From: Kaistia granuli DSM 23481
GTDB lineage: Bacteria; Pseudomonadota; Alphaproteobacteria; Rhizobiales; Kaistiaceae
Length of the DNA: 64,000 nt
Assembly (NCBI RefSeq): GCF_000380505.1
Contig: NZ_AQYH01000007.1
Location: 186,001 to 250,000 of the forward strand
Direction: 5' to 3'
Of the stretch, positions 1 through 64,000 are shown one piece after another. Below the pieces are notes generated by a model that made no database searches, was not told the origin of the DNA, and worked only from the letters and a program-made list of their open reading frames with translations. Every line of letters begins with the position of its first letter. Within the stretch, counting starts at the first letter, position 1. The translations under genes were made by a program, and so were the position numbers.

Positions 1-498
1 TTCGTGCCGGAAGACCGCAAGGGCGAGGGCCTGTTCCTCGATCTCGCCATCCGCGACAACATCGCGCTCGGCGTCGAGACCGGCCGTCCGTTCTGGGCGC
101 TGGCGCCCAACACCACGGCCGTCATTGGCTCGATGATGCAGTCGATGAATATCCGCGCGCGCAACGCCGAGGCCATCGTCGGCTCACTCTCCGGCGGCAA
201 CCAGCAGAAGGTGCTGATCGGCCGCTGGCTGTCATCGGGCGTCGACGTGCTGATCATCGAAGAGCCGACGCGCGGCGTCGATGTCGGCGCCAAGGCGGAA
301 GTCTACAAGCTGCTCCGGGCGTTTTCGGATGCTGGCGGTGCGGTGCTGGTGCTGTCGCGGGAAACGCCGGAGCTGATCGGCTTGTGCGACCGGCTGCTTG
401 TCGTGCATGGCGGCGCCGTCGTCGCCGAGATGGCGGCGGACGGCGCCACCGAGCACGGCATTCTTCATTCGGCCATCGGCTCGCGGCAGGCGGCATAG
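1..498 (+). CDS. Sugar ABC importer ATPase, RbsA type (C-terminal part, cut by window edge)
   Basis: The reading frame is open from base 1, so the protein begins upstream; only about the last 165 residues, the end of the second nucleotide-binding half, are present. They begin at the FVPEDRK stretch that RbsA/MglA/XylG proteins carry and include the signature LSGGNQQK and a Walker B region VLIIEEPTRGVD. The usual Asp-Glu pair of Walker B reads Glu-Glu here. The protein would energise sugar uptake together with the two permeases that follow at 508 and 1458. Ten bases separate its stop from the next start, so they are probably one operon. The sugar cannot be told. Confidence 0.93.
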   Translation, partial: FVPEDRKGEGLFLDLAIRDNIALGVETGRPFWALAPNTTAVIGSMMQSMNIRARNAEAIVGSLSGGNQQKVLIGRWLSSGVDVLIIEEPTRGVDVGAKAEVYKLLRAFSDAGGAVLVLSRETPELIGLCDRLLVVHGGAVVAEMAADGATEHGILHSAIGSRQAA

Positions 499-507
499 GG
501 ATCCATC

Positions 508-1455
508 ATGGCAACGCTTTCGGCCCTGCTGCCGCCTCCACGAAATTCACGCGCCGGCCCCTGGTATCTGGTGCTCGCCTGCCTCGTCATTGTCGTTGCG
601 GTTGTCGCCTGGTCGGCGCCGCTATTCCTGACGCCGGGCAATCTTTCTAATGTTGCCGCCCAGGTCACGCCCCTGGTGATCACCGCCATCGGCCAGACGC
701 TGGTGATCATCACCGGCGGCCTCGACCTCTCGGTCGGCTCGCTGATCAGCCTGACCACGGCGATCATCGTTCTCGACCTGCCGGGCTGGGCGATGGTGCT
801 GCTGGCGATCGCGGCTGCGGTTACCGTCGGCACCGTCAACGGCGTCGGCATCGCCTTCCTGAACGTCCATCCGATCATCATGACGCTGGCGTCGATGAGC
901 GTCGTGCAGGGTGTGGCCCTGATCACCCGGCCGGTGCCGGGCGGCACGGTGCCCGGCTGGATCTCGGGCGCCGTGAACGGCAGCCTGTTCGGCCTGCCGG
1001 CGGCGCTGGTTTGGATCGCCGTCGCCGTCGTCATCGCCGCCTTCCTGATCTATCGCACGCGTTTCGGGCTGCATCTCTTCGCCATCGGCGGCAATCCGAA
1101 CAGCGCGCTGATGAATGGCGTCCGGGTCCAGCGCAACATCGTCCTGACCTACATCCTGTCGTCGCTGTTCGCGATGGGAGCGGGCTTCTACCTGGCCGGC
1201 CGCATCGCCTCGGGCGACGCCAATGTTGGCACGGTGTTCGGGCTCGATTCGATCACGGCGGTCGCGCTCGGCGGCACCTCGCTTTCCGGCGGCGTCGGCA
1301 GCCTCGTCGGCACGGTGCTTGGCTCCGTCCTGGTCGGCGTCATCGGCAACGGCATGAACCTGATGAATGTCTCCGCCTTCCTGCAGATCGTTATCAAGGG
1401 CGCGCTGCTCCTCGCCGTCGTCTCGGTGCAGCGGCGCAAGCAGATCGGTCTCTGA
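508..1455 (+). CDS. Sugar ABC importer permease, RbsC type (first of two)
   Basis: A 315-residue inner-membrane permease of the ribose/xylose/galactose (BPD_transp_2) family, with many hydrophobic helices and the family stretches GQTLVIITGGLDLSVGS near residue 70 and GGTSLSGGVGS near residue 255. The ATG at 508 follows the ATPase stop by ten bases. It is paired with a second, different permease starting two bases after its own stop, so the channel is probably a heterodimer. No binding protein is visible in this part; it may lie upstream of the window. Confidence 0.93.
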   Translation: MATLSALLPPPRNSRAGPWYLVLACLVIVVAVVAWSAPLFLTPGNLSNVAAQVTPLVITAIGQTLVIITGGLDLSVGSLISLTTAIIVLDLPGWAMVLLAIAAAVTVGTVNGVGIAFLNVHPIIMTLASMSVVQGVALITRPVPGGTVPGWISGAVNGSLFGLPAALVWIAVAVVIAAFLIYRTRFGLHLFAIGGNPNSALMNGVRVQRNIVLTYILSSLFAMGAGFYLAGRIASGDANVGTVFGLDSITAVALGGTSLSGGVGSLVGTVLGSVLVGVIGNGMNLMNVSAFLQIVIKGALLLAVVSVQRRKQIGL

Positions 1456-1457
1456 GC

Positions 1458-2441
1458 ATGGCGCATACCTTCGAAACCTCGTCGAACGCCGGCGGCGCCA
1501 ACCACTGGGTCCGGGCCCTCGGCCGCCGCCTGATCGAGATCCCGCCCGCCTATTTCGTGCTGGCGGCGGTGCTGGTCGCCATCGCGTTGCTCAACCCCAA
1601 TCTGATGAAGCCGCAGGTGCTGCTGACCTTCATCCGGCAATCGGCGCCGCTCGGCGTCGCCGTGCTCGGGCAATTGATGGTGATGCGGGCGCGCTCGATC
1701 GATCTTTCCATCGGCGGCGTCTTCATCATCACCAACTACCTGCTGACCTCGGGTCTCCTCGGCGGGCAGCCGGTCGCCATGCTGGTGCTGGTGCCGCTCG
1801 CGGTCGGGCTGGTGGTCGGCCTCGTCAACGGCGCGCTGATCGCGCTGGTCCGCGCCTCGGCCGTCATCGTCACGCTCGGCGTCTCGATCATCCTGACCGG
1901 CATCGTGCTGTTCATGAGCAGCGGCCGGCCGCCCGGCCGGGTGCCGGATGAGCTGCGCGCCATCGCCAATGCCCGGATCGACGTGGTGCCGGTGCCGGTG
2001 ATCATCTGGGTCGTCGCGGCGATCATCGTCGCGGTGCTTCTGCGGACTCTGATCTTCGGGCGCTACCTGACCGCGATCGGCTCCAATCCGCAGGCGGCGC
2101 GTTTCTCGGGCCTGCCGCTGCCGCGCATCGTCGTCACCACCCATGTGCTGTCCGGCCTGCTGGCGGCGTTGGGCGGCGTCATGTTCACGGCGGCGCTCGG
2201 CGTCGGCAGCGTCAAGTTCGGGCCGGAGATCATGATGAACTCGATCGCCGCGACCATTCTCGGCGGCGTCACCTTCGGCAGCGGGCGCGGCGGTGTTGCC
2301 GGGCCGTTCGTCGGCGTCGTCGCCTTCGCGCTGCTGTTCGCCCTGATGACCGTGTTCGGCATCCAGGAGCCGGGCAAGCTGATCGTCCAGGGCACGGTGA
2401 TCGCCGTCGCCGCCATCATCTACGGAATGCGGACGCGCTGA
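1458..2441 (+). CDS. Sugar ABC importer permease, RbsC type (second of two)
   Basis: A 327-residue permease of the same family as its upstream neighbour. The frame is open much further upstream (to 1011), but that stretch lies antiparallel in meaning inside the first permease and is Arg-rich, so I place the start at ATG 1458, two bases after the preceding stop. Family stretches seen are GQLMVMRARSIDLSIGG near residue 70 (Arg-Ala-Arg replaces the usual Thr-Gly-Gly) and ILGGVTFGSGRGGVAG near residue 270. Probable partner of the 508-1455 permease. Confidence 0.92.
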   Translation: MAHTFETSSNAGGANHWVRALGRRLIEIPPAYFVLAAVLVAIALLNPNLMKPQVLLTFIRQSAPLGVAVLGQLMVMRARSIDLSIGGVFIITNYLLTSGLLGGQPVAMLVLVPLAVGLVVGLVNGALIALVRASAVIVTLGVSIILTGIVLFMSSGRPPGRVPDELRAIANARIDVVPVPVIIWVVAAIIVAVLLRTLIFGRYLTAIGSNPQAARFSGLPLPRIVVTTHVLSGLLAALGGVMFTAALGVGSVKFGPEIMMNSIAATILGGVTFGSGRGGVAGPFVGVVAFALLFALMTVFGIQEPGKLIVQGTVIAVAAIIYGMRTR

Positions 2442-2470
2442 ACGCGCGTCCTCTTCGAGGGAGGAACTTC

Positions 2471-3232
2471 ATGACACCCGAACAATACCGCGCCGGCGGC
2501 CAGCCCTTCCTGATCCCGGGCAACGAGGTCGGCGTGCTGCTGTCGCACGGCTATACCGGCACCACCTCCGGCATGCGCTATCTCGGCGACTATCTGCACG
2601 AGCGCGAGGGCTGGACGGTGCTGGCGCCGCAGCTGAAGGGCCATGGCGACAGCCCGGCCGCGATGGCCAAGACGACGGCGACCGACTGGATCCGTTCGCT
2701 CGAGGAGGGCCTCGACACGCTGAGCCAGACCTGTTCGACCATCTTCATGGCCGGTCTCTCGATGGGTGGTTGCCTGACGCTCTACATGGCGGCGCAATAT
2801 GGCGACCGCATCAAGGCTGCGGTGCCGATCAATGCCTGCCTCTATTTCGGCGTGCCGGGCCTGGCCGAGCTCGCCTATGCCAAGGATGCGCCGGAATACA
2901 TCGTCGGCGTCGGCAATGACGTGAAGGACCCGGACGTTGTCGAGGTCGCCTATCGCGAGATCCCGATCCCGACAATCAAGGAAATCTACGGCCTGATGAA
3001 CATCACCCGCGACCTGCTGGTCAAGGTGACCTGCCCGACGCTGGTGATGGTGTCGCCGGACGATCATGTCGTGCCGCCGAGCAATGCCGGCGTGATCCTG
3101 AACGGCATCTCGTCGAAGGACCGGCGCCAGCTGATCCTCGACAATTCCTTCCATGTCGCCACGATCGACTATGACAAGGAAATCATCGCCGAGGAGACGC
3201 GGCGCTTCTTCAAGGAACAGCTCGCGGGCTGA
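2471..3232 (+). CDS. Alpha/beta-hydrolase, Est30-like carboxylesterase
   Basis: A 253-residue cytoplasmic hydrolase, the usual length of the Est30/monoacylglycerol-lipase group. The catalytic triad can be read: Ser97 in GLSMGG, an Asp at about 197-198 in SPDDHVVPP, and His228 in NSFHVATIDYD. The oxyanion-hole stretch SHGYTG is at residues 25-30. There is no signal peptide. The ATG at 2471 has a good ribosome site (GAGGGAGG) just upstream. Standing 29 bases after two sugar permeases, it may hydrolyse an ester, for instance an acylated sugar, brought in by that transporter; this is inferred from position only. Confidence 0.88.
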   Translation: MTPEQYRAGGQPFLIPGNEVGVLLSHGYTGTTSGMRYLGDYLHEREGWTVLAPQLKGHGDSPAAMAKTTATDWIRSLEEGLDTLSQTCSTIFMAGLSMGGCLTLYMAAQYGDRIKAAVPINACLYFGVPGLAELAYAKDAPEYIVGVGNDVKDPDVVEVAYREIPIPTIKEIYGLMNITRDLLVKVTCPTLVMVSPDDHVVPPSNAGVILNGISSKDRRQLILDNSFHVATIDYDKEIIAEETRRFFKEQLAG

Positions 3233-3238
3233 TTTCTC

Positions 3239-3263
3239 CTGCGCCGCCCGTCGGGCGGCGCAG
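3239..3263. terminator. Hairpin between convergent genes
   Basis: An 11-bp perfect GC stem (CTGCGCCGCCC / GGGCGGCGCAG) with a 3-base loop, followed by a short T-containing tail. It lies exactly between the hydrolase stop and the end of the opposing ATPase, so it probably ends transcription from both sides. Confidence 0.7.
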
Positions 3264-3286
3264 TCATTTCTCGCTGTCGCGCGCGG

Positions 3287-5164
3287 CTAGTGTGCGAGCT
3301 CCGGCGCCGGCAGGCTGTTCAAGGGCAGATGGCAGGCGCTGGCGTTGCCATCGGCGTAGATCGTCTGGCTCGGGTCGTCGGTGGCGCAGCGATCGAAGGC
3401 GAACGGGCAACGGGTGCGGAAGCTGCAGCCGGGCGGGATGTCGATCGGATCCGGCGGCTCGCCTTCGAGCAGATAGGTGGCGGTCCGGTACGGCTTGGCC
3501 TCGACCGTCGGCACGGCGCTGAGTAGCGCCCGTGTATAGGGATGGGCCGACCGCCAGTACATGGTGTCGTTGTCGGCCAGCTCGACGATGCGGCCCAGAT
3601 ACATCACCGCGATGCGGGCGCAGACGCGGCGAACCATCGCCAGATCATGCGAGATGTAGACATAGGTGATGCCGCGCTTCACCTGCAGCGTCTCGAACAG
3701 GTCGAGGAGCTTCGCCTGCTCCACCTGGTCGAGCGACGACAGCGTCTCGTCGAGGATCAGCAGTTCCGGTTCGAGCACGAGGGCGCGGGCGATGTTGACG
3801 CGCTGGCGCTGGCCGGCCGAGAGGCCGATCGGCAGCTGGTTGTAGAGCGCCGGGGCCAGGCCGACCTCGGCCATGACGTCCTTCACCTTGTGCTCGATCT
3901 CGCGCCGGCTGCCGAGGCCGTGGATCAAAAGCGGCTCGGCGATGGTGCGGCCGATCGAGGCGTGGGCTGCGATAGCGTTGTAGGGGTCCTGCAGCAGCAG
4001 CTGGAACCGCCGCCGCAGCCCGAGCAGGTCGCGGCCCTTGAGCGTGGCGATGTCGCGGCCCTCGAACTGAATCTGGCCGGCATCCGGTTGTTCGAGGCAG
4101 CTCAGTAGGCGCGACAGCGTCGACTTTCCGCAACCGCTCTCGCCAATGATGCCGAAATTCTCGCCCCGCCGCACGGTGAACGACACGCCGCGCACGGCGC
4201 GGACCTGGCGCTCGGCGAAGATCGCCTTGCGGTCGCGCACCCGGTAGGTCTTGCCGACATCGCGGACGTCGAGGACGATGTCGCCGGAAGAAGGCACGGG
4301 CGGCGTCTCGGCGCTCGCCCAGATCATCGGCACCTTGGCGATCAGTTCCTTCGTATAGGCGTGCTCGGGCGTGGCGAGCAGGCCCCGGACCGACTGGCGT
4401 TCGACGATATGGCCGCGATCGAGCACGATCATGTCGTCGGCGATCTCGCTGACGATGCCGAGCGAGGACGAGACGAAGACGATCGAGGTGTCGAAGTCCT
4501 TCTGCAGATCGCGCAGCAGCCGCAGGATCTGCGCCGCCACGGTGACATCGAGCGGCTGGGTGATGTTGTCGGCGATCAGCAGCTTCGGGTTGGAGACGAG
4601 CGCGTCGACGATCATCGCGCGCTGCATCATGCCGCCCGAGAACTGGAACGGATATTCGTCGAAGCGCTGTTTCGGCGAGGGGATGCGAACAGCATCGAGC
4701 GTGTCGATGACCCGCTGGCGGGCGGCCTGCGGGGTCAGTTCTGGCGCGACGGCGCGCAGCTTTTCCAGGATCTGGTGTCCGACCGGCACGGTCGGATCCA
4801 GCGCGCTGGTCGGATTGGCGCCGATATAGGCGATCTCGCGGCCACGCAGTCCGGCCATGGTGGCGGCCGGCAGGGTGAGCAGGTCGCGGCCGTCATAGCG
4901 GACGCTGCCCTTGGTGATGGCGAGCGGCGGCTTCAGCCAGTTGACCATGGCGCGCGACAGCACGGTCTTGCCCGAACCGCTCTCGCCGATGATGCCGAGC
5001 ACGGAGCGCGGCGCCACGGTCAGGTCGATGTCGGTGAGGATGTTGCGCTCGCCGGCGGCGGTGTTAACCACCACCGACAGGCCGCGCACTTCCATGACGG
5101 GTGCCATGGCGGCGTGCGAGTTGCTCGCCGGGGACATGTGGGTCGCCAGGGACTTCGACATCAT
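3287..5164 (-). CDS. Oligopeptide-type ABC importer, fused double ATPase (DppD-DppF fusion)
   Basis: A 625-residue fusion of two ATPase halves of the dipeptide/oligopeptide family (GsiA-like layout). Walker A motifs are at about residues 60-67 (GESGSGKT) and 341-348 (GESGCGKS). The first half has lost its catalytic parts: the Q-loop Gln is Ala116, the catalytic Glu after Walker B is Asn200 (LLIADN), and the switch His is Ser233, yet its signature FSGGMMQ is intact. The second half keeps Gln392, Glu473 and His506 but its signature reads LSAGQ. A Cys-rich oligopeptide tail (CSFRTRCPFAFDRC) ends the protein. I start at ATG 5164, which overlaps the permease stop (ATGA) and has GGAGGG upstream; the frame is open to 5275, but that would run deep into the permease gene. 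Confidence 0.93.
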   Translation of the reverse strand: MMSKSLATHMSPASNSHAAMAPVMEVRGLSVVVNTAAGERNILTDIDLTVAPRSVLGIIGESGSGKTVLSRAMVNWLKPPLAITKGSVRYDGRDLLTLPAATMAGLRGREIAYIGANPTSALDPTVPVGHQILEKLRAVAPELTPQAARQRVIDTLDAVRIPSPKQRFDEYPFQFSGGMMQRAMIVDALVSNPKLLIADNITQPLDVTVAAQILRLLRDLQKDFDTSIVFVSSSLGIVSEIADDMIVLDRGHIVERQSVRGLLATPEHAYTKELIAKVPMIWASAETPPVPSSGDIVLDVRDVGKTYRVRDRKAIFAERQVRAVRGVSFTVRRGENFGIIGESGCGKSTLSRLLSCLEQPDAGQIQFEGRDIATLKGRDLLGLRRRFQLLLQDPYNAIAAHASIGRTIAEPLLIHGLGSRREIEHKVKDVMAEVGLAPALYNQLPIGLSAGQRQRVNIARALVLEPELLILDETLSSLDQVEQAKLLDLFETLQVKRGITYVYISHDLAMVRRVCARIAVMYLGRIVELADNDTMYWRSAHPYTRALLSAVPTVEAKPYRTATYLLEGEPPDPIDIPPGCSFRTRCPFAFDRCATDDPSQTIYADGNASACHLPLNSLPAPELAH

Positions 5165-6081
5165 TCCCCTCCCTGGAGGATGTGGTTGCGCGCGCGTTCG
5201 AGGACGCCGCCCATGAGGTTGAGGCTGCCTAGCGCTAGCGCCAGCAGCACGCCGGGGACAATGGTGATCCACCACGCATTGAGCAGATATTGCGTGCCGG
5301 AGGCGATGATGGTGCCGAAGGTCGGCGTCGGCGGCTGGATGCCGATGCCGATGAAGCCGAAGATCGCCTCGAAGATCATCATGCGCGCGACGTCGAGGAC
5401 GGCGACGAAGGCGATCGGCGGCAAGATGCTGGGCGCGATGTGGCGCACCATGATGCGTAGGTCGCTTGCGCCGAGGATCTTGGCGGCGCGCACATATTCC
5501 TTCTGTCGCTCGGCCAGGGTGACGCCGCGGGCGACGCGGGCATAGACCGGCCAGCTGGCCAGGATCAGCACGGCGATGATGGTGAGCGGTGAAGGCCGCG
5601 ACATGCCGAGCACCGTGATCGCCAGGATGACGACCGGGATCGACATCTGCACATCGGTCAGCCGCATCAGGATGACGTCGGTCAGGCCGCCGCGATAGCC
5701 GGAATAGATGCCGATGGCGCAGCCGAGGATGAACATGCCGACGACGCTGACGACGCCGATGGCGAAGGCGTTGCGCAGGCCGATCAGCGAGCGCAGCAGC
5801 AGGTCGCGGCCGAGCTGGTCGGTGCCGAGGAAATGCGGAAGTTTGCCGCCTTCCATGAAGATCGGCGGCAGGAACTTGTTGGCGACGCTCATCTTGGTGG
5901 CGGAGGCGTCGATGATGTAGGGGCCGAACAGCGTCAGGAGGGTCAGCGCCAGGAAGATCGAGGCGGCGACCTTCATCTCGGTCTGGCCCCAGGCGCGGCG
6001 CAGGATGCGGGCGGTGACGCCGCGATATTTGGTCTTGGGGGCGGCCGTCGTTCCGGCGGCCGTGGCGGTCGAGCTCGTCAT
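5161..6081 (-). CDS. Oligopeptide-type ABC permease, DppC type
   Basis: A 306-residue inner-membrane permease of the DppC/OppC group. A long cytoplasmic N-terminus with a first helix near residue 40 is followed by the LGTDQLGRDLLLRSL stretch typical of the family (about residues 103-117) and the ATPase-contacting loop EYVRAAKILGASDLRI near residue 195. It starts 13 bases after its partner permease and ends in a 4-base ATGA overlap with the ATPase, so the three are translated together. Confidence 0.94.
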   Translation of the reverse strand: MTSSTATAAGTTAAPKTKYRGVTARILRRAWGQTEMKVAASIFLALTLLTLFGPYIIDASATKMSVANKFLPPIFMEGGKLPHFLGTDQLGRDLLLRSLIGLRNAFAIGVVSVVGMFILGCAIGIYSGYRGGLTDVILMRLTDVQMSIPVVILAITVLGMSRPSPLTIIAVLILASWPVYARVARGVTLAERQKEYVRAAKILGASDLRIMVRHIAPSILPPIAFVAVLDVARMMIFEAIFGFIGIGIQPPTPTFGTIIASGTQYLLNAWWITIVPGVLLALALGSLNLMGGVLERARNHILQGGE

Positions 6082-6094
6082 GGGGTGCCGTCCT

Positions 6095-7084
6095 TCAGAA
6101 TTTCAAGCGGCGATCGATGGTCGTCGAGGCGAAGTCGACCAGCATGTTGATCGCGACGAGCGCGGCGCTGGCGAGAATCGCGACGGCCTGGATGATCGGG
6201 AAGTCGCGCTGGAACACGGCGTTGATCGTCAGCATGCCGATGCCGGGATAGGAAAAGATGTATTCGACGACGAACAGGCCGCCGAGCAGCATGCCGATCA
6301 TCTGCGCGCCGAACAGGTTCAATAGCGGCACGGCGGCGTTGCGGAGCACATGCTTGGCGACCATCGTCCGGCGCGACAAGCCGCGCACCAGGCCGACGTC
6401 GAAATAGACCTCGCCGAGATTGGCGGCGACGGAGACGGAGATGGCGCGGATCATCACCGGCGACAGCTCGATGGCGAGCACCATGGCGGGGATGATGGTG
6501 TAGGCGAAGCCCTGATAGCCGATGGCCGGCAGCCAGCCCGTCTTGGCCGAGAGCAGGAAGATCAGCACGACGCCCACCCAGATATTGGGCAGCGAGACGA
6601 ACAGCGAACTGACATAGAGTCCGAGCCTGTCCGGCCATTTTCCCGCTCGCAATCCGGCGCCGAGACCGATGGGGATCGCCACCAGGAAGGCGAAGGCGAT
6701 GCCGAGTGCTGCCAGCTGCAGGCTGTAGGGCAGGGCGTTGGCGATCAGTCCGGACACGGAAGCGCGCGATTCCGGATTGTAGCCCGCCGCGTCCTGTGAG
6801 CCGCCGGCGCTGCCGCCCTGGGCGCCGCGGATGAAGGAGCGGCCGAAATCGCCGGTTGTCACCTGGCCCATGAAGCGCCCGAACTGGACATAGATTGGAT
6901 CGCGCAGGCCGAGCTCGGTGGCCTTCTCCTCCAGGGCCGCTGCCGAGGCCATCGGGCCGAGGATGATGCGGATGGGATCGCCCGGGACGATCCGGAGCAA
7001 GGTGAAGATCACGAAGGCGACCAGGATGACGATCACCACGCCCTGGCTGATGCGCCGCAGAAAGAATTCGATTGCGAAGGCCAT
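6095..7084 (-). CDS. Oligopeptide-type ABC permease, DppB type
   Basis: A 329-residue permease of the DppB/OppB group: FFLRRISQGVVIVILV at the N-terminus, IVPGDPIRIILG near residue 30, and the coupling loop GLSRRTMVAKHVLRNA near residue 235. Between the first and second helix there is a periplasmic insertion rich in Gly and Ser (about residues 80-105). It lies 110 bases after the binding-protein gene and forms the channel with the DppC-type neighbour. Confidence 0.94.
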   Translation of the reverse strand: MAFAIEFFLRRISQGVVIVILVAFVIFTLLRIVPGDPIRIILGPMASAAALEEKATELGLRDPIYVQFGRFMGQVTTGDFGRSFIRGAQGGSAGGSQDAAGYNPESRASVSGLIANALPYSLQLAALGIAFAFLVAIPIGLGAGLRAGKWPDRLGLYVSSLFVSLPNIWVGVVLIFLLSAKTGWLPAIGYQGFAYTIIPAMVLAIELSPVMIRAISVSVAANLGEVYFDVGLVRGLSRRTMVAKHVLRNAAVPLLNLFGAQMIGMLLGGLFVVEYIFSYPGIGMLTINAVFQRDFPIIQAVAILASAALVAINMLVDFASTTIDRRLKF

Positions 7085-7193
7085 GGATGCCGTCCCGGAA
7101 ACGAAGAATGGGTCGAGCGCGCCCTTGGCGCGCCCTTGGCTGCGCGACCGGCCCGGCGGTGGTAGACCGCCGGGCCGGGGAGGTGAGCTTGGC

Positions 7194-8762
7194 TCAGAAC
7201 AGCTTCGCCTTGCTCAGGTCGATCGGGCCGTTCGGGTAGAAATACGCGCCCTCGAGGTTCTTCGACATCGCGCGTAGCGAGACGGCCGAGAACAGCGACA
7301 GGCTCGGGACCTTGGCGGCGAGCAGCGGCAGGGTCTCTTCCTGCAGGATCTTCTTGCGCTCCTCGGCCGTCTCGGCGCCGCGCTCCTTGTCGAGCGAGGC
7401 GTCGATCTCCGGATCATTGACGCCGTTGATGAGCGCGAACTTCGAATAGTAGTTCGGGCGCAGCACCAGGTCGGGTTCCGGCGAGCCGGTGATCCAGCCG
7501 ACATCGATGATGTGGCCGGGACCCTGGCCGTCGGCGCGGCGATAGATCTGCTCTTCCCAGGCCGCCGGCTCGAGCGTCGTCAGCTTCACCGGGAAGCCCT
7601 GCTCCTGCAGCATGGCCGTGACCAGCTCGCCATATTCGCGCGTCTTCGGATAGAAGCCGACCGAGGTGATGTATTCGAGCTCCGGCAGGCCCTGGCCGTT
7701 CGGGAAGCCGGCCTCCGCCAGCAGCTTCTGGCTCAGCTCGGGATCATATTTCGGATAGTTCGGCACGTCGGTGAAGCCGAACTTGACCGGCGAGATGTGG
7801 CAGTTCGAAGCCTCGGCGGCATCGCCCATCAGCTCGAGAATCTGATCGCGGTCGATGGCGTGGACGGCGGCCATGCGGACGCGGACGTCGTCGAAGGGCG
7901 GCTTGTTGCAGCGGAAATGCAGATACTTGTTCTCGCTCGACAGGCCGCGATTGGTGACGATGTTGGCGTCGGCCTTCAGCGATTCATACTGCTCCGGCTC
8001 AAGGCGCTCGGTCAGGTGGTACTGGCCGTTCAGCAGGCCGAGGACGCGGGTGTTGGCGTCCGGGACGTAGTTCCACAGCAGCGTGTCGATATGCGGCTTG
8101 CCGTCGTAGTAGGCCTCGTTGGCTTTGAAGACGATCTGGTCGCCCTTGGTCTCCTGGTAGCGGAACGGGCCGGTGCCGTTCGGGCGCTGCTTCAACTGGC
8201 TCGGGTCGGCGACGTCCTTGGCCGAAAGCACCGGCAGGAAGGCGGCGACGTACCAGAAATTCAGGGCCGGATAGCCGAACTTCTCGGTCTTCAGGCGCAC
8301 CGTGTAATCGTCGACGATCTCGACCTCGACCTGGCCCGGATACCAGGCGGAAGCCGGGCGGCTCGGCTGGCAGCCATATTCGTAGGTCGCCTTGACGTCC
8401 TCGGCCTTGAACTCCTTGCCGTCGTGGAATTTGACGCCCGGCCGGAGCTTATATTCGAGTGTGTACTTGTCGATCAGCTTCCATTCAGTCGCCAGGTCCG
8501 GGAGGATTTCGCCCGGATTCTCGGCCGTCATCAGGCATTTGGTGAGCCGGCTGAACACCAGCATCTCGGCGGTGATCTGCGGCGCGATGGTGTGCGAGGT
8601 TGGATCCCAGCTGCTGGTGACCGTGCCGGCGGCGGCAAAGACCAGTGGCTTCGATTCCTGCGCAAAGGCGGCGCCGAACGGCCCCGTGCCCGCGCCAACC
8701 AGCAGCGAACCGGCGCCGAACGCTGAGGCGCCGGCGAGAAAAGTGCGTCTCGTGGTGTTCAT
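7194..8762 (-). CDS. ABC importer periplasmic binding protein, family 5 (oligopeptide type), Tat-exported
   Basis: A 522-residue solute-binding protein of the DppA/OppA family (SBP_bac_5). The N-terminus has a twin-arginine signal (TTRRTFLAG, Arg5-Arg6) and a likely cleavage after AFA at about residue 34, so it is exported folded. Family stretches include LRPGVKFHDGKEFKAEDV near residue 105 and NGTGPFRYQ near residue 195. First gene of a minus-strand operon with two permeases and a double ATPase. Such proteins bind peptides but also opines, amides, glycosides and other small molecules. Opposite the amidase operon and sharing its palindrome, it may carry that operon's substrate. Confidence 0.94.
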   Translation of the reverse strand: MNTTRRTFLAGASAFGAGSLLVGAGTGPFGAAFAQESKPLVFAAAGTVTSSWDPTSHTIAPQITAEMLVFSRLTKCLMTAENPGEILPDLATEWKLIDKYTLEYKLRPGVKFHDGKEFKAEDVKATYEYGCQPSRPASAWYPGQVEVEIVDDYTVRLKTEKFGYPALNFWYVAAFLPVLSAKDVADPSQLKQRPNGTGPFRYQETKGDQIVFKANEAYYDGKPHIDTLLWNYVPDANTRVLGLLNGQYHLTERLEPEQYESLKADANIVTNRGLSSENKYLHFRCNKPPFDDVRVRMAAVHAIDRDQILELMGDAAEASNCHISPVKFGFTDVPNYPKYDPELSQKLLAEAGFPNGQGLPELEYITSVGFYPKTREYGELVTAMLQEQGFPVKLTTLEPAAWEEQIYRRADGQGPGHIIDVGWITGSPEPDLVLRPNYYSKFALINGVNDPEIDASLDKERGAETAEERKKILQEETLPLLAAKVPSLSLFSAVSLRAMSKNLEGAYFYPNGPIDLSKAKLF

Positions 8763-8967
8763 GGAATGAGTTCCCCTTCCTTCGGTGTGGCCTTGGCCGC
8801 GTGCCCGATAGGCGGGTGGCGGCCTTGCGACGACCGCCCCTCAGCGATCCCGCTCCTCAACTGGCCAGCAGCCCGCTGGCGCGTCCGAACGGCAGACTGG
8901 TCTTGAGCCGGCGTCGTGGCCCGACCTCTCCGTCGTGCAACGCGCCCTGATAGCCGTTAGCCCGAAT

Positions 8968-8995
8968 ATGGTATATGCTATGACCGTTCAGTCAA
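8968..8995 (-). promoter_or_regulatory. Possible promoter of the oligopeptide importer operon
   Basis: On the minus strand TTGACT (8990-8995), a 16-base spacer and TACCAT (8968-8973) resemble a sigma-70 promoter. The 14-bp palindrome at 8981-8994 covers the -35 box and spacer, which suits a repressor. Confidence 0.4.
8981..8994. promoter_or_regulatory. Operator candidate TGACCGTTCAGTCA
   Basis: A 14-bp inverted repeat with one mismatch, TGACCG-TT-CAGTCA. It matches at 13 of 14 positions the perfect palindrome at 10001-10014 in front of the amidase operon. Both sites overlap or touch a likely -35 box, so one regulator, most simply the DeoR-type protein encoded between them, may control both operons. 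Confidence 0.6.
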
Positions 8996-9142
8996 TCCGA
9001 TCCGCGAGAATTATTTGCCGGCCCAATTTTCGGGCATTTGCCCCGACCGAAGCGCCGCGACCCGGCCAAGTCCGGTCTCTCCGATTGCGGAGGTCCGGGG
9101 CGTCGGCTATTTTCCCTCGCCGAGAAACCGTGCGGAAAGCCA

Positions 9143-9916
9143 ATGACATCCAGCCGTTTCAGTCCCGAACAGCGCCGCACCATGATCATGGACATCGCCC
9201 GCGAAAAGGGTCGCCTTCTGGTCGAGGATCTCGTCCAGCAATTGTCGGCGTCGAGCGAGACGATCCGGCGCGATCTGAACCATCTGGCCGCCAGCGGCGC
9301 GTTGCGGAAATTCCACGGCGGCGCCTGTTTACCGTCCTTGGCCGAGGAAAATCCGTTCTCCATCCGCATGTCGGAGCAAACGGCCGGCAAACGGGCAATC
9401 GCTCGCAAGGCCGCCAGCCTGTTCGGCAATGGCGAGACGATGTTCATCGATACCGGGACGACGACGCTGTTCTTCGCCGAGGAACTGGCGCATGTCAGCA
9501 ATCTTTCGGTCGTCACCAATTCGTCGGCGATCGCCGCGGCCTTGTCCGGTCCCGCCAATAACGTCTTCCTGCTGGGTGGCCTCTATCAGCCCGATGCCGG
9601 CCAAACGACCGGCGAGGCGACGATCGAACAAATCAGCAATTTCCGTGCCGCCCATGCCGTGCTGACCATAGGCGCCATTCATGGCCGCAACGGCGTCATG
9701 GATTTCTCGCTTGGCGAGGCGCAGGTGGCGCGCGCCATGATCGAGCAGGCCGACCGCGTGACGATCATCGCGGATCATTCCAAGGTCGGGCGCGGCGCCT
9801 TTGCGAAGGTTTGCCCGCTCGACGTCATCGACCGCTTCGTCACCGACCTGCGGCCGCCGGCGGAAACCATGGACGCGCTGCTGGGCGCCGGTGTCGAGGT
9901 AATCCTGGCCGACTAG
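9143..9916 (+). CDS. DeoR/GlpR-family transcriptional regulator
   Basis: A 257-residue repressor-type regulator. The N-terminal winged helix has the DeoR pattern (VEDLVQQLSASSETIRRDL then ALRKFHGGA, about residues 25-65), and the C-terminal DeoR sensor domain carries FIDTGTTTLFFAEEL and VVTNSSAIAAAL, typical of sugar-phosphate sensing. The frame is open back to 9038, but ATG 9143 puts the start just before the HTH, as in relatives; the GGAAAG ribosome site is weak. It sits between the importer operon and the amidase/kinase operon, and a phosphorylated product of the kinase at 15462 would be a natural inducer (inference). Confidence 0.92.
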   Translation: MTSSRFSPEQRRTMIMDIAREKGRLLVEDLVQQLSASSETIRRDLNHLAASGALRKFHGGACLPSLAEENPFSIRMSEQTAGKRAIARKAASLFGNGETMFIDTGTTTLFFAEELAHVSNLSVVTNSSAIAAALSGPANNVFLLGGLYQPDAGQTTGEATIEQISNFRAAHAVLTIGAIHGRNGVMDFSLGEAQVARAMIEQADRVTIIADHSKVGRGAFAKVCPLDVIDRFVTDLRPPAETMDALLGAGVEVILAD

Positions 9917-10000
9917 GCACCGCCCGCTGATTTCGGGCCGGTGTCGCGCGGCGAGCCGGATCCAGCATTCGTGGATCGGTCGGGCGATTTGATCCTCGAT

Positions 10001-10014
10001 TGACCGTTCGGTCA
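10001..10014. promoter_or_regulatory. Operator candidate TGACCGTTCGGTCA (perfect palindrome)
   Basis: A perfect 14-bp inverted repeat ending one base before the TTGACA box of the promoter at 10015-10044. Its near-copy is at 8981-8994. Position against the -35 box suggests repression, or activation by contact with RNA polymerase. Confidence 0.65.
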
Positions 10015-10044
10015 TTGACAATGTTTGTTTCAGTCGTTTCTAAT
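10015..10044 (+). promoter_or_regulatory. Strong sigma-70-like promoter of the amidase operon
   Basis: TTGACA (10015-10020), an 18-base spacer and TCTAAT (10039-10044, 5 of 6 matches to TATAAT). The first gene starts at 10134, giving a leader of about 80 bases. Confidence 0.65.
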
Positions 10045-10133
10045 GCCCGAATTGCGAGGCGCCGCCGTTCAGGAGTGGCGGCGCTTCCGGGCGGCGGTCC
10101 GGCATGGGCGCGATGCAAGCAGGGAGGGCCCGG

Positions 10134-10451
10134 ATGGCCAAGCAGGATCTGGAACAGCTGATTCAGGGGCGGGATCTGAACGAGCTGGTGGCCGAATTTC
10201 GCGCCAAGACGACAGGCCAGCACAGCCCGGCGCTGCAGCGTCTGATCAACCGCATCCGCAGCGAGCCGATGACTGGGAAGCTGGCGCTGCTCTGCACCAA
10301 GCCGCACGAGGAATGGCGGCTCGTTCAGATGAACGGGCGCGGCAAGCCGATGACACTGCTCGGCGGCATCTACCATGATCTGAACGATGCCGAATGGGCG
10401 ATCTTCAAGCTGCGCATGAAGCGGCATTTCGACATCGACCTGCAGGATTGA
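10134..10451 (+). CDS. N,N-dimethylformamidase-like small (alpha) subunit
   Basis: A 105-residue protein. Its pattern SPALQRLINRIRSEPMTGK, then a tryptophan-containing strand, a GxPMTLLGG turn and a final helix EWAIFKLRMKRH, follows the small subunit of Paracoccus/Alcaligenes N,N-dimethylformamidase (about 130 residues), as far as I can recall that sequence. The likely large subunit follows 82 bases later, as in dmfA1-dmfA2. I start at ATG 10134, with AGGGAGGG just upstream, rather than the upstream ATG 10104. It would cap or stabilise the large subunit. The true substrate may differ from dimethylformamide. Confidence 0.78.
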   Translation: MAKQDLEQLIQGRDLNELVAEFRAKTTGQHSPALQRLINRIRSEPMTGKLALLCTKPHEEWRLVQMNGRGKPMTLLGGIYHDLNDAEWAIFKLRMKRHFDIDLQD

Positions 10452-10533
10452 GCCGTGGCGGCGCCCGCCGCCCGCCCTGACCGAACAACCCGACCGAACG
10501 AACGCCGCCGGCGAAGAGTTGGAGACTGGCCCC

Positions 10534-12795
10534 ATGCTGAAGATCACCGGATACGCCGATCGCGTTAGCGCGATGCCCGGCGATGCCATCCGCTTCATGA
10601 TCAATTGCGAGTATCCCGACTATCAGGCGAGCGTCGTCCGCGTCGTGCAGGGCGATACCGCCCCCGAGGCGCCGCCGGTCAAGCTGGTGCCGGTGCCGGC
10701 CGCGATCGATGGCCGCTATCCGGGCCGACCACAGGTCATCCATGCCGGTTCGTTCGGCCGCGTCGATTGCGAGCGTGGCTTTGCCGGCGTTTCGAGCCTG
10801 TCGCTGCAGGCGATGATCTTTCCGACCACGCCGCAGAAGGGCCGCCAGGCGATCCTGTCGAAATGGGACGAGGCCGAAGGGCGCGGCATCGCCATGATCG
10901 TCGCCGCCGATGGCTCGCTCGGCATCGAGATCTCGGACGGCGCGACGCGCAAGGTCCTGTCGGTCGGCAAGCCGATGCTGTCGCGCCATTGGTACTTCGC
11001 CGCCGTCAGCTATGACGCGGTGACCGGCGCGCTGCATGTGCATCAGGAGCCGCAGCACGATTTCCCGACCATCGACGATAGCGGCAGCGCCAGCGATACC
11101 GTGCCGGCGGGGCTTTCCTGGCAGAACGCGGCGCCGCTGCTGTTCGCCGCCAGCTGGGGCGGCGAGGATGCCGGCCGCACGATCGGTCGCGCGCTTTACA
11201 ACGGCAAGATCGACCGGCCGCGCGTCTCTGGCGCCAGCCTGAGCCTCGCCGATATGCAGGCTCTGCGCGGCGATCTCTGGTCCGAGCGTCTCGGCGGCGC
11301 GCTGATCGGCGCCTGGGATTTCTCCCGCGACATCCCCGGCATCCGCATGGACGACGTTTCAGGCCGCGAGCATCACGGCGTCGTCGTCAACATGCCGACG
11401 CGCGGCGTCACCGGGCACAATTTCACCGGCGAGGACGGCATGTGCTGGAAGGATCGCCCGACGCAATGGTCGGCGATCCACTTCCATGACGACGACATCT
11501 ACGATGCCGGTTGGCAGGTCGATTTCAGCCTGACCATCCCGGAAGGCATGAAGAGCGGCATCTACGCCGTTCGCATCGAGGCCGAGGGCGAGGAGCAGTT
11601 CGTCACCTTCGTCGTCCGGCCGCCGCGCGGCAAGCCGGGCTCGAAGCTCGCCTTCCTGTTCCCGCTCGCGACCTACATGGCCTATGCCAACGAGCATTTC
11701 GGCACCAATGACGGCTTGGTCGAACTGCATCTCAACCGGGCGCTGGTGCTGCATCCGCATCAGCAGTTCCTGAACGAGCACCGCGAATACGGCCATTCGC
11801 TCTATGATCTGCATTCGGACGGCAGCGGCGTCTGCTATTCCTCGCGACTGCGCCCGGTCCTGAACCTGCGGCCGAAGGTCGAGGCCAATCATGGCGCCGG
11901 CCCGTCGCATCTCTGGCTGTTCAACGCCGACACGCACATCACCAGCTGGCTCGAGAATTTTGACCAGGACTATGACGTCATAACCGACGAGGACCTGCAC
12001 GCCGAAGGGCACGGTCTGCTGCGCGACTATCAGACGGTCGTCACTGCGACCCATCCGGAATATTACACAAAGGAGATGTATGACGCGGTCCATCGCTATA
12101 CGCATGGCGGCGGCCGGTTGATCTATCTCGGCGGCAACGGCTTCTACTGGCGCATCGCTTATCATGCGACCCAGCCCGGCATCATCGAGGTACGTCGTTC
12201 CGAGGGCGGCAGTCGCGCCTGGGAGCCGCCGACGGGCGAGTACTACCACTCCTTCACCGGCGAATATGGTGGCATGTGGCGTCGCCAGGGCAATCGCAGC
12301 CCCAACCATCTGGTTGGCGTCGGTTTCACCGCGCAGGGCTTCGACCAGTCGTCGCCCTATCGTCGCGCCGAAGGGGCGGCCGATCCCCGCGCCGCCTTCA
12401 TCCTTGAAGGCATAGAGGACGAGATCCTCGGCGACTTTGGTCTTACGGGCGGCGGCGCCGCCGGCATGGAGCTCGACCGCCACGATGTCTCGGTCGGTTC
12501 GCCGCCGCATTCGCTGGTGATCGCCAGCTCCGGCCCTCATACTGAGGCGCATGTCTTCGTCGTCGAGGACATGCTGTTCAACTTCATGGGCGCCACCGGT
12601 GACGTCTGCGACAAGGTCCGCGCCGATCTAGTGTTCTTCGAGACGCCGCAGGGCGGCGCCGTCTTCTCGGTCGGCTCCATCGCCTATTCCGGCGCGCTGC
12701 CCTGGAACAACTTCGACAACAACATCTCCAAGCTGACGTTGAATGTGCTGCGCCGGTTCATGGATCCGACGCCGTTCCCGATGCCGACAAGCTGA
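10534..12795 (+). CDS. N,N-dimethylformamidase-like large (beta) subunit, putative iron amidohydrolase
   Basis: A 753-residue protein, the length of the dimethylformamidase large subunit (about 760). The layout agrees with that family: an N-terminal beta region (MLKITGYADRVSAMPGDAIRFMI), a concanavalin/LamG-like middle (about 50-270), then a Rossmann-like catalytic half with LATYMAYANEHF, NLRPK, HPEYYT, LGGNGFYWR and PTGEYYHS. The characterised Paracoccus enzyme uses a mononuclear iron held by two Tyr and one Glu; Tyr in HPEYYT and Glu in TGEYY are my candidates but need a structural alignment. Start at ATG 10534, nine bases after GGAG; a TTG at 10519 is the alternative. It hydrolyses N-substituted amides in known cases; here the neighbours suggest a glycerol-like product. 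Confidence 0.88.
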   Translation: MLKITGYADRVSAMPGDAIRFMINCEYPDYQASVVRVVQGDTAPEAPPVKLVPVPAAIDGRYPGRPQVIHAGSFGRVDCERGFAGVSSLSLQAMIFPTTPQKGRQAILSKWDEAEGRGIAMIVAADGSLGIEISDGATRKVLSVGKPMLSRHWYFAAVSYDAVTGALHVHQEPQHDFPTIDDSGSASDTVPAGLSWQNAAPLLFAASWGGEDAGRTIGRALYNGKIDRPRVSGASLSLADMQALRGDLWSERLGGALIGAWDFSRDIPGIRMDDVSGREHHGVVVNMPTRGVTGHNFTGEDGMCWKDRPTQWSAIHFHDDDIYDAGWQVDFSLTIPEGMKSGIYAVRIEAEGEEQFVTFVVRPPRGKPGSKLAFLFPLATYMAYANEHFGTNDGLVELHLNRALVLHPHQQFLNEHREYGHSLYDLHSDGSGVCYSSRLRPVLNLRPKVEANHGAGPSHLWLFNADTHITSWLENFDQDYDVITDEDLHAEGHGLLRDYQTVVTATHPEYYTKEMYDAVHRYTHGGGRLIYLGGNGFYWRIAYHATQPGIIEVRRSEGGSRAWEPPTGEYYHSFTGEYGGMWRRQGNRSPNHLVGVGFTAQGFDQSSPYRRAEGAADPRAAFILEGIEDEILGDFGLTGGGAAGMELDRHDVSVGSPPHSLVIASSGPHTEAHVFVVEDMLFNFMGATGDVCDKVRADLVFFETPQGGAVFSVGSIAYSGALPWNNFDNNISKLTLNVLRRFMDPTPFPMPTS

Positions 12796-12823
12796 ACCGC
12801 GGCAGCGTTCAGAAAGACAGATC

Positions 12824-14221
12824 ATGAAGAGCCAGTCCGGCTTGTTCGATGTCGCCATCATCGGCGGCGGCGTCGTCGGCTGTGCCGTCGCCAGGCGCTT
12901 TGCGCTGGACGGCGCGCGCGTCCTGTTGCTCGAGCGGGCGTCCGACATCCTGTCGGGGGCCAGCAAGGCCAACAGCGCGCTGCTGCATACCGGCTTCGAC
13001 GCGCCGACCGGCAGCCTGGAGCTCGCCTGCATGCAGGCCGGCTACCGGGAGTATTGCGAGATCCGCGAGCGGATGAACCTCCCGCTCCTGGAGACCGGCG
13101 CGATGGTCGTCGCCTGGAACGAGGCGGACCTGGTCAGGCTCGACGGCATCAAAGCGCAGGCGCGGGCGAACGGCGTCGATGATGTCCACCTGATGGAGCC
13201 GGACGAGGCTCTGACGCGCGAGCCGCATCTGGCGAAGAGCCTGCGCGGCGCGCTGCTGGTGCCCGGCGAACATGTAATCGATCCGTGGTCGGCGCCGCTC
13301 GCCTATCTGAAGCAGGCCGTCGCGCATGGCGCCGAAGTGCTCTGCAACGCCGAGGTGCTGTCCGGCCATCTCAACGCCGGCGTCTGGACGCTCGAAACGC
13401 CGCGCGGCGCCGTGCAGGCCAAGGCGGTCATCAACTGCGCCGGCCTGTTCGGCGACGAGGTCGAGACGCGGCTGCTCGGCCAGTCCGATTTCACCATCCT
13501 GCCGCGGAAGGGCCAGTTCGTCGTCTTCGACAAGGCGGCGAGTGCGCTGCTTACCAGCATCATCCTGCCGGTGCCGAACGAGCGCACCAAGGGCGTCGTG
13601 TTGGCGCGCACCATCTTCGGCAATGTGCTGGTCGGCCCGACCGCCGAGGAGCAGCTTGACCGCAACCGCACGGATGTCCGGCAGGAGGCGCTGCGCGAAC
13701 TGGTCGCCAAGGCCGTCGAGATGGTGCCGGCGCTGGCCGATGTGCCGGTGACGGCGATCTATGCCGGGCTACGGCCGGCGACCGACAGAAAGGAATATCG
13801 CGTTTCCTCGAAGCCCGATCAGCGTTGGATCACCCTTGGCGGCATTCGTTCGACGGGCCTGACCGCCGCCCTCGGCATCGCCCGACACGCCGCCAGCCTG
13901 CATGCCGGCTTCGGTGAGAGCGGCTTCAGGCCCGTGGCCGATCCAGTCTGGCCGTTCATGCCGAACCTTGCCGAGCATTGCGAACGCGACTGGCAGGCCG
14001 ACGGCCATGGCGAGATCGTCTGCCATTGCGAACTGGTCACCCGGCGCGAGATCGAGCAGGCGCTCGAAGGGCCGCTGGCCGCCGGCGATGTCGGAGGGCT
14101 GAAGCGCCGGACCCGCGCCGGCATGGGCCGCTGCCAGGGCTTCTATTGCCAGGCCCGTATCGCTGCGCTGACCGAGGGAAAATTCGCGGAGCCGCTGGCC
14201 GTGGAGAAGGCGGATGACTGA
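12824..14221 (+). CDS. GlpA-like FAD-dependent dehydrogenase with C-terminal BFD-type [2Fe-2S] module
   Basis: A 465-residue flavoprotein of the DAO/GlpA family. The N-terminal dinucleotide fold is VAIIGGGVVGCAVARRF (about residues 10-26). The C-terminus carries the BFD-like cluster ligands: CHC near residue 400 and, about 38 residues on, CQGFYC, giving the four cysteines. This resembles the GlpA subunit of anaerobic glycerol-3-phosphate dehydrogenase and related two-flavoprotein dehydrogenases. It probably pairs with the next gene, which overlaps it by 8 bases. ATG 12824 is chosen because it directly precedes the FAD fold. Electrons would go to the quinone pool or a carrier; the substrate is unknown. 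Confidence 0.9.
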   Translation: MKSQSGLFDVAIIGGGVVGCAVARRFALDGARVLLLERASDILSGASKANSALLHTGFDAPTGSLELACMQAGYREYCEIRERMNLPLLETGAMVVAWNEADLVRLDGIKAQARANGVDDVHLMEPDEALTREPHLAKSLRGALLVPGEHVIDPWSAPLAYLKQAVAHGAEVLCNAEVLSGHLNAGVWTLETPRGAVQAKAVINCAGLFGDEVETRLLGQSDFTILPRKGQFVVFDKAASALLTSIILPVPNERTKGVVLARTIFGNVLVGPTAEEQLDRNRTDVRQEALRELVAKAVEMVPALADVPVTAIYAGLRPATDRKEYRVSSKPDQRWITLGGIRSTGLTAALGIARHAASLHAGFGESGFRPVADPVWPFMPNLAEHCERDWQADGHGEIVCHCELVTRREIEQALEGPLAAGDVGGLKRRTRAGMGRCQGFYCQARIAALTEGKFAEPLAVEKADD

Positions 14222-15461
14222 GCCCTTCGAGACCGACGTCGCTATCGTCGGCGGCGGACCGGCCGGCATCGCCGCGGCGCTGGCGTTGCGCCATCACGGT
14301 GTCGCGCGCGTCACCATCCTGGAGCGCGAGAACGAGGCGGGCGGCGTGCCGCGCCATTGCGGCCATCCGCCCTTCGGCCTGCGCGAATTCGGCCGCATCC
14401 TGTCGGGCCCGGCCTATGCGGCGCGGCTGCGGCTGGAGGCGGCTGGTGCCGGCGTCGAGATCCGGACCAGCACCTCGGTGACGGCGCTGCATCCGGGCGG
14501 GCGGCTCGACCTCGCGACGCCCGACGGCACGGCCGAACTCGACGCTCGCCGGGTGATCCTCGCCACCGGCGTTCGGGAAATGCCGCGTTCGGCGCGCCTG
14601 ATCGCCGGCGACAGGCCGGTCGGCGTCCTCAATACCGGCACGCTGCAGCATGCGATCTATATCGAGCGGCTGAAGCCGTTCCGCCGGCCACTGATCGTCG
14701 GCACGGAACTGGTCAGCCTGTCGGCCGTGCTGACCTGTCGGAAGGCCGGCATCCGGCCCGTAGCTGTCGTCGAGGCGGCGTCCCGGCCGACGGCCCGCTG
14801 GCCGCTGGCGCTGTTTCCGCGCCTGCTCGGCATTCCGATGCATTATGGCGCGGAGCTTGTCGACATTCGCGGCCGCTCGCGCGTCGAGGCGGTGACGCTG
14901 CGACTGGCCGACGGCACGACGCGCGATGTCGATTGCGACGGCGTCCTTCTGACAGGGCGCTTCGTACCCGAATCGGCGCTGGTCCGCCTCAGCCATCTTG
15001 ATGTCGATATGGGCAGCGGCGGTCCCTCAATCGACCAGTTCGGTCGCTGCAGCGATCCCGCTTATTTTGCCGCCGGCAATCTGCTGCGCCCGGTCGAGAC
15101 GGCGGGCTGGTCGTTTCGCGAAGGCACGCGCATCGGCGGCATCGTCGCCGACGATCTGGATGGCCACCTCGCTCCGGCCAGGCGGTCGATCCGGATCGCG
15201 CGCGGCGAGGGGCTCAAGCTCGCCGTGCCGCAGCGGATCGCGCTGCCATCGGCCGAACCGAGCCTCGGCTGGATCCAGCTTCGCGCCGCCGCCGCCGGCA
15301 CCGGTGTGCTCAGCGTGAGAGATGGCTCCACCATTCTCTGGGAAAAGCGGCTTTCGATCTTGCCGGAGCGGCGAATTCTCGTTCCTCTGGCGGCACTCCT
15401 GAAGGCGGGCGAACGAACCGATACGGTCGAGATCCGCTTCACCAGCGACAAGGTGGACTAG
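14214..15461 (+). CDS. NAD(P)/FAD-dependent oxidoreductase, partner flavoprotein (HcnB/GlpB-like position)
   Basis: A 415-residue pyridine-nucleotide-disulphide-type flavoprotein. FAD-binding VAIVGGGPAGIAAALAL lies at residues 9-25, ILATGVREMPRSAR near residue 118, and a late FAD motif DPAYFAAGNLLRP near residue 280. No redox CxxC is seen at the usual place, so it is not a classical disulphide reductase. It overlaps the GlpA-like gene by 8 bases and ends directly against the kinase start. Such pairs form two-flavin dehydrogenases for amines, cyanide precursors or polyols. The last 90 residues are unlike the core family and look like a beta-rich extension. Confidence 0.86.
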   Translation: MTEPFETDVAIVGGGPAGIAAALALRHHGVARVTILERENEAGGVPRHCGHPPFGLREFGRILSGPAYAARLRLEAAGAGVEIRTSTSVTALHPGGRLDLATPDGTAELDARRVILATGVREMPRSARLIAGDRPVGVLNTGTLQHAIYIERLKPFRRPLIVGTELVSLSAVLTCRKAGIRPVAVVEAASRPTARWPLALFPRLLGIPMHYGAELVDIRGRSRVEAVTLRLADGTTRDVDCDGVLLTGRFVPESALVRLSHLDVDMGSGGPSIDQFGRCSDPAYFAAGNLLRPVETAGWSFREGTRIGGIVADDLDGHLAPARRSIRIARGEGLKLAVPQRIALPSAEPSLGWIQLRAAAAGTGVLSVRDGSTILWEKRLSILPERRILVPLAALLKAGERTDTVEIRFTSDKVD

Positions 15462-16874
15462 ATGCGGCTGGCGGCAATCGATCAGGGGACGACGTCGACG
15501 AGGGTGCTGGTGGCGGACGATGCCGGTGGCCGCCAGATCGTCCATTCGCTCCGTCACGCCCAGCACTATCCGCGAGTCGGCTGGGTCGAGCATGACGCGA
15601 AGGAGCTGCTCGCCAATGTCGCCGCCTGCATCGAAGCGGCGGGCGCCGTCGACGCCATCGGCATCGACAATCAGGGCGAGAGCTGCCTTGCCTGGGACGC
15701 CGTCACGGGCGAACCGCTGTCGCCGGTCATCGTCTGGCAGGACAATCGCACCCAGGACGTCATCGAGCGGCTGCGGGGCGAGGGGGGCGAGGCGCTGACC
15801 CTCGCCCGCGCCGGTCTACCGCTCGACCCCTATTTTTCGGCGACGAAGCTGCGCTGGATCCTCGATCACCTGCCGGCGGCACGCACCGCCCATGCGGCGG
15901 GAAGATTGCGGCTCGGCACCACGGATGCCTTCTTCCTCGATCGGCTCGCCGGACGCTTCGTCACCGACGCGGCGACCGCCTCGCGCACCTCGCTGATGAA
16001 CCTCGAGACGCTCGATTGGGACCCGGAACTCTGCCGGCTGTTCGGCGTGCCGGTTGAATGCCTGCCGGAGATTGGGCCCTCGGCCGGTTGCGTCATCGGC
16101 ATGGCGGGAAATATTCCCGTGACGGCGTCGATCGTCGATCAGCAGGCGGCGCTCTACGGGCATGGCTGCCGCCGGCCGGGGGACGCCAAGATCACCTTCG
16201 GCACGGGTGCCTTCGCGCTCGCGGTGACCGGCGACCGGATTGTCCGCAACCCGGCGATCGGGCTGCTGCCGACGGTGGCATGGCGGATCGCGGCGGAGAC
16301 GGTCTATGCCGTCGATGGCGGCGTCTACGACGCCGGCTCGACGATCGAGTGGCTCGGTCGGATCGGCATCCTGGACAGCGTCGAAGACCTGCAGGTCTTT
16401 GAGGGCGGCCCGGCGATCGAGCGCGGGCTCGTCTTCGTGCCGGCCCTGTCCGGTCTCGGCTGTCCGCATTGGGATCGCAGCGCGGCGGGGCTGTGGCTCG
16501 GCATGTCGGCCGACACAACGCGGGCGCAGATGAGCCAGTCGGCGCTCGAAGGCATCGCGCTGGCGTGCGCCGACGTGATGCGGGCGATGGCGGCCGAGGT
16601 GGCGATCGGCGAGACGTTGTCGATCGATGGCGGTCTGTCGCGCAGCCCCTATTTCGCGCAGTTCCTGGCCGATGCGCTGGGACGCGATATCCGCACGCGC
16701 TCGTTCGACGAGCTGACGAGCCTCGGCTGCGCGGCGCTGGCCGGCCTGGCGCTCGGCGTCGAGCTGCCGGAGCGCTCGGGCGGCGACATCGTCTATGCGA
16801 GCCGCGATCTCGGCCGCGGACGCTGGCGCGAGCGCTTCGACCAGGCCGTCGCCCGCTCGCGCAACTGGCGCTGA
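15462..16874 (+). CDS. FGGY-family carbohydrate kinase, glycerol-kinase-like
   Basis: A 470-residue kinase that is close to glycerol kinase: AIDQGTTSTR at residues 5-14, IVWQDNRT near 90, DPYFSATKLRWILD near 127, DQQAAL near 228 and the KITFGTGAF phosphate loop near 245. Glycerol contacts Glu73, Trp92, a Tyr in DPYFS and the Asp of DQQAAL are kept, but the residue matching E. coli Arg83 is Gly72 (NQGES instead of NQRET). ATG 15462 begins the base after the previous stop. It probably phosphorylates a glycerol-like compound made by the enzymes upstream; loss of the Arg suggests something other than plain glycerol. Confidence 0.9.
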   Translation: MRLAAIDQGTTSTRVLVADDAGGRQIVHSLRHAQHYPRVGWVEHDAKELLANVAACIEAAGAVDAIGIDNQGESCLAWDAVTGEPLSPVIVWQDNRTQDVIERLRGEGGEALTLARAGLPLDPYFSATKLRWILDHLPAARTAHAAGRLRLGTTDAFFLDRLAGRFVTDAATASRTSLMNLETLDWDPELCRLFGVPVECLPEIGPSAGCVIGMAGNIPVTASIVDQQAALYGHGCRRPGDAKITFGTGAFALAVTGDRIVRNPAIGLLPTVAWRIAAETVYAVDGGVYDAGSTIEWLGRIGILDSVEDLQVFEGGPAIERGLVFVPALSGLGCPHWDRSAAGLWLGMSADTTRAQMSQSALEGIALACADVMRAMAAEVAIGETLSIDGGLSRSPYFAQFLADALGRDIRTRSFDELTSLGCAALAGLALGVELPERSGGDIVYASRDLGRGRWRERFDQAVARSRNWR

Positions 16875-16903
16875 CGCAAGGGGCGCCGGGGCGCGGATGC
16901 TGC

Positions 16904-17464
16904 TTACGCTGGCAGCAGGCGCGATACCCAGGCGGACACCGCGTCACCGCTGCTCATGTCGGCTTGGATCAACCCGTCGATCATGAAGGTCGGCGACACA
17001 TGGATGCCGTTCTGGCGGGCATATTTGCAGTGCCACTTGATCTCGCGGTCGAGATCCGGAATCGCAAAGGCCTCCTTCAGCGCCACGCCGCTATGGCCTT
17101 CCAGGCGCTCGATGATCTGGTTCGGCGTCACGTCCATGTTCGGGCCGCCGGCATGGTGGGTGAACTCGAACGCCTCGCGATGGGCGGCGACGGCGGCCAT
17201 GACCTTCTTCGCGGTTTCCTTGCCACCTTCCAGCGTCGAGGCCGCGAGGATGCAGCGGACGATGACGCCGGAGTACAGGTGCCAGGGCTGCGACTGCAGC
17301 CGGATCTTGATCGTGATCCTGTCCTCTCCGGCCTGGGCCAGAAGCTCGTCGAGCTTGTTGAAGACGCGGACGGAATAGGGGCAGGTCGGCTCGAGGAAGA
17401 CTTCAAAGATGCGCGATCCGGTTCCCCAGACGAGGGGATCGGCGCGCCAGGCAGTCGCTGTCAT
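16904..17464 (-). CDS. DsbA-like thioredoxin-fold protein with monothiol CPYS motif
   Basis: A 186-residue cytoplasmic protein of the DsbA/thioredoxin-like superfamily. The active-site stretch is EPTCPYSVRV (about residues 25-34), so the second active cysteine is Ser; the cis-proline loop is HVSPTFMIDG near residue 158. There is no signal peptide. Other cysteines occur at VRCILAAS and WHCKYAR. Convergent with the kinase (29 bases apart). It may act as a glutathione-linked or monothiol reductase or isomerase; the role is not clear from context. Confidence 0.85.
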   Translation of the reverse strand: MTATAWRADPLVWGTGSRIFEVFLEPTCPYSVRVFNKLDELLAQAGEDRITIKIRLQSQPWHLYSGVIVRCILAASTLEGGKETAKKVMAAVAAHREAFEFTHHAGGPNMDVTPNQIIERLEGHSGVALKEAFAIPDLDREIKWHCKYARQNGIHVSPTFMIDGLIQADMSSGDAVSAWVSRLLPA

Positions 17465-17767
17465 GAGATGTCCTTTTTCGGGGCTGGGATACGAGAGCGG
17501 CGTCGGCCAAGCCTAGGATATCAGTCACGGGAAGGCATGCGGGATCTTGGGGGGCGGCGGTCACTTATCGACAGGCACGTTGCCGGTCAGGCGATCCGAG
17601 CCAAAAATCTGGCCAGATTGTCGGGGCACCGCTACCACTTGCCCCTTCGCAGGCGTAAACACATAAGACACATTCGACCGCGCTCCGCGGCCGTCTCGAA
17701 CTCTAGTGCCATGCGGTCATCGCAGTTCACCGTGTCAATGCTACTGTAAGAGGCCTCCCGTGTGTTC
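17465..17767. promoter_or_regulatory. Control region before the DSF response operon
   Basis: About 300 bases between the DsbA-like gene (minus) and the REC-GGDEF-EAL gene (plus). A perfect 14-bp palindrome, AATCTGGCCAGATT, lies at 17606-17619. The last 170 bases are less GC-rich than the genes, as promoters often are. I see no gene here and no clear -35/-10 pair. Confidence 0.45.
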
Positions 17768-19954
17768 ATGGCGCCAGCACTGATGCTCAAGATCCTCATT
17801 GTCGACGACAGCTCGACCAATCAGCGCATCTATTCGAAACTGGCCAGGCAACTGGAGACCGATCTCGACATCCGCGCGTTCGGCAATCCGCGCAAGGCGC
17901 TTGAATGGCTGGCCGAGAACACGGCCGATCTGATCATCACCGATTACAAGATGCCGACGATGACCGGCGCGGATCTGACCGCCGCCGTGCGGGCCAACGC
18001 CCGCAACTGGGACGTCCCGATCATCGTCATCACCGCCTACAGCGACCAGCAATTCAGGGTCACGGCGCTCGAGGCGGGGGCGACGGATTTCCTGCTCAGC
18101 CCGGTCGATCATGTCGAATTTCTCGCCCGGGCCAAGAACCTCCTGAAGCTCCGGACCCAGCAGCTTCTCATTGCCAAGCGGGCGGACCTGCTGGAGATGA
18201 GCCTGAACGCCAAGGAGCAACTGCTGCGGGAAAGCCGCGAGGCGCTGGCCCAGGTCATTGATACCGTTCCCGCCATGATCAACGCGACGGATCGAGACGG
18301 GCGCTGCGTCTTCGTCAATGCCCACCAGGCCGCCTTCTTCGGCAAGGTGCCGGGGGACCTCGTCGGCCAGCCGATCGAGGCGCTGCTCGGCGAGGAGCGG
18401 GCGCATATCAGTCGCCGGCTCGACCAGCTCGTGCTGAAGACCGGCCGCTCGATTCCGGCCCGCCAGGAGGATGTGTGGGCGCCGAGCGGCGAACACCGGA
18501 TCTATCTGACGAGCAAGGCGCCCCTCTATGACGGCATGGGCGAGATCGCCAGTGTCCTCTCGACTTCGATCGACATCACCGAACAGCGCCATGCCGAGCG
18601 GCGCCTGCTGCATATCGTCAATCACGATTCGCTCACCGGCCTGCCGAACCGGCTGATGCTGCGCGACCATCTGCGGCGCGAGCTGGCGCGCGGCCGGCGC
18701 GGCGACCAGAATTTCGCGCTGCATTTCATCGACCTCGACCGCTTCAAGGCGGTGAACGACGCGCACGGCCATCACCGGGGGGACGAACTGCTGCAACGCG
18801 TCGCCGAAGCGCTGTCGGAGCTGGTCGACGAAAATCATACCGTTGCTCGCCTGGGCGGCGATGAATTCGCCATCCTGCAGCCCGATATTGACGGGCCCGA
18901 TGACGCCGGCCGTCTGGCGCAGGCGATCCTCGACCTGCTCAACAGCGAGGAAGACGGCCCGCTCGCCCTCAATATCGGCGCTAGCATCGGCGTCACGCTC
19001 GCCCCGCTGGACGGCACCGACCCGGACGAGCTGCTCAAGAATTCCGACCAGGCGATGTATCTGGCCAAGTCGCTGGGCGGCGGCACCTGGCGCTTCTTCG
19101 CGGCCGACATGCGCCCGCGTGCCAGCCAGACCGCGCATCTCGAGAGCGAGCTGAAGGGTGCGCTGTCGCGGCGGGAATTCGTGCTCCACTACCAGCCGCA
19201 GATCGATCTCCGTAGCAAGAAGGTGGTCGGTGTCGAGGCGCTGTTGCGTTGGCAGCACCCGCAGCGCGGCCTGCTGGCGCCCGGCTCGTTCCTGGGCCTG
19301 GCGGAGGAGACGGGGCTGATCCTGCCCATCAACGAATGGGTGCTGAACGAGGCCTGCCGGCAGGGCGCCGCCTGGCAGACTGCCGGCCTCGGCGATCTGC
19401 GCGTCGCCGTCAACATGTCGCCCATCCAGTTCAAGCGTCAGGGCGTGGAAGGCCTGGTCAAGGATGCGCTGCGCGAAAGCGGCATGCGCCCGACCATGCT
19501 GGAGCTGGAGCTGACGGAGGGCATTCTGCTCGGTCATGACGAGCAGGTCGTCAAGCAGATGCATGTCCTGCGCTCGCTCGGCGTGACGCTGTCGGTCGAC
19601 GATTTCGGCACCGGCTATTCGTCGCTGAGCTATCTCCGCAGCTTTCCGCTGAACCGTCTGAAGATCGACCGCTCCTTCGTTCAGGATCTGGGCAGCGATC
19701 CCAGCGCGCTGGCGATCGTGCGGACCATCATCGATCTCGGCCACATCCTGCATCTCCATGTTCTCGCCGAGGGCGTCGAGACGGAGCCGCAGCTCTCGCT
19801 TCTGCGCCTGGAGGGATGTGACGAGGTGCAGGGCTACCATTTCAGCCGGCCGCTTCCCGCCGACGCTTTCGCCAACTGGTTGATGCAGTATGGCAGCCTG
19901 AGCTCCGGGTCCTCGCAGGGCTCGATGGAGAACGAGCATGCGGGCACCGGATAG
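17768..19954 (+). CDS. c-di-GMP regulator REC-PAS-GGDEF-EAL, RpfG-like receiver
   Basis: A 728-residue two-component output protein. Receiver: residues 5-130, with acidic pocket Asp13-Asp14 and phospho-acceptor Asp59, but the usual Lys is Ser111 (FLLSPVD). The end of the receiver, ATDFL-PVDHVEF-ARAKNLLKLR, resembles RpfG. PAS: about 160-275. GGDEF: 363-367 intact, with no RxxD inhibitory site before it. EAL: Glu490, then NMSP, ELTEG, DDFGTGYSS and QGYHFSRPLP, so the phosphodiesterase site looks intact. It may make or break c-di-GMP. GTG 17762 and ATG 17783 are alternative starts. Its end overlaps the RpfC-like kinase by 17 bases, making the kinase its likely phosphodonor. Confidence 0.93.
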   Translation: MAPALMLKILIVDDSSTNQRIYSKLARQLETDLDIRAFGNPRKALEWLAENTADLIITDYKMPTMTGADLTAAVRANARNWDVPIIVITAYSDQQFRVTALEAGATDFLLSPVDHVEFLARAKNLLKLRTQQLLIAKRADLLEMSLNAKEQLLRESREALAQVIDTVPAMINATDRDGRCVFVNAHQAAFFGKVPGDLVGQPIEALLGEERAHISRRLDQLVLKTGRSIPARQEDVWAPSGEHRIYLTSKAPLYDGMGEIASVLSTSIDITEQRHAERRLLHIVNHDSLTGLPNRLMLRDHLRRELARGRRGDQNFALHFIDLDRFKAVNDAHGHHRGDELLQRVAEALSELVDENHTVARLGGDEFAILQPDIDGPDDAGRLAQAILDLLNSEEDGPLALNIGASIGVTLAPLDGTDPDELLKNSDQAMYLAKSLGGGTWRFFAADMRPRASQTAHLESELKGALSRREFVLHYQPQIDLRSKKVVGVEALLRWQHPQRGLLAPGSFLGLAEETGLILPINEWVLNEACRQGAAWQTAGLGDLRVAVNMSPIQFKRQGVEGLVKDALRESGMRPTMLELELTEGILLGHDEQVVKQMHVLRSLGVTLSVDDFGTGYSSLSYLRSFPLNRLKIDRSFVQDLGSDPSALAIVRTIIDLGHILHLHVLAEGVETEPQLSLLRLEGCDEVQGYHFSRPLPADAFANWLMQYGSLSSGSSQGSMENEHAGTG

Positions 19955-22442
19955 CGTGCTCCAGACGCTGGCTACACCATTCCGCTGGATGGCTTCACGA
20001 CTGCGGGGTCGCCCCGATAGCGAACATGAGATGAGCTACAACCGGCTCGTCTTCGCCATCATCATCGTCATCGTGCTGCTGATCTATCGCAGCAGCAGCG
20101 ACATGGGCGACGCCCTCGACGTCATGGCGCTGTACATACCGCTGGCGCTCGGGGTTCTCGGCCATATCCTGTTTCGCCCTGGCGTATCGCGCGGCCGACG
20201 TTTTTTCGCGCTGTTGATGGATTGCGGCTTTCTCTCCTGGCAGCTGCATCTCGGCGGCGAGGTCGCCGCGCTGTTTTTTCCGATCTATCTCTGGGTCATC
20301 TTCGGCAACGGCTTCCGCTTCGGACTGACCTGGCTCGCCATCGCGATTCCTGTTGCGACCCTATGTTTCGCCGTCGTCGTCCTGACAACACCATTCTGGT
20401 TCGAGCGCTGGCATCTCTCGGTCGGGTTGCTGGCCGGGCTTGTCATCCTGCCGGCCTATGCCGGAACGCTGATCCGCAAGCTCTCGCTAGCCACCCAGGC
20501 GGCGGAGGAGGCCAGCCAGGCAAAGAGCCTCTTCCTCGCCAGCGTCAGCCACGAGCTGCGCACGCCGCTTACCGCCATCGTCGGCATGACGGGATTGCTG
20601 CGAGCCAGCCCGCTCGTCGCCGAGCAGCGCGACATGGTCGAGACGGTCGATGTCGCTACCCGCTCGCTGCAATCGCTGATCAACAGCCTGCTCGATCTCT
20701 CGCGGATCGAGGCCGGGCGCATGCCGGTATCGAACGAGGGGATCGATCTGATCGCGCTGCTCGTCGACGCGCGCCGCCTGGTCGAGAGCCAGGTGCGCGA
20801 GCGCGGCCTCAGCTTCGATATCCACGTCACGCCGCGCACGCCGTTGCGCCTGCATGGCAGCCGCCAGCACCTGCACGAGATCCTGGTCAATCTCGTCGGC
20901 AACGCCGTGAAGTTCACCCGCGACGGCGGCGTGACCATCGCGGTGGACGGCGAGCCGCAGGAGGATGGCACGCTCCGGCTGGTGATGGAGATCACCGACA
21001 CCGGCATCGGCATCGCGCCGAAGGACCAGGAGCGGATCTTCGAGGACTTCACCCAGGCCAACCCCAGCATTATGAACCGCTTTGGCGGCACGGGCCTCGG
21101 CCTGGCGATCGCGCGGCGCCTGGTAGAGCTGCTTGGCGGCTCGATTTCGGTCGAGAGCGCGCTGGGCGAGGGGAGTACGTTTCGTTTCGATATCGTCGTC
21201 TCGACGGTGGCGGATGAAGGCCTGTCGGCGGACGAGCCCTGGCGCGAGCGCGGCGTCGTCCTGGTCTGCCGGGATGTCGCGCCGGTGGCGGAGCTGCTGA
21301 GCACCCTTTCCGCGCTTGGCGTCACGCCGATCCTGGCCGATCCGCGCCAGGGGCCGGTGCGCATGTTCCCGCCGCAGGCCGTCAATTCCGTTCGGCTGCT
21401 CTACGAACCGGACAGCCATAACCTGCCCATCCCGCCAGCTGGCGCAGCCGGATCGACCCCGAAGGTGGTGCTGGTCCAACCTCAGGCGACGGAGACCCTG
21501 CCGGGCCTGGCGACCCGCCAGCGTTGTGCGAGCCTGCTTTCGGTGGACCCGACGGAGACGGAACTGCGCCGGGCGCTGGTCGTCGCCTGCCGGCTGGCCG
21601 CGCCGGCCGCCTCGCTCGCCCAGCCCGCGGCGCCGCGTCCGATCCAGCCGAGCCGCCCCCGCCGGGTGCTGCTGGCGGACGACAATCGCATCAACCAGCG
21701 GGTGTTCTCCCGCATTCTGGAGGCGGCTGGCCATTCCGTGCTGCTGGCGGAATCGGGAGACCAGGCGCTCGATCTTCTGGAGGAGAAGGCGGACCAGATC
21801 GACATCGTGCTGATGGACTTCAACATGCCCGATACGGACGGGCTGGAGGCGACCAAGCTCTATCGCATGATGGCAACCGGCGACCGGCGGCTTCCCATCG
21901 TCGGCCTGACCGCCGATGCGACCGCCATGACCGACAATCGCTGGCGCGATGCCGGCATGGATGATTGCCTGATCAAGCCGGTCGAGCCTGCCAGCCTGTT
22001 GGCGGCGATCGACAGGATCGCCCGCGAGGAGCCCGGCAGGCCGGCCCGCAACGAGCCGCGGCTGACCCTGGTTCGCAACGATGTCCTGCCCAGCCTGGAT
22101 GAGAATGCGGTCGAGAAGCTGCAGAGGCTCGGCAATGCGGAATTCGTGCGCGAGCTGATGGAGGACTATCTGGTCGACGCCGAGGTGATGCTCGACCGGT
22201 TGGTGCAGAGCGCCTGCCAGGGCGATCTGGAGGCTTTCCGCAGCGATGACCACGCGCTGCAGAGCAGCTCGGCCAATATGGGTGCGCTGGCGCTCGGCAG
22301 TATCTGCGCGCCCTGGCGGGGCCTGCGTGGCGATGAGCTGCAGGCCCGTGCCGCGGAGTTCACGCGGCAAGCCAGGGCGGAGCTGAGGCGGACGCAAAAA
22401 GCCATGCGCGCCTATTCGGCGCGCGAGGCGGGCCTGGGCTGA
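19938..22442 (+). CDS. rpfC: RpfC-like hybrid sensor histidine kinase (DSF sensor candidate)
   Basis: An 834-residue membrane kinase with the order of Xanthomonas RpfC. Residues 35-180 hold five or six membrane helices including FFPIYLWVIFGNGFRFG, a stretch I recognise from RpfC sensors. Then come the H-box SHELRTP (His205), N-box GNAVKF (321-326), G-boxes DTGIGI and GTGLGLA, a degenerate receiver-like part (435-560), a true receiver (575-695; Asp627, Lys680) and a C-terminal HPt domain with His772 in DHALQSSSAN. It would sense DSF and pass phosphate to the co-transcribed REC-PAS-GGDEF-EAL protein. The gene symbol reflects family and context, not proof. Confidence 0.88.
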   Translation: MRAPDSVLQTLATPFRWMASRLRGRPDSEHEMSYNRLVFAIIIVIVLLIYRSSSDMGDALDVMALYIPLALGVLGHILFRPGVSRGRRFFALLMDCGFLSWQLHLGGEVAALFFPIYLWVIFGNGFRFGLTWLAIAIPVATLCFAVVVLTTPFWFERWHLSVGLLAGLVILPAYAGTLIRKLSLATQAAEEASQAKSLFLASVSHELRTPLTAIVGMTGLLRASPLVAEQRDMVETVDVATRSLQSLINSLLDLSRIEAGRMPVSNEGIDLIALLVDARRLVESQVRERGLSFDIHVTPRTPLRLHGSRQHLHEILVNLVGNAVKFTRDGGVTIAVDGEPQEDGTLRLVMEITDTGIGIAPKDQERIFEDFTQANPSIMNRFGGTGLGLAIARRLVELLGGSISVESALGEGSTFRFDIVVSTVADEGLSADEPWRERGVVLVCRDVAPVAELLSTLSALGVTPILADPRQGPVRMFPPQAVNSVRLLYEPDSHNLPIPPAGAAGSTPKVVLVQPQATETLPGLATRQRCASLLSVDPTETELRRALVVACRLAAPAASLAQPAAPRPIQPSRPRRVLLADDNRINQRVFSRILEAAGHSVLLAESGDQALDLLEEKADQIDIVLMDFNMPDTDGLEATKLYRMMATGDRRLPIVGLTADATAMTDNRWRDAGMDDCLIKPVEPASLLAAIDRIAREEPGRPARNEPRLTLVRNDVLPSLDENAVEKLQRLGNAEFVRELMEDYLVDAEVMLDRLVQSACQGDLEAFRSDDHALQSSSANMGALALGSICAPWRGLRGDELQARAAEFTRQARAELRRTQKAMRAYSAREAGLG

Positions 22443-22451
22443 CGGATGGCT

Positions 22452-22479
22452 GGCGATGCGCCCGCCGGGGCGCATCGCC
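22452..22479. terminator. Hairpin between rpfC-like and rpfF-like genes
   Basis: A 12-bp perfect stem, GGCGATGCGCCC / GGGCGCATCGCC, with a 4-base loop, placed between two convergent genes. Probably terminates both; it has no long T run. Confidence 0.7.
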
Positions 22480-22487
22480 AATCCACC

Positions 22488-23456
22488 TCATTCGGCAGCC
22501 ACGAGAACGGGTATCTCCGCCTGCAGCGACGCGAGGCGGCGGTTCTGGGCCGAGCAGAGCCGGTCCATCTTGCGCAGGTCGGCTTCCGTCAGGTTCAGCG
22601 CCGCTTCGGCCCAGATGTCGACGACGTCGATGAGCTCCTCGAGCGTCACCGGGTTGACGCGCCGGCGAGCCTTGTAGAGGGCGTGGTGGGCGTTGTGCTT
22701 GCGGTTGTGGCGGGCGATGTAGTCGAGTACGGCCGCCTGTCCCTGTCCGTCCTCGGCCAGGACATCCACGACACCCATGTCGTGCAACTCCTCGGCGGTA
22801 TGGACGCGGCCCGACAGGATCAGCGCTTCTGCCTTGTCGCGGGACATGCGCCGCGACAGGAAGCTGTAGGCGCCCATGCCGGGGAACATGTTGAACAGGA
22901 TTTCTGGCAGGCCCATCTTGGCGCTGCGCTCCGCCACGATCAGATCGAAGGACAGCGCGTGCTCGAACCCGCCACCGAGCGCATCGCCCTGCACCAGGGC
23001 CATGGTGACGACCGGCGCGTCGAAGGCCACGGCGTTGCGGTGAATGGCCTCGACCGCGACATGGCCATAGTGGCGCATGGCGTTCAGATCCCGGCTGCGG
23101 ATGCGCTGCGCGAAATGCCCGAGATCGCCGCCGAGATTGTAGATGCCCGGCACGCCGGAAGCCATCACGAACCAGGAGAAGGGCGCGGCGGCCGGGCTGG
23201 GCAGGGTGGAGAAGGTCTGGGTGATCGCCGTCTGCATCCGGCTGATGTCGTGCATCAGTTCATGGGTGTAGGAGGGCTTGCCCACCGGCTCCATGTAGCA
23301 CCAGCAGGTCGAGTTGACCGTATCGATATCGATATGAAGGTTGTCATAGCCGATATCGCGGATCGCCCGGGTGGCCTCGGCCATGGCCTGACTGCCGGAG
23401 CCGGGGCCCATGCTGCTGAGAGCAACGGGGTCGTTGTTCATGCGAAGGGATGTCAT
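22488..23456 (-). CDS. rpfF: DSF synthase, RpfF-like crotonase
   Basis: A 322-residue enoyl-CoA hydratase/thioesterase of the RpfF branch. Both catalytic glutamates of Xanthomonas RpfF (Glu141 and Glu161) have counterparts at the same 20-residue spacing: Glu165 in GGGFEHALSF and Glu185 in GLPEILFNMFPGMGAY. NLGGDLGHF (108-115) and the oxyanion region also fit. RpfF makes cis-2-unsaturated fatty acids (DSF) from acyl-ACP. The start at ATG 23456 has GGAGA nearby. It is convergent with the rpfC-like gene, so the whole signal, sensor and output set is present. The N-terminus is about 25 residues longer than in Xanthomonas. Confidence 0.88.
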   Translation of the reverse strand: MTSLRMNNDPVALSSMGPGSGSQAMAEATRAIRDIGYDNLHIDIDTVNSTCWCYMEPVGKPSYTHELMHDISRMQTAITQTFSTLPSPAAAPFSWFVMASGVPGIYNLGGDLGHFAQRIRSRDLNAMRHYGHVAVEAIHRNAVAFDAPVVTMALVQGDALGGGFEHALSFDLIVAERSAKMGLPEILFNMFPGMGAYSFLSRRMSRDKAEALILSGRVHTAEELHDMGVVDVLAEDGQGQAAVLDYIARHNRKHNAHHALYKARRRVNPVTLEELIDVVDIWAEAALNLTEADLRKMDRLCSAQNRRLASLQAEIPVLVAAE

Positions 23457-24114
23457 CTTCTTTCTCCATCTGCGGAATAAAAACTAAGGACGCGGAACGC
23501 GGGACGCGGGAGGGTGCCGCTGGGGACAGCCAGCAACACATTAGGCTCAAGACACAGGACGAGAGCCAGCGAGTAGCGGGCCTTCGAAACTGGCCCTGAC
23601 CGCCAATAGGTAGTCCATCCCGTGTGTCGGCCTGAGGACCGATCGGCATAGAGCCCTGGATGGCGGGAAGAGCCGCCGAGGTCCTCACCGCTGGACGACG
23701 TCGCCCGCGCTTCGAACCGCTACCTGAATACGGTGACGAAAGCGCCCATAGTGAGGGGCAGAAACGATCGCATGCCCGCCGCCGAATTTCGATCACGATG
23801 CCGACAGGGGCGTCGGCGAGCGGATGCGCGGAGACTTGCATTCCCGGACGCATGAAGCAGGATCCGCGCCAGGCGGGTTCGCGTCGCGCTGCAAGCCTGC
23901 CGCTAAGGCATGGCTGCCGCTGCTGATCGGAGTTACCGGCATTTTTCTGACCGGCCTCGTCGCAGCGGCTAGCGTGCAGCCGCTGAGGGCAACGGAGCGC
24001 GAACACGATCCATGAACGGGTCTGGCTGGCAGCCGCCCGAGGCATATTTTACTTTACAGGAATATCTTCTCGTGTGAAGTTTGGCTCTCATCCGGCAAAA
24101 CAGGGGATCCTTCC
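23457..24114. other. 658-base region without a supportable gene
   Basis: Lies between the rpfF-like gene and the sugar-isomerase gene. The only readable item is a plus-strand frame at 23824-24015 (63 residues) with one membrane helix (AWLPLLIGVTGIFLTGLVAA), which looks like the start of a CHASE-type sensor that then stops; it may be a gene remnant or chance. The last 70 bases turn AT-richer and contain ATATT-N12-AATAT (24044-24065), a possible operator before the isomerase. Confidence 0.5.
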
Positions 24115-25104
24115 GTGACCCGATTGCGCTTCGCCACTCGCCTGAATTCCTTTGCCTCGCGCGCCGAGGCTGAATGGCCGGATCTCAAGGGCAAGCCGAG
24201 CGTGTTGCAGATGGCGGCGCGGGCCGCCAGGGTCGACGGTCTGACGGATCTGGACCTGAACTATCCCGATCACGTCGACGACAATCCGCGCGTTCTCGCA
24301 CAACGGCTGGGGGATCTGGGCCTGGCAGTGAATGGCTTCGCCATGCGTTACTATACCAATCCCGCCTTCAAGCTCGGCGCCTTCACCCATCCGGACCGGA
24401 ACGTCCGCCGCGAGGCGATCGAACTGACCAAGCGCGGCATCGATGCTACCCGCCAGGCCGGGTCGAAGCTAATGACGATCTGGCTCGGTCAGGACGGCTT
24501 CGATTACGCGTTTCAGGCCGACTATGATCGGCTGTGGCAACACGAGATCGATGGAATTCGTGAAGTATGCGCGCATGACCCCGATTGTTGGATCAGCATC
24601 GAATACAAGCCGAACGAGCCGCGCTCCTACAGCCTGATACCCGATTGCGCCACGGCGCTGCTCGCGATCCAGGAGGCGGGGTCGCCCAATCTGGGCGTGA
24701 CGCTGGATTTCGCGCATGTGCTCTATGCCGACGAGCAGCCAGCTTTCGCGGCGGCGATGATTGCGCGCCACAGCCGACTTCTCGGCGTGCACCTGAATGA
24801 CGGCTATGCGAAACGCGATGACGGCCTGATGGTGGGCGCCGTCCATTCGGTCCAGACGATCGAGCTGCTCCGCCAGATCCGGCGCGATGGCTATGACGGC
24901 GCCATCTATTTCGACACCTTCCCCGACATGACGGGGCTGGATCCGGTGCACGAATGCCAGGTCAACATCCAGACCGTCCGCCGCATGCTGGCGATCGTCG
25001 ATCGGCTGGAGCGCGACAACCGGCTGGTCGAGGCGATCGATCGCCAGGACGCGGTGTCGTCGCAGGGCATTGTTCAGGAAGCCATGCTGGGGCCCGACGC
25101 CTAG
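24115..25104 (+). CDS. Sugar isomerase/epimerase-like TIM-barrel protein
   Basis: A 329-residue protein of the xylose-isomerase-like TIM-barrel superfamily (AP_endonuc_2). Likely metal ligands are Glu in ISIEYKP (about residue 163), Asp and His in LDFAHV (about 200), His in GVHLNDGY (about 227) and Asp in IYFDTF (about 265). Starts at GTG 24115. It leads a three-gene operon with an RpiR regulator and a ribokinase-type kinase, so it probably isomerises the free sugar before phosphorylation. The substrate is unknown; L-rhamnose-isomerase-like proteins are possible relatives. Confidence 0.85.
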   Translation: MTRLRFATRLNSFASRAEAEWPDLKGKPSVLQMAARAARVDGLTDLDLNYPDHVDDNPRVLAQRLGDLGLAVNGFAMRYYTNPAFKLGAFTHPDRNVRREAIELTKRGIDATRQAGSKLMTIWLGQDGFDYAFQADYDRLWQHEIDGIREVCAHDPDCWISIEYKPNEPRSYSLIPDCATALLAIQEAGSPNLGVTLDFAHVLYADEQPAFAAAMIARHSRLLGVHLNDGYAKRDDGLMVGAVHSVQTIELLRQIRRDGYDGAIYFDTFPDMTGLDPVHECQVNIQTVRRMLAIVDRLERDNRLVEAIDRQDAVSSQGIVQEAMLGPDA

Positions 25105-25146
25105 ATCCGGTTGCGCGCTGCCGCCTGCGCCGGAAGGGAGGATCCA

Positions 25147-26022
25147 ATGAACCCGGTCGATCTGCAGCCCAATTCTGTCGGGCCGCGCATCCGGATGATG
25201 ATGCCGCTGCTGACGCCGCGCGAGGCTCACGTCGTCGAGACGGTGTTCGCCATGCCTGATTTCGGCATGGATACGTCGCTGAAGCGGATCGCCGCCGCGG
25301 CGGATGTTTCCGAGGCCATGGTAGTCAAGATCACCAAGAAGCTGGGTTTTGACGGCTATAGAGCCTTTCGCGCCGCGGTGGCGCAGTACAACCGGCTGCC
25401 GGCGGCGGCGATGCATCAGGAATTGTCGCCCGAGGACACGTCGCGGGATATCGTCCAGAAGGTGTTCCGCACCTCGATCAAGGCGCTCGAGGAGACGTTG
25501 TCGATCCTCGACATTGACGCCTTCGACCGTGCCGTCGATGCGCTTCATGTGGCGCGCCAGCGCGATTTCTACGGCGTCGGCGGATCCGCGCAGATCGCCC
25601 GCGATGTCGGCCACAAATTCCTCCGCATCGGGGTGCGCGCCAGCGTCCATGACGACGCCCACATGATGCTGATGTCGGCCGCCCTGCTCGGGCCGTCCGA
25701 TCTCGCGATCGGCTTCTCGCATTCCGGCAATACGGCGGCGGTGATCGAGGCGATCCAGCTCGCCCGTCGAAACGGCGCCCGGACCATCGCCATCACCAAT
25801 TACGAGCGCTCGCCGCTGGCCAGGCAGGCGGACATCGTCCTGTGCTCGACGGCGCAGGGATCGCCGCTGATGGGGGAGAACGCCGCCGCCCGGATCGCCC
25901 AGTTGAATATTCTCGACGCCGTGTTCGTCGCGGTGGCGCAGCGAGATTACGAGCGGTCGCAACAGAACCTTGAAATGACCATGTCCGCCGTCGCATCGAA
26001 CCGCAGAGACAGGACCCCATGA
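25147..26022 (+). CDS. RpiR/MurR-family transcriptional regulator
   Basis: A 291-residue regulator: N-terminal HTH_6 domain (TSLKRIAAAADVSEAMVVKITKKLGFDGY, about residues 44-72) and C-terminal SIS phosphosugar-binding domain (FYGVGGSAQIARDVGHK near 140, IGFSHSGNTAAVIEA near 190). Start at ATG 25147 after a GGAGG ribosome site; the frame extends 12 codons further up without one. It overlaps the kinase by 4 bases (ATGA) and probably senses that kinase's product and controls the operon. Confidence 0.93.
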   Translation: MNPVDLQPNSVGPRIRMMMPLLTPREAHVVETVFAMPDFGMDTSLKRIAAAADVSEAMVVKITKKLGFDGYRAFRAAVAQYNRLPAAAMHQELSPEDTSRDIVQKVFRTSIKALEETLSILDIDAFDRAVDALHVARQRDFYGVGGSAQIARDVGHKFLRIGVRASVHDDAHMMLMSAALLGPSDLAIGFSHSGNTAAVIEAIQLARRNGARTIAITNYERSPLARQADIVLCSTAQGSPLMGENAAARIAQLNILDAVFVAVAQRDYERSQQNLEMTMSAVASNRRDRTP

Positions 26023-26900
26023 CCGAGCCCGCGCCCTTTGTCGTCGTCTTCGGCAGCCTGCACTACGACATTATCGTCGACAGCCCGGCGCGCCCGCGAA
26101 AGGGCGAAACCATCGCGGGGCATTCATGGCAGCCGAAATGCGGCGGCAAGGGCGGCAACCAGGCGGTCGCCGCCGCTGGCGCCGGCGCGCGAAGCGCCAT
26201 GATCGGCGCGGTGGCGCAGGATGATTTCGGCCGCACCCTGCTGGGGAACCTGGCGGCCCGGGGCGTGGATCCTCGGTTCGTGCGGATTTCCCCGGGCACT
26301 TCGACCGGCATGAGCGTCGCCATCTGCGACAGCGACGGCGACTATGGCGCGGTGATCGTCTCGGGCGCCAACCTCTCGCTTTCCGAGCATGACGTCCTGA
26401 CGGCGTGCGAACTCTTTGCCCGGGGCAACATCCTCGTCCTGCAGAACGAGGTGCCGGATACGGCCAACGCCGCCGCCGCGGCGGCGATGAAGGCGGCGGG
26501 TGGTCTCGTCATCCTGAACGCGGCGCCGGCCCGGGTGCCCTCGGAAGGCCTGGCGTCCTGTGTCGATATCCTGGTCGTCAACGCCATCGAGGCGGAACTG
26601 CTGGCCGGCGTTCCGGTCGTCGAGAGCCTGAAGGGCGCACAGGCGGCGGCTCGCATCCTGGCGGGCAGCTATCCGACGGCCGTCGTCACTGTTGGCGACA
26701 AGGGAGTTGCCTCTGCCACCGTGCAAGGCGAGGCGATCGCTATCGAGGCAATCCCGGTCGAGCTGGTCAGCACCCATGGCGCCGGCGATGAGTTCATTGG
26801 CGTTCTGGCGGCATGCCTCCTGCGTGGCGACCACCTGGCGGAGGCGCTGGCACGGGCCAATCGCGCCGCCGCCGATCTGGTCAGCAGGCCCGCCGCCTGA
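26019..26900 (+). CDS. PfkB-family sugar kinase, ribokinase-like
   Basis: A 293-residue kinase. The N-terminal PfkB signature is GGKGGNQAVAAAGAGA (about residues 43-58). The C-terminal ATP/catalytic signature reads STHGAGDEFIGV near residue 248; the catalytic Asp of GAGD is present, while the usual leading DT is ST. It probably phosphorylates the sugar handled by the 24115 isomerase. Coupled by ATGA to the RpiR regulator. Confidence 0.92.
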   Translation: MTEPAPFVVVFGSLHYDIIVDSPARPRKGETIAGHSWQPKCGGKGGNQAVAAAGAGARSAMIGAVAQDDFGRTLLGNLAARGVDPRFVRISPGTSTGMSVAICDSDGDYGAVIVSGANLSLSEHDVLTACELFARGNILVLQNEVPDTANAAAAAAMKAAGGLVILNAAPARVPSEGLASCVDILVVNAIEAELLAGVPVVESLKGAQAAARILAGSYPTAVVTVGDKGVASATVQGEAIAIEAIPVELVSTHGAGDEFIGVLAACLLRGDHLAEALARANRAAADLVSRPAA

Positions 26901-26907
26901 GGCGGCG
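26891..26907. terminator. Short hairpin at convergent gene ends
   Basis: A 7-bp stem CGCCGCC / GGCGGCG whose loop is the TGA stop codon of the kinase; the FucU gene ends 20 bases on from the other side. Weak terminator candidate without a T run. Confidence 0.4.
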
Positions 26908-26927
26908 CGCTCCGCCGGGTCGTGGCG

Positions 26928-27362
26928 TCATGCGGCCGGGGGGACGATGCCCTTCTTCAGGATCAGATTGCCATATTGGCGGGTTTCGCCGGTCTGGATG
27001 ATGGCGTAGCCGGAATTGGCGCGCTCGTAGAAGGCGAAGCGCTCCAGCGAGTGCACCTTGTGCGTCGGCTCGTGCTTCCGGACGATCGCCTCGAACTCGT
27101 CGACGATCGGCTCGCGCCGGTCGGGATCGCCGACCACCTGCATCGAGATCGCCGCGACTTCGTCATACTGGTCGAGCGGCAGCAGCGACAGCACCGCCTC
27201 CAGCACCTGCGGCGCCGTCGCCGCGTCGATGCGGATCAGGTCCGGGCCGGCGCTGGAGGCCGGATAGTTGGCGTCGACGATGGTGATCTCGTCGCCGTGC
27301 CCCATGGCGCGCAGCGTCCACAGCAGGTCGGGGCTGAGGATGGGCGAAAGTCCCTTCAGCAT
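26928..27362 (-). CDS. fucU: RbsD/FucU-family sugar mutarotase
   Basis: A 144-residue protein of the RbsD/FucU family, the usual length. The conserved catalytic His is His22 in AMGHGDEI, followed by DANYPA, and the C-terminal YGNLILKKG closes the site as in FucU. It interconverts sugar anomers, probably of the substrate of the operon whose last gene it is (127 bases after the UxaA-type gene). Long enough for FucU rather than RbsD. Confidence 0.88.
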   Translation of the reverse strand: MLKGLSPILSPDLLWTLRAMGHGDEITIVDANYPASSAGPDLIRIDAATAPQVLEAVLSLLPLDQYDEVAAISMQVVGDPDRREPIVDEFEAIVRKHEPTHKVHSLERFAFYERANSGYAIIQTGETRQYGNLILKKGIVPPAA

Positions 27363-27488
27363 GTCTCTCTCCTTGAATGAATTCCGTCTCGCGCGGCGCA
27401 GTCGCGACGGGTCGCCCGGTCCGCCCAGACGATGCGGCGTTCTGGAACGGACCGGGCTCCCTTCAGCCCCCAGGGGCCAAGGGTGATG

Positions 27489-29042
27489 CTAGAACGTCGC
27501 GCCCAGCTGCCACGGCACGAATTCGTTGTCGCCATAGCCGAGCAGTTCGGACTTGCTCTTCTTGCCCGAGGCGACGGCGAGGATCTCGTCGAAGATCTCC
27601 TGGCCCTTGGCTTCAAGCGAGCCGCCGTCGAGCACGTCGCCGCCATTGATGTCCATGTCGTCGATCATCTTGGCGTAGATCTCGGAATTGGTGGCGATCT
27701 TGATCGACGGCGTCGGCTTGCAGCCATAGGCGGAGCCGCGGCCGGTGGTGAAGCAGAGGACGTTGGCGCCACCCGCCACCTGGCCGGTCGCCGAGACCGG
27801 GTCATAGCCGGGCGTGTCCATGAACACGAAGCCCTTCTCGGTCACCGGCTCGGCATAGCCATAGACGGCAGTGAGCGGTGAGGTGCCGCCCTTGGCAGCG
27901 GCGCCGAGCGACTTCTCGAGAATGGTGGTCAGCCCGCCCTGCTTGTTGCCGGGTGACGGATTGTTGTTCATTTCCATGAGGTTGCGTGTCGCGTAGTCTT
28001 CCCACCAATGGATGATGTCGACCAGCTTCTGCCCAACCTCGGGCGTCACGGCGCGGCGGGTGAGCAGATGCTCGGCGCCGTAGATCTCGGGGGTCTCGGA
28101 GAGAATGGCGGTGCCGCCATTGCGGACGAGGATGTCGGCGGCGACGCCGAGCGACGGATTGGCGGTGATGCCGGAATAGCCGTCGGAGCCGCCGCATTGC
28201 AGCGCCAGCATCAGTTCGCTTGCCGGCACGGTCTCGCGTTTCACCGCGTTGACGATCGGCAGCATCGCCCTGACCGCCTCGACGCCGGCGTCGACCGTCT
28301 TGCGCGTGCCGCCGACCTCCTGGATCGTCATCGTCCGGAAGGTCTCGCTCTCCTCGATCCGGTACGCATCCTTGAAGCGCGGGATCTGGAAACCCTCGCA
28401 GCCAAGGCCGACCATGACCACGCCGCCCATGTTCGGGTTGGTCGCATAGCCCCAGGTGGTGCGCTTCAGCGTGTCGAAGATGACGCCGCGATAGTCGATG
28501 ACGCAGCCATTCGCCTGCTTCAGCGCGACGATGCCGTCGATGTTCGGATAGTCGTTCAGGATGCCCGAGCGCTCGATCTCGGTGGCGATGAAGCCGGCGA
28601 CCGTCGTCGAGCAGTTCACCGAGGTGAGGATTCCGACATAGTTGCGGGTGCCGACCTTGCCGTTGGCGCGACGGTAGCCCTGGAACGTCGCCTGGAATTC
28701 GGGCGACACATATTCGGTAGGCACCACGCCCTGGCCGAAGGCATAGTCGCGCGCGAAGGCGCCGTGTTCCTCGCCGATACCGCAATTGTGCTCGTGCACC
28801 CAGTCGCCGGCGGCGATGTCACTCTTGGCGAAGCCGATGATCTGGCCGAATTTCACCACCGGTTCGTCGGCGGCGATCGGACGGAGCGCGAATTTGTGGC
28901 CGCGTGGCACGCGGCGGATGATCTGGACACCTTGCGCCGTGGTGACGCCGACATCGAGATTGCCCAGCGCCACGGCGATGTTGTCCTGGCCATGGAGGAC
29001 AAGCGTCCGCGGCTGGGCAGGAAGGGGGGCGGCGTCGTTCAT
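27489..29042 (-). CDS. UxaA/GarD-family sugar-acid dehydratase
   Basis: A 517-residue full-length altronate/galactarate-dehydratase-family enzyme: an N-terminal SAF domain (about 15-100) and a large UxaA domain with VGTRNYVGI, CSTTVAGF, GCEGFQIP and CGGSDGYSGITANPSLG. Cysteines in these stretches and the His in the SAF domain (VHEHNCGIGEEHG) are candidate iron ligands. Such enzymes dehydrate sugar acids such as altronate, galactarate, L-fuconate or L-arabinonate. ATG 29042 is preceded by GAGGGA; upstream extension to 29099 lacks a ribosome site. In this operon it would act after a dehydrogenase (33667) makes the acid. Confidence 0.92.
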   Translation of the reverse strand: MNDAAPLPAQPRTLVLHGQDNIAVALGNLDVGVTTAQGVQIIRRVPRGHKFALRPIAADEPVVKFGQIIGFAKSDIAAGDWVHEHNCGIGEEHGAFARDYAFGQGVVPTEYVSPEFQATFQGYRRANGKVGTRNYVGILTSVNCSTTVAGFIATEIERSGILNDYPNIDGIVALKQANGCVIDYRGVIFDTLKRTTWGYATNPNMGGVVMVGLGCEGFQIPRFKDAYRIEESETFRTMTIQEVGGTRKTVDAGVEAVRAMLPIVNAVKRETVPASELMLALQCGGSDGYSGITANPSLGVAADILVRNGGTAILSETPEIYGAEHLLTRRAVTPEVGQKLVDIIHWWEDYATRNLMEMNNNPSPGNKQGGLTTILEKSLGAAAKGGTSPLTAVYGYAEPVTEKGFVFMDTPGYDPVSATGQVAGGANVLCFTTGRGSAYGCKPTPSIKIATNSEIYAKMIDDMDINGGDVLDGGSLEAKGQEIFDEILAVASGKKSKSELLGYGDNEFVPWQLGATF

Positions 29043-29088
29043 GTAAATTCCCTCGCGGCGCGTCGATGGCCGCTCTTCAATGTCAGCA

Positions 29089-29937
29089 TCAGGCGGCACG
29101 CCAGCCGTCGCGGATCAGCGTGTAGCCGTCGCTGTAGACTTCGGTCGCGGTGGGGAAGAGATCGCGCCAGACGCGCGTCGCCGCCGCGAGCAACGGCATC
29201 GAACGGCCGAACGCCTCGATGGTGATCCAGCCATCATAGTCGACCGCCTTCAGCGCCTTGAAAGTGGCGGCGAAATCGACATGGCCCTTGCCCGGCGTGC
29301 CGCGGTCGTTCTCCGAGACATGCACATGCGCCAGATGCGGCGCGATGGCGGCGACGGCGGCGATCGGATCCTTCTCCTCGATATTGGCGTGGAAGGTATC
29401 GTACATGCCGGCGACGTTCGGATGATCGACATCCGCCAGATAGCCGGCGAGATCGCGCATCGTGTTGACGAAATAGCATTCGAAACGGTTGACCGCCTCC
29501 AGCACCAGCGTGATGCCGCGCGCCTTCGCCATGTCACCCGCGTCCCGATGGAAGGCGATGCCGCGCGCCCGCTCGTCGGCCGTCGGCGCGTCGCCGGAGA
29601 AATGGCCGAGCGTCGAATGCAGGGGGCCGCCGACCACCTTCGCGCCGAGCGCGGCCGAGCAGTCGAGGATCCATTGCATATGGCGGCGCCCCGCCTCCTG
29701 CTGGCTCGCCTCGGCGCCGATCGGGTTCATCTCGGTGCCGGGGAACAGCGCGATCACGGTGCGGTCCAAGCCGAGGCGGTCGAGCTCGCGACCGAGTTCG
29801 GCATAGTGCTCTGGCGTGCCCTCGAAGATCGGGATCTCGACGCCGTCATAGCCGCAGCGTTTCAGATCCTCGAGGATCGGCCAGTGCCGAGGCTCGACAT
29901 GGGCCGTCCAGAGCAGGAGGTTGAAGCCGATCTTCAT
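29089..29937 (-). CDS. Ketose 3-epimerase-like TIM-barrel protein (tagatose/psicose 3-epimerase family)
   Basis: A 282-residue protein. LVLEAVNRFECYFVNT (about residues 140-155) matches the E-x-x-N-R-F-E signature of D-tagatose/D-psicose 3-epimerases; other metal ligands are Asp and His in MYDTFHANIEE, His in HVHVSEN and Glu in ITIEAFG. It would epimerise a ketose at C3 with Mn or Mg. ATG 29937 opens directly with KIGFNLLLWTAHV, as in relatives; the longer frame to 30195 runs into the binding-protein gene. It lies 170 bases after that gene with a repeat between. Confidence 0.88.
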   Translation of the reverse strand: MKIGFNLLLWTAHVEPRHWPILEDLKRCGYDGVEIPIFEGTPEHYAELGRELDRLGLDRTVIALFPGTEMNPIGAEASQQEAGRRHMQWILDCSAALGAKVVGGPLHSTLGHFSGDAPTADERARGIAFHRDAGDMAKARGITLVLEAVNRFECYFVNTMRDLAGYLADVDHPNVAGMYDTFHANIEEKDPIAAVAAIAPHLAHVHVSENDRGTPGKGHVDFAATFKALKAVDYDGWITIEAFGRSMPLLAAATRVWRDLFPTATEVYSDGYTLIRDGWRAA

Positions 29938-29954
29938 GGCGGTCGTCTCTTCCA

Positions 29955-30000
29955 GAGCGTTTTCGAGCGAAGTGGAACCGGTTCGCGTGAAGAAATCGCG
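29955..30000. repeat. Mosaic intergenic repeat, copy 1
   Basis: The stretch AGAGCGTTTTCGAGCGAAG followed by GGTTCGCGTGAAGAAATCGCG, containing the palindrome GAACCGGTTC. A second, inverted, diverged copy is at 56016-56056. Both lie just downstream of a sugar-binding-protein gene. I recall similar elements between genes in Rhizobiales genomes. Confidence 0.6.
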
Positions 30001-30107
30001 ACCCAACAAAAGGCTCGCCGTCGCTGGGCAAGCCATGCGGGCCGGGCACGAAGTCCGGCGCCGCTGGAATGAGGCCGGCGAACCCCATGGTCCGCCGGCC
30101 CGAGGCA

Positions 30108-31118
30108 TCAGTTCGCCGGCGGAACCGGCGGGGCCGCACCCTGCGGCAGCGGCTCTTCCAGCCACTTCGCGACCATCTCGGGCTGGGCATCCCACGGAAT
30201 CGCGTCGCCGAGATTGTCCTTGGTGATCAGCTGGGTCGGCGCGTAGTAGAACTGGCCGGGTTTGACCGATCCGTCGATGACGCCGAGCAGCAGGCGCAGC
30301 GCATGGACCGAGGCGATCGACGGCGGGTTGCTGCCGGTCAGGGTCATCTGGCCTTTCTCGATCAGCTCGACGCCATAGGGCGCGCCGTTGTTGCCGCCGA
30401 TCAGGATTTCGCCGGACTTGCCGGCCCGATCGATGGCGATGGCGACGCCGACGGCCATGTCGTCATTGGCGGCGTAGATCGCCTTGACGTTCGGATGCGC
30501 CGTGAGGATCTGCGAGGCGGCGTCCATGGCCTTCTGGCGATCCCAGTCGGCTGCGAGGTCCGCCACGGAGACGGCCTTGGAGCCGGACTTCACCATGCCG
30601 TTCTTGAACGACTGGGCGAAGGCTTCCGCGTCGCCGCGGCCGAGCTTGCCGGTGATAGTGGCGTATTCGCCTTCCGGCAGCAGCTTGCCGATTGCCTCGC
30701 CGACGGGCTGGCCGAAATTGAAGAGGTCGATCTGCATGATGCCGGCCGAATCCGGCAGGATCGACTCGTCATAGCCGTACTGGAAGAAGATCGGCACGCC
30801 GGCCTTCTTGGCCTGCGCGATGGCGGCCTTCTCCGACGACAGCGACACGGCGTAGATCAGGATGCCGTCGACGCCCTTGGTGATCGCGTCCTGGACGTTG
30901 GCGAGTTCCTGGGTCGGATCATTGTTGGCGGAATAGGTGATCAGCTTGACGCCGAGCTTGTCGGCGGCGGCCTGCGCCGCGTTCATGCCGAACTGGTAGT
31001 AGGGATCCGGACCGCCGCGCATGAAGGCGATGGTCTTCTCCGCGGCCTGGGCCAGGCCAGGCGCCACAAGCGCCGTTCCGAGCGCCAGAAGCGCCAGGGC
31101 TCTCCTCGTGATCATCAT
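30108..31118 (-). CDS. Sugar ABC importer periplasmic binding protein, RbsB type
   Basis: A 336-residue periplasmic binding protein (Peripla_BP_4). Sec signal peptide: ITRRALALLALGTALVAPGLAQA, cleavage at about residue 25. The body has two alternating lobes with AANDDMAVGVAIAIDRAG near residue 220. A proline-rich tail (LPQGAAPPVPPAN) ends it. Start at ATG 31118 (tandem ATG at 31115) after GGAGGAG. It supplies the permease and ATPase encoded before it in the operon. Confidence 0.94.
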   Translation of the reverse strand: MMITRRALALLALGTALVAPGLAQAAEKTIAFMRGGPDPYYQFGMNAAQAAADKLGVKLITYSANNDPTQELANVQDAITKGVDGILIYAVSLSSEKAAIAQAKKAGVPIFFQYGYDESILPDSAGIMQIDLFNFGQPVGEAIGKLLPEGEYATITGKLGRGDAEAFAQSFKNGMVKSGSKAVSVADLAADWDRQKAMDAASQILTAHPNVKAIYAANDDMAVGVAIAIDRAGKSGEILIGGNNGAPYGVELIEKGQMTLTGSNPPSIASVHALRLLLGVIDGSVKPGQFYYAPTQLITKDNLGDAIPWDAQPEMVAKWLEEPLPQGAAPPVPPAN

Positions 31119-31161
31119 TGCTCGTCTCCTCCGTTGCAATGTCTTTGAAGCGGCGTGCCGA

Positions 31162-32133
31162 TTAGGCTTTTTTCTGCAGCAGGACCGCCGCCGTTATGAT
31201 CAATCCCAGGACGGCGCTCTGGAAGTTCGCGCCCACCCCGAGAAGGTTCATGCTGTTGCTCACCAAGCCCAGCAGCAGGACGCCGCCGAGCGTTCCGAGC
31301 ACCGTGCCGCGCCCACCTATCAGCGGCGTGCCGCCGATGACGACGGCCGCGATGGCCCGGAGCTCGTAGCCGGTGCCCATGCTGGGCAGGCCCGAGTCGA
31401 GAATGCCGGTGAGGATGACGCCGGCGACTCCGACGAAGAGTCCGCTCAGCGCATAGAGTGCGATCTTGATGCGCCGGACCGGGATGCCGGAAAGCCGCGC
31501 CGCTTCCTCGTTGCCGCCGATGGCGAAGGCATAGCGGCCGAGCGTGGTGAAGCGCAGGATCACGAACATCGCCAGGATCGACGCGAACATGGCGTACACC
31601 GGCCAGGGCACACCGAGGAAATCGCCCAGGCCAAACACGTTGAAGAGGGCGCCGGTGCCGTTGATCGGGCTGCCGCCGGACATCAGGATCGCGACGCCTT
31701 GCAGGAAGGTCATCGTGCCGAGCGTGATGATGAACGGCGTCGCGCGGTTGGTGGCGACCAGCATGCCGTTGATGGCGCCGACGACCACGCCGGCAGCGAC
31801 GCCGGCCAGGATGCCGAGCGTCACCGAGCCTGTCGACATGATGGTGAGCGCGGTGGCGAGGCCGGCGACCGAAAGCGCTGCGCCGACCGAAAGATCGAGG
31901 CCGCCGGCGATCAGCAGGATTGTCTGGCCGGAGGCGACGATGCCGAGCGCCGAAACCTGGAACAGGATGTTCATCAGGTTGTTGACCGACAGGAAGCGCG
32001 GATTGCCGATGGCAGTGACCACCACGATCAGCAACAGCACGATCAGCAGTGTGTAGCGGCCGATGTCGAGCGACCGGAAGCCACCGGGTTTGCGGCTTGT
32101 CGACGAGGCGACAGAGGCGGCGGGAGAGGACAT
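31162..32133 (-). CDS. Sugar ABC importer permease, RbsC type
   Basis: A 323-residue permease with GQTILLIAGGLDLSVGAALSVAG near residue 70 and GGTPLIGGRGTVLGTLGG near residue 270, both typical of RbsC. Its start overlaps the ATPase stop by one base (TGATG), so the two are coupled. Only one permease is present in this system, implying a homodimeric channel. Confidence 0.94.
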   Translation of the reverse strand: MSSPAASVASSTSRKPGGFRSLDIGRYTLLIVLLLIVVVTAIGNPRFLSVNNLMNILFQVSALGIVASGQTILLIAGGLDLSVGAALSVAGLATALTIMSTGSVTLGILAGVAAGVVVGAINGMLVATNRATPFIITLGTMTFLQGVAILMSGGSPINGTGALFNVFGLGDFLGVPWPVYAMFASILAMFVILRFTTLGRYAFAIGGNEEAARLSGIPVRRIKIALYALSGLFVGVAGVILTGILDSGLPSMGTGYELRAIAAVVIGGTPLIGGRGTVLGTLGGVLLLGLVSNSMNLLGVGANFQSAVLGLIITAAVLLQKKA

Positions 32134-33653
32134 CAGTTCAGGCTCCGGGTGCTTTGGGTCTGGATGGCCGCCAGCAACTGCTGGGGATCGAGGCCTTCGG
32201 GAGACAGCGTCTGCTCGATGCGTCCGCCGCGCAGGACGAGGATGCGGTCTGCGAGGGCGATCAGTTCCTCGAGGTCGGTCGAGACAAAGACGACAGTCGC
32301 GCCCTTGGCCGCGAGGCTGCGCAAATGGTCATGGATCTGCCGCTGCGATTCGACGTCGACGCCCTGGGTAGGCTCCTCCAGCACGAAGAGCTCGCCATCG
32401 GCGAAGATCGCGCGTCCGAGCAGCGCCTTGCGCTGGTTGCCACCGCTCAGGAACCGGACTTCGCGGCTCGGCGCGCGCGGATTGAGATCGAGCCGTTCCG
32501 ACATCTCCGTCGCGACGCCGGTCTCCTTCGGCAGGTTGAGCCAGCCCAGCTTGGCCAGCGATTTGAGCGCTGCCAGCGAGATGTTCTTGGCGATCGACAG
32601 GCTCATCACCAGGCCGCGGCCGCGCATGTCCTCCGGAATGAAGAGCACGCCGCGGGCGATCGCCTCGCGCACGGCGCGCGGCGCATAAGGTTTGCCACCC
32701 AGCGTCATCGCGCCGGAGAGATTCCTGTGATCGAGCCCGCCGATGACGGCGGCGAGCGCATTGGCGCCACCGCCGATCAGCCCGGTCAGGCCGACGATCT
32801 CGCCCTTGCCGACGGTCAGCGACACGTCGGCGAGGCCGTCTTCGCTCGATACGGCGTCCACCACCAGATAGGGATCGGTCCTGGCCGCGACGCTCCGATG
32901 CGTCTCGACGGCGTCGAGGGTGCGGCCGACGATCATCGAGATCAGGCCGTCCTTGTCGGCGCTCCGGCCCTCCACGACGGCGACCTTGCGGCCGTTCCGC
33001 AGTACGGTGATGCGGTCGGAGATCTCCAGCACCTCGTCGAGGTGATGCGACACATAGACGATCGCCATGCCCTGTTTAGCGAGGTCACGGATCAGGTTGA
33101 ACAGAAACTCCGCCTGCGCCTTGTTGAGGGCGGCGGTTGGCTCGTCGAGCAGCAGCACGTGCGCCTTCTCGCGCACGGCCTTGGCGATCGCCACCTGCTG
33201 GCGATCGGCGATGTCGAAATCGCCGAGGCGCTTGTCGACCGGCAGGTCGAGGCCGAGCCGGGCGAGCAACTCGGCCGCCTGCCGCGACATCGCCTTCTCG
33301 TCGATGATGCCGAGCGCCTTGCGGGGCTCGGCGCCGAGAAAGATGTTCGCCGCGACGGTCAGGTCCAGGTGCAGCTCGGGGTTCTGGTAGACGATGGCGA
33401 TGCCGGCCGCGCGACCCTCGGCCGGATTCAGCGCCTTGAACGCCTTGCCGCCGACGATGATCTGGCCGCTGTCGGGCGGCTGGGCGCCCGACAGGATCTT
33501 CATGAAGGTGGACTTGCCGGCGCCGTTCTTGCCGACCAGCCCGTGCACCTCGCCGCGAGCGACTTCGAAGTCGATATCGTCCAGCGCCCGCTGACCGAGA
33601 AAGCTCTTGGTCACGGACTGTACCTGGATCGCGAGGGGTGTTGCGGAGTTCAT
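32133..33653 (-). CDS. Sugar ABC importer ATPase, RbsA type
   Basis: A 506-residue double ATPase. First half: Walker A GKNGAGKST, Walker B LLLDEPTAAL. Second half: degenerate Walker A (LTGLIGGGANALAAV), signature LSGGNQRK and Walker B FVLEEPTQGVD, in which the Asp-Glu pair is Glu-Glu. The second-half Walker A change is normal for the family; the Glu-Glu is not common. ATG 33653 lies 13 bases after the upstream dehydrogenase gene. Confidence 0.93.
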   Translation of the reverse strand: MNSATPLAIQVQSVTKSFLGQRALDDIDFEVARGEVHGLVGKNGAGKSTFMKILSGAQPPDSGQIIVGGKAFKALNPAEGRAAGIAIVYQNPELHLDLTVAANIFLGAEPRKALGIIDEKAMSRQAAELLARLGLDLPVDKRLGDFDIADRQQVAIAKAVREKAHVLLLDEPTAALNKAQAEFLFNLIRDLAKQGMAIVYVSHHLDEVLEISDRITVLRNGRKVAVVEGRSADKDGLISMIVGRTLDAVETHRSVAARTDPYLVVDAVSSEDGLADVSLTVGKGEIVGLTGLIGGGANALAAVIGGLDHRNLSGAMTLGGKPYAPRAVREAIARGVLFIPEDMRGRGLVMSLSIAKNISLAALKSLAKLGWLNLPKETGVATEMSERLDLNPRAPSREVRFLSGGNQRKALLGRAIFADGELFVLEEPTQGVDVESQRQIHDHLRSLAAKGATVVFVSTDLEELIALADRILVLRGGRIEQTLSPEGLDPQQLLAAIQTQSTRSLN

Positions 33654-33666
33654 GCCGTGACGCCGC

Positions 33667-34809
<1,143 letters not shown>

Positions 34810-34831
34810 TTTCGAAGGATCTCCGGAACCG

Positions 34832-35884
34832 TTATTCGCGCCAGCCATGGGCGTCGCGCACCTTGATCATCGCGCCCAGAACGTCATTCCAGGTCTGCTG
34901 CGCCGTCATCACCGAATTCGGGAACATGCAGCCGTCCCAGGCGATGTGGCGCATCTTGCGGGTGGGGTTGCCGCTGTCGTCGCGCAGCCAGTAGCCGGCA
35001 TGCTTGGTGACATCGAGCTTGCCGTTCGGGTCGTTGACCTGAACATGGCGGCCGGTCTTCTCGTGGTCGCCGGAACCGAAGACGGTGCCGTCGTTCTGGG
35101 CGACGTGGAAGTCGTAGGTCCAGGGGCGGAGCGCGTCGGCGACCTTCTTGTAGGCCGCGTCGAGGACGGAGCGGTCCTGCCAGTCATAGCCTTCGGGCAG
35201 CAGGCGATCCTTCTCGGCGTTGTAGCCGAGCGTGAACAGCATCGAATGCGCCATGTCGGCCTGGTAGCCGACGACGCCGGGCATGCCGACCTCTTCGAGC
35301 AGGCGGACATTCTCGCGCCAGGACTGCATGCCGCCCCAGCAGATCTCGCCCTCAGCGACGAGGAACTCGCCATGGTCCTGAGCCGCCTTGCCGGCCTCGC
35401 GGAAGGTCTCGGCGATGATCTTGGTGTTGCCGGCCGGGTCCTTGTCCCAGTCGCCGACGCCGGTCGAGGAATCGATGCGGATGCCGCCGGTCGGACGAAT
35501 GCCAAGCGCGCGCATCTGCTCGCCGATCGCCGCTGCCTTGCGCACCTGCGAGACGAAGCGCTTGCGCTCGTCGGCCGAGCCCATGGCCGAGCCGCCGCCG
35601 GCGCCGGCCCAGATCGGCGCCACGAACGAGCCGACCTTGAGGCCGTAGCTCGCAATGTGGTCGACCATGCGCTTGACCTGGTCCTTGTCGCTGTCGATCG
35701 ACAGGTGCGGATCGGCGAGCCAGAGGTCGATGCCGTCGAACTTCTGCCCGTCGACCTCGGCCTTGGCGGTCAGATCCAACAGGGTGTCGAGCGCAATGAT
35801 GGGCTCGCCACCTTCGCCGCCCTTGCCGACGACGCCCGGCCATGCCGCGTTGTGCAGCTTCGGAAAGTTGTTTGGATCCGCCAC
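34832..35884 (-). CDS. Xylose-isomerase-like TIM-barrel protein
   Basis: A 350-residue TIM-barrel protein and first gene of the operon. I place the start at GTG 35884 because GGGAGGAAG lies eight bases upstream and the protein then begins [16 protein letters not shown]; the frame is open to 36109, but that would cover the operator region. Candidate metal ligands: Glu in [11 protein letters not shown], Asp and His in YQADMAHSM, His in FHVAQND and Asp in AWDGCMFP. It commonly travels with Gfo/Idh/MocA dehydrogenases and may isomerise or hydrate a keto-sugar; function not established. Confidence 0.85.
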
Positions 35885-36085
35885 TTGGTCTTCCTCCCTA
35901 TCGGACCCGCCTTCTGCGCGGCAAAGGTCCTTTCTGCATGCGGGGGAAGCTGCAGGGTCGCATGCGGGCGCACTTCTCCGCCGGCAGTCCAGCAGGACTC
36001 CGTTCCGGTTGCACCGCGTTGCGAAAACGCCTCCCCCATGCGCTCCGACCGTTTCCTCGGTCGACCGGAACGCAACGGCACTGTC

Positions 36086-36097
36086 TGTTATATTAGT
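36086..36097. promoter_or_regulatory. Operator candidate, left copy
   Basis: TGTTATATTAGT, the exact reverse complement of 36284-36295, about 200 bases upstream of the minus-strand operon. Confidence 0.55.
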
Positions 36098-36283
36098 GTA
36101 ACGTGTCAAGCGGCCTTCAACGCTAAGTTGGGCCGGCAGAGACGGATTTATTTTATGACTGTTGCGGTAGGGTTTTATTGGTCATATTATTGATAACGAA
36201 CGGTTTATCGGAGTTTTGGCGGAATGGCGCGGATCGCTGTTCCACATGCAGGGAGGCAGCTCGGCTTGCGGCGATGCACGATA

Positions 36284-36295
36284 CTAATATAACAG
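36284..36295. promoter_or_regulatory. Operator candidate, right copy
   Basis: ACTAATATAACA, the inverse of 36086-36097, about 105 bases upstream of the GntR start. The pair would allow looping or separate control of the two divergent promoters. Confidence 0.55.
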
Positions 36296-36400
36296 TGGCA
36301 CGGAACGACGCGGTCGCGGGCGTCCGCAACGCCATCCTGACCGGGTGGAACCGACTCAGGCGAGGCGGCTCGGGCAATTCTTTTGGGAGGGTTTGAACGG

Positions 36401-37105
36401 GTGGCCGAAGCGGCATTGCTGCAGTTGCAGCTCGTCAACCTCGATCGCAAATCGCCGCTGCGCGACCAGATCTACCAGGTCGTCCGCACGTTGATCATCA
36501 TCGGGCAATTGCGGCCTGGGCAATCGGTCAACGAGGTCGAGATCGCCGAGCAGCTCGGCGTTTCGCGCACGCCGGTGCGCGAGGCGGTCAAGCGGCTGAG
36601 CGACGAGGGGCTGATCAACGTCTATGCGCAGACGGGAACCTTCGTCGCCAAGATCTCCCGGGATGCGCTCGAAGAGGCCTATGTGATCCGCAACGCGCTC
36701 GAGGTCGAGAGCGTGCGCCGCGCGGCGACGAAGATCACCAAGTTCCATCTCGAGCAGCTCGAGGACATCATCGGCCAACACCAGACCGCGATCGGCCGCA
36801 AGCGCTATACGGATGCCATTCGCCTCGATGATCACTTCCACCGCTCGATCGCCGAGATCAATCGGTTCTCGATGCTCTGGCGAGCGGTCGACATCTCCAA
36901 GGCGCAGATGGATCGCGGGCGATATCTCGCTCTGCCGAGGCCGGGCCTCGGCGAGACGACGATCGCCCAGCATCAGGCGATCCTGACCGCGCTCGCGGCA
37001 AAAGACGAACAGCGCGCCATGGAAGCCATGCGCGAGCACCTCGATACGTCATTGCGCAATACGCTCAGCCTGCTTGGCGAGATTCTCGAGCCGGCCGAGG
37101 CGTGA
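36401..37105 (+). CDS. GntR-family regulator, FCD subfamily
   Basis: A 234-residue regulator: winged HTH VEIAEQLGVSRTPVREAVKRLSDEGLI (about residues 42-70) and an all-helical FCD domain with DDHFHRSIAEI near residue 145 and HQAILTALAAKD near 190, whose Asp/His residues usually bind a metal and a sugar-acid ligand. I start at GTG 36401, ten bases after GGGAGG. Divergent from the sugar operon, it is the likely controller and may sense the sugar acid processed by the UxaA-type enzyme. Confidence 0.92.
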   Translation: MAEAALLQLQLVNLDRKSPLRDQIYQVVRTLIIIGQLRPGQSVNEVEIAEQLGVSRTPVREAVKRLSDEGLINVYAQTGTFVAKISRDALEEAYVIRNALEVESVRRAATKITKFHLEQLEDIIGQHQTAIGRKRYTDAIRLDDHFHRSIAEINRFSMLWRAVDISKAQMDRGRYLALPRPGLGETTIAQHQAILTALAAKDEQRAMEAMREHLDTSLRNTLSLLGEILEPAEA

Positions 37106-37147
37106 TTGTGACCGGGAGGGGCGGCCGCCGGCCGCCTCCGGAGCCGG

Positions 37148-37308
37148 CTAGAGCTCCTGTCGCGTCGGGCGATAGAGGATCTCGTTGATGTCGACATCCT
37201 CGGGCTGGCTGATCGCGAGGTGGCGGCGTAGACGACGCCGTTCGGCCCGACCTCTTGGCCGGCAACCGACGACACGTTGATGACGTGACCGCTCTTCTGC
37301 GCCCGCAT
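37148..37308 (-). pseudogene. Remnant of a short-chain dehydrogenase/reductase (SDR)
   Basis: The minus strand reads MRAQKSGHVINVSSVAG...GVVYAAT, the core of an SDR up to the active-site Tyr region, then changes frame and reads AISQPEDVDINEILYRPTRQEL and a stop, the end of the same family. About 70 residues between the two are missing, the junction is out of frame, the N-terminal half is absent, and just upstream LP-xx-MR has lost a base. A decayed gene beside an intact cupin gene, with which such SDRs are often paired. Confidence 0.8.
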
Positions 37309-37337
37309 ATCGGCAGCGCGGCACGCTCCTGCCCGTC

Positions 37338-37733
37338 CTACGCGCCGTATTGCTCGCTACTGACGGGTTCCAACCAGTCGACGCTCTTGCCGTCGAGGGC
37401 TTCCTGGATGGCGATATGGGTCATGGCCGTGCCGGCGGCGGCGCCGTGCCAGTGCTTCTCGCCAGGTTCGAACCAGACCACGTCGCCCGGCCGGATTTCT
37501 TCGATCGGAGCGCCCCAGCGCTGCACGCGGCCGGCTCCGGCCGTGACGATCAGGCTCTGCCCGAGCGGATGGGTGTGCCAGTTGGTGCGCGCGCCCGGCT
37601 CGAAGGTCACGGCGTTGGCGGCGGCCCTTGCCGGCGCGTTGACCGGAAACAGCGGGTCGATGCGGACCGTTCCGGTAAACCACTCGGTTGGCCCCTTGCC
37701 CGAAGGCTGCGAGCCGGCACGGCGGATTTCCAT
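37338..37733 (-). CDS. Cupin-domain protein
   Basis: A 131-residue single-domain cupin. Motif 1: [16 protein letters not shown] (about residues 51-66), with two His and Gln in place of the usual Glu; motif 2: [20 protein letters not shown] (about 89-108). Start at ATG 37733 with AGGAGG upstream. It resembles the small cupins next to SDR or carboxymuconolactone-decarboxylase genes (mandelonitrile-lyase-like group). The SDR partner here is broken. Reaction unknown. Confidence 0.88.
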
Positions 37734-37876
37734 ATTCGCCTCCTGTTTGGCACGGTTGGCCCCGGGGGCCAAACTAGGCCTTCGGCGCGGGGGAGACGGG
37801 TCGAGCGGGCGCACGCGAAGAAAAATAGCCTCCCCGCTCCGTCGGGCGCAAGGAGGCGAAATTGCACGGGCGTCCG

Positions 37877-38791
37877 CTATTGCGGGACGTCGTCCCAGGC
37901 CGGTCCAGGATTGAAGACCCGGATCGTCGGCGCCACCGTGTCGGTTGAGGGGCCGTAGTTGCGTTCATAGACATTGCCCCGCTGGTCGCAGAGGAACGTC
38001 ATGATGCCGGTCTCGCCCCATTTCTCCGGATAGGCGATCAGGGCATAGCCGGCGAGCATCCGTCCGTTGACAAGATAGTCGTAGGCGCCGCCGGGTGCGG
38101 CGGGCCCCTGACGGGTCAGGATGCGGTAGTGATAACCGTGATAGGAGCCTGGCACCGTCGGATCGGCGCTGGTCCGCACCGCCGCCGCCACCACCCGGTC
38201 GCCGAGCGGGCTGCGGTCGTCTGGCGTCTCGGGTTCCCAATAGAGGCCGTCATGCTGGCCGGGCGTACTGACGAGCTTGCGCGCGAATTGTTGCACGGGC
38301 TCGTCGTCATGCATTGTCTCGAAATATTCGTTCTGGGCGTCGACATAGTCGTCGCAGGCGGCGATCGCGACGAGTTCATTCTGGCCGATCGTCAGATCGG
38401 TGATCTGCTGCTTGCCGAGCTTGATGTCGAAGGCCCAGCCCGTGCCGCTCGCCTTGAGCGGGATCGGGAACTGCCATTGATCCGGGCCGAAGGTCAGGAT
38501 CTTCTCGCCTTCCTTGCCGTCGACGATGTTGCTGCCCTTGCTGGCGAGATCGAGAAAATCCTCGATCCGCTCCTTGTCGACGTCAGGATCGCCGGAGGCG
38601 ATCAGGTCCTTGCCGCCGGGTCCGAAGATCTTGTCGAGCATGCCCTCCTTGGGCGCCTTCGCCGCGTCGACGAGCGCGGTGGAGGCGGCCTCGGGGGAGG
38701 GGAAGACCTCCTGGGCGCCGGCAGGTTGGCTGAGCAGGCCGAAGGCGCTTGCAAGAAGAACGCCAAGCGCGGATGCCGTGTGCTTGTGCAT
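37877..38791 (-). CDS. DUF2950-family exported protein
   Basis: A 304-residue secreted protein with a Sec signal ([28 protein letters not shown]). The rest matches DUF2950 as I know it: [41 protein letters not shown] and [18 protein letters not shown] 38791 is six bases after GGGAGA; the ATG at 38797 directly abuts that site and is less likely. It starts 11 bases after the DUF3300 gene ends, the usual pairing. Function unknown; probably periplasmic. Confidence 0.9.
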
Positions 38792-38802
38792 GATCATTCT
38801 CC

Positions 38803-40185
38803 CTAGCGCCGCCCGCCGCCACGTCCGCCACCACCACCGCCGCGATGCATCTGCCGCCCGCCGCCGCCGCCGCGGTGCATCTGGGGCCGGCCGCCGCCGC
38901 CGCGGTTGATCTGCTGCCGGCCGCCGGAAGGCCTGGCGACCGATTGCCGGCTGGACGAACCGCGATTGGAGACCGCCTTGGACGAGCCGCCCATCTTGGC
39001 GCCGCTGAAGGCGGTGTTCTTGGCCTGCTTCTTGGAGGAGGCGCCGCCCTTGGAAGGCTTGCCGGCCGGCCGGGTCGCCGGCTTGGCACTGGCCGGCCGG
39101 TTGCCCGCGCTCGGGCGGTTGCCGCCATCGGGCCGGTTCGCGATATTGGGGCGATTGCCTGCATCGGGTCTGTTGCCGGCGTTCGGCCGGTTGCCCGCGC
39201 CGGGTCGGTTGCCGGCGCCCGGGGCGTTCGGACGATTGGCCAGGCCGGGCTTGCTGCCCTGGCCCGGACGATAGCGGTCGCCATCCGGCCGCCAGGGCCG
39301 CGTGCCGCCGCCGATGTCGATGCGGTCCCCGCCGCCAATGTTGATGTCGTTGCCGATATTGATGTTGCCGCCGCCGGGGCGATATCCCGGATAGCCGGGC
39401 CAGCGCGGCGGATAGACCCAGCCGCGGCCCCAGTCCCAGGCATTGTCGATGGCGATGCCCACGGCGATGCCGGCTCCAAACCCGATGATGCCGGCCGCGA
39501 CCGCGCCGCCATTGTCGTAGTAGACCGTCTCGGGATCATAGGTCGGCACGTAGATGACCCCCGGTTCCGCCGGCTCGATCACCACATAGTCGGTGCCGCC
39601 CTGGTCCTGGACGGTCACTTTCTGCTGTTTGGTGGTCTTGAGCGATCCGGCCTTCTGTGCCTCGCGGCGCAGATCCTGGATCACCGTCGCCACATCGTCC
39701 GGCTGGTTGACGAAGGCGTCGCCGAGGTCGGTCGTCGTGTCCAGATCCTGGTTCAGCTTGTTGATGATGTCGGGAAAGCGCACCAGCGCCTTCACCGTGG
39801 GATCCCAGTTCTGGGTGTCGGCGCCGGAGAAGTCACCCTTGGCGACGGCCGACTTGTTCTTTTCAATCCAGCGCGAGGCCTGGACGATATCGACCGGATA
39901 GGCGCAGGCGGGCAGAAGCTGCGCCAGCAGACTGTCCGGATACAGCGCGAACGGCGCCAGCAGCTTGCGCAATTCCTCCTGCGTGAAGACATCGGCGGGC
40001 GCGGCCTCGGTGGCCGTCGTCGCCGCTGCGTCCGCCGGTGGCGGCGTCGCGTTCGCAGGAGGTTGTGTCTGGGCAGCAGGCTGTTCCTGCGCCTGCCCGG
40101 TCGTCGCGATTGCGATTAGGGAGGTCGCCGCCAGGAAGACTAGACTCATCTTCCGCATGCTGGCGCCACTGAACGTGCCGAACAT
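38803..40185 (-). CDS. DUF3300-family exported protein with GNRP repeats
   Basis: A 460-residue protein: signal peptide in residues 1-33 (cleavage after GQA), then the DUF3300 core (about 65-265) with LLAPFALYPDSLLAQLL, VYVPTYDPETVYYD and a glycine-rich membrane-like segment GGAVAAGIIGFGAGIAVGIA. From residue 310 it is low-complexity: about seven hexapeptide repeats of GNRPxA type, then Ser/Lys-rich, then Gly-Gly-Arg-rich with HRGGGGG repeats. It is likely attached to or bridging the cell envelope. AGGAGG lies six bases before ATG 40185. Function unknown. Confidence 0.9.
   Translation of the reverse strand: MFGTFSGASMRKMSLVFLAATSLIAIATTGQAQEQPAAQTQPPANATPPPADAAATTATEAAPADVFTQEELRKLLAPFALYPDSLLAQLLPACAYPVDIVQASRWIEKNKSAVAKGDFSGADTQNWDPTVKALVRFPDIINKLNQDLDTTTDLGDAFVNQPDDVATVIQDLRREAQKAGSLKTTKQQKVTVQDQGGTDYVVIEPAEPGVIYVPTYDPETVYYDNGGAVAAGIIGFGAGIAVGIAIDNAWDWGRGWVYPPRWPGYPGYRPGGGNINIGNDINIGGGDRIDIGGGTRPWRPDGDRYRPGQGSKPGLANRPNAPGAGNRPGAGNRPNAGNRPDAGNRPNIANRPDGGNRPSAGNRPASAKPATRPAGKPSKGGASSKKQAKNTAFSGAKMGGSSKAVSNRGSSSRQSVARPSGGRQQINRGGGGRPQMHRGGGGGRQMHRGGGGGGRGGGRR
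39094..39225 (-). repeat. Tandem 18-bp coding repeats (GNRPxA)
   Basis: Within the DUF3300 gene, about seven imperfect 18-base units encode Gly-Asn-Arg-Pro plus two variable residues. Such arrays change length by slippage. Confidence 0.7.
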
Positions 40186-40489
40186 TCCGCACCTCCTAGG
40201 GATTCATCCCGCGAGGGGGATCTTAGCCAATGCTATGAAGGCTGACAATTCTATTAGTTTCGCTGGCCTGCAACTATTGGCGATACTTGAAATCGGTGGG
40301 ATGGCTGCTTTCCAGGGCCGGAATCGAACGGTGGCAGGCCTGTGTGACGCTACGGCGGGTGCCTTGGCGGGGTTCCGCACCTGGTCCGGTACCGCCGGCT
40401 CGGTCCGAAAGGGGCGTTCACCCGCCGTCAATTCTGCTATTCCACTGTGCCAATAGCCGGGCTTAGCCGGGCCGATCTGGATCGCATTG
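40186..40489. promoter_or_regulatory. Divergent intergenic region, DUF3300 / LacI regulator
   Basis: About 300 bases with a lower-GC part around 40225-40300 that probably holds the DUF3300 promoter. I see no gene and no clear operator. Confidence 0.4.
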
Positions 40490-41545
40490 ATGAAGTCGAC
40501 AACGTTGATGGAAGTCGCACAGCGCGCCGGCGTCTCGACGGCGACCGTGGCGCGCGTGCTCAAATCCAACGGCTATGTCTCCAACGAGACCAAGGACCGC
40601 GTCGAGGCGGCGATCAAGGCGACCGGCTATCGGCCCAATGCGGTGGCGCGGGGCCTGCGCCAGCAGCGCAGCTTCACCATCGGTCACATGCTGACCGCGA
40701 TCACGGTCAATCCGTTCTTCGTCAATGTCGCGCACTGGGCCGAGGAAGAGGCGCTCGAGCACGGCTACAAGACCTTCCTGTTCAATCACAATGGCGAGGC
40801 CGATCGCGAGCGTCGCGGCATCGAGCGGTTCATCGAGCGCCGGGTCGACGCCGTCCTCTTCACCAATGCGATCGCCGGCGAGAACATCGCGCTCCTGACG
40901 GAGGCGGGCATCCCCGCTCTGCAGCTCGAGCGCATTCGCGCCGTGGGCGTGCCGTCGATCCGGGTCGACAACCGCGTCGGCGCGCTGCAGGCGATGCGGC
41001 ACCTGGTCGAGCTCGGCCACCGGCGGATTGCCTTTGTCGGCGGCGACCACAAGCTGATCCATCGCGGCGAAAGCCCCTATCCCTCGGTCGAGCAGGAGCG
41101 GCTCGGGGCGTATCACGAAGGTCTTGCCGCCGCCGGCATCGCCGCCGATCCGGACTATCAGCGGCTCGGCCTCTACTACAGCATCGCCGAGGGCGGCAGC
41201 GGCATTGAGGGTTATCGCCATACCATGGCGCTGCTCGACCTCCCGAACCGGCCGACGGCGATCTTCGCGACCTGCGACATCCTCGCGGCGGGCGCCCTGC
41301 AGGCGATCTACGAGCGGGGGCTGCGCGTGCCGAACGATATCTCGGTCGTCGGCTTCGACGATACGCTGGCCGTCAATCTGACCCCGCAACTGACCACCGT
41401 CGCCCAGCCGATGGAAGAACTGGGCCGGGCCGGATTTCGCACTGCACTCGCGGCGATAGAGGGCGGAACCTGCCCGGAAGTCGCGCCTCTGCCGAGCCGC
41501 CTGGTGCTGCGCCGGTCGACCGCTATCGCAACGCACACAAACTGA
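40490..41545 (+). CDS. LacI-family transcriptional regulator
   Basis: A 351-residue regulator with the LacI HTH TLMEVAQRAGVSTATVARVL (about residues 5-24), the hinge region to residue 60 and a periplasmic-binding-protein-like sensor domain (SFTIGHMLTAITVNPFF onwards; ISVVGFDDTLAVNLTPQLTTV near 285). ATG 40490 is chosen; a TTG lies just before and ATG 40508 is possible. The perfect 20-bp palindrome between this gene and the importer operon is its likely binding site. Confidence 0.93.
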   Translation: MKSTTLMEVAQRAGVSTATVARVLKSNGYVSNETKDRVEAAIKATGYRPNAVARGLRQQRSFTIGHMLTAITVNPFFVNVAHWAEEEALEHGYKTFLFNHNGEADRERRGIERFIERRVDAVLFTNAIAGENIALLTEAGIPALQLERIRAVGVPSIRVDNRVGALQAMRHLVELGHRRIAFVGGDHKLIHRGESPYPSVEQERLGAYHEGLAAAGIAADPDYQRLGLYYSIAEGGSGIEGYRHTMALLDLPNRPTAIFATCDILAAGALQAIYERGLRVPNDISVVGFDDTLAVNLTPQLTTVAQPMEELGRAGFRTALAAIEGGTCPEVAPLPSRLVLRRSTAIATHTN

Positions 41546-41596
41546 TACCCGAGAACGGATTGACCCTCTTTCGGGGCGATGGTATCGATTAGGTCA

Positions 41597-41616
41597 ACAT
41601 GTCATCGATGACATGT
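41597..41616. promoter_or_regulatory. LacI-type operator candidate, 20-bp perfect palindrome
   Basis: ACATGTCATCGATGACATGT reads the same on both strands and has the central CG typical of LacI-family operators. It lies 52 bases after the regulator stop and 107 bases before the binding-protein start. Confidence 0.75.
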
Positions 41617-41722
41617 GGCAGATACGAAGGGTTTTCGTCATCCGCTCAAGCCCGCGCAAGACGGGCATCGGAAGCCAAACAGCCGCCCATCCGCGGCGTC
41701 CGAATAGCTTGGGAGGGTACTC

Positions 41723-42994
41723 ATGCGCATCAAGGCTCTATGTGCGGCCACCACGATCGTGGCCGGTTTCCTCACCGGTCCGGCGCTCGCCGAGACGACC
41801 GTGACGTTCTGGCAGTTCTCGACGCGCGATGCCGACATCGCCGCGTGGAACGGGGCGATCGCCGCTTTCGAGCAGGCCAATCCCGACATCAAGATCAGCA
41901 TGGAAATCGTGCCGTGGTCCGAGCAGCAGCAGCGCCTCGTCAGCGCCCTCTCGGCCGGCGGCCTGCCTGACGTCTCGATGCTCGGCAACAATGTCGTCGC
42001 GCAGTTCCAGTCGGCCGGTGCCCTGGCGCCTCTCGACGATTATTTCGCCGCCTATGACAAGGAGCACGGCACCGACGTCGCCGCCGATGTCTGGCCCGGC
42101 GACAAGGGCTATTACAATCTCGCCGGCAAATGGTGGGCCTCGCCGATCAGTGTCGAGACGCGCGCGCTCTACTATCGCAAGGACCTGTTCAAGGCGGCTG
42201 GCCTCGATGCGGAGAAGCCGCCGGAGACCTGGGAGGCCTTCGCGGCCGATGCGAGCAAGCTGACCAAGGACGGCGTCTACGGCGCGGCGCTCTCGATGAG
42301 CCTCGACTATTTCACCGTCCAGAACTTCATGAGCGCCTATCTCGGCTATGGCGCGCGGATGATCGGCGAAGACGGCAAGTGCGGCTTCGAGACGCCCGAG
42401 TTCAAGGCGGCGCTCGACACCTATGTCAGCGTCTACAAGAACAAGGCGACCCATCCGGACGCGCCGAGCATGAGCGGCGACACGTTCCGCAAGGGATTCC
42501 GCGATGGCAAGTTCGCAATGATCCTGTCGGATGCAGGTCTCTACAAGGATCTGCAGAACGACAAGGCTTCCTTCCTCGACGAGGTCGCGATCGCCAAAGT
42601 TCCGGCCGGGCCGAAGAACCGCTCCGGCTTCCTGGGCGGCTGGCCGCTGGTGCTTTGGGATGCTTCCGAGAACAAGGAGGCGGCCGCCAAGTGGATCATG
42701 TTCGCAACCCATGGCGAGGCGTTGAAGAACCTCGGCACGGCTGGCGGCTTCATCCCCGGTAGCATCTCGCTTGCCAAGGGCGCGCCCTGGACCGAGTTCC
42801 CCTATCCGCTCTTCGTCGAGCAGCTGCAGGACGCCAGGGCCTACCAGTATCCGAGCGAAGCCATCCCGCAGATGGGCCAGCTCGAGGTCGACACCATCCA
42901 GAAGGCCGTCCAGGCCGTGGCGCTCGGCCAGCAGACGACGGATGCGGCGACCGCGCAGCTCTGCACGACGATCAACGAAGTGCTCGCGCGCTAA
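41723..42994 (+). CDS. Sugar ABC importer binding protein, family 1 (UgpB/MalE type)
   Basis: A 423-residue solute-binding protein (SBP_bac_1) with a Sec signal MRIKALCAATTIVAGFLTGPALA. The mature part starts TTVTFWQFSTRD and has NPDIKISMEIVPWSEQQQRL and LPDVSMLGNNVVAQF, typical of the family. First gene of an operon with two permeases and two sugar-modifying enzymes, but with no ATPase gene; a shared MsmK/UgpC-type ATPase elsewhere must serve it. Binds an unknown sugar or polyol. Confidence 0.94.
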   Translation: MRIKALCAATTIVAGFLTGPALAETTVTFWQFSTRDADIAAWNGAIAAFEQANPDIKISMEIVPWSEQQQRLVSALSAGGLPDVSMLGNNVVAQFQSAGALAPLDDYFAAYDKEHGTDVAADVWPGDKGYYNLAGKWWASPISVETRALYYRKDLFKAAGLDAEKPPETWEAFAADASKLTKDGVYGAALSMSLDYFTVQNFMSAYLGYGARMIGEDGKCGFETPEFKAALDTYVSVYKNKATHPDAPSMSGDTFRKGFRDGKFAMILSDAGLYKDLQNDKASFLDEVAIAKVPAGPKNRSGFLGGWPLVLWDASENKEAAAKWIMFATHGEALKNLGTAGGFIPGSISLAKGAPWTEFPYPLFVEQLQDARAYQYPSEAIPQMGQLEVDTIQKAVQAVALGQQTTDAATAQLCTTINEVLAR

Positions 42995-43009
42995 GTCGCG
43001 TCCAGTACC

Positions 43010-43936
43010 ATGACGATGGCATCCCAAGACACGTTGCGGCCGGCCCGGGCGCCGGCTCCCCTGCGGCGCAAGCTCGTGCCCGATCGGTTCCTCCCTTACG
43101 GCATGATCGGGCCGGCCGTATTCGTCGCCTTCGCGATCGCCATCGTCCCGCTGGCCTATGCCTTCTGGCTGTCGCTGCAGGACTGGTACATGCTGCGCCG
43201 GCCCACCCCCGTCTGGGGCGGGCTGGTCAACTACCGCCAGCTGCTGCAGGACGGCGCTCTCTGGGCCGCCTTCGGGCGGACCTGGATCTGGATGGTCGGC
43301 ACCGTCTTCGTCGAGCTCCTGCTCGCTCTGCCGATCGCGCTCCTGCTCAACCGCGAGAGCGCGATCGCTCGCTCGGCATCGGCCCTCATCCTGCTGCCAT
43401 GGGTGACGCCCTTCATCGTGCTGGGCTTCGGCTGGCGTTTCCTGCTCGACAGCGATGTCGGTCCGATCCACGGCTTCCTGAACGCGATCGGTATTGCCGG
43501 CGACAGCTCGGTCCTGAACGATCCCGTTCTGGCCTTCACGACGATCATCTTCATCTCCGGTTGGAAGGGCACGCCTTTCCTCGTCATCGCCCTGCTCGCT
43601 GCGCTGAAGTCGATCCCGGAGGAGCTGTACGAGGCGGCCGAGGTCGACGGCGCCGGGCCGGTCTCCCGCTTCCTGCATGTCACGCTGCCGGAAATCTGGA
43701 ACACCATCGTCACGGTCGGCCTCGTGCTCGGCATCCTCGCCTTCTACTCCTTCGATCTGCCCTGGATCATGACCAAGGGCGGCCCGCAGGATGCGACCAC
43801 GATCGTCGGCATCGCCATGTACAAGGCCGTGTTCCTCGACCTGCGCCCCGCCTATGCCGCCGCGATCAGCATCGTCATGCTGGTGCTGCTGTTCCTCGCC
43901 TCGCTCGTCGTCCTGCGGGCCCGGAGGAAAGTCTGA
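43010..43936 (+). CDS. Sugar ABC importer permease, MalF/UgpA type
   Basis: A 308-residue permease with six helices and the coupling loop EELYEAAEVDGAGPVSRFLHVTLPEI (about residues 204-229), the EAA motif of the family. Starts 16 bases after the binding-protein gene; its stop overlaps the next start by one base (TGATG). Confidence 0.94.
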   Translation: MTMASQDTLRPARAPAPLRRKLVPDRFLPYGMIGPAVFVAFAIAIVPLAYAFWLSLQDWYMLRRPTPVWGGLVNYRQLLQDGALWAAFGRTWIWMVGTVFVELLLALPIALLLNRESAIARSASALILLPWVTPFIVLGFGWRFLLDSDVGPIHGFLNAIGIAGDSSVLNDPVLAFTTIIFISGWKGTPFLVIALLAALKSIPEELYEAAEVDGAGPVSRFLHVTLPEIWNTIVTVGLVLGILAFYSFDLPWIMTKGGPQDATTIVGIAMYKAVFLDLRPAYAAAISIVMLVLLFLASLVVLRARRKV

Positions 43937-44763
43937 TGCGCCGCTACAATCCGACCCGCGAGATCTCGCTCGATCTCCTGACGCTCGTCGTGCTGCTCCT
44001 GTTCCTGCTGCCGATCCTGTGGGTGTTCGTCGCCTCGGTCCGGCCGGAAACCGACATCACCGGAGCGGGCCTGATCCCGACCCGATTCACCTTCGAACAC
44101 TACGAGGCGATCCTCGCCAAGCGGCCGTTCCTGATCGCGCTGAAGAACAGCCTGATCGTCGGCGTTGTCGTCGCCATTTTCACCACGGCGCTGGCGCTGC
44201 CGGCCGCCTACGCGCTCAGCCGCTTCACCTTCCACGGCCGGAACTTCTTCGCGCTGCTGATCCTCGGGACGCAGATGCTGCCGAGCCTCGCCGTGCTGGT
44301 GCCGCTGGTGGTGATCATTCGCCAGATCGGGCTGACCAACACGCTGACCGCGCTGATCTTCACCCATCTGGCGCTCGGCATGCCGATCGCCGTCTGGATG
44401 CTCAAGGGCTATATCGACGCCATTCCCAAGGAACTGGAGGAAGCGGCGCAGATCGACGGTTGCGGCCGGATCAGCGCGATGGTCCGCATCGTGCTGCCGC
44501 TGATCCGTCCGGCGATCATCGCCGTCGGCACCTTCGCCTTCGTGCTTTCCTGGGGTGAGTATCTGATGGCGCTCGCGCTGATCTCGAAATCGGACGTGAA
44601 GACGCTGCCGCTCGCCCTGCAGGGCCTGTTCGATCCCTACTCGTTCTCCTGGGGCCAGGTGATGGCCGGCGGCACCATCATCGCGCTGCCCGCCATCCTG
44701 CTCTTCCTGATTTTCCGTAGACAATTGGTCGGCGGCCTCCTGGCCGGCGGCGTGAAAGGATAG
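43936..44763 (+). CDS. Sugar ABC importer permease, MalG/UgpE type
   Basis: A 275-residue permease, partner of the preceding one, with the EAA loop KELEEAAQIDGCGRISAMVRIVLP near residue 160. The frame is open to 43399 inside the first permease, but ATG 43936, coupled to its stop, gives the normal family length. Confidence 0.94.
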   Translation: MRRYNPTREISLDLLTLVVLLLFLLPILWVFVASVRPETDITGAGLIPTRFTFEHYEAILAKRPFLIALKNSLIVGVVVAIFTTALALPAAYALSRFTFHGRNFFALLILGTQMLPSLAVLVPLVVIIRQIGLTNTLTALIFTHLALGMPIAVWMLKGYIDAIPKELEEAAQIDGCGRISAMVRIVLPLIRPAIIAVGTFAFVLSWGEYLMALALISKSDVKTLPLALQGLFDPYSFSWGQVMAGGTIIALPAILLFLIFRRQLVGGLLAGGVKG

Positions 44764-44767
44764 CGCC

Positions 44768-45811
44768 ATGGGCGTCATGACCCGCTCCCTCTATTTCACC
44801 GGTCCGCGCGACCTCGCGATCGAGGAGGAGCCGCTCAAGCAGGCCGGGCCCGAGGATATCGTCATCGAGGCGATCGTCTCCGGCATCAGCGCCGGCACGG
44901 AACTCAACGTCTTTCGTGGATTGGCGCCGCAGTGGCGGCAGCATATGGATCCGGCGACACGCCTGTTTCTCGACGGCGGCTCCGACTGGACCTGGCCGGC
45001 CCGCTATGGCTACGCCATGGTCGGCCGCGTCGCCGAGATCGGCGCCGCGGTGACGACGGTGAAGATCGGCGATCTCGTCTTCGCCTATGCGCCGCATGGC
45101 AGCCACGCCGTCGTTCCGGCCCGGGCCGTGGTGGCGCTCGGCGATCTCGACGATGCCGAGATCGGCATCTTCTTCGCCAATCTGAACACCGCCTATAATG
45201 GCGTACTCGACGCCAATATCCCGCTCGGCGCCGATGTCGTGGTCAGCGGCCTGGGCGTGATCGGCCAGATCGTCGTGCGGCTTTTGAAGCGCAATGGCGC
45301 GCGGACTGTGATCGGGGTCGACGGCCTCGAGCTGCGGCGCGACCTCGCCCGCCAGGGCGGCGCCGACCATGTGCTCGTTCCCGGTGCAGATCGGGTGGCG
45401 GAAACCGTTCGCCAGCTGACCGACGGACGCGGCGCGGACGTCGTGATCGAGGTTTCGGGCGCGGCGCCGGCTTTGAACGAGGCGATCCGGACGGCAGGCT
45501 ACAATGGCACGGTCGTCGCCATGTCCTGGTATGGCGGCACGTTCGAGAGCCTCAGCCTGTCCGGCGAATTCCATCACAACCGGCCGCGGATCATCTCGTC
45601 CCAGGTTGGCAATGTGAATCCGTTTCTCGGGCCGCTCTGGTCGACGCAGCGCCGAGGCGCTATCGCGCGCGAGTTCATGTCGGAGCTGGCGCCCGATCTC
45701 AAGGGCTTCATCTCGCACCGCGTTCCGCTCGCCGAGGCAGGGCGCGGCTATGGCTTGCTTGACCAGGGATCTCCCGATGTCATGCAGGTCCTGATCGATT
45801 ATCGCCACTGA
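44768..45811 (+). CDS. MDR-family (zinc-type) dehydrogenase lacking cysteines
   Basis: A 347-residue medium-chain dehydrogenase: GroES-like N-terminal half with SGISAGTELN where zinc enzymes have the catalytic Cys, and a Rossmann half with VVVSGLGVIGQIVVRLLKRNGA (about residues 157-178). The protein contains no cysteine at all, so both the catalytic Cys-zinc site and the four-Cys structural zinc site are absent. It probably works without zinc or with another ligand set. Lies in the importer operon, four bases after the permease, so it likely oxidises the imported sugar or polyol. Confidence 0.88.
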   Translation: MGVMTRSLYFTGPRDLAIEEEPLKQAGPEDIVIEAIVSGISAGTELNVFRGLAPQWRQHMDPATRLFLDGGSDWTWPARYGYAMVGRVAEIGAAVTTVKIGDLVFAYAPHGSHAVVPARAVVALGDLDDAEIGIFFANLNTAYNGVLDANIPLGADVVVSGLGVIGQIVVRLLKRNGARTVIGVDGLELRRDLARQGGADHVLVPGADRVAETVRQLTDGRGADVVIEVSGAAPALNEAIRTAGYNGTVVAMSWYGGTFESLSLSGEFHHNRPRIISSQVGNVNPFLGPLWSTQRRGAIAREFMSELAPDLKGFISHRVPLAEAGRGYGLLDQGSPDVMQVLIDYRH

Positions 45812-45831
45812 CCTCCGAGGACTGCTCTTCC

Positions 45832-46593
45832 ATGCGCTATTCCGCCTGTCTCGAATGGCTCTTCGCCGCCGAAGCGCCGAATTTTGCCGACCGTATCCGC
45901 CTGGCCAAGCAGGCGGGGCTCTCGGCCGTGGAATTCTGGCTCTACGGCAACAAGGACATCGACGCCGTCGAGGCGGCCCTGAAGGAGACCGGCCTGCCGG
46001 TCGCGGGCTTCTGCGCCGAGCCGATGGTGCCGCTGACCGATCCAGCCCAGCACGAGGCGTTCCTTGCCGGTCTGCCGGGTTCGATCGCCGTCGCCAAGCG
46101 TCTCGGTGCCACGGTGCTGATCGTCCAGGCCGGCGCGGATCTGCCCGGCCACAGCCGCGTCGAGCAGCGCAAGGCGCTGGTCGACGCCCTGACGAAGGCG
46201 GCCGATATCCTCGCCGGCACGGGCGTCGTGCTCGCCGTCGAGCCGCTCAACACGCTGGTCGACCATGTCGGCTATTTCCTGCCCTCCACTACGGAAGGCC
46301 TCGACATCATCGACGAGGTCGGACGGCCGGAAATCAAGATTCTCTACGATATCTACCACTCGGCCGTGATGGGCGAGGATATCGCCGAGGTGCTTGCCGG
46401 CCGGGTCGACCGTATCGCCCATGCCCATCTCGCCGATGCGCCGGGCCGGCACGAGCCGGGCACCGGAACGCTCGACTGGCAGGCGCGGGTCCGCTGGCTT
46501 GAGGCCAACGGCTATCGCGGCATGGTCGGCCTCGAATACAAGCCGACGACCGCGACGACGGACAGCCTGCGCGTGGTCCTCGGTCAAAGCTGA
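45832..46593 (+). CDS. Hydroxypyruvate-isomerase-like TIM-barrel protein
   Basis: A 253-residue protein of the Hyi family, the usual length. Seen: EPLNTLVDHVGYFL (Glu near residue 141), LYDIYHSAVMGED (Asp and His near 175), HAHLADAPGRHEPGTG (His near 200) and VGLEYKPT (Glu near 230), the standard metal and catalytic positions. It may interconvert hydroxypyruvate and tartronate semialdehyde or another short keto-sugar. Last gene of the LacI-controlled operon. Confidence 0.9.
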   Translation: MRYSACLEWLFAAEAPNFADRIRLAKQAGLSAVEFWLYGNKDIDAVEAALKETGLPVAGFCAEPMVPLTDPAQHEAFLAGLPGSIAVAKRLGATVLIVQAGADLPGHSRVEQRKALVDALTKAADILAGTGVVLAVEPLNTLVDHVGYFLPSTTEGLDIIDEVGRPEIKILYDIYHSAVMGEDIAEVLAGRVDRIAHAHLADAPGRHEPGTGTLDWQARVRWLEANGYRGMVGLEYKPTTATTDSLRVVLGQS

Positions 46594-46616
46594 GGTTCGG
46601 AACCCGAACTTCCGCG

Positions 46617-46657
46617 GAGAACCGGGGTTGCGCCAAGTCGGCGGTGCCCCAGTTCTC
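46617..46657 (+). terminator. Hairpin after the MalEFG-type operon
   Basis: GAGAAC-C-GGGG pairs with CCCC-A-GTTCTC (one mismatch), with a further inner stem GCGCC/GGCG. No T run follows, so termination is likely but not certain. Confidence 0.5.
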
Positions 46658-46850
46658 GCTTCCCCAAGTTGACAGGGAAGGGTAGGCTCCATCGGTCTGT
46701 GGAGGTTGGCGGTCCCGAAGAGCAGCATCGGCTGCCTTATCGTAACGCAATCTTCAGCAACGATCGCGATATCTGGTTAACCAAGCGCACGGGGAAGTAG
46801 GTCCCTTCCTCGCGCGGCGTGTCGATTGCGAGTTCTGGAGTAGCCCCGCC

Positions 46851-47672
46851 TTGATCCGACTTCTAGCCGCCAGCGCGATTGCTGGCTCCGTGCTTATGGC
46901 TCATGCCGTTTCCCCCGCCAGCGCGGCCGATACGCCAAAGCGTACCGACGGCGCCGATCTCGTCATCGAGCTCGGTGTCGGCGGCCAGGTGCAGCCTCGC
47001 TATCCCGGCGCCCGCGATCTGCTCTTCGCGCCCTATCCGATCATCTCGATGTCCTATCTTCGCCTGCCGGGCCTGTTCGAGCTCGGCGGCGGCCCGAAGA
47101 CGGCTTTCACGATCGGACCGTCCTTCCGTGTGATCGGCGAACGCGATCCCGCCGACGAGCCGGGCCTTGCCGGCACGCGCAAGCTCGACGCCACCTATGA
47201 GGCGGGCATCAAGGCCGCCTACGAGTTCAATTTCGATCCGATCTATGGCGCGGAAGTCATCGGCGAGGTGCGCGGCGCCTTTGGCGAGGCGAGCGGCGTG
47301 GTCGGAACGGTCGGCGCCGATGTCATCGCGCGACCGATGCCGATGCTGGAACTCCGTCTGGGGCCGCGCGCCAATCTCGCTTCGAGCGACTATGTCGGCA
47401 CCTATTTCTCGGTTTCGCCGGACGAGAGCGTCGCCAGCGGCGGTCGTCTCGACGCCTATGATGCCAATGGCGGTCTCTATTCCGTCGGCCTCAAGGCGTC
47501 GGCGCGCTACGAGTTCAAGCCGACCTGGTTCCTGAATGCCAATGCCGGCTACGAGCGCTTCGTCGGCGATGCCAAGGATTCGCCGATCGTCTCTTCCGTC
47601 GGCGACGCGAACCAGTTCACGGTCGGCCTCGGCCTGTCGAAGCAGTTCACCCTCGATCTGTTCCGCGACTAG
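46851..47672 (+). CDS. MipA/OmpV-family outer-membrane protein
   Basis: A 273-residue protein with a signal peptide (IRLLAASAIAGSVLMAHAVSPASAA) followed by alternating beta strands ending in Asp. Stretches such as ELGVGGQVQPRYPGARDLLFAPYPIISMSYLRLP and the C-terminal VGLGLSKQFTLDLF fit MipA/OmpV, a small outer-membrane barrel. Start is TTG 46851, with GGAG about ten bases upstream; no ATG start fits. It may help nutrients reach the nearby importers or bind murein enzymes; role not known. Confidence 0.87.
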   Translation: MIRLLAASAIAGSVLMAHAVSPASAADTPKRTDGADLVIELGVGGQVQPRYPGARDLLFAPYPIISMSYLRLPGLFELGGGPKTAFTIGPSFRVIGERDPADEPGLAGTRKLDATYEAGIKAAYEFNFDPIYGAEVIGEVRGAFGEASGVVGTVGADVIARPMPMLELRLGPRANLASSDYVGTYFSVSPDESVASGGRLDAYDANGGLYSVGLKASARYEFKPTWFLNANAGYERFVGDAKDSPIVSSVGDANQFTVGLGLSKQFTLDLFRD

Positions 47673-47692
47673 GTCGATGGCATGGTCCGCTC

Positions 47693-47719
47693 CGCCGCTC
47701 GCCCATGTTGAGCGGCGGC
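47693..47719 (+). terminator. Hairpin after mipA-like gene
   Basis: A 9-bp perfect stem CCGCCGCTC / GAGCGGCGG with a 9-base loop, 21 bases after the stop codon. No T run. Confidence 0.5.
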
Positions 47720-47870
47720 AGCCGGCGCGCTAGGCTCGCCGCGTCGAAAAAGGAAAGGTCGGTGCGGTTGGCCCGGCCCCCGGCAACGGGTCCTGTCCGG
47801 CGCTCCGGCGCCGAGTCCCAAGACCTTCAGCGTTCCGGCAGGGTGCCGGGACGAACGAAAGGATTTGGGC

Positions 47871-48293
47871 ATGCAACCGCAGATTTCCGTCATTACCCTC
47901 GGCATTCAGGATCTCCGGCGATCGAAGGCGTTCTATGGCGACGGCTTCGGCTGGCGGCCGGTCTTCGAGAATGACGAGATCGCCTTCTACCAGATGAACG
48001 GCTTCGTCCTCGGCACCTGGCTGCAAGCGGCGATGGAGACCGACAGCCAGCGTCCCGGCCTGCTTCGTCCGGGCGCTTTCACCTTGGCGCACAACGTGCC
48101 GTCGCAGGCCGAGGTTCAGCCGCTGCTGGATCGGTTGGCCGATGCGGGCGGCACCATCCTGCGTCGGGGCGATGCGCCGCCGCATGGCGGCTTTCGCGGC
48201 TATGTCGCCGATCCCGACGATCATCTCTGGGAAATCGCCTGGAACCCCGCCTGGGCCATCGACGGGCAGGGGCTCGTGACGTTCGGTCTCTAG
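47871..48293 (+). CDS. VOC-family (glyoxalase-like) protein
   Basis: A 140-residue single-domain vicinal-oxygen-chelate protein: ISVITLGIQDLRRSKAFYGDGFGW at the N-terminus and GYVADPDDHLWEIAWNP near residue 110, the typical pair of strands carrying metal ligands (the Glu in LWEIA is one). Start at ATG 47871 after AAAGGA; a TTG two codons up is possible. Could be a lyase, dioxygenase or resistance protein; context does not say. Confidence 0.9.
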   Translation: MQPQISVITLGIQDLRRSKAFYGDGFGWRPVFENDEIAFYQMNGFVLGTWLQAAMETDSQRPGLLRPGAFTLAHNVPSQAEVQPLLDRLADAGGTILRRGDAPPHGGFRGYVADPDDHLWEIAWNPAWAIDGQGLVTFGL

Positions 48294-48462
48294 CGACGGC
48301 CGGCCGATCGCGCATTTTCCGGTGGTGCCGCGTGCCGGTTGTGCTTGACAGCCGGCCCCGGCAATTGCTCGATCGTCGGCCTAGGAAGTCGCGCGCCCGC
48401 TTTTTCGCGAGGCGCGCGGCCCGGAGTTTCATGCCGGGTGAAGAAGCCATCGAGGGAGAGAG

Positions 48463-49512
48463 ATGATGACGGTACGGAGGGGCGCCCTGGTCGGGTGCGG
48501 GTTCTTCGCGCGCAACCATTTGAACGCCTGGCGGGAACTCGGCGATCGCGCCAAGATTGTCGCGGTCTGCGACGTCGATCGCGAAAAGGCGGCGGCCGCC
48601 GCCGCGGATTTCGCGATCCCCGCCTTCTACGACGATTTCGAGCGCATGCTGGCGACCGAGAAGCCGGATTTCGTTGACATCGTCACCACGGCACCGTCGC
48701 ACCGCAAGCTGGTCGAGGCCTGCGCCGCGCATGGCGTCGCCGCCATCGTGCAGAAGCCACTGGCGCCGGATTGGGAAGATTGCTGCGCGCTGGTGGCGGC
48801 GATGGACCGCGCCGGGCGTCCGCTGATGGTGCATGAGAACTTCCGCTTCCAGGCGCCGCTGCTGCGCGCCGCCGAGATCGCGCGGTCGGGCGTGCTCGGC
48901 GAGCCGACCTGGGGCCGCTTCTCGTTCCGCACCGGCTACGACATCTACAAGGGCCAGCCCTATCTGGCCGAGGTCGAGCGCTTCGTGCTGCTCGATATCG
49001 GCGTGCATGTCCTCGATGTTGCGCGCGTCTTCATGGGCGAGGCGGAGAGCGTCTATTGCCTGGGCCAGGCGATTAAGTCCGGCATCAAGGGCGAGGACCA
49101 GGCGACGGTGATGATGCGCCATGCCAATGGCGCGGTCAGCGTCTCCGAAGGCAGCTATGCCAGCCGCCAGGAGCCGGACCTGTTCCCGCAGACGCTGATC
49201 CATTTCGAGGGAACGAAGGGCTCGATCCGGGTCGAGGCTGATTGCCGGCTGGTCGTCACCTCGCCGGAAGGCAATTTCACTGAAATCGCTGCGCCAAAGC
49301 CGCTGTCCTGGGGCGGCGAGCCGTGGCTGCTGATCCAGGACAGCGTCGTCTCGACCCAGCGCCACTGGCTCGACAGCCTCGATGCCGGCAGCGCTCCGGC
49401 TACCTCGGGCCACGACAATCTGAACACGTTTGCCCTTGTCGAGGCCGCCTACAAGTCGATCGAGACCGGCGGTCCGGTCAAGCCAGAGACGTTTGCGGCG
49501 GTGCCGGCCTAG
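48463..49512 (+). CDS. Gfo/Idh/MocA-family oxidoreductase
   Basis: A 349-residue NAD(P)-dependent oxidoreductase: Rossmann start GALVGCGFFARNHLNAW (about residues 7-23), QKPLAPDWEDC near 99 with the family Lys, and LLDIGVHVLDVARVF near 176 with candidate Asp and His. Starts ATGATG with GAGGGAGAG upstream. It stands alone between a VOC gene and a minus-strand importer; probably a sugar or polyol dehydrogenase. Confidence 0.92.
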   Translation: MMTVRRGALVGCGFFARNHLNAWRELGDRAKIVAVCDVDREKAAAAAADFAIPAFYDDFERMLATEKPDFVDIVTTAPSHRKLVEACAAHGVAAIVQKPLAPDWEDCCALVAAMDRAGRPLMVHENFRFQAPLLRAAEIARSGVLGEPTWGRFSFRTGYDIYKGQPYLAEVERFVLLDIGVHVLDVARVFMGEAESVYCLGQAIKSGIKGEDQATVMMRHANGAVSVSEGSYASRQEPDLFPQTLIHFEGTKGSIRVEADCRLVVTSPEGNFTEIAAPKPLSWGGEPWLLIQDSVVSTQRHWLDSLDAGSAPATSGHDNLNTFALVEAAYKSIETGGPVKPETFAAVPA

Positions 49513-49618
49513 CTCAAGTGACGGCGACCGGGCTCGCCTCAGGCGGGTCCGGCAGGTCAACAATGATGCGCGGCTCTTTCGGCGCTATGCGATCACTTCC
49601 CTGAGGGGGAGTGAGGCC

Positions 49619-50416
49619 TCAGCTCACCAGCAGGGCGTCGTCGTCGAGGGTTTCGCCGCCGCGCGCCTTGCGGAACATCTCGATCAGATCCTCGATCGTC
49701 AGGTTCTTGCGGCTTTCGCCGACGACGTCGAGGATCACCTTGCCACCATGCAGCATGACGGTACGGGTGCCGTAGTCGAGCGCCTGTCGCATCGAATGCG
49801 TCACCATCATCGTCGTCAGCTTGTGCTTCTCGACCAGCGACTGGGTCAGCTCCATGACGAACTCGGCCATGCCGGGATCGAGGGCTGCCGTGTGCTCGTC
49901 GAGCAGCAGCACCTCGCTGCGGGCGAGCGTCGCCATCACCAGCGACAGCGCCTGACGCTGGCCGCCCGAGAGCAGGTCCATACGGTCGTTCATGCGGTTC
50001 TCGAGGCCGAGCTTCAGCTCGGCGACGCGCGAACGGAATTCGTCGCGCCGGCTGTTGCCGATGGCGAGGCCGAAGCCGCGACGGCTGCCGCGCGCGGCGG
50101 CGAGCGCCAGGTTTTCCTGGATCGTCAGCGCGCCGCAGCTGCCCGTCAGCGGGTCCTGGAACACGCGGGCGACATATTTCGCCCGTTCGGCCGTGGTGAT
50201 CCGCGTCACGTCGCGGCCGCCGATGGCGACACGGCCCGAGGTCGGGATGACGTCGCCGGCGAGCACGCCGAGCATGGTCGACTTGCCGGCGCCGTTCGAG
50301 CCGATGACGGTGACGAACGAGCCCGTCTCGATCTTCAGATCCAGGCCGGAGAGTGCCTGCTTCTCCAGCGGCGTGCCGCGTCCGAAGATGACGGAGAGGT
50401 TGGAAAGCTCGATCAT
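49619..50416 (-). CDS. ABC importer ATPase, COG1101 type
   Basis: A 265-residue ATPase: Walker A GSNGAGKST (about residues 38-46), signature LSGGQRQAL near 146 and Walker B VLLLDEHTAALD near 167, where His replaces the usual Pro after Asp-Glu. This belongs to the poorly characterised importer group COG2984/4120/1101, whose Gram-positive members include the tryptophan importer TrpXYZ. ATG 50416 overlaps the permease stop (ATGA). Confidence 0.9.
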   Translation of the reverse strand: MIELSNLSVIFGRGTPLEKQALSGLDLKIETGSFVTVIGSNGAGKSTMLGVLAGDVIPTSGRVAIGGRDVTRITTAERAKYVARVFQDPLTGSCGALTIQENLALAAARGSRRGFGLAIGNSRRDEFRSRVAELKLGLENRMNDRMDLLSGGQRQALSLVMATLARSEVLLLDEHTAALDPGMAEFVMELTQSLVEKHKLTTMMVTHSMRQALDYGTRTVMLHGGKVILDVVGESRKNLTIEDLIEMFRKARGGETLDDDALLVS

Positions 50417-51294
50417 GCCGTGGCCCTCCCGCGGCGCAAGCGGGGCAGGATGAGGGCGCAGGCAACGAGGACCGCGGTGACGAGATTGAGGTCCGAGGCC
50501 TTGAGCCCCAGGATGTCGCTTGAAAGCGCCAGCTGGATGGCGATGCGGTAGAGCACGGAGCCGACGACGCAGCCGATCAGCGCCCAGATGATCAGGCGCG
50601 AATGGAACAGCGTCTCGCCAATGATCACCGCCGCGAGGCCGACGACGATGGTGCCGACACCGGAGGTCACGTCGGCGAAGCCGTTGGTCTGGGCGAACAG
50701 CGAGCCGCCGAGCGCCACCAGCGCATTGGACAGTGCCATGCCGAGATAGATGTGCAGGCTGGTCTTGACGCCTTGGGCGCGCGCCATGCGCGGGTTGGCG
50801 CCGGTCGCCCGCATGGCGAGGCCGAGATCGCTCGCCAGGAAGCGCCAGACCAGCAGCAGGGCGATCAGGACAAGAACGGCGACGAACAGCGGCCGGACAT
50901 AGAATTCCGGCAGGCCGAGCCCGTAGAAGGGCGAGAGCATCGTGTCCTGGTTGATCAGGGCGACGTTCGGCTTGCCCATCACGCGCAGATTGACCGAGAA
51001 AAGCGCGATCATGGTCAGGATCGAGGCGAGCAGGTTCAGGATGCGGAACTTGACGTTCAGTGTCGCGGTCACGAGGCCGGCGAGCGCGCCGGCCGCCATG
51101 GCGATGGCGGTCGCGAGCCAAGGATTCCAGCCGGCGATGATCAGCACGGCCGCGACGGCGGCGCCGAGCGGGAAGGAGCCGTCAACGGTCAGATCGGGAA
51201 AGTCGAGGATGCGAAAGGCGAGATAGACGCCGATCGCCACGAAGGCAAAGACGAGGCCGAGTTCAACCGCGCCGAGGAAGGCAATTTGGCTCAC
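50413..51294 (-). CDS. ABC importer permease, COG4120 type
   Basis: A 293-residue permease with about eight hydrophobic helices. RILDFPDLTVDGSFPLGAAV (about residues 28-47) and GLAMRATGANPRMARAQGV (about 158-176) are features of the COG4120 group. Coupled to the ATPase by a 4-base overlap and 140 bases after the binding-protein gene. Confidence 0.9.
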   Translation of the reverse strand: MSQIAFLGAVELGLVFAFVAIGVYLAFRILDFPDLTVDGSFPLGAAVAAVLIIAGWNPWLATAIAMAAGALAGLVTATLNVKFRILNLLASILTMIALFSVNLRVMGKPNVALINQDTMLSPFYGLGLPEFYVRPLFVAVLVLIALLLVWRFLASDLGLAMRATGANPRMARAQGVKTSLHIYLGMALSNALVALGGSLFAQTNGFADVTSGVGTIVVGLAAVIIGETLFHSRLIIWALIGCVVGSVLYRIAIQLALSSDILGLKASDLNLVTAVLVACALILPRLRRGRATA

Positions 51295-51404
51295 GAAAGC
51301 GGCCTCTCCGGTGAAGCGAGCCCCGGTTGCAGGGGCTGGCTCTTGTTACTTCGTTTCGGCGGACCCCGGGGTGGATGCCTGTGAGGGTCCGTCCGTCAAG
51401 AAAG

Positions 51405-51425
51405 GGCCCGGCGCTGGGCCGGGCC
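51405..51425 (-). terminator. Intra-operon hairpin after the COG2984 binding-protein gene
   Basis: GGCCCGGC pairs with GCCGGGCC around a 5-base loop. Placed right after the binding-protein gene on the minus strand, so it probably protects or partly ends the message, making more binding protein than permease. A second short stem (AGCCCC/GGGGCT) is at 51319-51337. Confidence 0.5.
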
Positions 51426-51434
51426 ATTCCTGGA

Positions 51435-52388
51435 TTACTTGATGACCTTGGTCGCGCGGTCGACGACCGACTTCGGCAGCGTCAGGCCGATCTTCTCGGC
51501 CGCGGCCGGGTTGATCACGAGGTCGGTGCCGGCGGCGACGTTGATGTCGATGTCGCCCGGCTTCTCGCCGTTCAGGATGCGGACGACGATGGCGCCCGTC
51601 TGCTTGCCGACGTCATAGTAGTTGAAGCCGAGTGCTGCGACGGCGCCGCGCGAGACCGAGTCGGTGTCGGCGGTGAAAAGCGGCAGCTTGCTCTCGATCG
51701 CGACGGTGACCGCCGATTCCAGTGCCGAGACGATGGTGTTGTCGGTCGGCACGTAGATGGCGTCGACGCGGCCGGCGAGCGCGCGGGCAGCGTTCTGCAC
51801 TTCCGACGAGCGGGTCGCGGCCGACTCGACCACGGCGATGCCCTGTTCGGCGCCATACTTCTTCAAGAGCTCGACCAGCGTGACCGAGTTGGTCTCGCCC
51901 GGATTGAACAGCACGCCGATGGTCTTCACCGACGGCAGGATCTCCTTGATCAGCGCGACGTGATCGGCAACCGGCGACAGGTCGGAAAGACCGGTGACGT
52001 TGCCGCCCGGCTTCTGCAGCTGCTTGACGAGCTGCGCGCCGACGGGATCGGTGACGGCGGAGAAGACGACCGGGATGTCGCGCGTGCCGGAGACGACGGC
52101 CTGGGCCGACGGCGTCGAGATCGGCACGATGACGTCCGGGCCGTTGCCGATGAACTGGCGGGCGATCTGGGCGGCGGTGCCGGGATTGCCCTGCGCCGAC
52201 TCGTAGTTGTAGGTCAGGTTCTCGCCGACCTTGAAGCCGGCTTCGCCGAGCGCGTCCTTGACGCCGTCGCGCACGGCGTCCAGCGCCGGATGCTCGACGA
52301 TGGCGGTGACATCGACGGTGACGTCGCGTGCGAGGGCCGGCTGGACGAAGGCGAGGGTCGCGATCGCGGCGGCAGTCAGGAACTTCAT
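51435..52388 (-). CDS. ABC importer binding protein, COG2984 type
   Basis: A 317-residue periplasmic protein of the ABC_sub_bind family: signal peptide MKFLTAAAIATLAFVQPALA, then VTAIVEHPALDAVRDGVKDAL, NYESAQGNPGTAAQIARQFI, TRDIPVVFSAVTDPVGAQLV and LGFNYYDVGKQTGAIVVRIL, all family landmarks. Known relatives bind aromatic amino acids; ligand here unknown. ATG 52388 is preferred to the TTG at 52391. Confidence 0.92.
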   Translation of the reverse strand: MKFLTAAAIATLAFVQPALARDVTVDVTAIVEHPALDAVRDGVKDALGEAGFKVGENLTYNYESAQGNPGTAAQIARQFIGNGPDVIVPISTPSAQAVVSGTRDIPVVFSAVTDPVGAQLVKQLQKPGGNVTGLSDLSPVADHVALIKEILPSVKTIGVLFNPGETNSVTLVELLKKYGAEQGIAVVESAATRSSEVQNAARALAGRVDAIYVPTDNTIVSALESAVTVAIESKLPLFTADTDSVSRGAVAALGFNYYDVGKQTGAIVVRILNGEKPGDIDINVAAGTDLVINPAAAEKIGLTLPKSVVDRATKVIK

Positions 52389-52510
52389 CAATTGGCCCCC
52401 CTTGGTGGCTTTTTAGAATTTGTTTGTTCGGTCAAAAGGTGAAACCAGCCCCCGGCGGAGATGTCAACATCGATGCCGGCCGGCTGGGGCGGCGGACAAG
52501 TGGTGTGGCC

Positions 52511-53458
52511 TCAGCGCAGGGCTTTCTGTCCCCCTGCCGCCGTGATGACGCCGACGATGATCAGCCCGGTCAGGAGCAGGCGGACACCGGCGCTGACACC
52601 GAAGGTGTTCAGCATGGTGAGGAGCAGGACGAGGAAGAGCGCCGCGCCCCAGATGCCGGGCACATTGGCCTTGCCGCCGGCGACCGAGGTGCCGCCGATG
52701 ACGACGACCGCGATCGAGCTGAGGAGATATTCATTGCCGATATCGACGCTGGCGCCGCGGAAATAGCCTGCGAGCAGGGCGCCGTTGATGCCGCCGAGCG
52801 CGCCGGAGAGCGTGTAGGTAAAGAAGCGGATGCGCTCGACCGGGATGCCGGCAAGCCAGGCCGCGCGCATGTTCTGGCCGATCGCCAGCACCGAGCGGCC
52901 ATAGATCATCCTCTGCAGCGCGATGCCGGCGAGGAAGGCGAAGATGGCGCCACCGATGGCGAGGATCGGCACGCCGAAGAACTGGATGTTGGTGAAATCG
53001 GCGAAGGCCGGCGGCGGCTTGATCTGCAGGCCGCGGCCATAGGCGATGTCGATCGACAGCACGATGAAGCTCGACGACAGCGTGGCGATGATCGGCGGAA
53101 TGCGCAGCGCCCGGATCAGCAGATAGTTGAACGCGCCGACCGCCATGCCGCTCGCCAGCGCCGCGATCAAGCCGACGGCGATCATCGAATTGCTGCCGCC
53201 CATCACCTTCATGGCGACGGCGCTGGCGAGGCCGATATTGGCCGGCAGCGACAGGTCGACATTGCCGGGGCCGAGCGTGATGACGAACATCTGGCCGATG
53301 CCGACGATCACCATGAAGACGGCGAGCGACAGCGCCGCCGTGATCATACCGCCAGCGCCATAGCCGCCGGTGAAGGTGATGGCGGCGAGCCAGACGATGA
53401 GTGCGCCGATATAGGACCAGATCCAGGGGCGGGCGAGGAGGGTTCGGATCGCGCTCAC
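52511..53458 (-). CDS. Sugar ABC importer permease, RbsC type (second of two)
   Basis: A 315-residue permease with MFVITLGPGNVDLSLPANIGLAS near residue 67 (Pro-Gly-Asn replaces the usual Gly-Gly-Leu) and GGTSVAGGKANVPGI near 255. I start at GTG 53458, where GTGA overlaps the stop of the first permease; the longer frame to 54166 lies inside that gene. Last gene of the RbsB-A-C-C operon. Confidence 0.92.
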   Translation of the reverse strand: MSAIRTLLARPWIWSYIGALIVWLAAITFTGGYGAGGMITAALSLAVFMVIVGIGQMFVITLGPGNVDLSLPANIGLASAVAMKVMGGSNSMIAVGLIAALASGMAVGAFNYLLIRALRIPPIIATLSSSFIVLSIDIAYGRGLQIKPPPAFADFTNIQFFGVPILAIGGAIFAFLAGIALQRMIYGRSVLAIGQNMRAAWLAGIPVERIRFFTYTLSGALGGINGALLAGYFRGASVDIGNEYLLSSIAVVVIGGTSVAGGKANVPGIWGAALFLVLLLTMLNTFGVSAGVRLLLTGLIIVGVITAAGGQKALR

Positions 53459-54438
53459 CGGTCTCCCTCCCGGCGGCTGATCAGCGCGCGTGCCGCGAGA
53501 ACGATGATCAGGATGGCGCCGTTCGCCGCCACCTGCCAGTCGGGCGGGATATGCATGAAGGTCAAAAGCGGCGAGGCGGCCAGCGCCAGCGTCAGCGCGC
53601 CGATGACGGCGCCGATCGGCGAGACGCGGCCACCGACGAATTCGCCGCCGCCGAGAATGACGCCGGCGATCGCCAGCAGCGTGTAGCCATTGCCGAGATT
53701 GGCGTCGGCCGAAGTGGTGATGCCGACCAGTGCCATGCCCGACAGCACGCCGAACACGCCGGTCAGCGCGAACATCGTGACCTTGGTCTTGAGGATCGAC
53801 CAGCCGGCGCGCCGGATCGCCTGGGCGTTGCCGCCGGTGCCGCGCAGTACCGCGCCATAGGAGGTCCGCATCAGTCCGAAATGCACGACCAGGCCGATGA
53901 CGATGGCGGCGATGATCGGGAAGGGCACGAAGGGCGGCTTCAGGCTCATGAAGGCCTGCAGCCAGTCCGGTGCCTTGCCGCCCGGCTTCGGCAGCATCAG
54001 GATCGCCAGGCCCTGCCAGACGAAGCTCATGCCGAGGGTGACGACGATCGACGGCAGGTTGCGCAGGTGGATCAGCGCGCCGAGCGCCGCATAGACGCCG
54101 ATCGAGCCGAGCAGGACGACGATGCCCAACAGCGGCGCATCGCGCAGCCAGGTGGCGGTGACGCAAGCGACGAAGCCGACAAACGTGCCGATCGATAGGT
54201 CGAGCTCGTTGACAGTGATGACGAACATCTGGGCGATGGTGGCGAGCGCGATCGGGATCGCCAGGTTCAGCATCAGCGAGAAGCCGAAATAGCTGATCGC
54301 CCGCGGGTTCAACCAGGCGATGGCGATCAGGATCAGCGTCATCGACAGCGCCGGCAGCAGCGCGCGCAGCAGGCGGGCGAAGGCGGGTGAGCGGAAGCCC
54401 GAGCGGGACAACGTTTCGGCGGAGGCGGCAGAGCTCAC
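53455..54438 (-). CDS. Sugar ABC importer permease, RbsC type (first of two)
   Basis: A 327-residue permease with [19 protein letters not shown] near residue 72 and [20 protein letters not shown] near 263. Overlaps the ATPase stop and the next permease start by 4 bases each, so the three genes are tightly coupled. With the second permease it probably forms a heterodimeric channel. Confidence 0.93.
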
Positions 54439-55937
54439 GATGCGCGCTCCCGGGCCCGGTCGCCGGCCTCCTCGAACGATGACTGGATCACCTTTTCCTC
54501 GGTCAGTTCGCTATGGGCGAGGTCGGCGACGATGCGGCCGTTGCGGAAGACGTAGACGTGGTCGCAATGGCTCAGCTCGTCCATCTCCGTCGTGTACCAA
54601 AGGAAGGTGCGGCCCTTGCCCGCCTCGGCCCGGATCAGGTCGTAGACCTCGAGCTTGGTGCCGATGTCGACGCCGCGCATCGGGTCGTCCATCAGGATGA
54701 TGCGGGCATCGGAGCCGAGCGCCCGGGCAAACAGCACCTTCTGCTGGTTGCCGCCCGAGAGCGACAGGATGTTGTTGTCGAGGTCCGGCGTCCGGATGCC
54801 GATCTTCGCCTGCCAGGCGCGGGCGAGCGCCTGTTCGCGCTCGGCCGACAGCAGCCAGCCGCGCTTGAGACCGGCGAGCGAGCGGATGCCGATGTTCTGC
54901 GCGATCGACCAGAGCGGGAAGATGCCGTCGGTCTGGCGGTCGCCCGCCACGAGCGCGACGGGATCGTCGATTTCGACGCCGGGGCGGCGATGGGTCGAGG
55001 CGCCGTAGATGTCGAGCAGCAGGCGGGTCTGGCCATGGCCGGCAAGGCCGGCGAGGCCGATGATCTCGCCGGCATGGGCGACGAGTTCGGCCGAGCCCTG
55101 CTGGTTGCGCGGCCGGGCCCGCACCTTGACCGGGGTCTGGCCGCGCGTCCGCGCGCGCGTCGCCGTGTCGCCGTCGCGATGACGGGCGCCGCCCATGGTG
55201 CCGACCAGCCGGTCGCGATCGAAGGACGATGCGGTGTCGCTCGCCACGACGCGGCCGTCGCGCATGACGACGACGCGGTCGCAGGTCGACAGGATCTCGC
55301 CCAGGACATGCGAGATCAGGATGGTGCTGATGCCCTGCTGGCGCGCCCGCCCGATAAAGGCGAGCAACTGCCCGGCGGTGTGGGCGTCGAGCGACGAAGT
55401 CGGTTCGTCGAGGATGACCAGCCGCAGCGGCTCGTCGGTGACGGTGAAGGCGCGCGCCACCTCGACCATCTGGCGCTGGCCGATCGCCAGGTCGCCGACG
55501 ACGTCGGAAGGGTCAATGCCGTGGCCGGGAAAGATCTCGTCGAGCTTGGCGCGGATCAACGCCGTTGAGCGCTGTCGCCAGCCCGGCCCCTTGAGGGCTG
55601 CATGGCTGATGCGCGTGTTCTCCGTCACCGTCAGGTTCGGGCAGAGCGACAGCTCCTGGAACACGCAGCGTATGCCGAGTTTTTGCGCCCGCGCGACGGA
55701 GTACGCGGTTTCGAGCGTCCCGCCGATGGCGATCGTGCCGCGGTCGGGCGTGCCGGTTCCGGCCAGGATATGCATCAGCGTCGACTTGCCGGCGCCATTA
55801 TGACCGACCAGCCCGACGCATTCGCCGGCGCCGACGACAAGGTCGACGCCGTCCAGGGCCCGAACGGCGCCGAAATGCCTTTCGACGCCGTCCAGTTTCA
55901 CGATGACAGGGCTACCCTCGGACATTCCAACCCGCAT
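54435..55937 (-). CDS. Sugar ABC importer ATPase, RbsA type
   Basis: A 500-residue double ATPase. First half: GHNGAGKST and [11 protein letters not shown]. Second half: degenerate Walker A region ([14 protein letters not shown]), signature LSGGNQQK and Walker [12 protein letters not shown], where Asp replaces the catalytic Glu. Starts at ATG 55937 or, four codons in, ATG 55925; neither has a strong ribosome site. The repeat element at 55962-56056 separates it from the binding-protein gene. Confidence 0.92.
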
Positions 55938-55961
55938 TCAACCAGATGGTAGGAGGGCAGC

Positions 55962-56056
55962 TAGGGCCTTTCACCGCTTCATGGAAACGGTGGAAGGCTC
56001 TACCACTTGCCGGGTCGCGTTTCCTTCACGCGAACCGCCTCGCTCGAAAACGGCTC
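55962..56056. repeat. Composite intergenic repeat: hairpin plus mosaic repeat copy 2
   Basis: First part (55962-56002): arms TAGGGCCTTTCACCG and CGGTGGAAGGCTCTA, 13 of 15 pairing, loop 11. Second part (56016-56056), read on the minus strand, is CGTTTTCGAGCGAGGCGG then TTCGCGTGAAGG, an inverted, diverged copy of the element at 29955-30000. Lies between a binding-protein gene and its ATPase gene. Confidence 0.65.
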
Positions 56057-56065
56057 CCGCGCCGG

Positions 56066-57079
56066 CTACTTGATGTTCGCCTTGATGGCTTCGATCGCGT
56101 CGGCCTGGGTGTATTCATGCGTGGCGACGCCGCCCTCGGGGATGTTCGGCAGGGCTGCCTCGAAGTCTTCCTGCGTGAAGGCGAGATACGGCACCAGCAG
56201 GTCGTGCGGGATGTCCGTGCGGCCGTCGAGCACCTGCTGGGCGACCCAGAAGGCGAGCGAGGAGACGCCCGGTGCGATCGAGGCGGACCAGGTCTGGTAG
56301 CCGTCCTTGGCCTTCTGCTCCTTCCACCAGGCGAGCTCGTCCTGGCGGTTGCCGAGGATGATGGTCGGACGCGGCTTGCCGGCGGCGGCGAAGGCCTGCG
56401 CCGCGCCATAGCCGTCACCGCCCTGGTCGACGACGCCGACGATGTCGGGCAGCGAGGGCAGCACGGTGGCGACGGCCTTCTGCGCCGTCGTCTGGTCCCA
56501 GTTGCCGGTGACCGAATTGACGATCTTGAACTGCGGGTTCGCGGCGATGCCTTCGAGGATACCGGCGTGGATCTCCTCGTCGATCGAGGTGCCGGCGAGG
56601 CCGCGGATCTCGAGCAGATTGCCGCCCTTCGGCTGGAACTTCGCCATCTGGGTGACCTGTTCCTTGCCCATCGCCTTGAAGTCGACGACGACGCGATAGG
56701 CGCAGGGCTCGGTGACGATGCCGTCGAAGGAGACGACGACGATGCCGGCGTCGCAGGCCTGCTTGACGGCGCCGTTCAGCGCGTCCGGCGAGCCGGCATT
56801 GATGACGATGGCGTCATAGCCCTGCAGGATCAGGTTCTGGATCTGCGCCGCCTGGGTCGGCACTTCCTGGTCGGCGGTGGTGAACACGTCCGACGCGGCG
56901 ACGATGCCGTCGGCGACGGCCTTCTTGGTGATGATGTCGTAGCTCTTCAGCATCGCCTGCCGCCAGGAATTGCCGGCGTAATTGTTGGAGAAGGCGATCT
57001 TCTTGGCCGACGTATCGGCATGGGCGGCACCGGCCAGCAACAGCAGGGCGAGCGCACCCACTACGGGTGATTTTCTCAT
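56066..57079 (-). CDS. Sugar ABC importer periplasmic binding protein, RbsB type
   Basis: A 337-residue binding protein (Peripla_BP_4) with signal peptide MRKSPVVGALALLLLAGAAHA, mature start DTSAKKIAFSNNYAGNSWRQ, and GYDAIVINAGSPDALN near residue 90. First gene of the RbsB-A-C-C operon. Only a short gap (57080-57224) separates it from the Dpp genes; that gap holds the palindrome TGACCGGTCA near 57153. Confidence 0.94.
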   Translation of the reverse strand: MRKSPVVGALALLLLAGAAHADTSAKKIAFSNNYAGNSWRQAMLKSYDIITKKAVADGIVAASDVFTTADQEVPTQAAQIQNLILQGYDAIVINAGSPDALNGAVKQACDAGIVVVSFDGIVTEPCAYRVVVDFKAMGKEQVTQMAKFQPKGGNLLEIRGLAGTSIDEEIHAGILEGIAANPQFKIVNSVTGNWDQTTAQKAVATVLPSLPDIVGVVDQGGDGYGAAQAFAAAGKPRPTIILGNRQDELAWWKEQKAKDGYQTWSASIAPGVSSLAFWVAQQVLDGRTDIPHDLLVPYLAFTQEDFEAALPNIPEGGVATHEYTQADAIEAIKANIK

Positions 57080-57224
57080 GTCTCAGTCCTCCCAAGAGCC
57101 GGCCGCTTGTCGGGCCTTATGTCCATGGCTCCTATCGGAGGCTGGCATAGCCGGAATGACCGGTCAATCGGATTGCTGAGCCAGGAAAGCCCCGCGCCGC
57201 GCGGCTTTGCCGGGCCGGTGCCGT

Positions 57225-58197
<973 letters not shown>

Positions 58198-58205
<8 letters not shown>

Positions 58206-59196
58206 GCGCCGTCTCCGGGCGGGTGGTGACGGGCGGGGGTTCGGGGTGCCAGCACAGCACGCTGCGGCCGGTGTCCGGATGGGACATCGGCGGTTCGACG
58301 ACGCAGGTGGCGTCGGCGCGCGGGCAGCGCAGGCGGAAGGCGCAGCCGGCCGGCAGATCGGACGGGTCGGGCGGGCTGCCCTCGATGGTATCGAGCCGCT
58401 CCGGCAGGTCGCCGATCGCCGGCGTCGCCCTGAGCAGGCCCGCCGTGTAGGGATGGGCGGGGGCGGCGAACAGGCTCCAGACATCCGCCACTTCGACGAT
58501 CCGGCCGGCATACATGACGGCGACGCGGTCGCAGAGCTCGGCGACGAGGCCGAGATCATGGGTGACGAGGACGATGGCGAGGCCAAGCCGGTCGCGCAGC
58601 TCGATCAGGAGATCGACGATCTGCGCCTGGATGGTGACGTCGAGCGCGGTGGTCGGCTCGTCGGCGACCAGTAGCGACGGGTCGGCGGCGAGGGCCATCG
58701 CGATCATGATGCGCTGGCGCATGCCGCCGGAAAACTGGTGCGGCAGATAGTTCAGCCGCGCCGCTGCATTCGGAATACCGACCAGCTCCAGCAATTCGAG
58801 GATGCGGGCGCGGGCCGCCGGACCCTTGAGGCCGCGATGCCGCGCCAGCACTTCGCCGATCTGGGTGCCGATCGGGAACAGCGGGTCCAGCGAGGTCATG
58901 GCGTCCTGGAACACCATGACGATGTCACGGCCGCGAAGGTCCTCCGCCTCGACGGCGCTGGCCAGCAGCGACTTGCCGCGCCAGCGAATGTCGCCGCTTT
59001 CGACGGCGCCGGGCGAATCCACCACGCCCATCACCGCCTGCATGGTGACGCTCTTGCCGGAGCCGCTCTCGCCGACGACGCCGAGCGTCTCGCCGGGATG
59101 GACCTGCAGCGTCACGCCGCGCACTGCCTGGATGCGGCCGCGTCGCGTCGTGAAGGAGACGACGAGATCGTCGATTTCGAGAAGCGGCGCGCTCAT
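58198..59196 (-). CDS. Dipeptide-type ABC importer ATPase, DppD type
   Basis: A 332-residue ATPase: GESGSGKSV Walker A near residue 40, [14 protein letters not shown]-loop, [11 protein letters not shown] signature, [11 protein letters not shown] Walker B, THDLG switch, and the Cys-containing C-terminal domain. Overlaps both neighbours by a few bases. Confidence 0.94.
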
Positions 59197-60146
59197 GCTT
59201 CGACCTTGCGCTCACGCATCTGGCGGCCGGCGGCCGAACGGGCAAAGCGCTTTTCGCGCTCCTGCGGATCGGCGGTGGTTCTGACCCAGGCGGCGAGCAG
59301 ATTGGCGGACAGGATGGTGAGGGCGATCGCGGCGCCGGGGAAGGTCACCAGCCACCAGGCGCCGAAGATGTGATCCTTGCCGACCGCGATATCGAGGCCC
59401 CAGGAGGTCGCCGGCGGCTGGATGCCCATGCCGAGGAACGAAAGCGCCGCCTCGGCCAGGATGACGCGGGCGAATTCGAGGATCAGCAGCGTTGACAGCG
59501 GCGCGGCAAGGTTGGGCAGGATATGGACGAAGATGATGCGGGGGATCGAGCAGCCGACCAGTTCCGCCGCCTCGACATAGCCCTCGTTGCGGGTCGACTT
59601 GACGATGCCCCGCGTCATGCGCGCATAGACCATCCAGCCGCTGATCGACAGGATGACGACGACGGTCACCGGCGACGAACCCAGCACGGTCAACACCGTC
59701 AGCGCCAGCAGCAGGTCGGGGAACGACAGCTGCGTGTCGACCCAGCTCATGACGAAATTGTCGACCCTGCCGCCGACATAGGCGGCGACGAGGCCGATCG
59801 TCACCCCGAACGAGCCGGCGATGGCGACGACGCAGAGGCCGACGGTCAGCGAGGTGCGGGCGCCGTAGATGATGCGCGACAGCACGTCCCGGCCCAGATT
59901 GTCGGTGCCGAGGATATGCGACCAGCTGCCGCCCTCGAGCCAGAAGGGCGGATCGAGCCGCGCGCGCAACGCCTGCGTCGCCGGATCATGCGGGGCGACG
60001 AGCGGCGCGAAGATGGCCGCGAAAACCAGCAGCAGCAGGAACAGGGTGGAGAGCGCGGCGGGCTTGTCGCGCAGCAATTCGCGCAGCAGCTGCGCCGGAA
60101 CGCTCGGCTTTTTCGCGGGTCTGCCGGTCATGGCGAGATCGGTCAT
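59193..60146 (-). CDS. Dipeptide-type ABC permease, DppC type
   Basis: A 317-residue permease: N-terminal helix near 40, LGTDNLGRDVLSRIIYGAR near 85, and coupling loop EGYVEAAELVGCSIPRIIFVHILPN near 190. Start at ATG 60146, which overlaps the DppB-type stop by 4 bases; the longer frame to 60821 is inside that gene. Confidence 0.94.
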   Translation of the reverse strand: MTDLAMTGRPAKKPSVPAQLLRELLRDKPAALSTLFLLLLVFAAIFAPLVAPHDPATQALRARLDPPFWLEGGSWSHILGTDNLGRDVLSRIIYGARTSLTVGLCVVAIAGSFGVTIGLVAAYVGGRVDNFVMSWVDTQLSFPDLLLALTVLTVLGSSPVTVVVILSISGWMVYARMTRGIVKSTRNEGYVEAAELVGCSIPRIIFVHILPNLAAPLSTLLILEFARVILAEAALSFLGMGIQPPATSWGLDIAVGKDHIFGAWWLVTFPGAAIALTILSANLLAAWVRTTADPQEREKRFARSAAGRQMRERKVEA

Positions 60147-61069
60147 GCGCTGACCCTCGGGTCGATCGCGCGGTGTGCTATGTCGAGGGCGATGTTGATG
60201 CAGACGGCCATGACCGCGACCGTGAAGACGACGGCCTGCAGCAGGATCAGGTCCTGGCGCTCGATCGACTGGATGACGGTGAGGCCGAGGCCGGGCCAGG
60301 CGAAGATCGACTCGACCACGACGACATTGCCGGCGAGCGCGCCGATGATCTCCCAGCCGGAAAGGGTCAGGATCGGCACCGAGGCGTTGCGCAGCGCATG
60401 TACGCCGACGACGCGGATCCGTTTCAGGCCTTTGGCCCGCACCACCTTGATATATTGCCGGTTCAGCTCGTCGATCATGGCGGTGCGCACCACCATGGCG
60501 AGACGGGCGAGCGAGGGCAGGGCCAGCGTGATCGCCGGCAGCACGATATGCGCCGGTGAGCGGGCGCCCGAGGTCGGCAGCCAGCCGAGCTTGACGCCGA
60601 ACAGGATGATCAGGAGCAGGCCGAGCCAAAATTGCGGCATCGACAGGCCGGCCAGGCTGGCAACGACCGTGGTGCGGTCGACGATGCCGTCCGGCCGCAG
60701 CGCCGCGATGATGCCGAGCGGGATCGAGAGCAGGATCGCCGCGCCGATGCCGACGGCGGTCAGCAGGGCCGTCATCGGCAGGCGCTGCAGCACGATCTCC
60801 ATCGCCGGCCGGCGCTGCCACAGACTGTCGCCGAAATTGAAGGTCAGCGTATCGCCTGCGAATTGCAGGAACTGTTCCAGGATCGGGCGGTCGAGGCCGA
60901 GCTGGCCGCGCAGGAGGTCGCGCTGCGCCTCGGTCGCCTCGACTGGCAGCATGACCTGGACGGGGTCGCCGATGATGCGGGTGACGAAGAAGACGATCGT
61001 CATGACGCCGAACACGACGACGACGCCGTGCAGCAGGCGGCGCAGGATGAAATCAGCCACGGGAGACAC
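60143..61069 (-). CDS. Dipeptide-type ABC permease, DppB type
   Basis: A 308-residue permease: FILRRLLHGVVVVFGVMTIVFFVTRIIGDPV at the N-terminus and coupling loop QYIKVVRAKGLKRIRVVGVHALRNA near 195. Start is GTG 61069 or GTG 61060, the latter with GGGGGTG at a better distance. First gene of the minus-strand DppBCDF operon; its binding protein is encoded divergently at 61428. Confidence 0.92.
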   Translation of the reverse strand: MSPVADFILRRLLHGVVVVFGVMTIVFFVTRIIGDPVQVMLPVEATEAQRDLLRGQLGLDRPILEQFLQFAGDTLTFNFGDSLWQRRPAMEIVLQRLPMTALLTAVGIGAAILLSIPLGIIAALRPDGIVDRTTVVASLAGLSMPQFWLGLLLIILFGVKLGWLPTSGARSPAHIVLPAITLALPSLARLAMVVRTAMIDELNRQYIKVVRAKGLKRIRVVGVHALRNASVPILTLSGWEIIGALAGNVVVVESIFAWPGLGLTVIQSIERQDLILLQAVVFTVAVMAVCINIALDIAHRAIDPRVSA

Positions 61070-61427
61070 CCCCGGCGAGGCGGGTCGGCCGGCGTTCGGC
61101 CGCCTCCGGCTTCGGGGATTTCCCGGCTGACGGGGCTGCGCGTCGCGGCCGTTTCGCGCCTGGCGCCTGATTTTCCGGATAGGTCACGCGGGTTCTCCGA
61201 TGGTCGCTCGTTCTAAGCCGCGGCCGACCAAGGGTCATGATACGTCGTTCTACTGTCAGGCTATAGGAGGAATTTTAGTTCCAAGAATCTCGTTTGCGCG
61301 GGAATTGTCTACTTGGAGTAATTTTCTAAGGGGGGCTTGTTTATTAGCATGGATAGACTTCACTCTTCACGTATCGCAAGTGCAACATCGCCTCCGTGTT
61401 AGACAACTCGCTGCTTGGGTGATTTTC
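61070..61427. promoter_or_regulatory. Divergent control region: dppB-type / binding protein
   Basis: About 360 bases; 61230-61420 is clearly AT-richer than the surroundings. TTGTCTA (61305-61311) and TAGACAA (61400-61406) form an inverted pair that could bind the GntR regulator at 63034. A possible 17-residue leader frame runs 61349-61402. No longer gene is credible. Confidence 0.45.
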
Positions 61428-62939
61428 ATGAACTCGTTGCTGGACCTCAGGTCGACTCTCCGGCGCACGGCGCTGGCTTCGGTATCGGCGTTTGGCCTCC
61501 TGATGGCCGCTGCGGCCGGCGCTTCGGCGGCCGAGATCGTCGTGGCGATTGGTGCGGAGCCGACGACGCTCGACCCGCAGGCTCAGGACGATGGCCCGGA
61601 GCGGCTGGTCAACGACAATCTCTACGAGACGCTCTATGTGCGCGACGCCGAGGGCAATCTGAAGCCCGGCCTGGCCGAGGCGCTGCCGAAGCAGATCGAC
61701 CCGCTCACCTGGGAGATCGTGGTCCGCGACGGCGTCAAGTTCCACAATGGCGAGCCGCTCGACGCCAAGGCCGTCGCCTTCAGCCTGAAGCGCATTGTCG
61801 ACCCGGCCCTGAAGTCCGGGCAGTTCTCCTATGTCTCGACGATCAAGGACGCCGTGGCGGTCGATGCCCGTACCGTCCGCGTCACGACCGAAAAGCCCGA
61901 TCCGGCGCTGACCGCGCGCCTTTACTGGCTGAAGATCGTGCCGCCGGCCTATGCCTCGGATCCGAACTTTGCCGCGCATCCGATCGGCTCCGGCCCGTTC
62001 AAGTTCGAGCGCTGGGACCGCGGTGAGGAGGTCGTTCTCAAGGCCAATCCCGATTATTGGGGCGAGAAGCCGAAGGTCGACGAGGTGACATTCCGCTTCA
62101 TTCCGGACGCCAGCACGCGACTGGCCGGACTGATGTCGGGCGAAGTCGACCTGATCAACAATGTGGCGCCGGAATTCGTGCCGCAACTGCCGAAGGTCGC
62201 CAAGGTCGAAGGCCTCGAGCTGCCCTACATCGTCCTCAACGCCCGCGAGGGCTCGCCGATCGCCGACGCGCGCGTTCGCCAGGCGCTGCTCTATGCGATC
62301 AATCGCGAGGAGTTGGCCGAGGGCCTGTTCGAAGGCAATGCCAGCGTCGCCTCCGGCCAGCTGGCCGTGCCAACCGCCTTCGGCTTCAACGATGCGGTCA
62401 AGCCGTATCCGTATGATCCGGAGAAGGCGAAGGCCCTGCTGAAGGAAGCGGGCGCCGAAGGCCTCACGATCAATGTCGTTGGGCCCGGCGGTCGCTTCCT
62501 CAAGGATCGCGACACGGTCGAAGCCGTCGCCGCCTACTGGACGGCGCTCGGCCTCGACGTGAAGGTCCGCATTCCCGAGTGGAGCGACTATCTGGCGACG
62601 ATCTTCAACAAGGATGTCCGCCCCGACATCTACTACTCGTCGAGCGCCAACGAGCTGTTCGACGTCGATCGCGCCATCACCGCCTACTACCACCCGTCGA
62701 GCCCGGGCGCGTCGAATGCCGACGCCGAGCTGGCCGAGTGGATCGACACCGCCCGCTTCGAGACCGATGTCGACAAGCGCAAGGCGCTCTACGCCAAGAT
62801 CACCGAGCGGTCGTTCGACAAGGCCTATGTCAATTCGATCCTGCGGGTTCAGGACATTTACGGCCTGAGCGAGCGCATCGACTGGAAGCCGCGCGTCGAC
62901 GGCAAGCTGTTCATCCAGGATGTCGTCGTCACCGAATAG
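61428..62939 (+). CDS. Dipeptide-type ABC importer binding protein, family 5
   Basis: A 503-residue solute-binding protein of the SBP_bac_5 family. Sec signal TLRRTALASVSAFGLLMAAAAGASA, then EIVVAIGAEPTTLDPQ, VRDGVKFHNGEPLDAKAV and PIGSGPFKFERWDRG, as in DppA-like and glutathione/nickel-type relatives. ATG 61428 directly precedes the signal peptide; an open frame to 61200 is not used. It faces away from the DppBCDF operon that it presumably serves. Confidence 0.93.
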   Translation: MNSLLDLRSTLRRTALASVSAFGLLMAAAAGASAAEIVVAIGAEPTTLDPQAQDDGPERLVNDNLYETLYVRDAEGNLKPGLAEALPKQIDPLTWEIVVRDGVKFHNGEPLDAKAVAFSLKRIVDPALKSGQFSYVSTIKDAVAVDARTVRVTTEKPDPALTARLYWLKIVPPAYASDPNFAAHPIGSGPFKFERWDRGEEVVLKANPDYWGEKPKVDEVTFRFIPDASTRLAGLMSGEVDLINNVAPEFVPQLPKVAKVEGLELPYIVLNAREGSPIADARVRQALLYAINREELAEGLFEGNASVASGQLAVPTAFGFNDAVKPYPYDPEKAKALLKEAGAEGLTINVVGPGGRFLKDRDTVEAVAAYWTALGLDVKVRIPEWSDYLATIFNKDVRPDIYYSSSANELFDVDRAITAYYHPSSPGASNADAELAEWIDTARFETDVDKRKALYAKITERSFDKAYVNSILRVQDIYGLSERIDWKPRVDGKLFIQDVVVTE

Positions 62940-62970
62940 GTGCCGGTTTCTCCATCGGATCCGATAATGC

Positions 62971-63003
62971 AAAAGGCCGGGGCGCATCGCGCTCCGGCCT
63001 TTT
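62971..63003. terminator. Strong bidirectional terminator
   Basis: AAAAGGCCGG pairs with CCGGCCTTTT, with further pairing inside (GGCGC/GCGC), and a T-rich tail TTTTGTTT follows on the plus strand; the minus strand has the matching tail. Serves the binding-protein gene and the opposing GntR gene. Confidence 0.85.
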
Positions 63004-63033
63004 GTTTCTAGGGTCAGACGGATTGTGCCTCCG

Positions 63034-63708
63034 TCAGCGCATGCTTTCGATCAGCTCTTCGGCATCGGCGTCGGCATGCCGGTTTGCCAGCTGGAAGGCC
63101 GCCTCGGCGTCGCCGTTGCAGATGGCGTCGACCAGCGGCGCATGCAGCTCGATGATGTCGTGCGGATCGCTGTAGAAGCGGTCGGTCAGTCGCAGGAACA
63201 TGCGGGTCTGGCCTTCGAGCCGGTTATAGATCTCCATCAGCCGGCGATGGCCCGAGATCTCGATCACAGTGCGGTGGAACTCGAAATCGAGCTCGACCAG
63301 CTTGGCCCGGTTGCCGGCCTCGGCAGCGGTGCGCATCGATTGCAGCAGCGCTTCCAGGGCCTTGCGTCCGCTATCGTCGATCCGTTTGGCGGCGAGGCGG
63401 GCGCCGAGCGATTCCAGCGCCTCGCGCAGCATCGAGATTTCGTAGACGTCGGCCTTTTCGACCGTAATGACGAAATTGCCGCGCCGCGGGCGGTATTCGA
63501 CCAGTCCTTCGGCCTGCAGGAATTTCAGCGCGGCGCGGATGGTGCCCTGGCTGACGTTGAAGCGGTTGGCGAGATCCAGCTCGATCAGGCGGGCTCCGGG
63601 GCTGAGTTCGCCGTCGAGAATGGCCGCGCGCAGCGCTTCGCCGATCTCGGATTCGAGGCTCGCATGGGTGTCGCCGGAAACCAGCTTCTTGCTCTGGCGC
63701 GCCATCAT
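63034..63708 (-). CDS. GntR-family regulator, FCD subfamily
   Basis: A 224-residue regulator: winged HTH ELDLANRFNVSQGTIRAALKFLQAEGLVEYRPRRG (about residues 43-77) and FCD domain with DFEFHRTVIEISGHRRL near 140 and HAPLVDAICNGD near 190. Starts ATGATG (63708/63705) with GGGAGG upstream. Convergent with the binding-protein gene, it likely controls the Dpp-type importer. Confidence 0.92.
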   Translation of the reverse strand: MMARQSKKLVSGDTHASLESEIGEALRAAILDGELSPGARLIELDLANRFNVSQGTIRAALKFLQAEGLVEYRPRRGNFVITVEKADVYEISMLREALESLGARLAAKRIDDSGRKALEALLQSMRTAAEAGNRAKLVELDFEFHRTVIEISGHRRLMEIYNRLEGQTRMFLRLTDRFYSDPHDIIELHAPLVDAICNGDAEAAFQLANRHADADAEELIESMR

Positions 63709-64000
63709 AGACGACCTCCCGTCTTGCAGCGACGAGCGCTGGGTCGGCCGACCGTTATGCGGGCGCGAACGGCCGGAAACCGCTCCTGAGCGTCTGTCGG
63801 CGAGCCCGGGCCACCGCCCGCATCCCGCCGCATCGCCTGCCTTACCCCATGCCGGTTCCTCATGCGCCCAAGCCCGCTTCCAATGCTCATTCTGCCTGTC
63901 AGGCGTTGAAAACTAACAATAAACGATATTCCCACCACGACTAGGCCGGGAATTCTCTCGTCCCGCATCTTGAGCGCGATCGGCGATGCGCAGGGGCGGC
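63709..64000. other. Region upstream of the GntR gene; nothing identified
   Basis: An AT-richer patch near 63900-63935 may hold the GntR promoter on the minus strand. No gene that I can support reaches the window end. Confidence 0.4.

Follow-up and report, generated by a model that had tools for sequence, protein, structure and literature searches.

Results

Gene content and order of the locus

Does a cluster of three genes in Kaistia granuli DSM 23481 encode cell-cell signaling of the diffusible signal factor (DSF) type, and what occupies the position of the output protein RpfG? We analyzed the locus within a window of 64,000 nucleotides, the whole stretch of DNA under study, whose first letter is position 1. 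A preliminary description had placed three adjacent genes here and had taken the genome as a probable Rhizobiales one; the coordinates were verified and the origin is right (genus Kaistia, Hyphomicrobiales/Rhizobiales). The observation of a three-gene DSF-type locus is confirmed, and the interpretation given to it is partly supported.

The first gene, at 17768..19954 on the plus strand, encodes a 728-residue REC-PAS_4-GGDEF-EAL response regulator at the rpfG position, identified by its domains and by receiver comparisons; an alternative GTG start is possible 6 bp upstream. It overlaps the next gene by 17 bp, which bears out the earlier claim that a REC-containing c-di-GMP-type enzyme overlaps the kinase gene. 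This second gene (19938..22442, plus strand) encodes an RpfC-type hybrid histidine kinase of 834 residues, assigned from its domains, a search of its own genome with the sensor region and a kinase tree. The two genes run in the same direction, as an operon, and converge with the crotonase gene (22488..23456, minus strand; 322 residues), a putative DSF-family signal synthase of the RpfF type by NF006452, tree and fold. A gap of 45 bp (22443..22487) separates the convergent stop codons of rpfC and rpfF. The start codon of rpfF is uncertain, because the first ~36 residues are unconserved. This gene order had been presented as not known from Rhizobiales; it is not new, being the order described for Xanthomonas, in which rpfG-rpfC converges with rpfF (PMC4504480, in the part available).

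The sensor kinase

The kinase had been described as a multi-helix sensor followed by histidine kinase, receiver and HPt domains. Pfam recognized HisKA (20520..20717, presumed phospho-acceptor H205), HATPase_c (20862..21194) and the receiver (21666..22010, presumed phospho-acceptor D627), all on the plus strand. The HPt domain (22152..22385, plus strand) scored 21.0 bits, below the cut-off of 24.6, but a histidine in HPt context, the presumed H772, is nonetheless there. With a membrane sensor in front, this is the architecture of RpfC, its HPt falling below the Pfam cut-off.

Hydropathy and a structure model place the membrane sensor region at residues 1-185 (19938..20492, plus strand). A crude hydropathy scan found five hydrophobic segments ahead of the kinase core, and 2, 4, 4, 5 and 3 segments in five other RpfC-type proteins; because the scan varies in this way, we take the count of five chiefly from the RpfC topology in the literature. 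The sensor model (residues 1-190) had a pLDDT of 93.9, and none of its 78 PDB matches at E up to 10 reached E ≤0.001. The sensor region has a single match in its own genome, and in the genomes of five of the eight HD-GYP-type loci, the five that we searched with both sensor and receiver, it matched the rpf locus only (5/5).

Xanthomonas RpfC is reported to need R15, D17, S18, E19 and Q22 for DSF sensing (PMC5391125). In alignment, the juxtamembrane motif R25-P-D27-S28-E29-H-E-M32 (20010..20033, plus strand) keeps four of these five residues, and Q22 is replaced by Met. Among 91 kinases of the GGDEF-EAL class, this position is Met in 71, Ile in 12, Leu in 6, Gln in 1 and a gap in 1, whereas it is Gln in 8/8 HD-GYP-type and 19/20 kinase-type loci. 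One locus of the GGDEF-EAL type (L112) carries the Gln; another, of the kinase type (L094), has Met, and here the kinase gene and rpfC are on opposite strands. A single event on the kinase tree suffices for the change at position 22, and an independent-pairs test returned 0 same, 0 opposite and 2 not different. We therefore rejected this position as independent evidence of a switch in ligand or output.

The crotonase

The window crotonase exceeded the NF006452 cut-off (384 bits, against 177) and scored 212.7 bits with NF053515, the NCBIfam RpfF equivalog, whose cut-off of 550 it did not reach. In a tree, for which 12 loci were chosen as sources of ordinary hydratases and 10 of them gave usable sequence, it clustered with solved, characterized DSF synthases and apart from ordinary enoyl-CoA hydratases (support 100). 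The fold comparison placed it likewise. Tree and fold thus rule out an ordinary enoyl-CoA hydratase, and the reading as a DSF-type locus withstood the phylogenetic check suggested with the preliminary description. Both catalytic residues are also as that description gave them: Glu165 (codon 22962..22964, minus strand; GGGFEHA from 161) and Glu185 (codon 22902..22904, minus strand; LPEILF from 183), spaced 20. Each is Glu in 191 of 193 RpfF-type proteins, the window crotonase included, and this conservation suggests selection for catalysis. In-frame stops inside some relatives' RpfF matches turned out, in all four cases that we checked, to mark where the gene naturally ends.

The signal itself might be non-classical. 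In an RpfFC-type module, RpfF could make another acyl product, differing in chain length or being some other free fatty acid, and Met, Ile or Leu at position 22 would then reflect that product. The prevalence of Met in the GGDEF-EAL class is consistent with this possibility, as is a report that RpfF cleaves a broad range of acyl-ACPs (PMC6361424). The single event on the kinase tree and the unsupportive pairs test argue against it, and so do the retained Glu pair and RpfF fold; we consider it rather unlikely.

In a second alternative, RpfF acts chiefly by binding receiver domains, as a regulator that swaps partners in the way proposed for Xylella, and its product is secondary. Structure 3m6m contains RpfF in complex with the RpfC receiver, and catalytically inactive RpfF is reported to support signaling still in Xylella (PMC4504480). 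The conservation of each catalytic Glu points the other way and makes this account improbable.

The response regulator at the rpfG position

The third protein begins with a receiver (17792..18130, presumed phospho-acceptor D59), followed by PAS_4 (18260..18589), a GGDEF domain (18620..19078; GGDEF at residues 363-367) and an EAL domain (19148..19852; EAL at residues 490-492, other catalytic motifs present), all found with Pfam and encoded on the plus strand. The PAS domain had gone unmentioned in the preliminary description. Across 91 proteins of this type, the GGDEF motif is intact in 85 and the EAL motif in 88. Searched with this receiver, five of five RpfG-bearing genomes returned rpfG as the best match, and judged by sequence similarity the domain belongs to the RpfG receiver lineage. 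PAS_4 is common to the REC-PAS-GGDEF-EAL and REC-PAS-kinase types and was not found in the HD-GYP type. A domain search of the third protein found no HD-GYP, and PF13487, the one HD-GYP profile used, had no match in the whole genome. Calling the system "complete" therefore went beyond the observations, as this system lacks the HD-GYP output of RpfG.

The order PAS-GGDEF-EAL is shared with RpfR, and the third gene might accordingly be an RpfR-type receptor whose PAS binds the fatty acid, the output enzyme serving as a second sensor. The two PAS domains pair in hhalign with a probability score of 91, in a weak profile alignment. The N-terminus, though, holds a receiver and not the RpfF-interaction domain of RpfR, and RpfR was not among the 13 PDB sequences that the PAS matched at E up to 10. 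The RpfR pocket is reported to consist of S169, N172, Y183, R187 and N202 (PMC6361424); judged by eye on that weak alignment, at most the Ser is kept. Given the N-terminal receiver and the apparent loss of pocket residues, we rejected RpfR membership and hold a receptor of this kind to be a doubtful prospect.

Distribution of the locus

The cluster had been described from one probable Rhizobiales genome, but we found it in many Alphaproteobacteria. We examined 186 distinct RpfF loci, using heuristic gene calls for the relatives and classifying loci by BLAST to the window domains, with motifs added for HD-GYP. Of the stretches confirmed in the contig scan, the best 80 of 576 were used, so this part of the sample leans to relatives of the window; a phylum survey added 27 loci chosen for variety out of 63 positive genomes, and 7 plasmid loci were taken from 40 among 678 matching records. 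RpfC lies near rpfF, meaning at most four genes upstream of it or five genes downstream, in 128 loci: the two genes converge in 120, diverge in 7 and share a strand in 1. One of those counted as divergent (L110) also carries another RpfC-type gene, in convergent orientation. The median gap was 35 bp in the 119 loci with an adjacent convergent pair. A REC-PAS-GGDEF-EAL third gene is present in 86 of the 186 loci, in Hyphomicrobiales, Acetobacteraceae and Sphingomonadales; otherwise the slot holds REC-HD-GYP (8), REC-(PAS)-kinase (19) or other forms. Six over-long kinases (L051, L060, L067, L068, L071, L080) were artefacts of ORF choice; for the first five of them, the gene upstream has its normal form.

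Both a full RpfC and an EAL gene are missing near rpfF in 26 loci; 8 of these reach no further than 2.2 kb downstream of rpfF, and the other 18 extend beyond that. Three of the 26 (L093, L174, L203) have a truncated RpfC-like gene, and three (L066, L135, L167) have other genes with receiver similarity. Within the genus, RpfF is missing from 4 of 14 Kaistia genomes.

Although the crotonase is a member of the crotonase superfamily (PF00378), tree, fold and conserved linkage contradict the idea that it serves ordinary beta-oxidation and neighbors an unrelated two-component system by chance. With six further PF00378 matches in the genome, we give this idea almost no credence.

Discussion

A probable DSF-type module with an exchanged output

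We think it probable that the locus encodes a DSF-type cell-cell signaling module with another output exchanged for that of RpfG. Gene content and order, domains, conserved residues, the place of the crotonase in the RpfF clade, the similarity of the third gene's receiver to RpfG receivers and the conserved linkage were all seen directly. From here we infer a signal chemistry and a mode of recognition: the cluster looks able to make a fatty-acid signal through its RpfF-type crotonase, and the RpfC-type kinase would sense a fatty acid at the membrane. H205 would be phosphorylated, and the phosphate would pass to D627, H772 and then D59 of the REC-PAS-GGDEF-EAL protein. Phosphorylation of D59 would change the cyclase and/or phosphodiesterase activity of that protein, and with it c-di-GMP, the sign of the change depending on whether GGDEF or EAL dominates, and presumably a phenotype. 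By analogy with Xanthomonas, the RpfC receiver may also hold RpfF.

Several observations were counted against the module: Met in place of Q22, which is essential for DSF sensing in Xanthomonas; the missed NF053515 and HPt cut-offs and the absence of HD-GYP; and the lack of RpfF in 4/14 Kaistia genomes and of a full RpfC/EAL gene in 26/186 loci.

Like RpfF-RpfC-RpfG of Xanthomonas campestris, the Kaistia locus has an RpfF-type synthase and an RpfC-type kinase that includes a membrane sensor and an HPt domain; a REC gene immediately precedes rpfC, rpfF is convergent, and the receiver of the third gene best matches rpfG in RpfG-type genomes. The Kaistia locus differs in that PAS-GGDEF-EAL replaces HD-GYP, in the sensor change from Q22 to Met, and in a genome free of PF13487 matches. 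In RpfF-RpfR of Burkholderia and Cronobacter, an RpfF-type synthase likewise converges with genes of which one encodes a PAS-GGDEF-EAL protein. The c-di-GMP enzyme of Kaistia, however, carries a receiver and lacks the RpfF-interaction domain, the RpfR pocket residues are apparently not kept, and there is a separate RpfC-type kinase. RpfF, RpfC and a REC gene are also clustered outside the xanthomonads, in Leptospirillum, Thiobacillus, Methylobacillus and Methylophaga (PMC4504480, PMC8357829, in part), but the published accounts of these clusters give RpfG as the third component (with HD-GYP stated for Leptospirillum), whereas the Kaistia output is PAS-GGDEF-EAL. We found no description of the REC-PAS-GGDEF-EAL variant in the accessible portions of the open-access literature searched, a scope too narrow to prove absence. 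On the sequence evidence, the locus represents a new form of RpfF-RpfC-RpfG, and what sets it apart is the output domain at the rpfG position.

More broadly, RpfF-RpfC may form a sensing platform whose response regulator can be swapped, with one receiver lineage serving several outputs. This lineage would be joined to HD-GYP in gamma/beta-type loci, whereas in Alphaproteobacteria a PAS_4 domain common to both would link it to GGDEF-EAL or histidine-kinase outputs, a scheme to which we give an even chance. If so, one fatty-acid input would lead, by lineage, to c-di-GMP breakdown, dual-enzyme turnover or a second phosphorelay. A 2026 review gives, in the part available, two DSF routes, RpfC/RpfG and RpfR (PMC13220807). 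A third would then exist in a large group of Alphaproteobacteria and a fourth in others, with the change lying behind the same receiver. Fatty-acid quorum sensing would extend into Hyphomicrobiales, Acetobacteraceae and Sphingomonadales, and the loci would offer a natural series for studying how new outputs come to be coupled to a sensor kinase.

A Kaistia metabolite is reported to raise Methylobacterium biofilm (PMC7563137). As a bolder corollary, this metabolite could be a putative DSF-family fatty acid, and the Kaistia-Methylobacterium biofilm phenotype would become directly testable.

Organization of the DSF-type locus

The three-gene DSF-type locus proposed in the preliminary description was borne out. 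This genome (genus Kaistia; 4.77 Mb, 20 contigs) carries genes for an RpfF-type crotonase (22488-23456, minus strand), an RpfC-type hybrid kinase (19938-22442, plus strand) and a REC-PAS_4-GGDEF-EAL protein (17768-19954, plus strand). The latter two overlap by 17 bp, and the crotonase gene converges with this kinase operon, leaving 45 bp between the stops. A terminator-like hairpin at 22424-22406 on the crotonase strand (one found versus a mean of 0.1 in shuffles) is no more than a weak sign of a terminator. Adjoining the locus, the opposite strand encodes a thioredoxin-fold protein at 16904-17464 (PF13462, 24.7 bits; cut-off 23.2); some Kaistia relatives have a gene of comparable length at this place.

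The sensor kinase

Pfam recognized HisKA, HATPase_c and REC domains in the kinase, with HPt below the cut-off. By analogy, H205, D627 and H772 are the presumed phospho-sites. A hydropathy scan found five segments N-terminal to the kinase domains (two to five in five other RpfC-type proteins), and the predicted structure of residues 1-190 is helical (pLDDT 93.9). In Xanthomonas RpfC, R15, D17, S18, E19 and Q22 are described as essential to detect DSF in the available text of PMC5391125. The aligned window residues are R25, D27, S28, E29 and M32; thus four are the same, whereas Q22 is replaced by methionine. Among 134 RpfC-type proteins (duplicates still included), the Xanthomonas-type residue occurs in 102 for R, 111 for D, 70 for S and 132 for E, and position 22 is M in 79, Q in 36, I in 12 and L in six, with one gap. 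This sample is not blind, because it was gathered by similarity to the window's own sensor. The sensor region has a single match within its own genome, and in RpfG-type genomes matches were confined to the rpf locus in 5/5. Genome G1023 has two matches within one open frame of 924 codons, which suggests a duplicated sensor in that genome.

A third gene with an apparently RpfG-like receiver

Xanthomonas gene order places rpfG where the third gene stands, according to part of PMC4504480; in the same slot, Kaistia instead encodes REC-PAS_4-GGDEF-EAL. We compared the third-gene receiver with five of the eight HD-GYP-type genomes, and the top match was rpfG of the rpf locus in 5/5 (79-97 bits; runner-up 50-58). 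The best other receiver in its own genome (31 matches including itself) scored 55 bits. Median scores against the window's receiver were 149 for GGDEF-EAL-type third genes (n = 91, including the window), 143 for the kinase type (n = 20), 132 for other types (n = 8), 90 for the HD-GYP type (n = 8) and 37 for RpfC's own receivers (n = 133). PAS_4 was present in 90/90 GGDEF-EAL, 19/20 kinase and 6/8 other-type proteins, and in 0/8 of the HD-GYP type. A search of the window's genome for PF13487 (HD-GYP) gave no match; the same search was positive in 4/14 control genomes. By pattern, 85 of 91 GGDEF-EAL-type proteins retain the GGDEF motif and 88 the EAL motif. Together, these sequence comparisons indicate that the third gene looks to have a receiver in common with RpfG and an exchanged output.

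The Kaistia locus is a real, conserved DSF-type module with a swapped output domain. We found no earlier description of such a module in the open-access literature; other journals may hold one. Most likely, RpfF would produce a fatty-acid signal that the RpfC-type kinase senses, and the kinase would phosphorylate the receiver of the GGDEF-EAL protein, altering c-di-GMP up or down. The chemical steps are drawn from work on Xanthomonas, Cronobacter and Burkholderia (available portions of PMC4504480, PMC5391125 and PMC6361424).

Distribution and history

NF006452 had matches at E 1e-40 or better in 54/397 genomes of the order, 24/385 of the class and 63/398 of the phylum, these samples overlapping. 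The curated cut-off was passed in 10/28 genomes of the family, all ten among the 14 of Kaistia itself, and in 0/14 genomes of the family's other genera. We annotated 193 loci: seven from plasmids, 55 from the order sample, 23 from the class sample, 27 from the phylum sample (picked for variety), 80 named (the best 80 of 576 confirmed stretches, leaning to the window's relatives) and the window. Removal of seven duplicates left 186 distinct RpfF. RpfC accompanied REC-PAS-GGDEF-EAL in 86, REC-(PAS)-kinase in 19, REC-HD-GYP in eight, another REC protein in seven and no visible third gene in eight. The remaining loci had a receiver-less EAL gene and no RpfC (31, a count that includes RpfR types), neither RpfC nor an EAL gene (26) or another arrangement (one). 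In the 128 loci with RpfC, rpfC and rpfF were convergent in 120, divergent in seven and on the same strand in one. Window-type third genes lay upstream of rpfC on its strand in 86/86, directly adjoining it in 82. In each of the nine further Kaistia loci retrieved, rpfC and rpfF are convergent; the third gene is whole in eight, and the contig ends within it in the ninth. Named window-type hosts include Kaistia, Ancylobacter, Acidocella, Roseomonas, Sphingomonas, Rhizobium, Aureimonas, Stappia, Pseudovibrio, Microvirga (partly divergent layout) and Gluconacetobacter.

In the RpfF tree, the window's protein is nearest Ancylobacter (84%), followed by Acidocella and Roseomonas, with most Hyphomicrobiales farther away. 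In a kinase tree built from 95 rows by a quick method, Ancylobacter is again nearest, and Acidocella falls within the same small group. This closeness to Ancylobacter and Acidocella, with the absence from 14 genomes of the family's other genera, suggests horizontal transfer. One group of 62 kinase rows comprises 56 GGDEF-EAL, five other and one kinase type (support 99); a second holds seven HD-GYP rows and seven without a third gene (support 96). Kinase-type rows are scattered over the remainder, among them one GGDEF-EAL row (L112). The tree requires three changes of output and one at position 22; the position-22 switch therefore marks a lineage and gives no independent proof of an altered ligand.

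Possible link to Methylobacterium biofilm

The available text of PMC7563137 reports that Kaistia sp. 32K supernatant promotes biofilm of Methylobacterium sp. ME121 and that coculture with Kaistia adipata gave more biofilm with both ME121 and M. radiotolerans; its authors inferred acyl-homoserine lactones. A DSF-type signal might be another candidate for the biofilm-raising factor: K. adipata has the three-gene cluster (locus L143), and an M. radiotolerans JCM 2831 plasmid carries an RpfF-type gene adjoining an EAL gene (L032). However, according to the same text, the supernatant also improved ME121 growth, strain 32K did not raise M. radiotolerans biofilm, the motility effect was earlier traced to polysaccharide, and neither E. 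coli nor P. aeruginosa showed a biofilm increase, although P. aeruginosa is a DSF responder (part of PMC4504480).

Other output forms and partners

Receiver-less EAL genes partner RpfF in Methylobacterium, Sphingomonas and relatives (L031 8853-11183, L032 8853-11183, L035 8838-10796 and others). Five alpha-type proteins scanned have four to five hydrophobic N-terminal segments, in which we found no similarity to the RpfC sensor; the L031 protein is PAS_7-GGDEF-EAL. On a Methylibium petroleiphilum plasmid (L036 7800-8750), iron-containing redox enzyme and ferritin genes flank an RpfF-type crotonase, and the retrieved stretch showed neither an RpfC gene nor an EAL gene. The Roseomonas populi receiver protein (L188 5385-7223), beyond rpfF on the far side, is REC-PAS-GAF-PAS, with no enzyme domain recognized. 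A further output form occurs in Roseomonas aerilata and Crenalkalicoccus roseus (L168 11250-13722 and L165 11413-14227), where the third gene encodes REC-PAS alone and a separate HWE-type histidine kinase gene follows. In Inquilinus limosus (L157 11776-13768), two additional short genes between rpfC and the REC-PAS-GGDEF-EAL gene show similarity to the RpfC sensor and part of the kinase.
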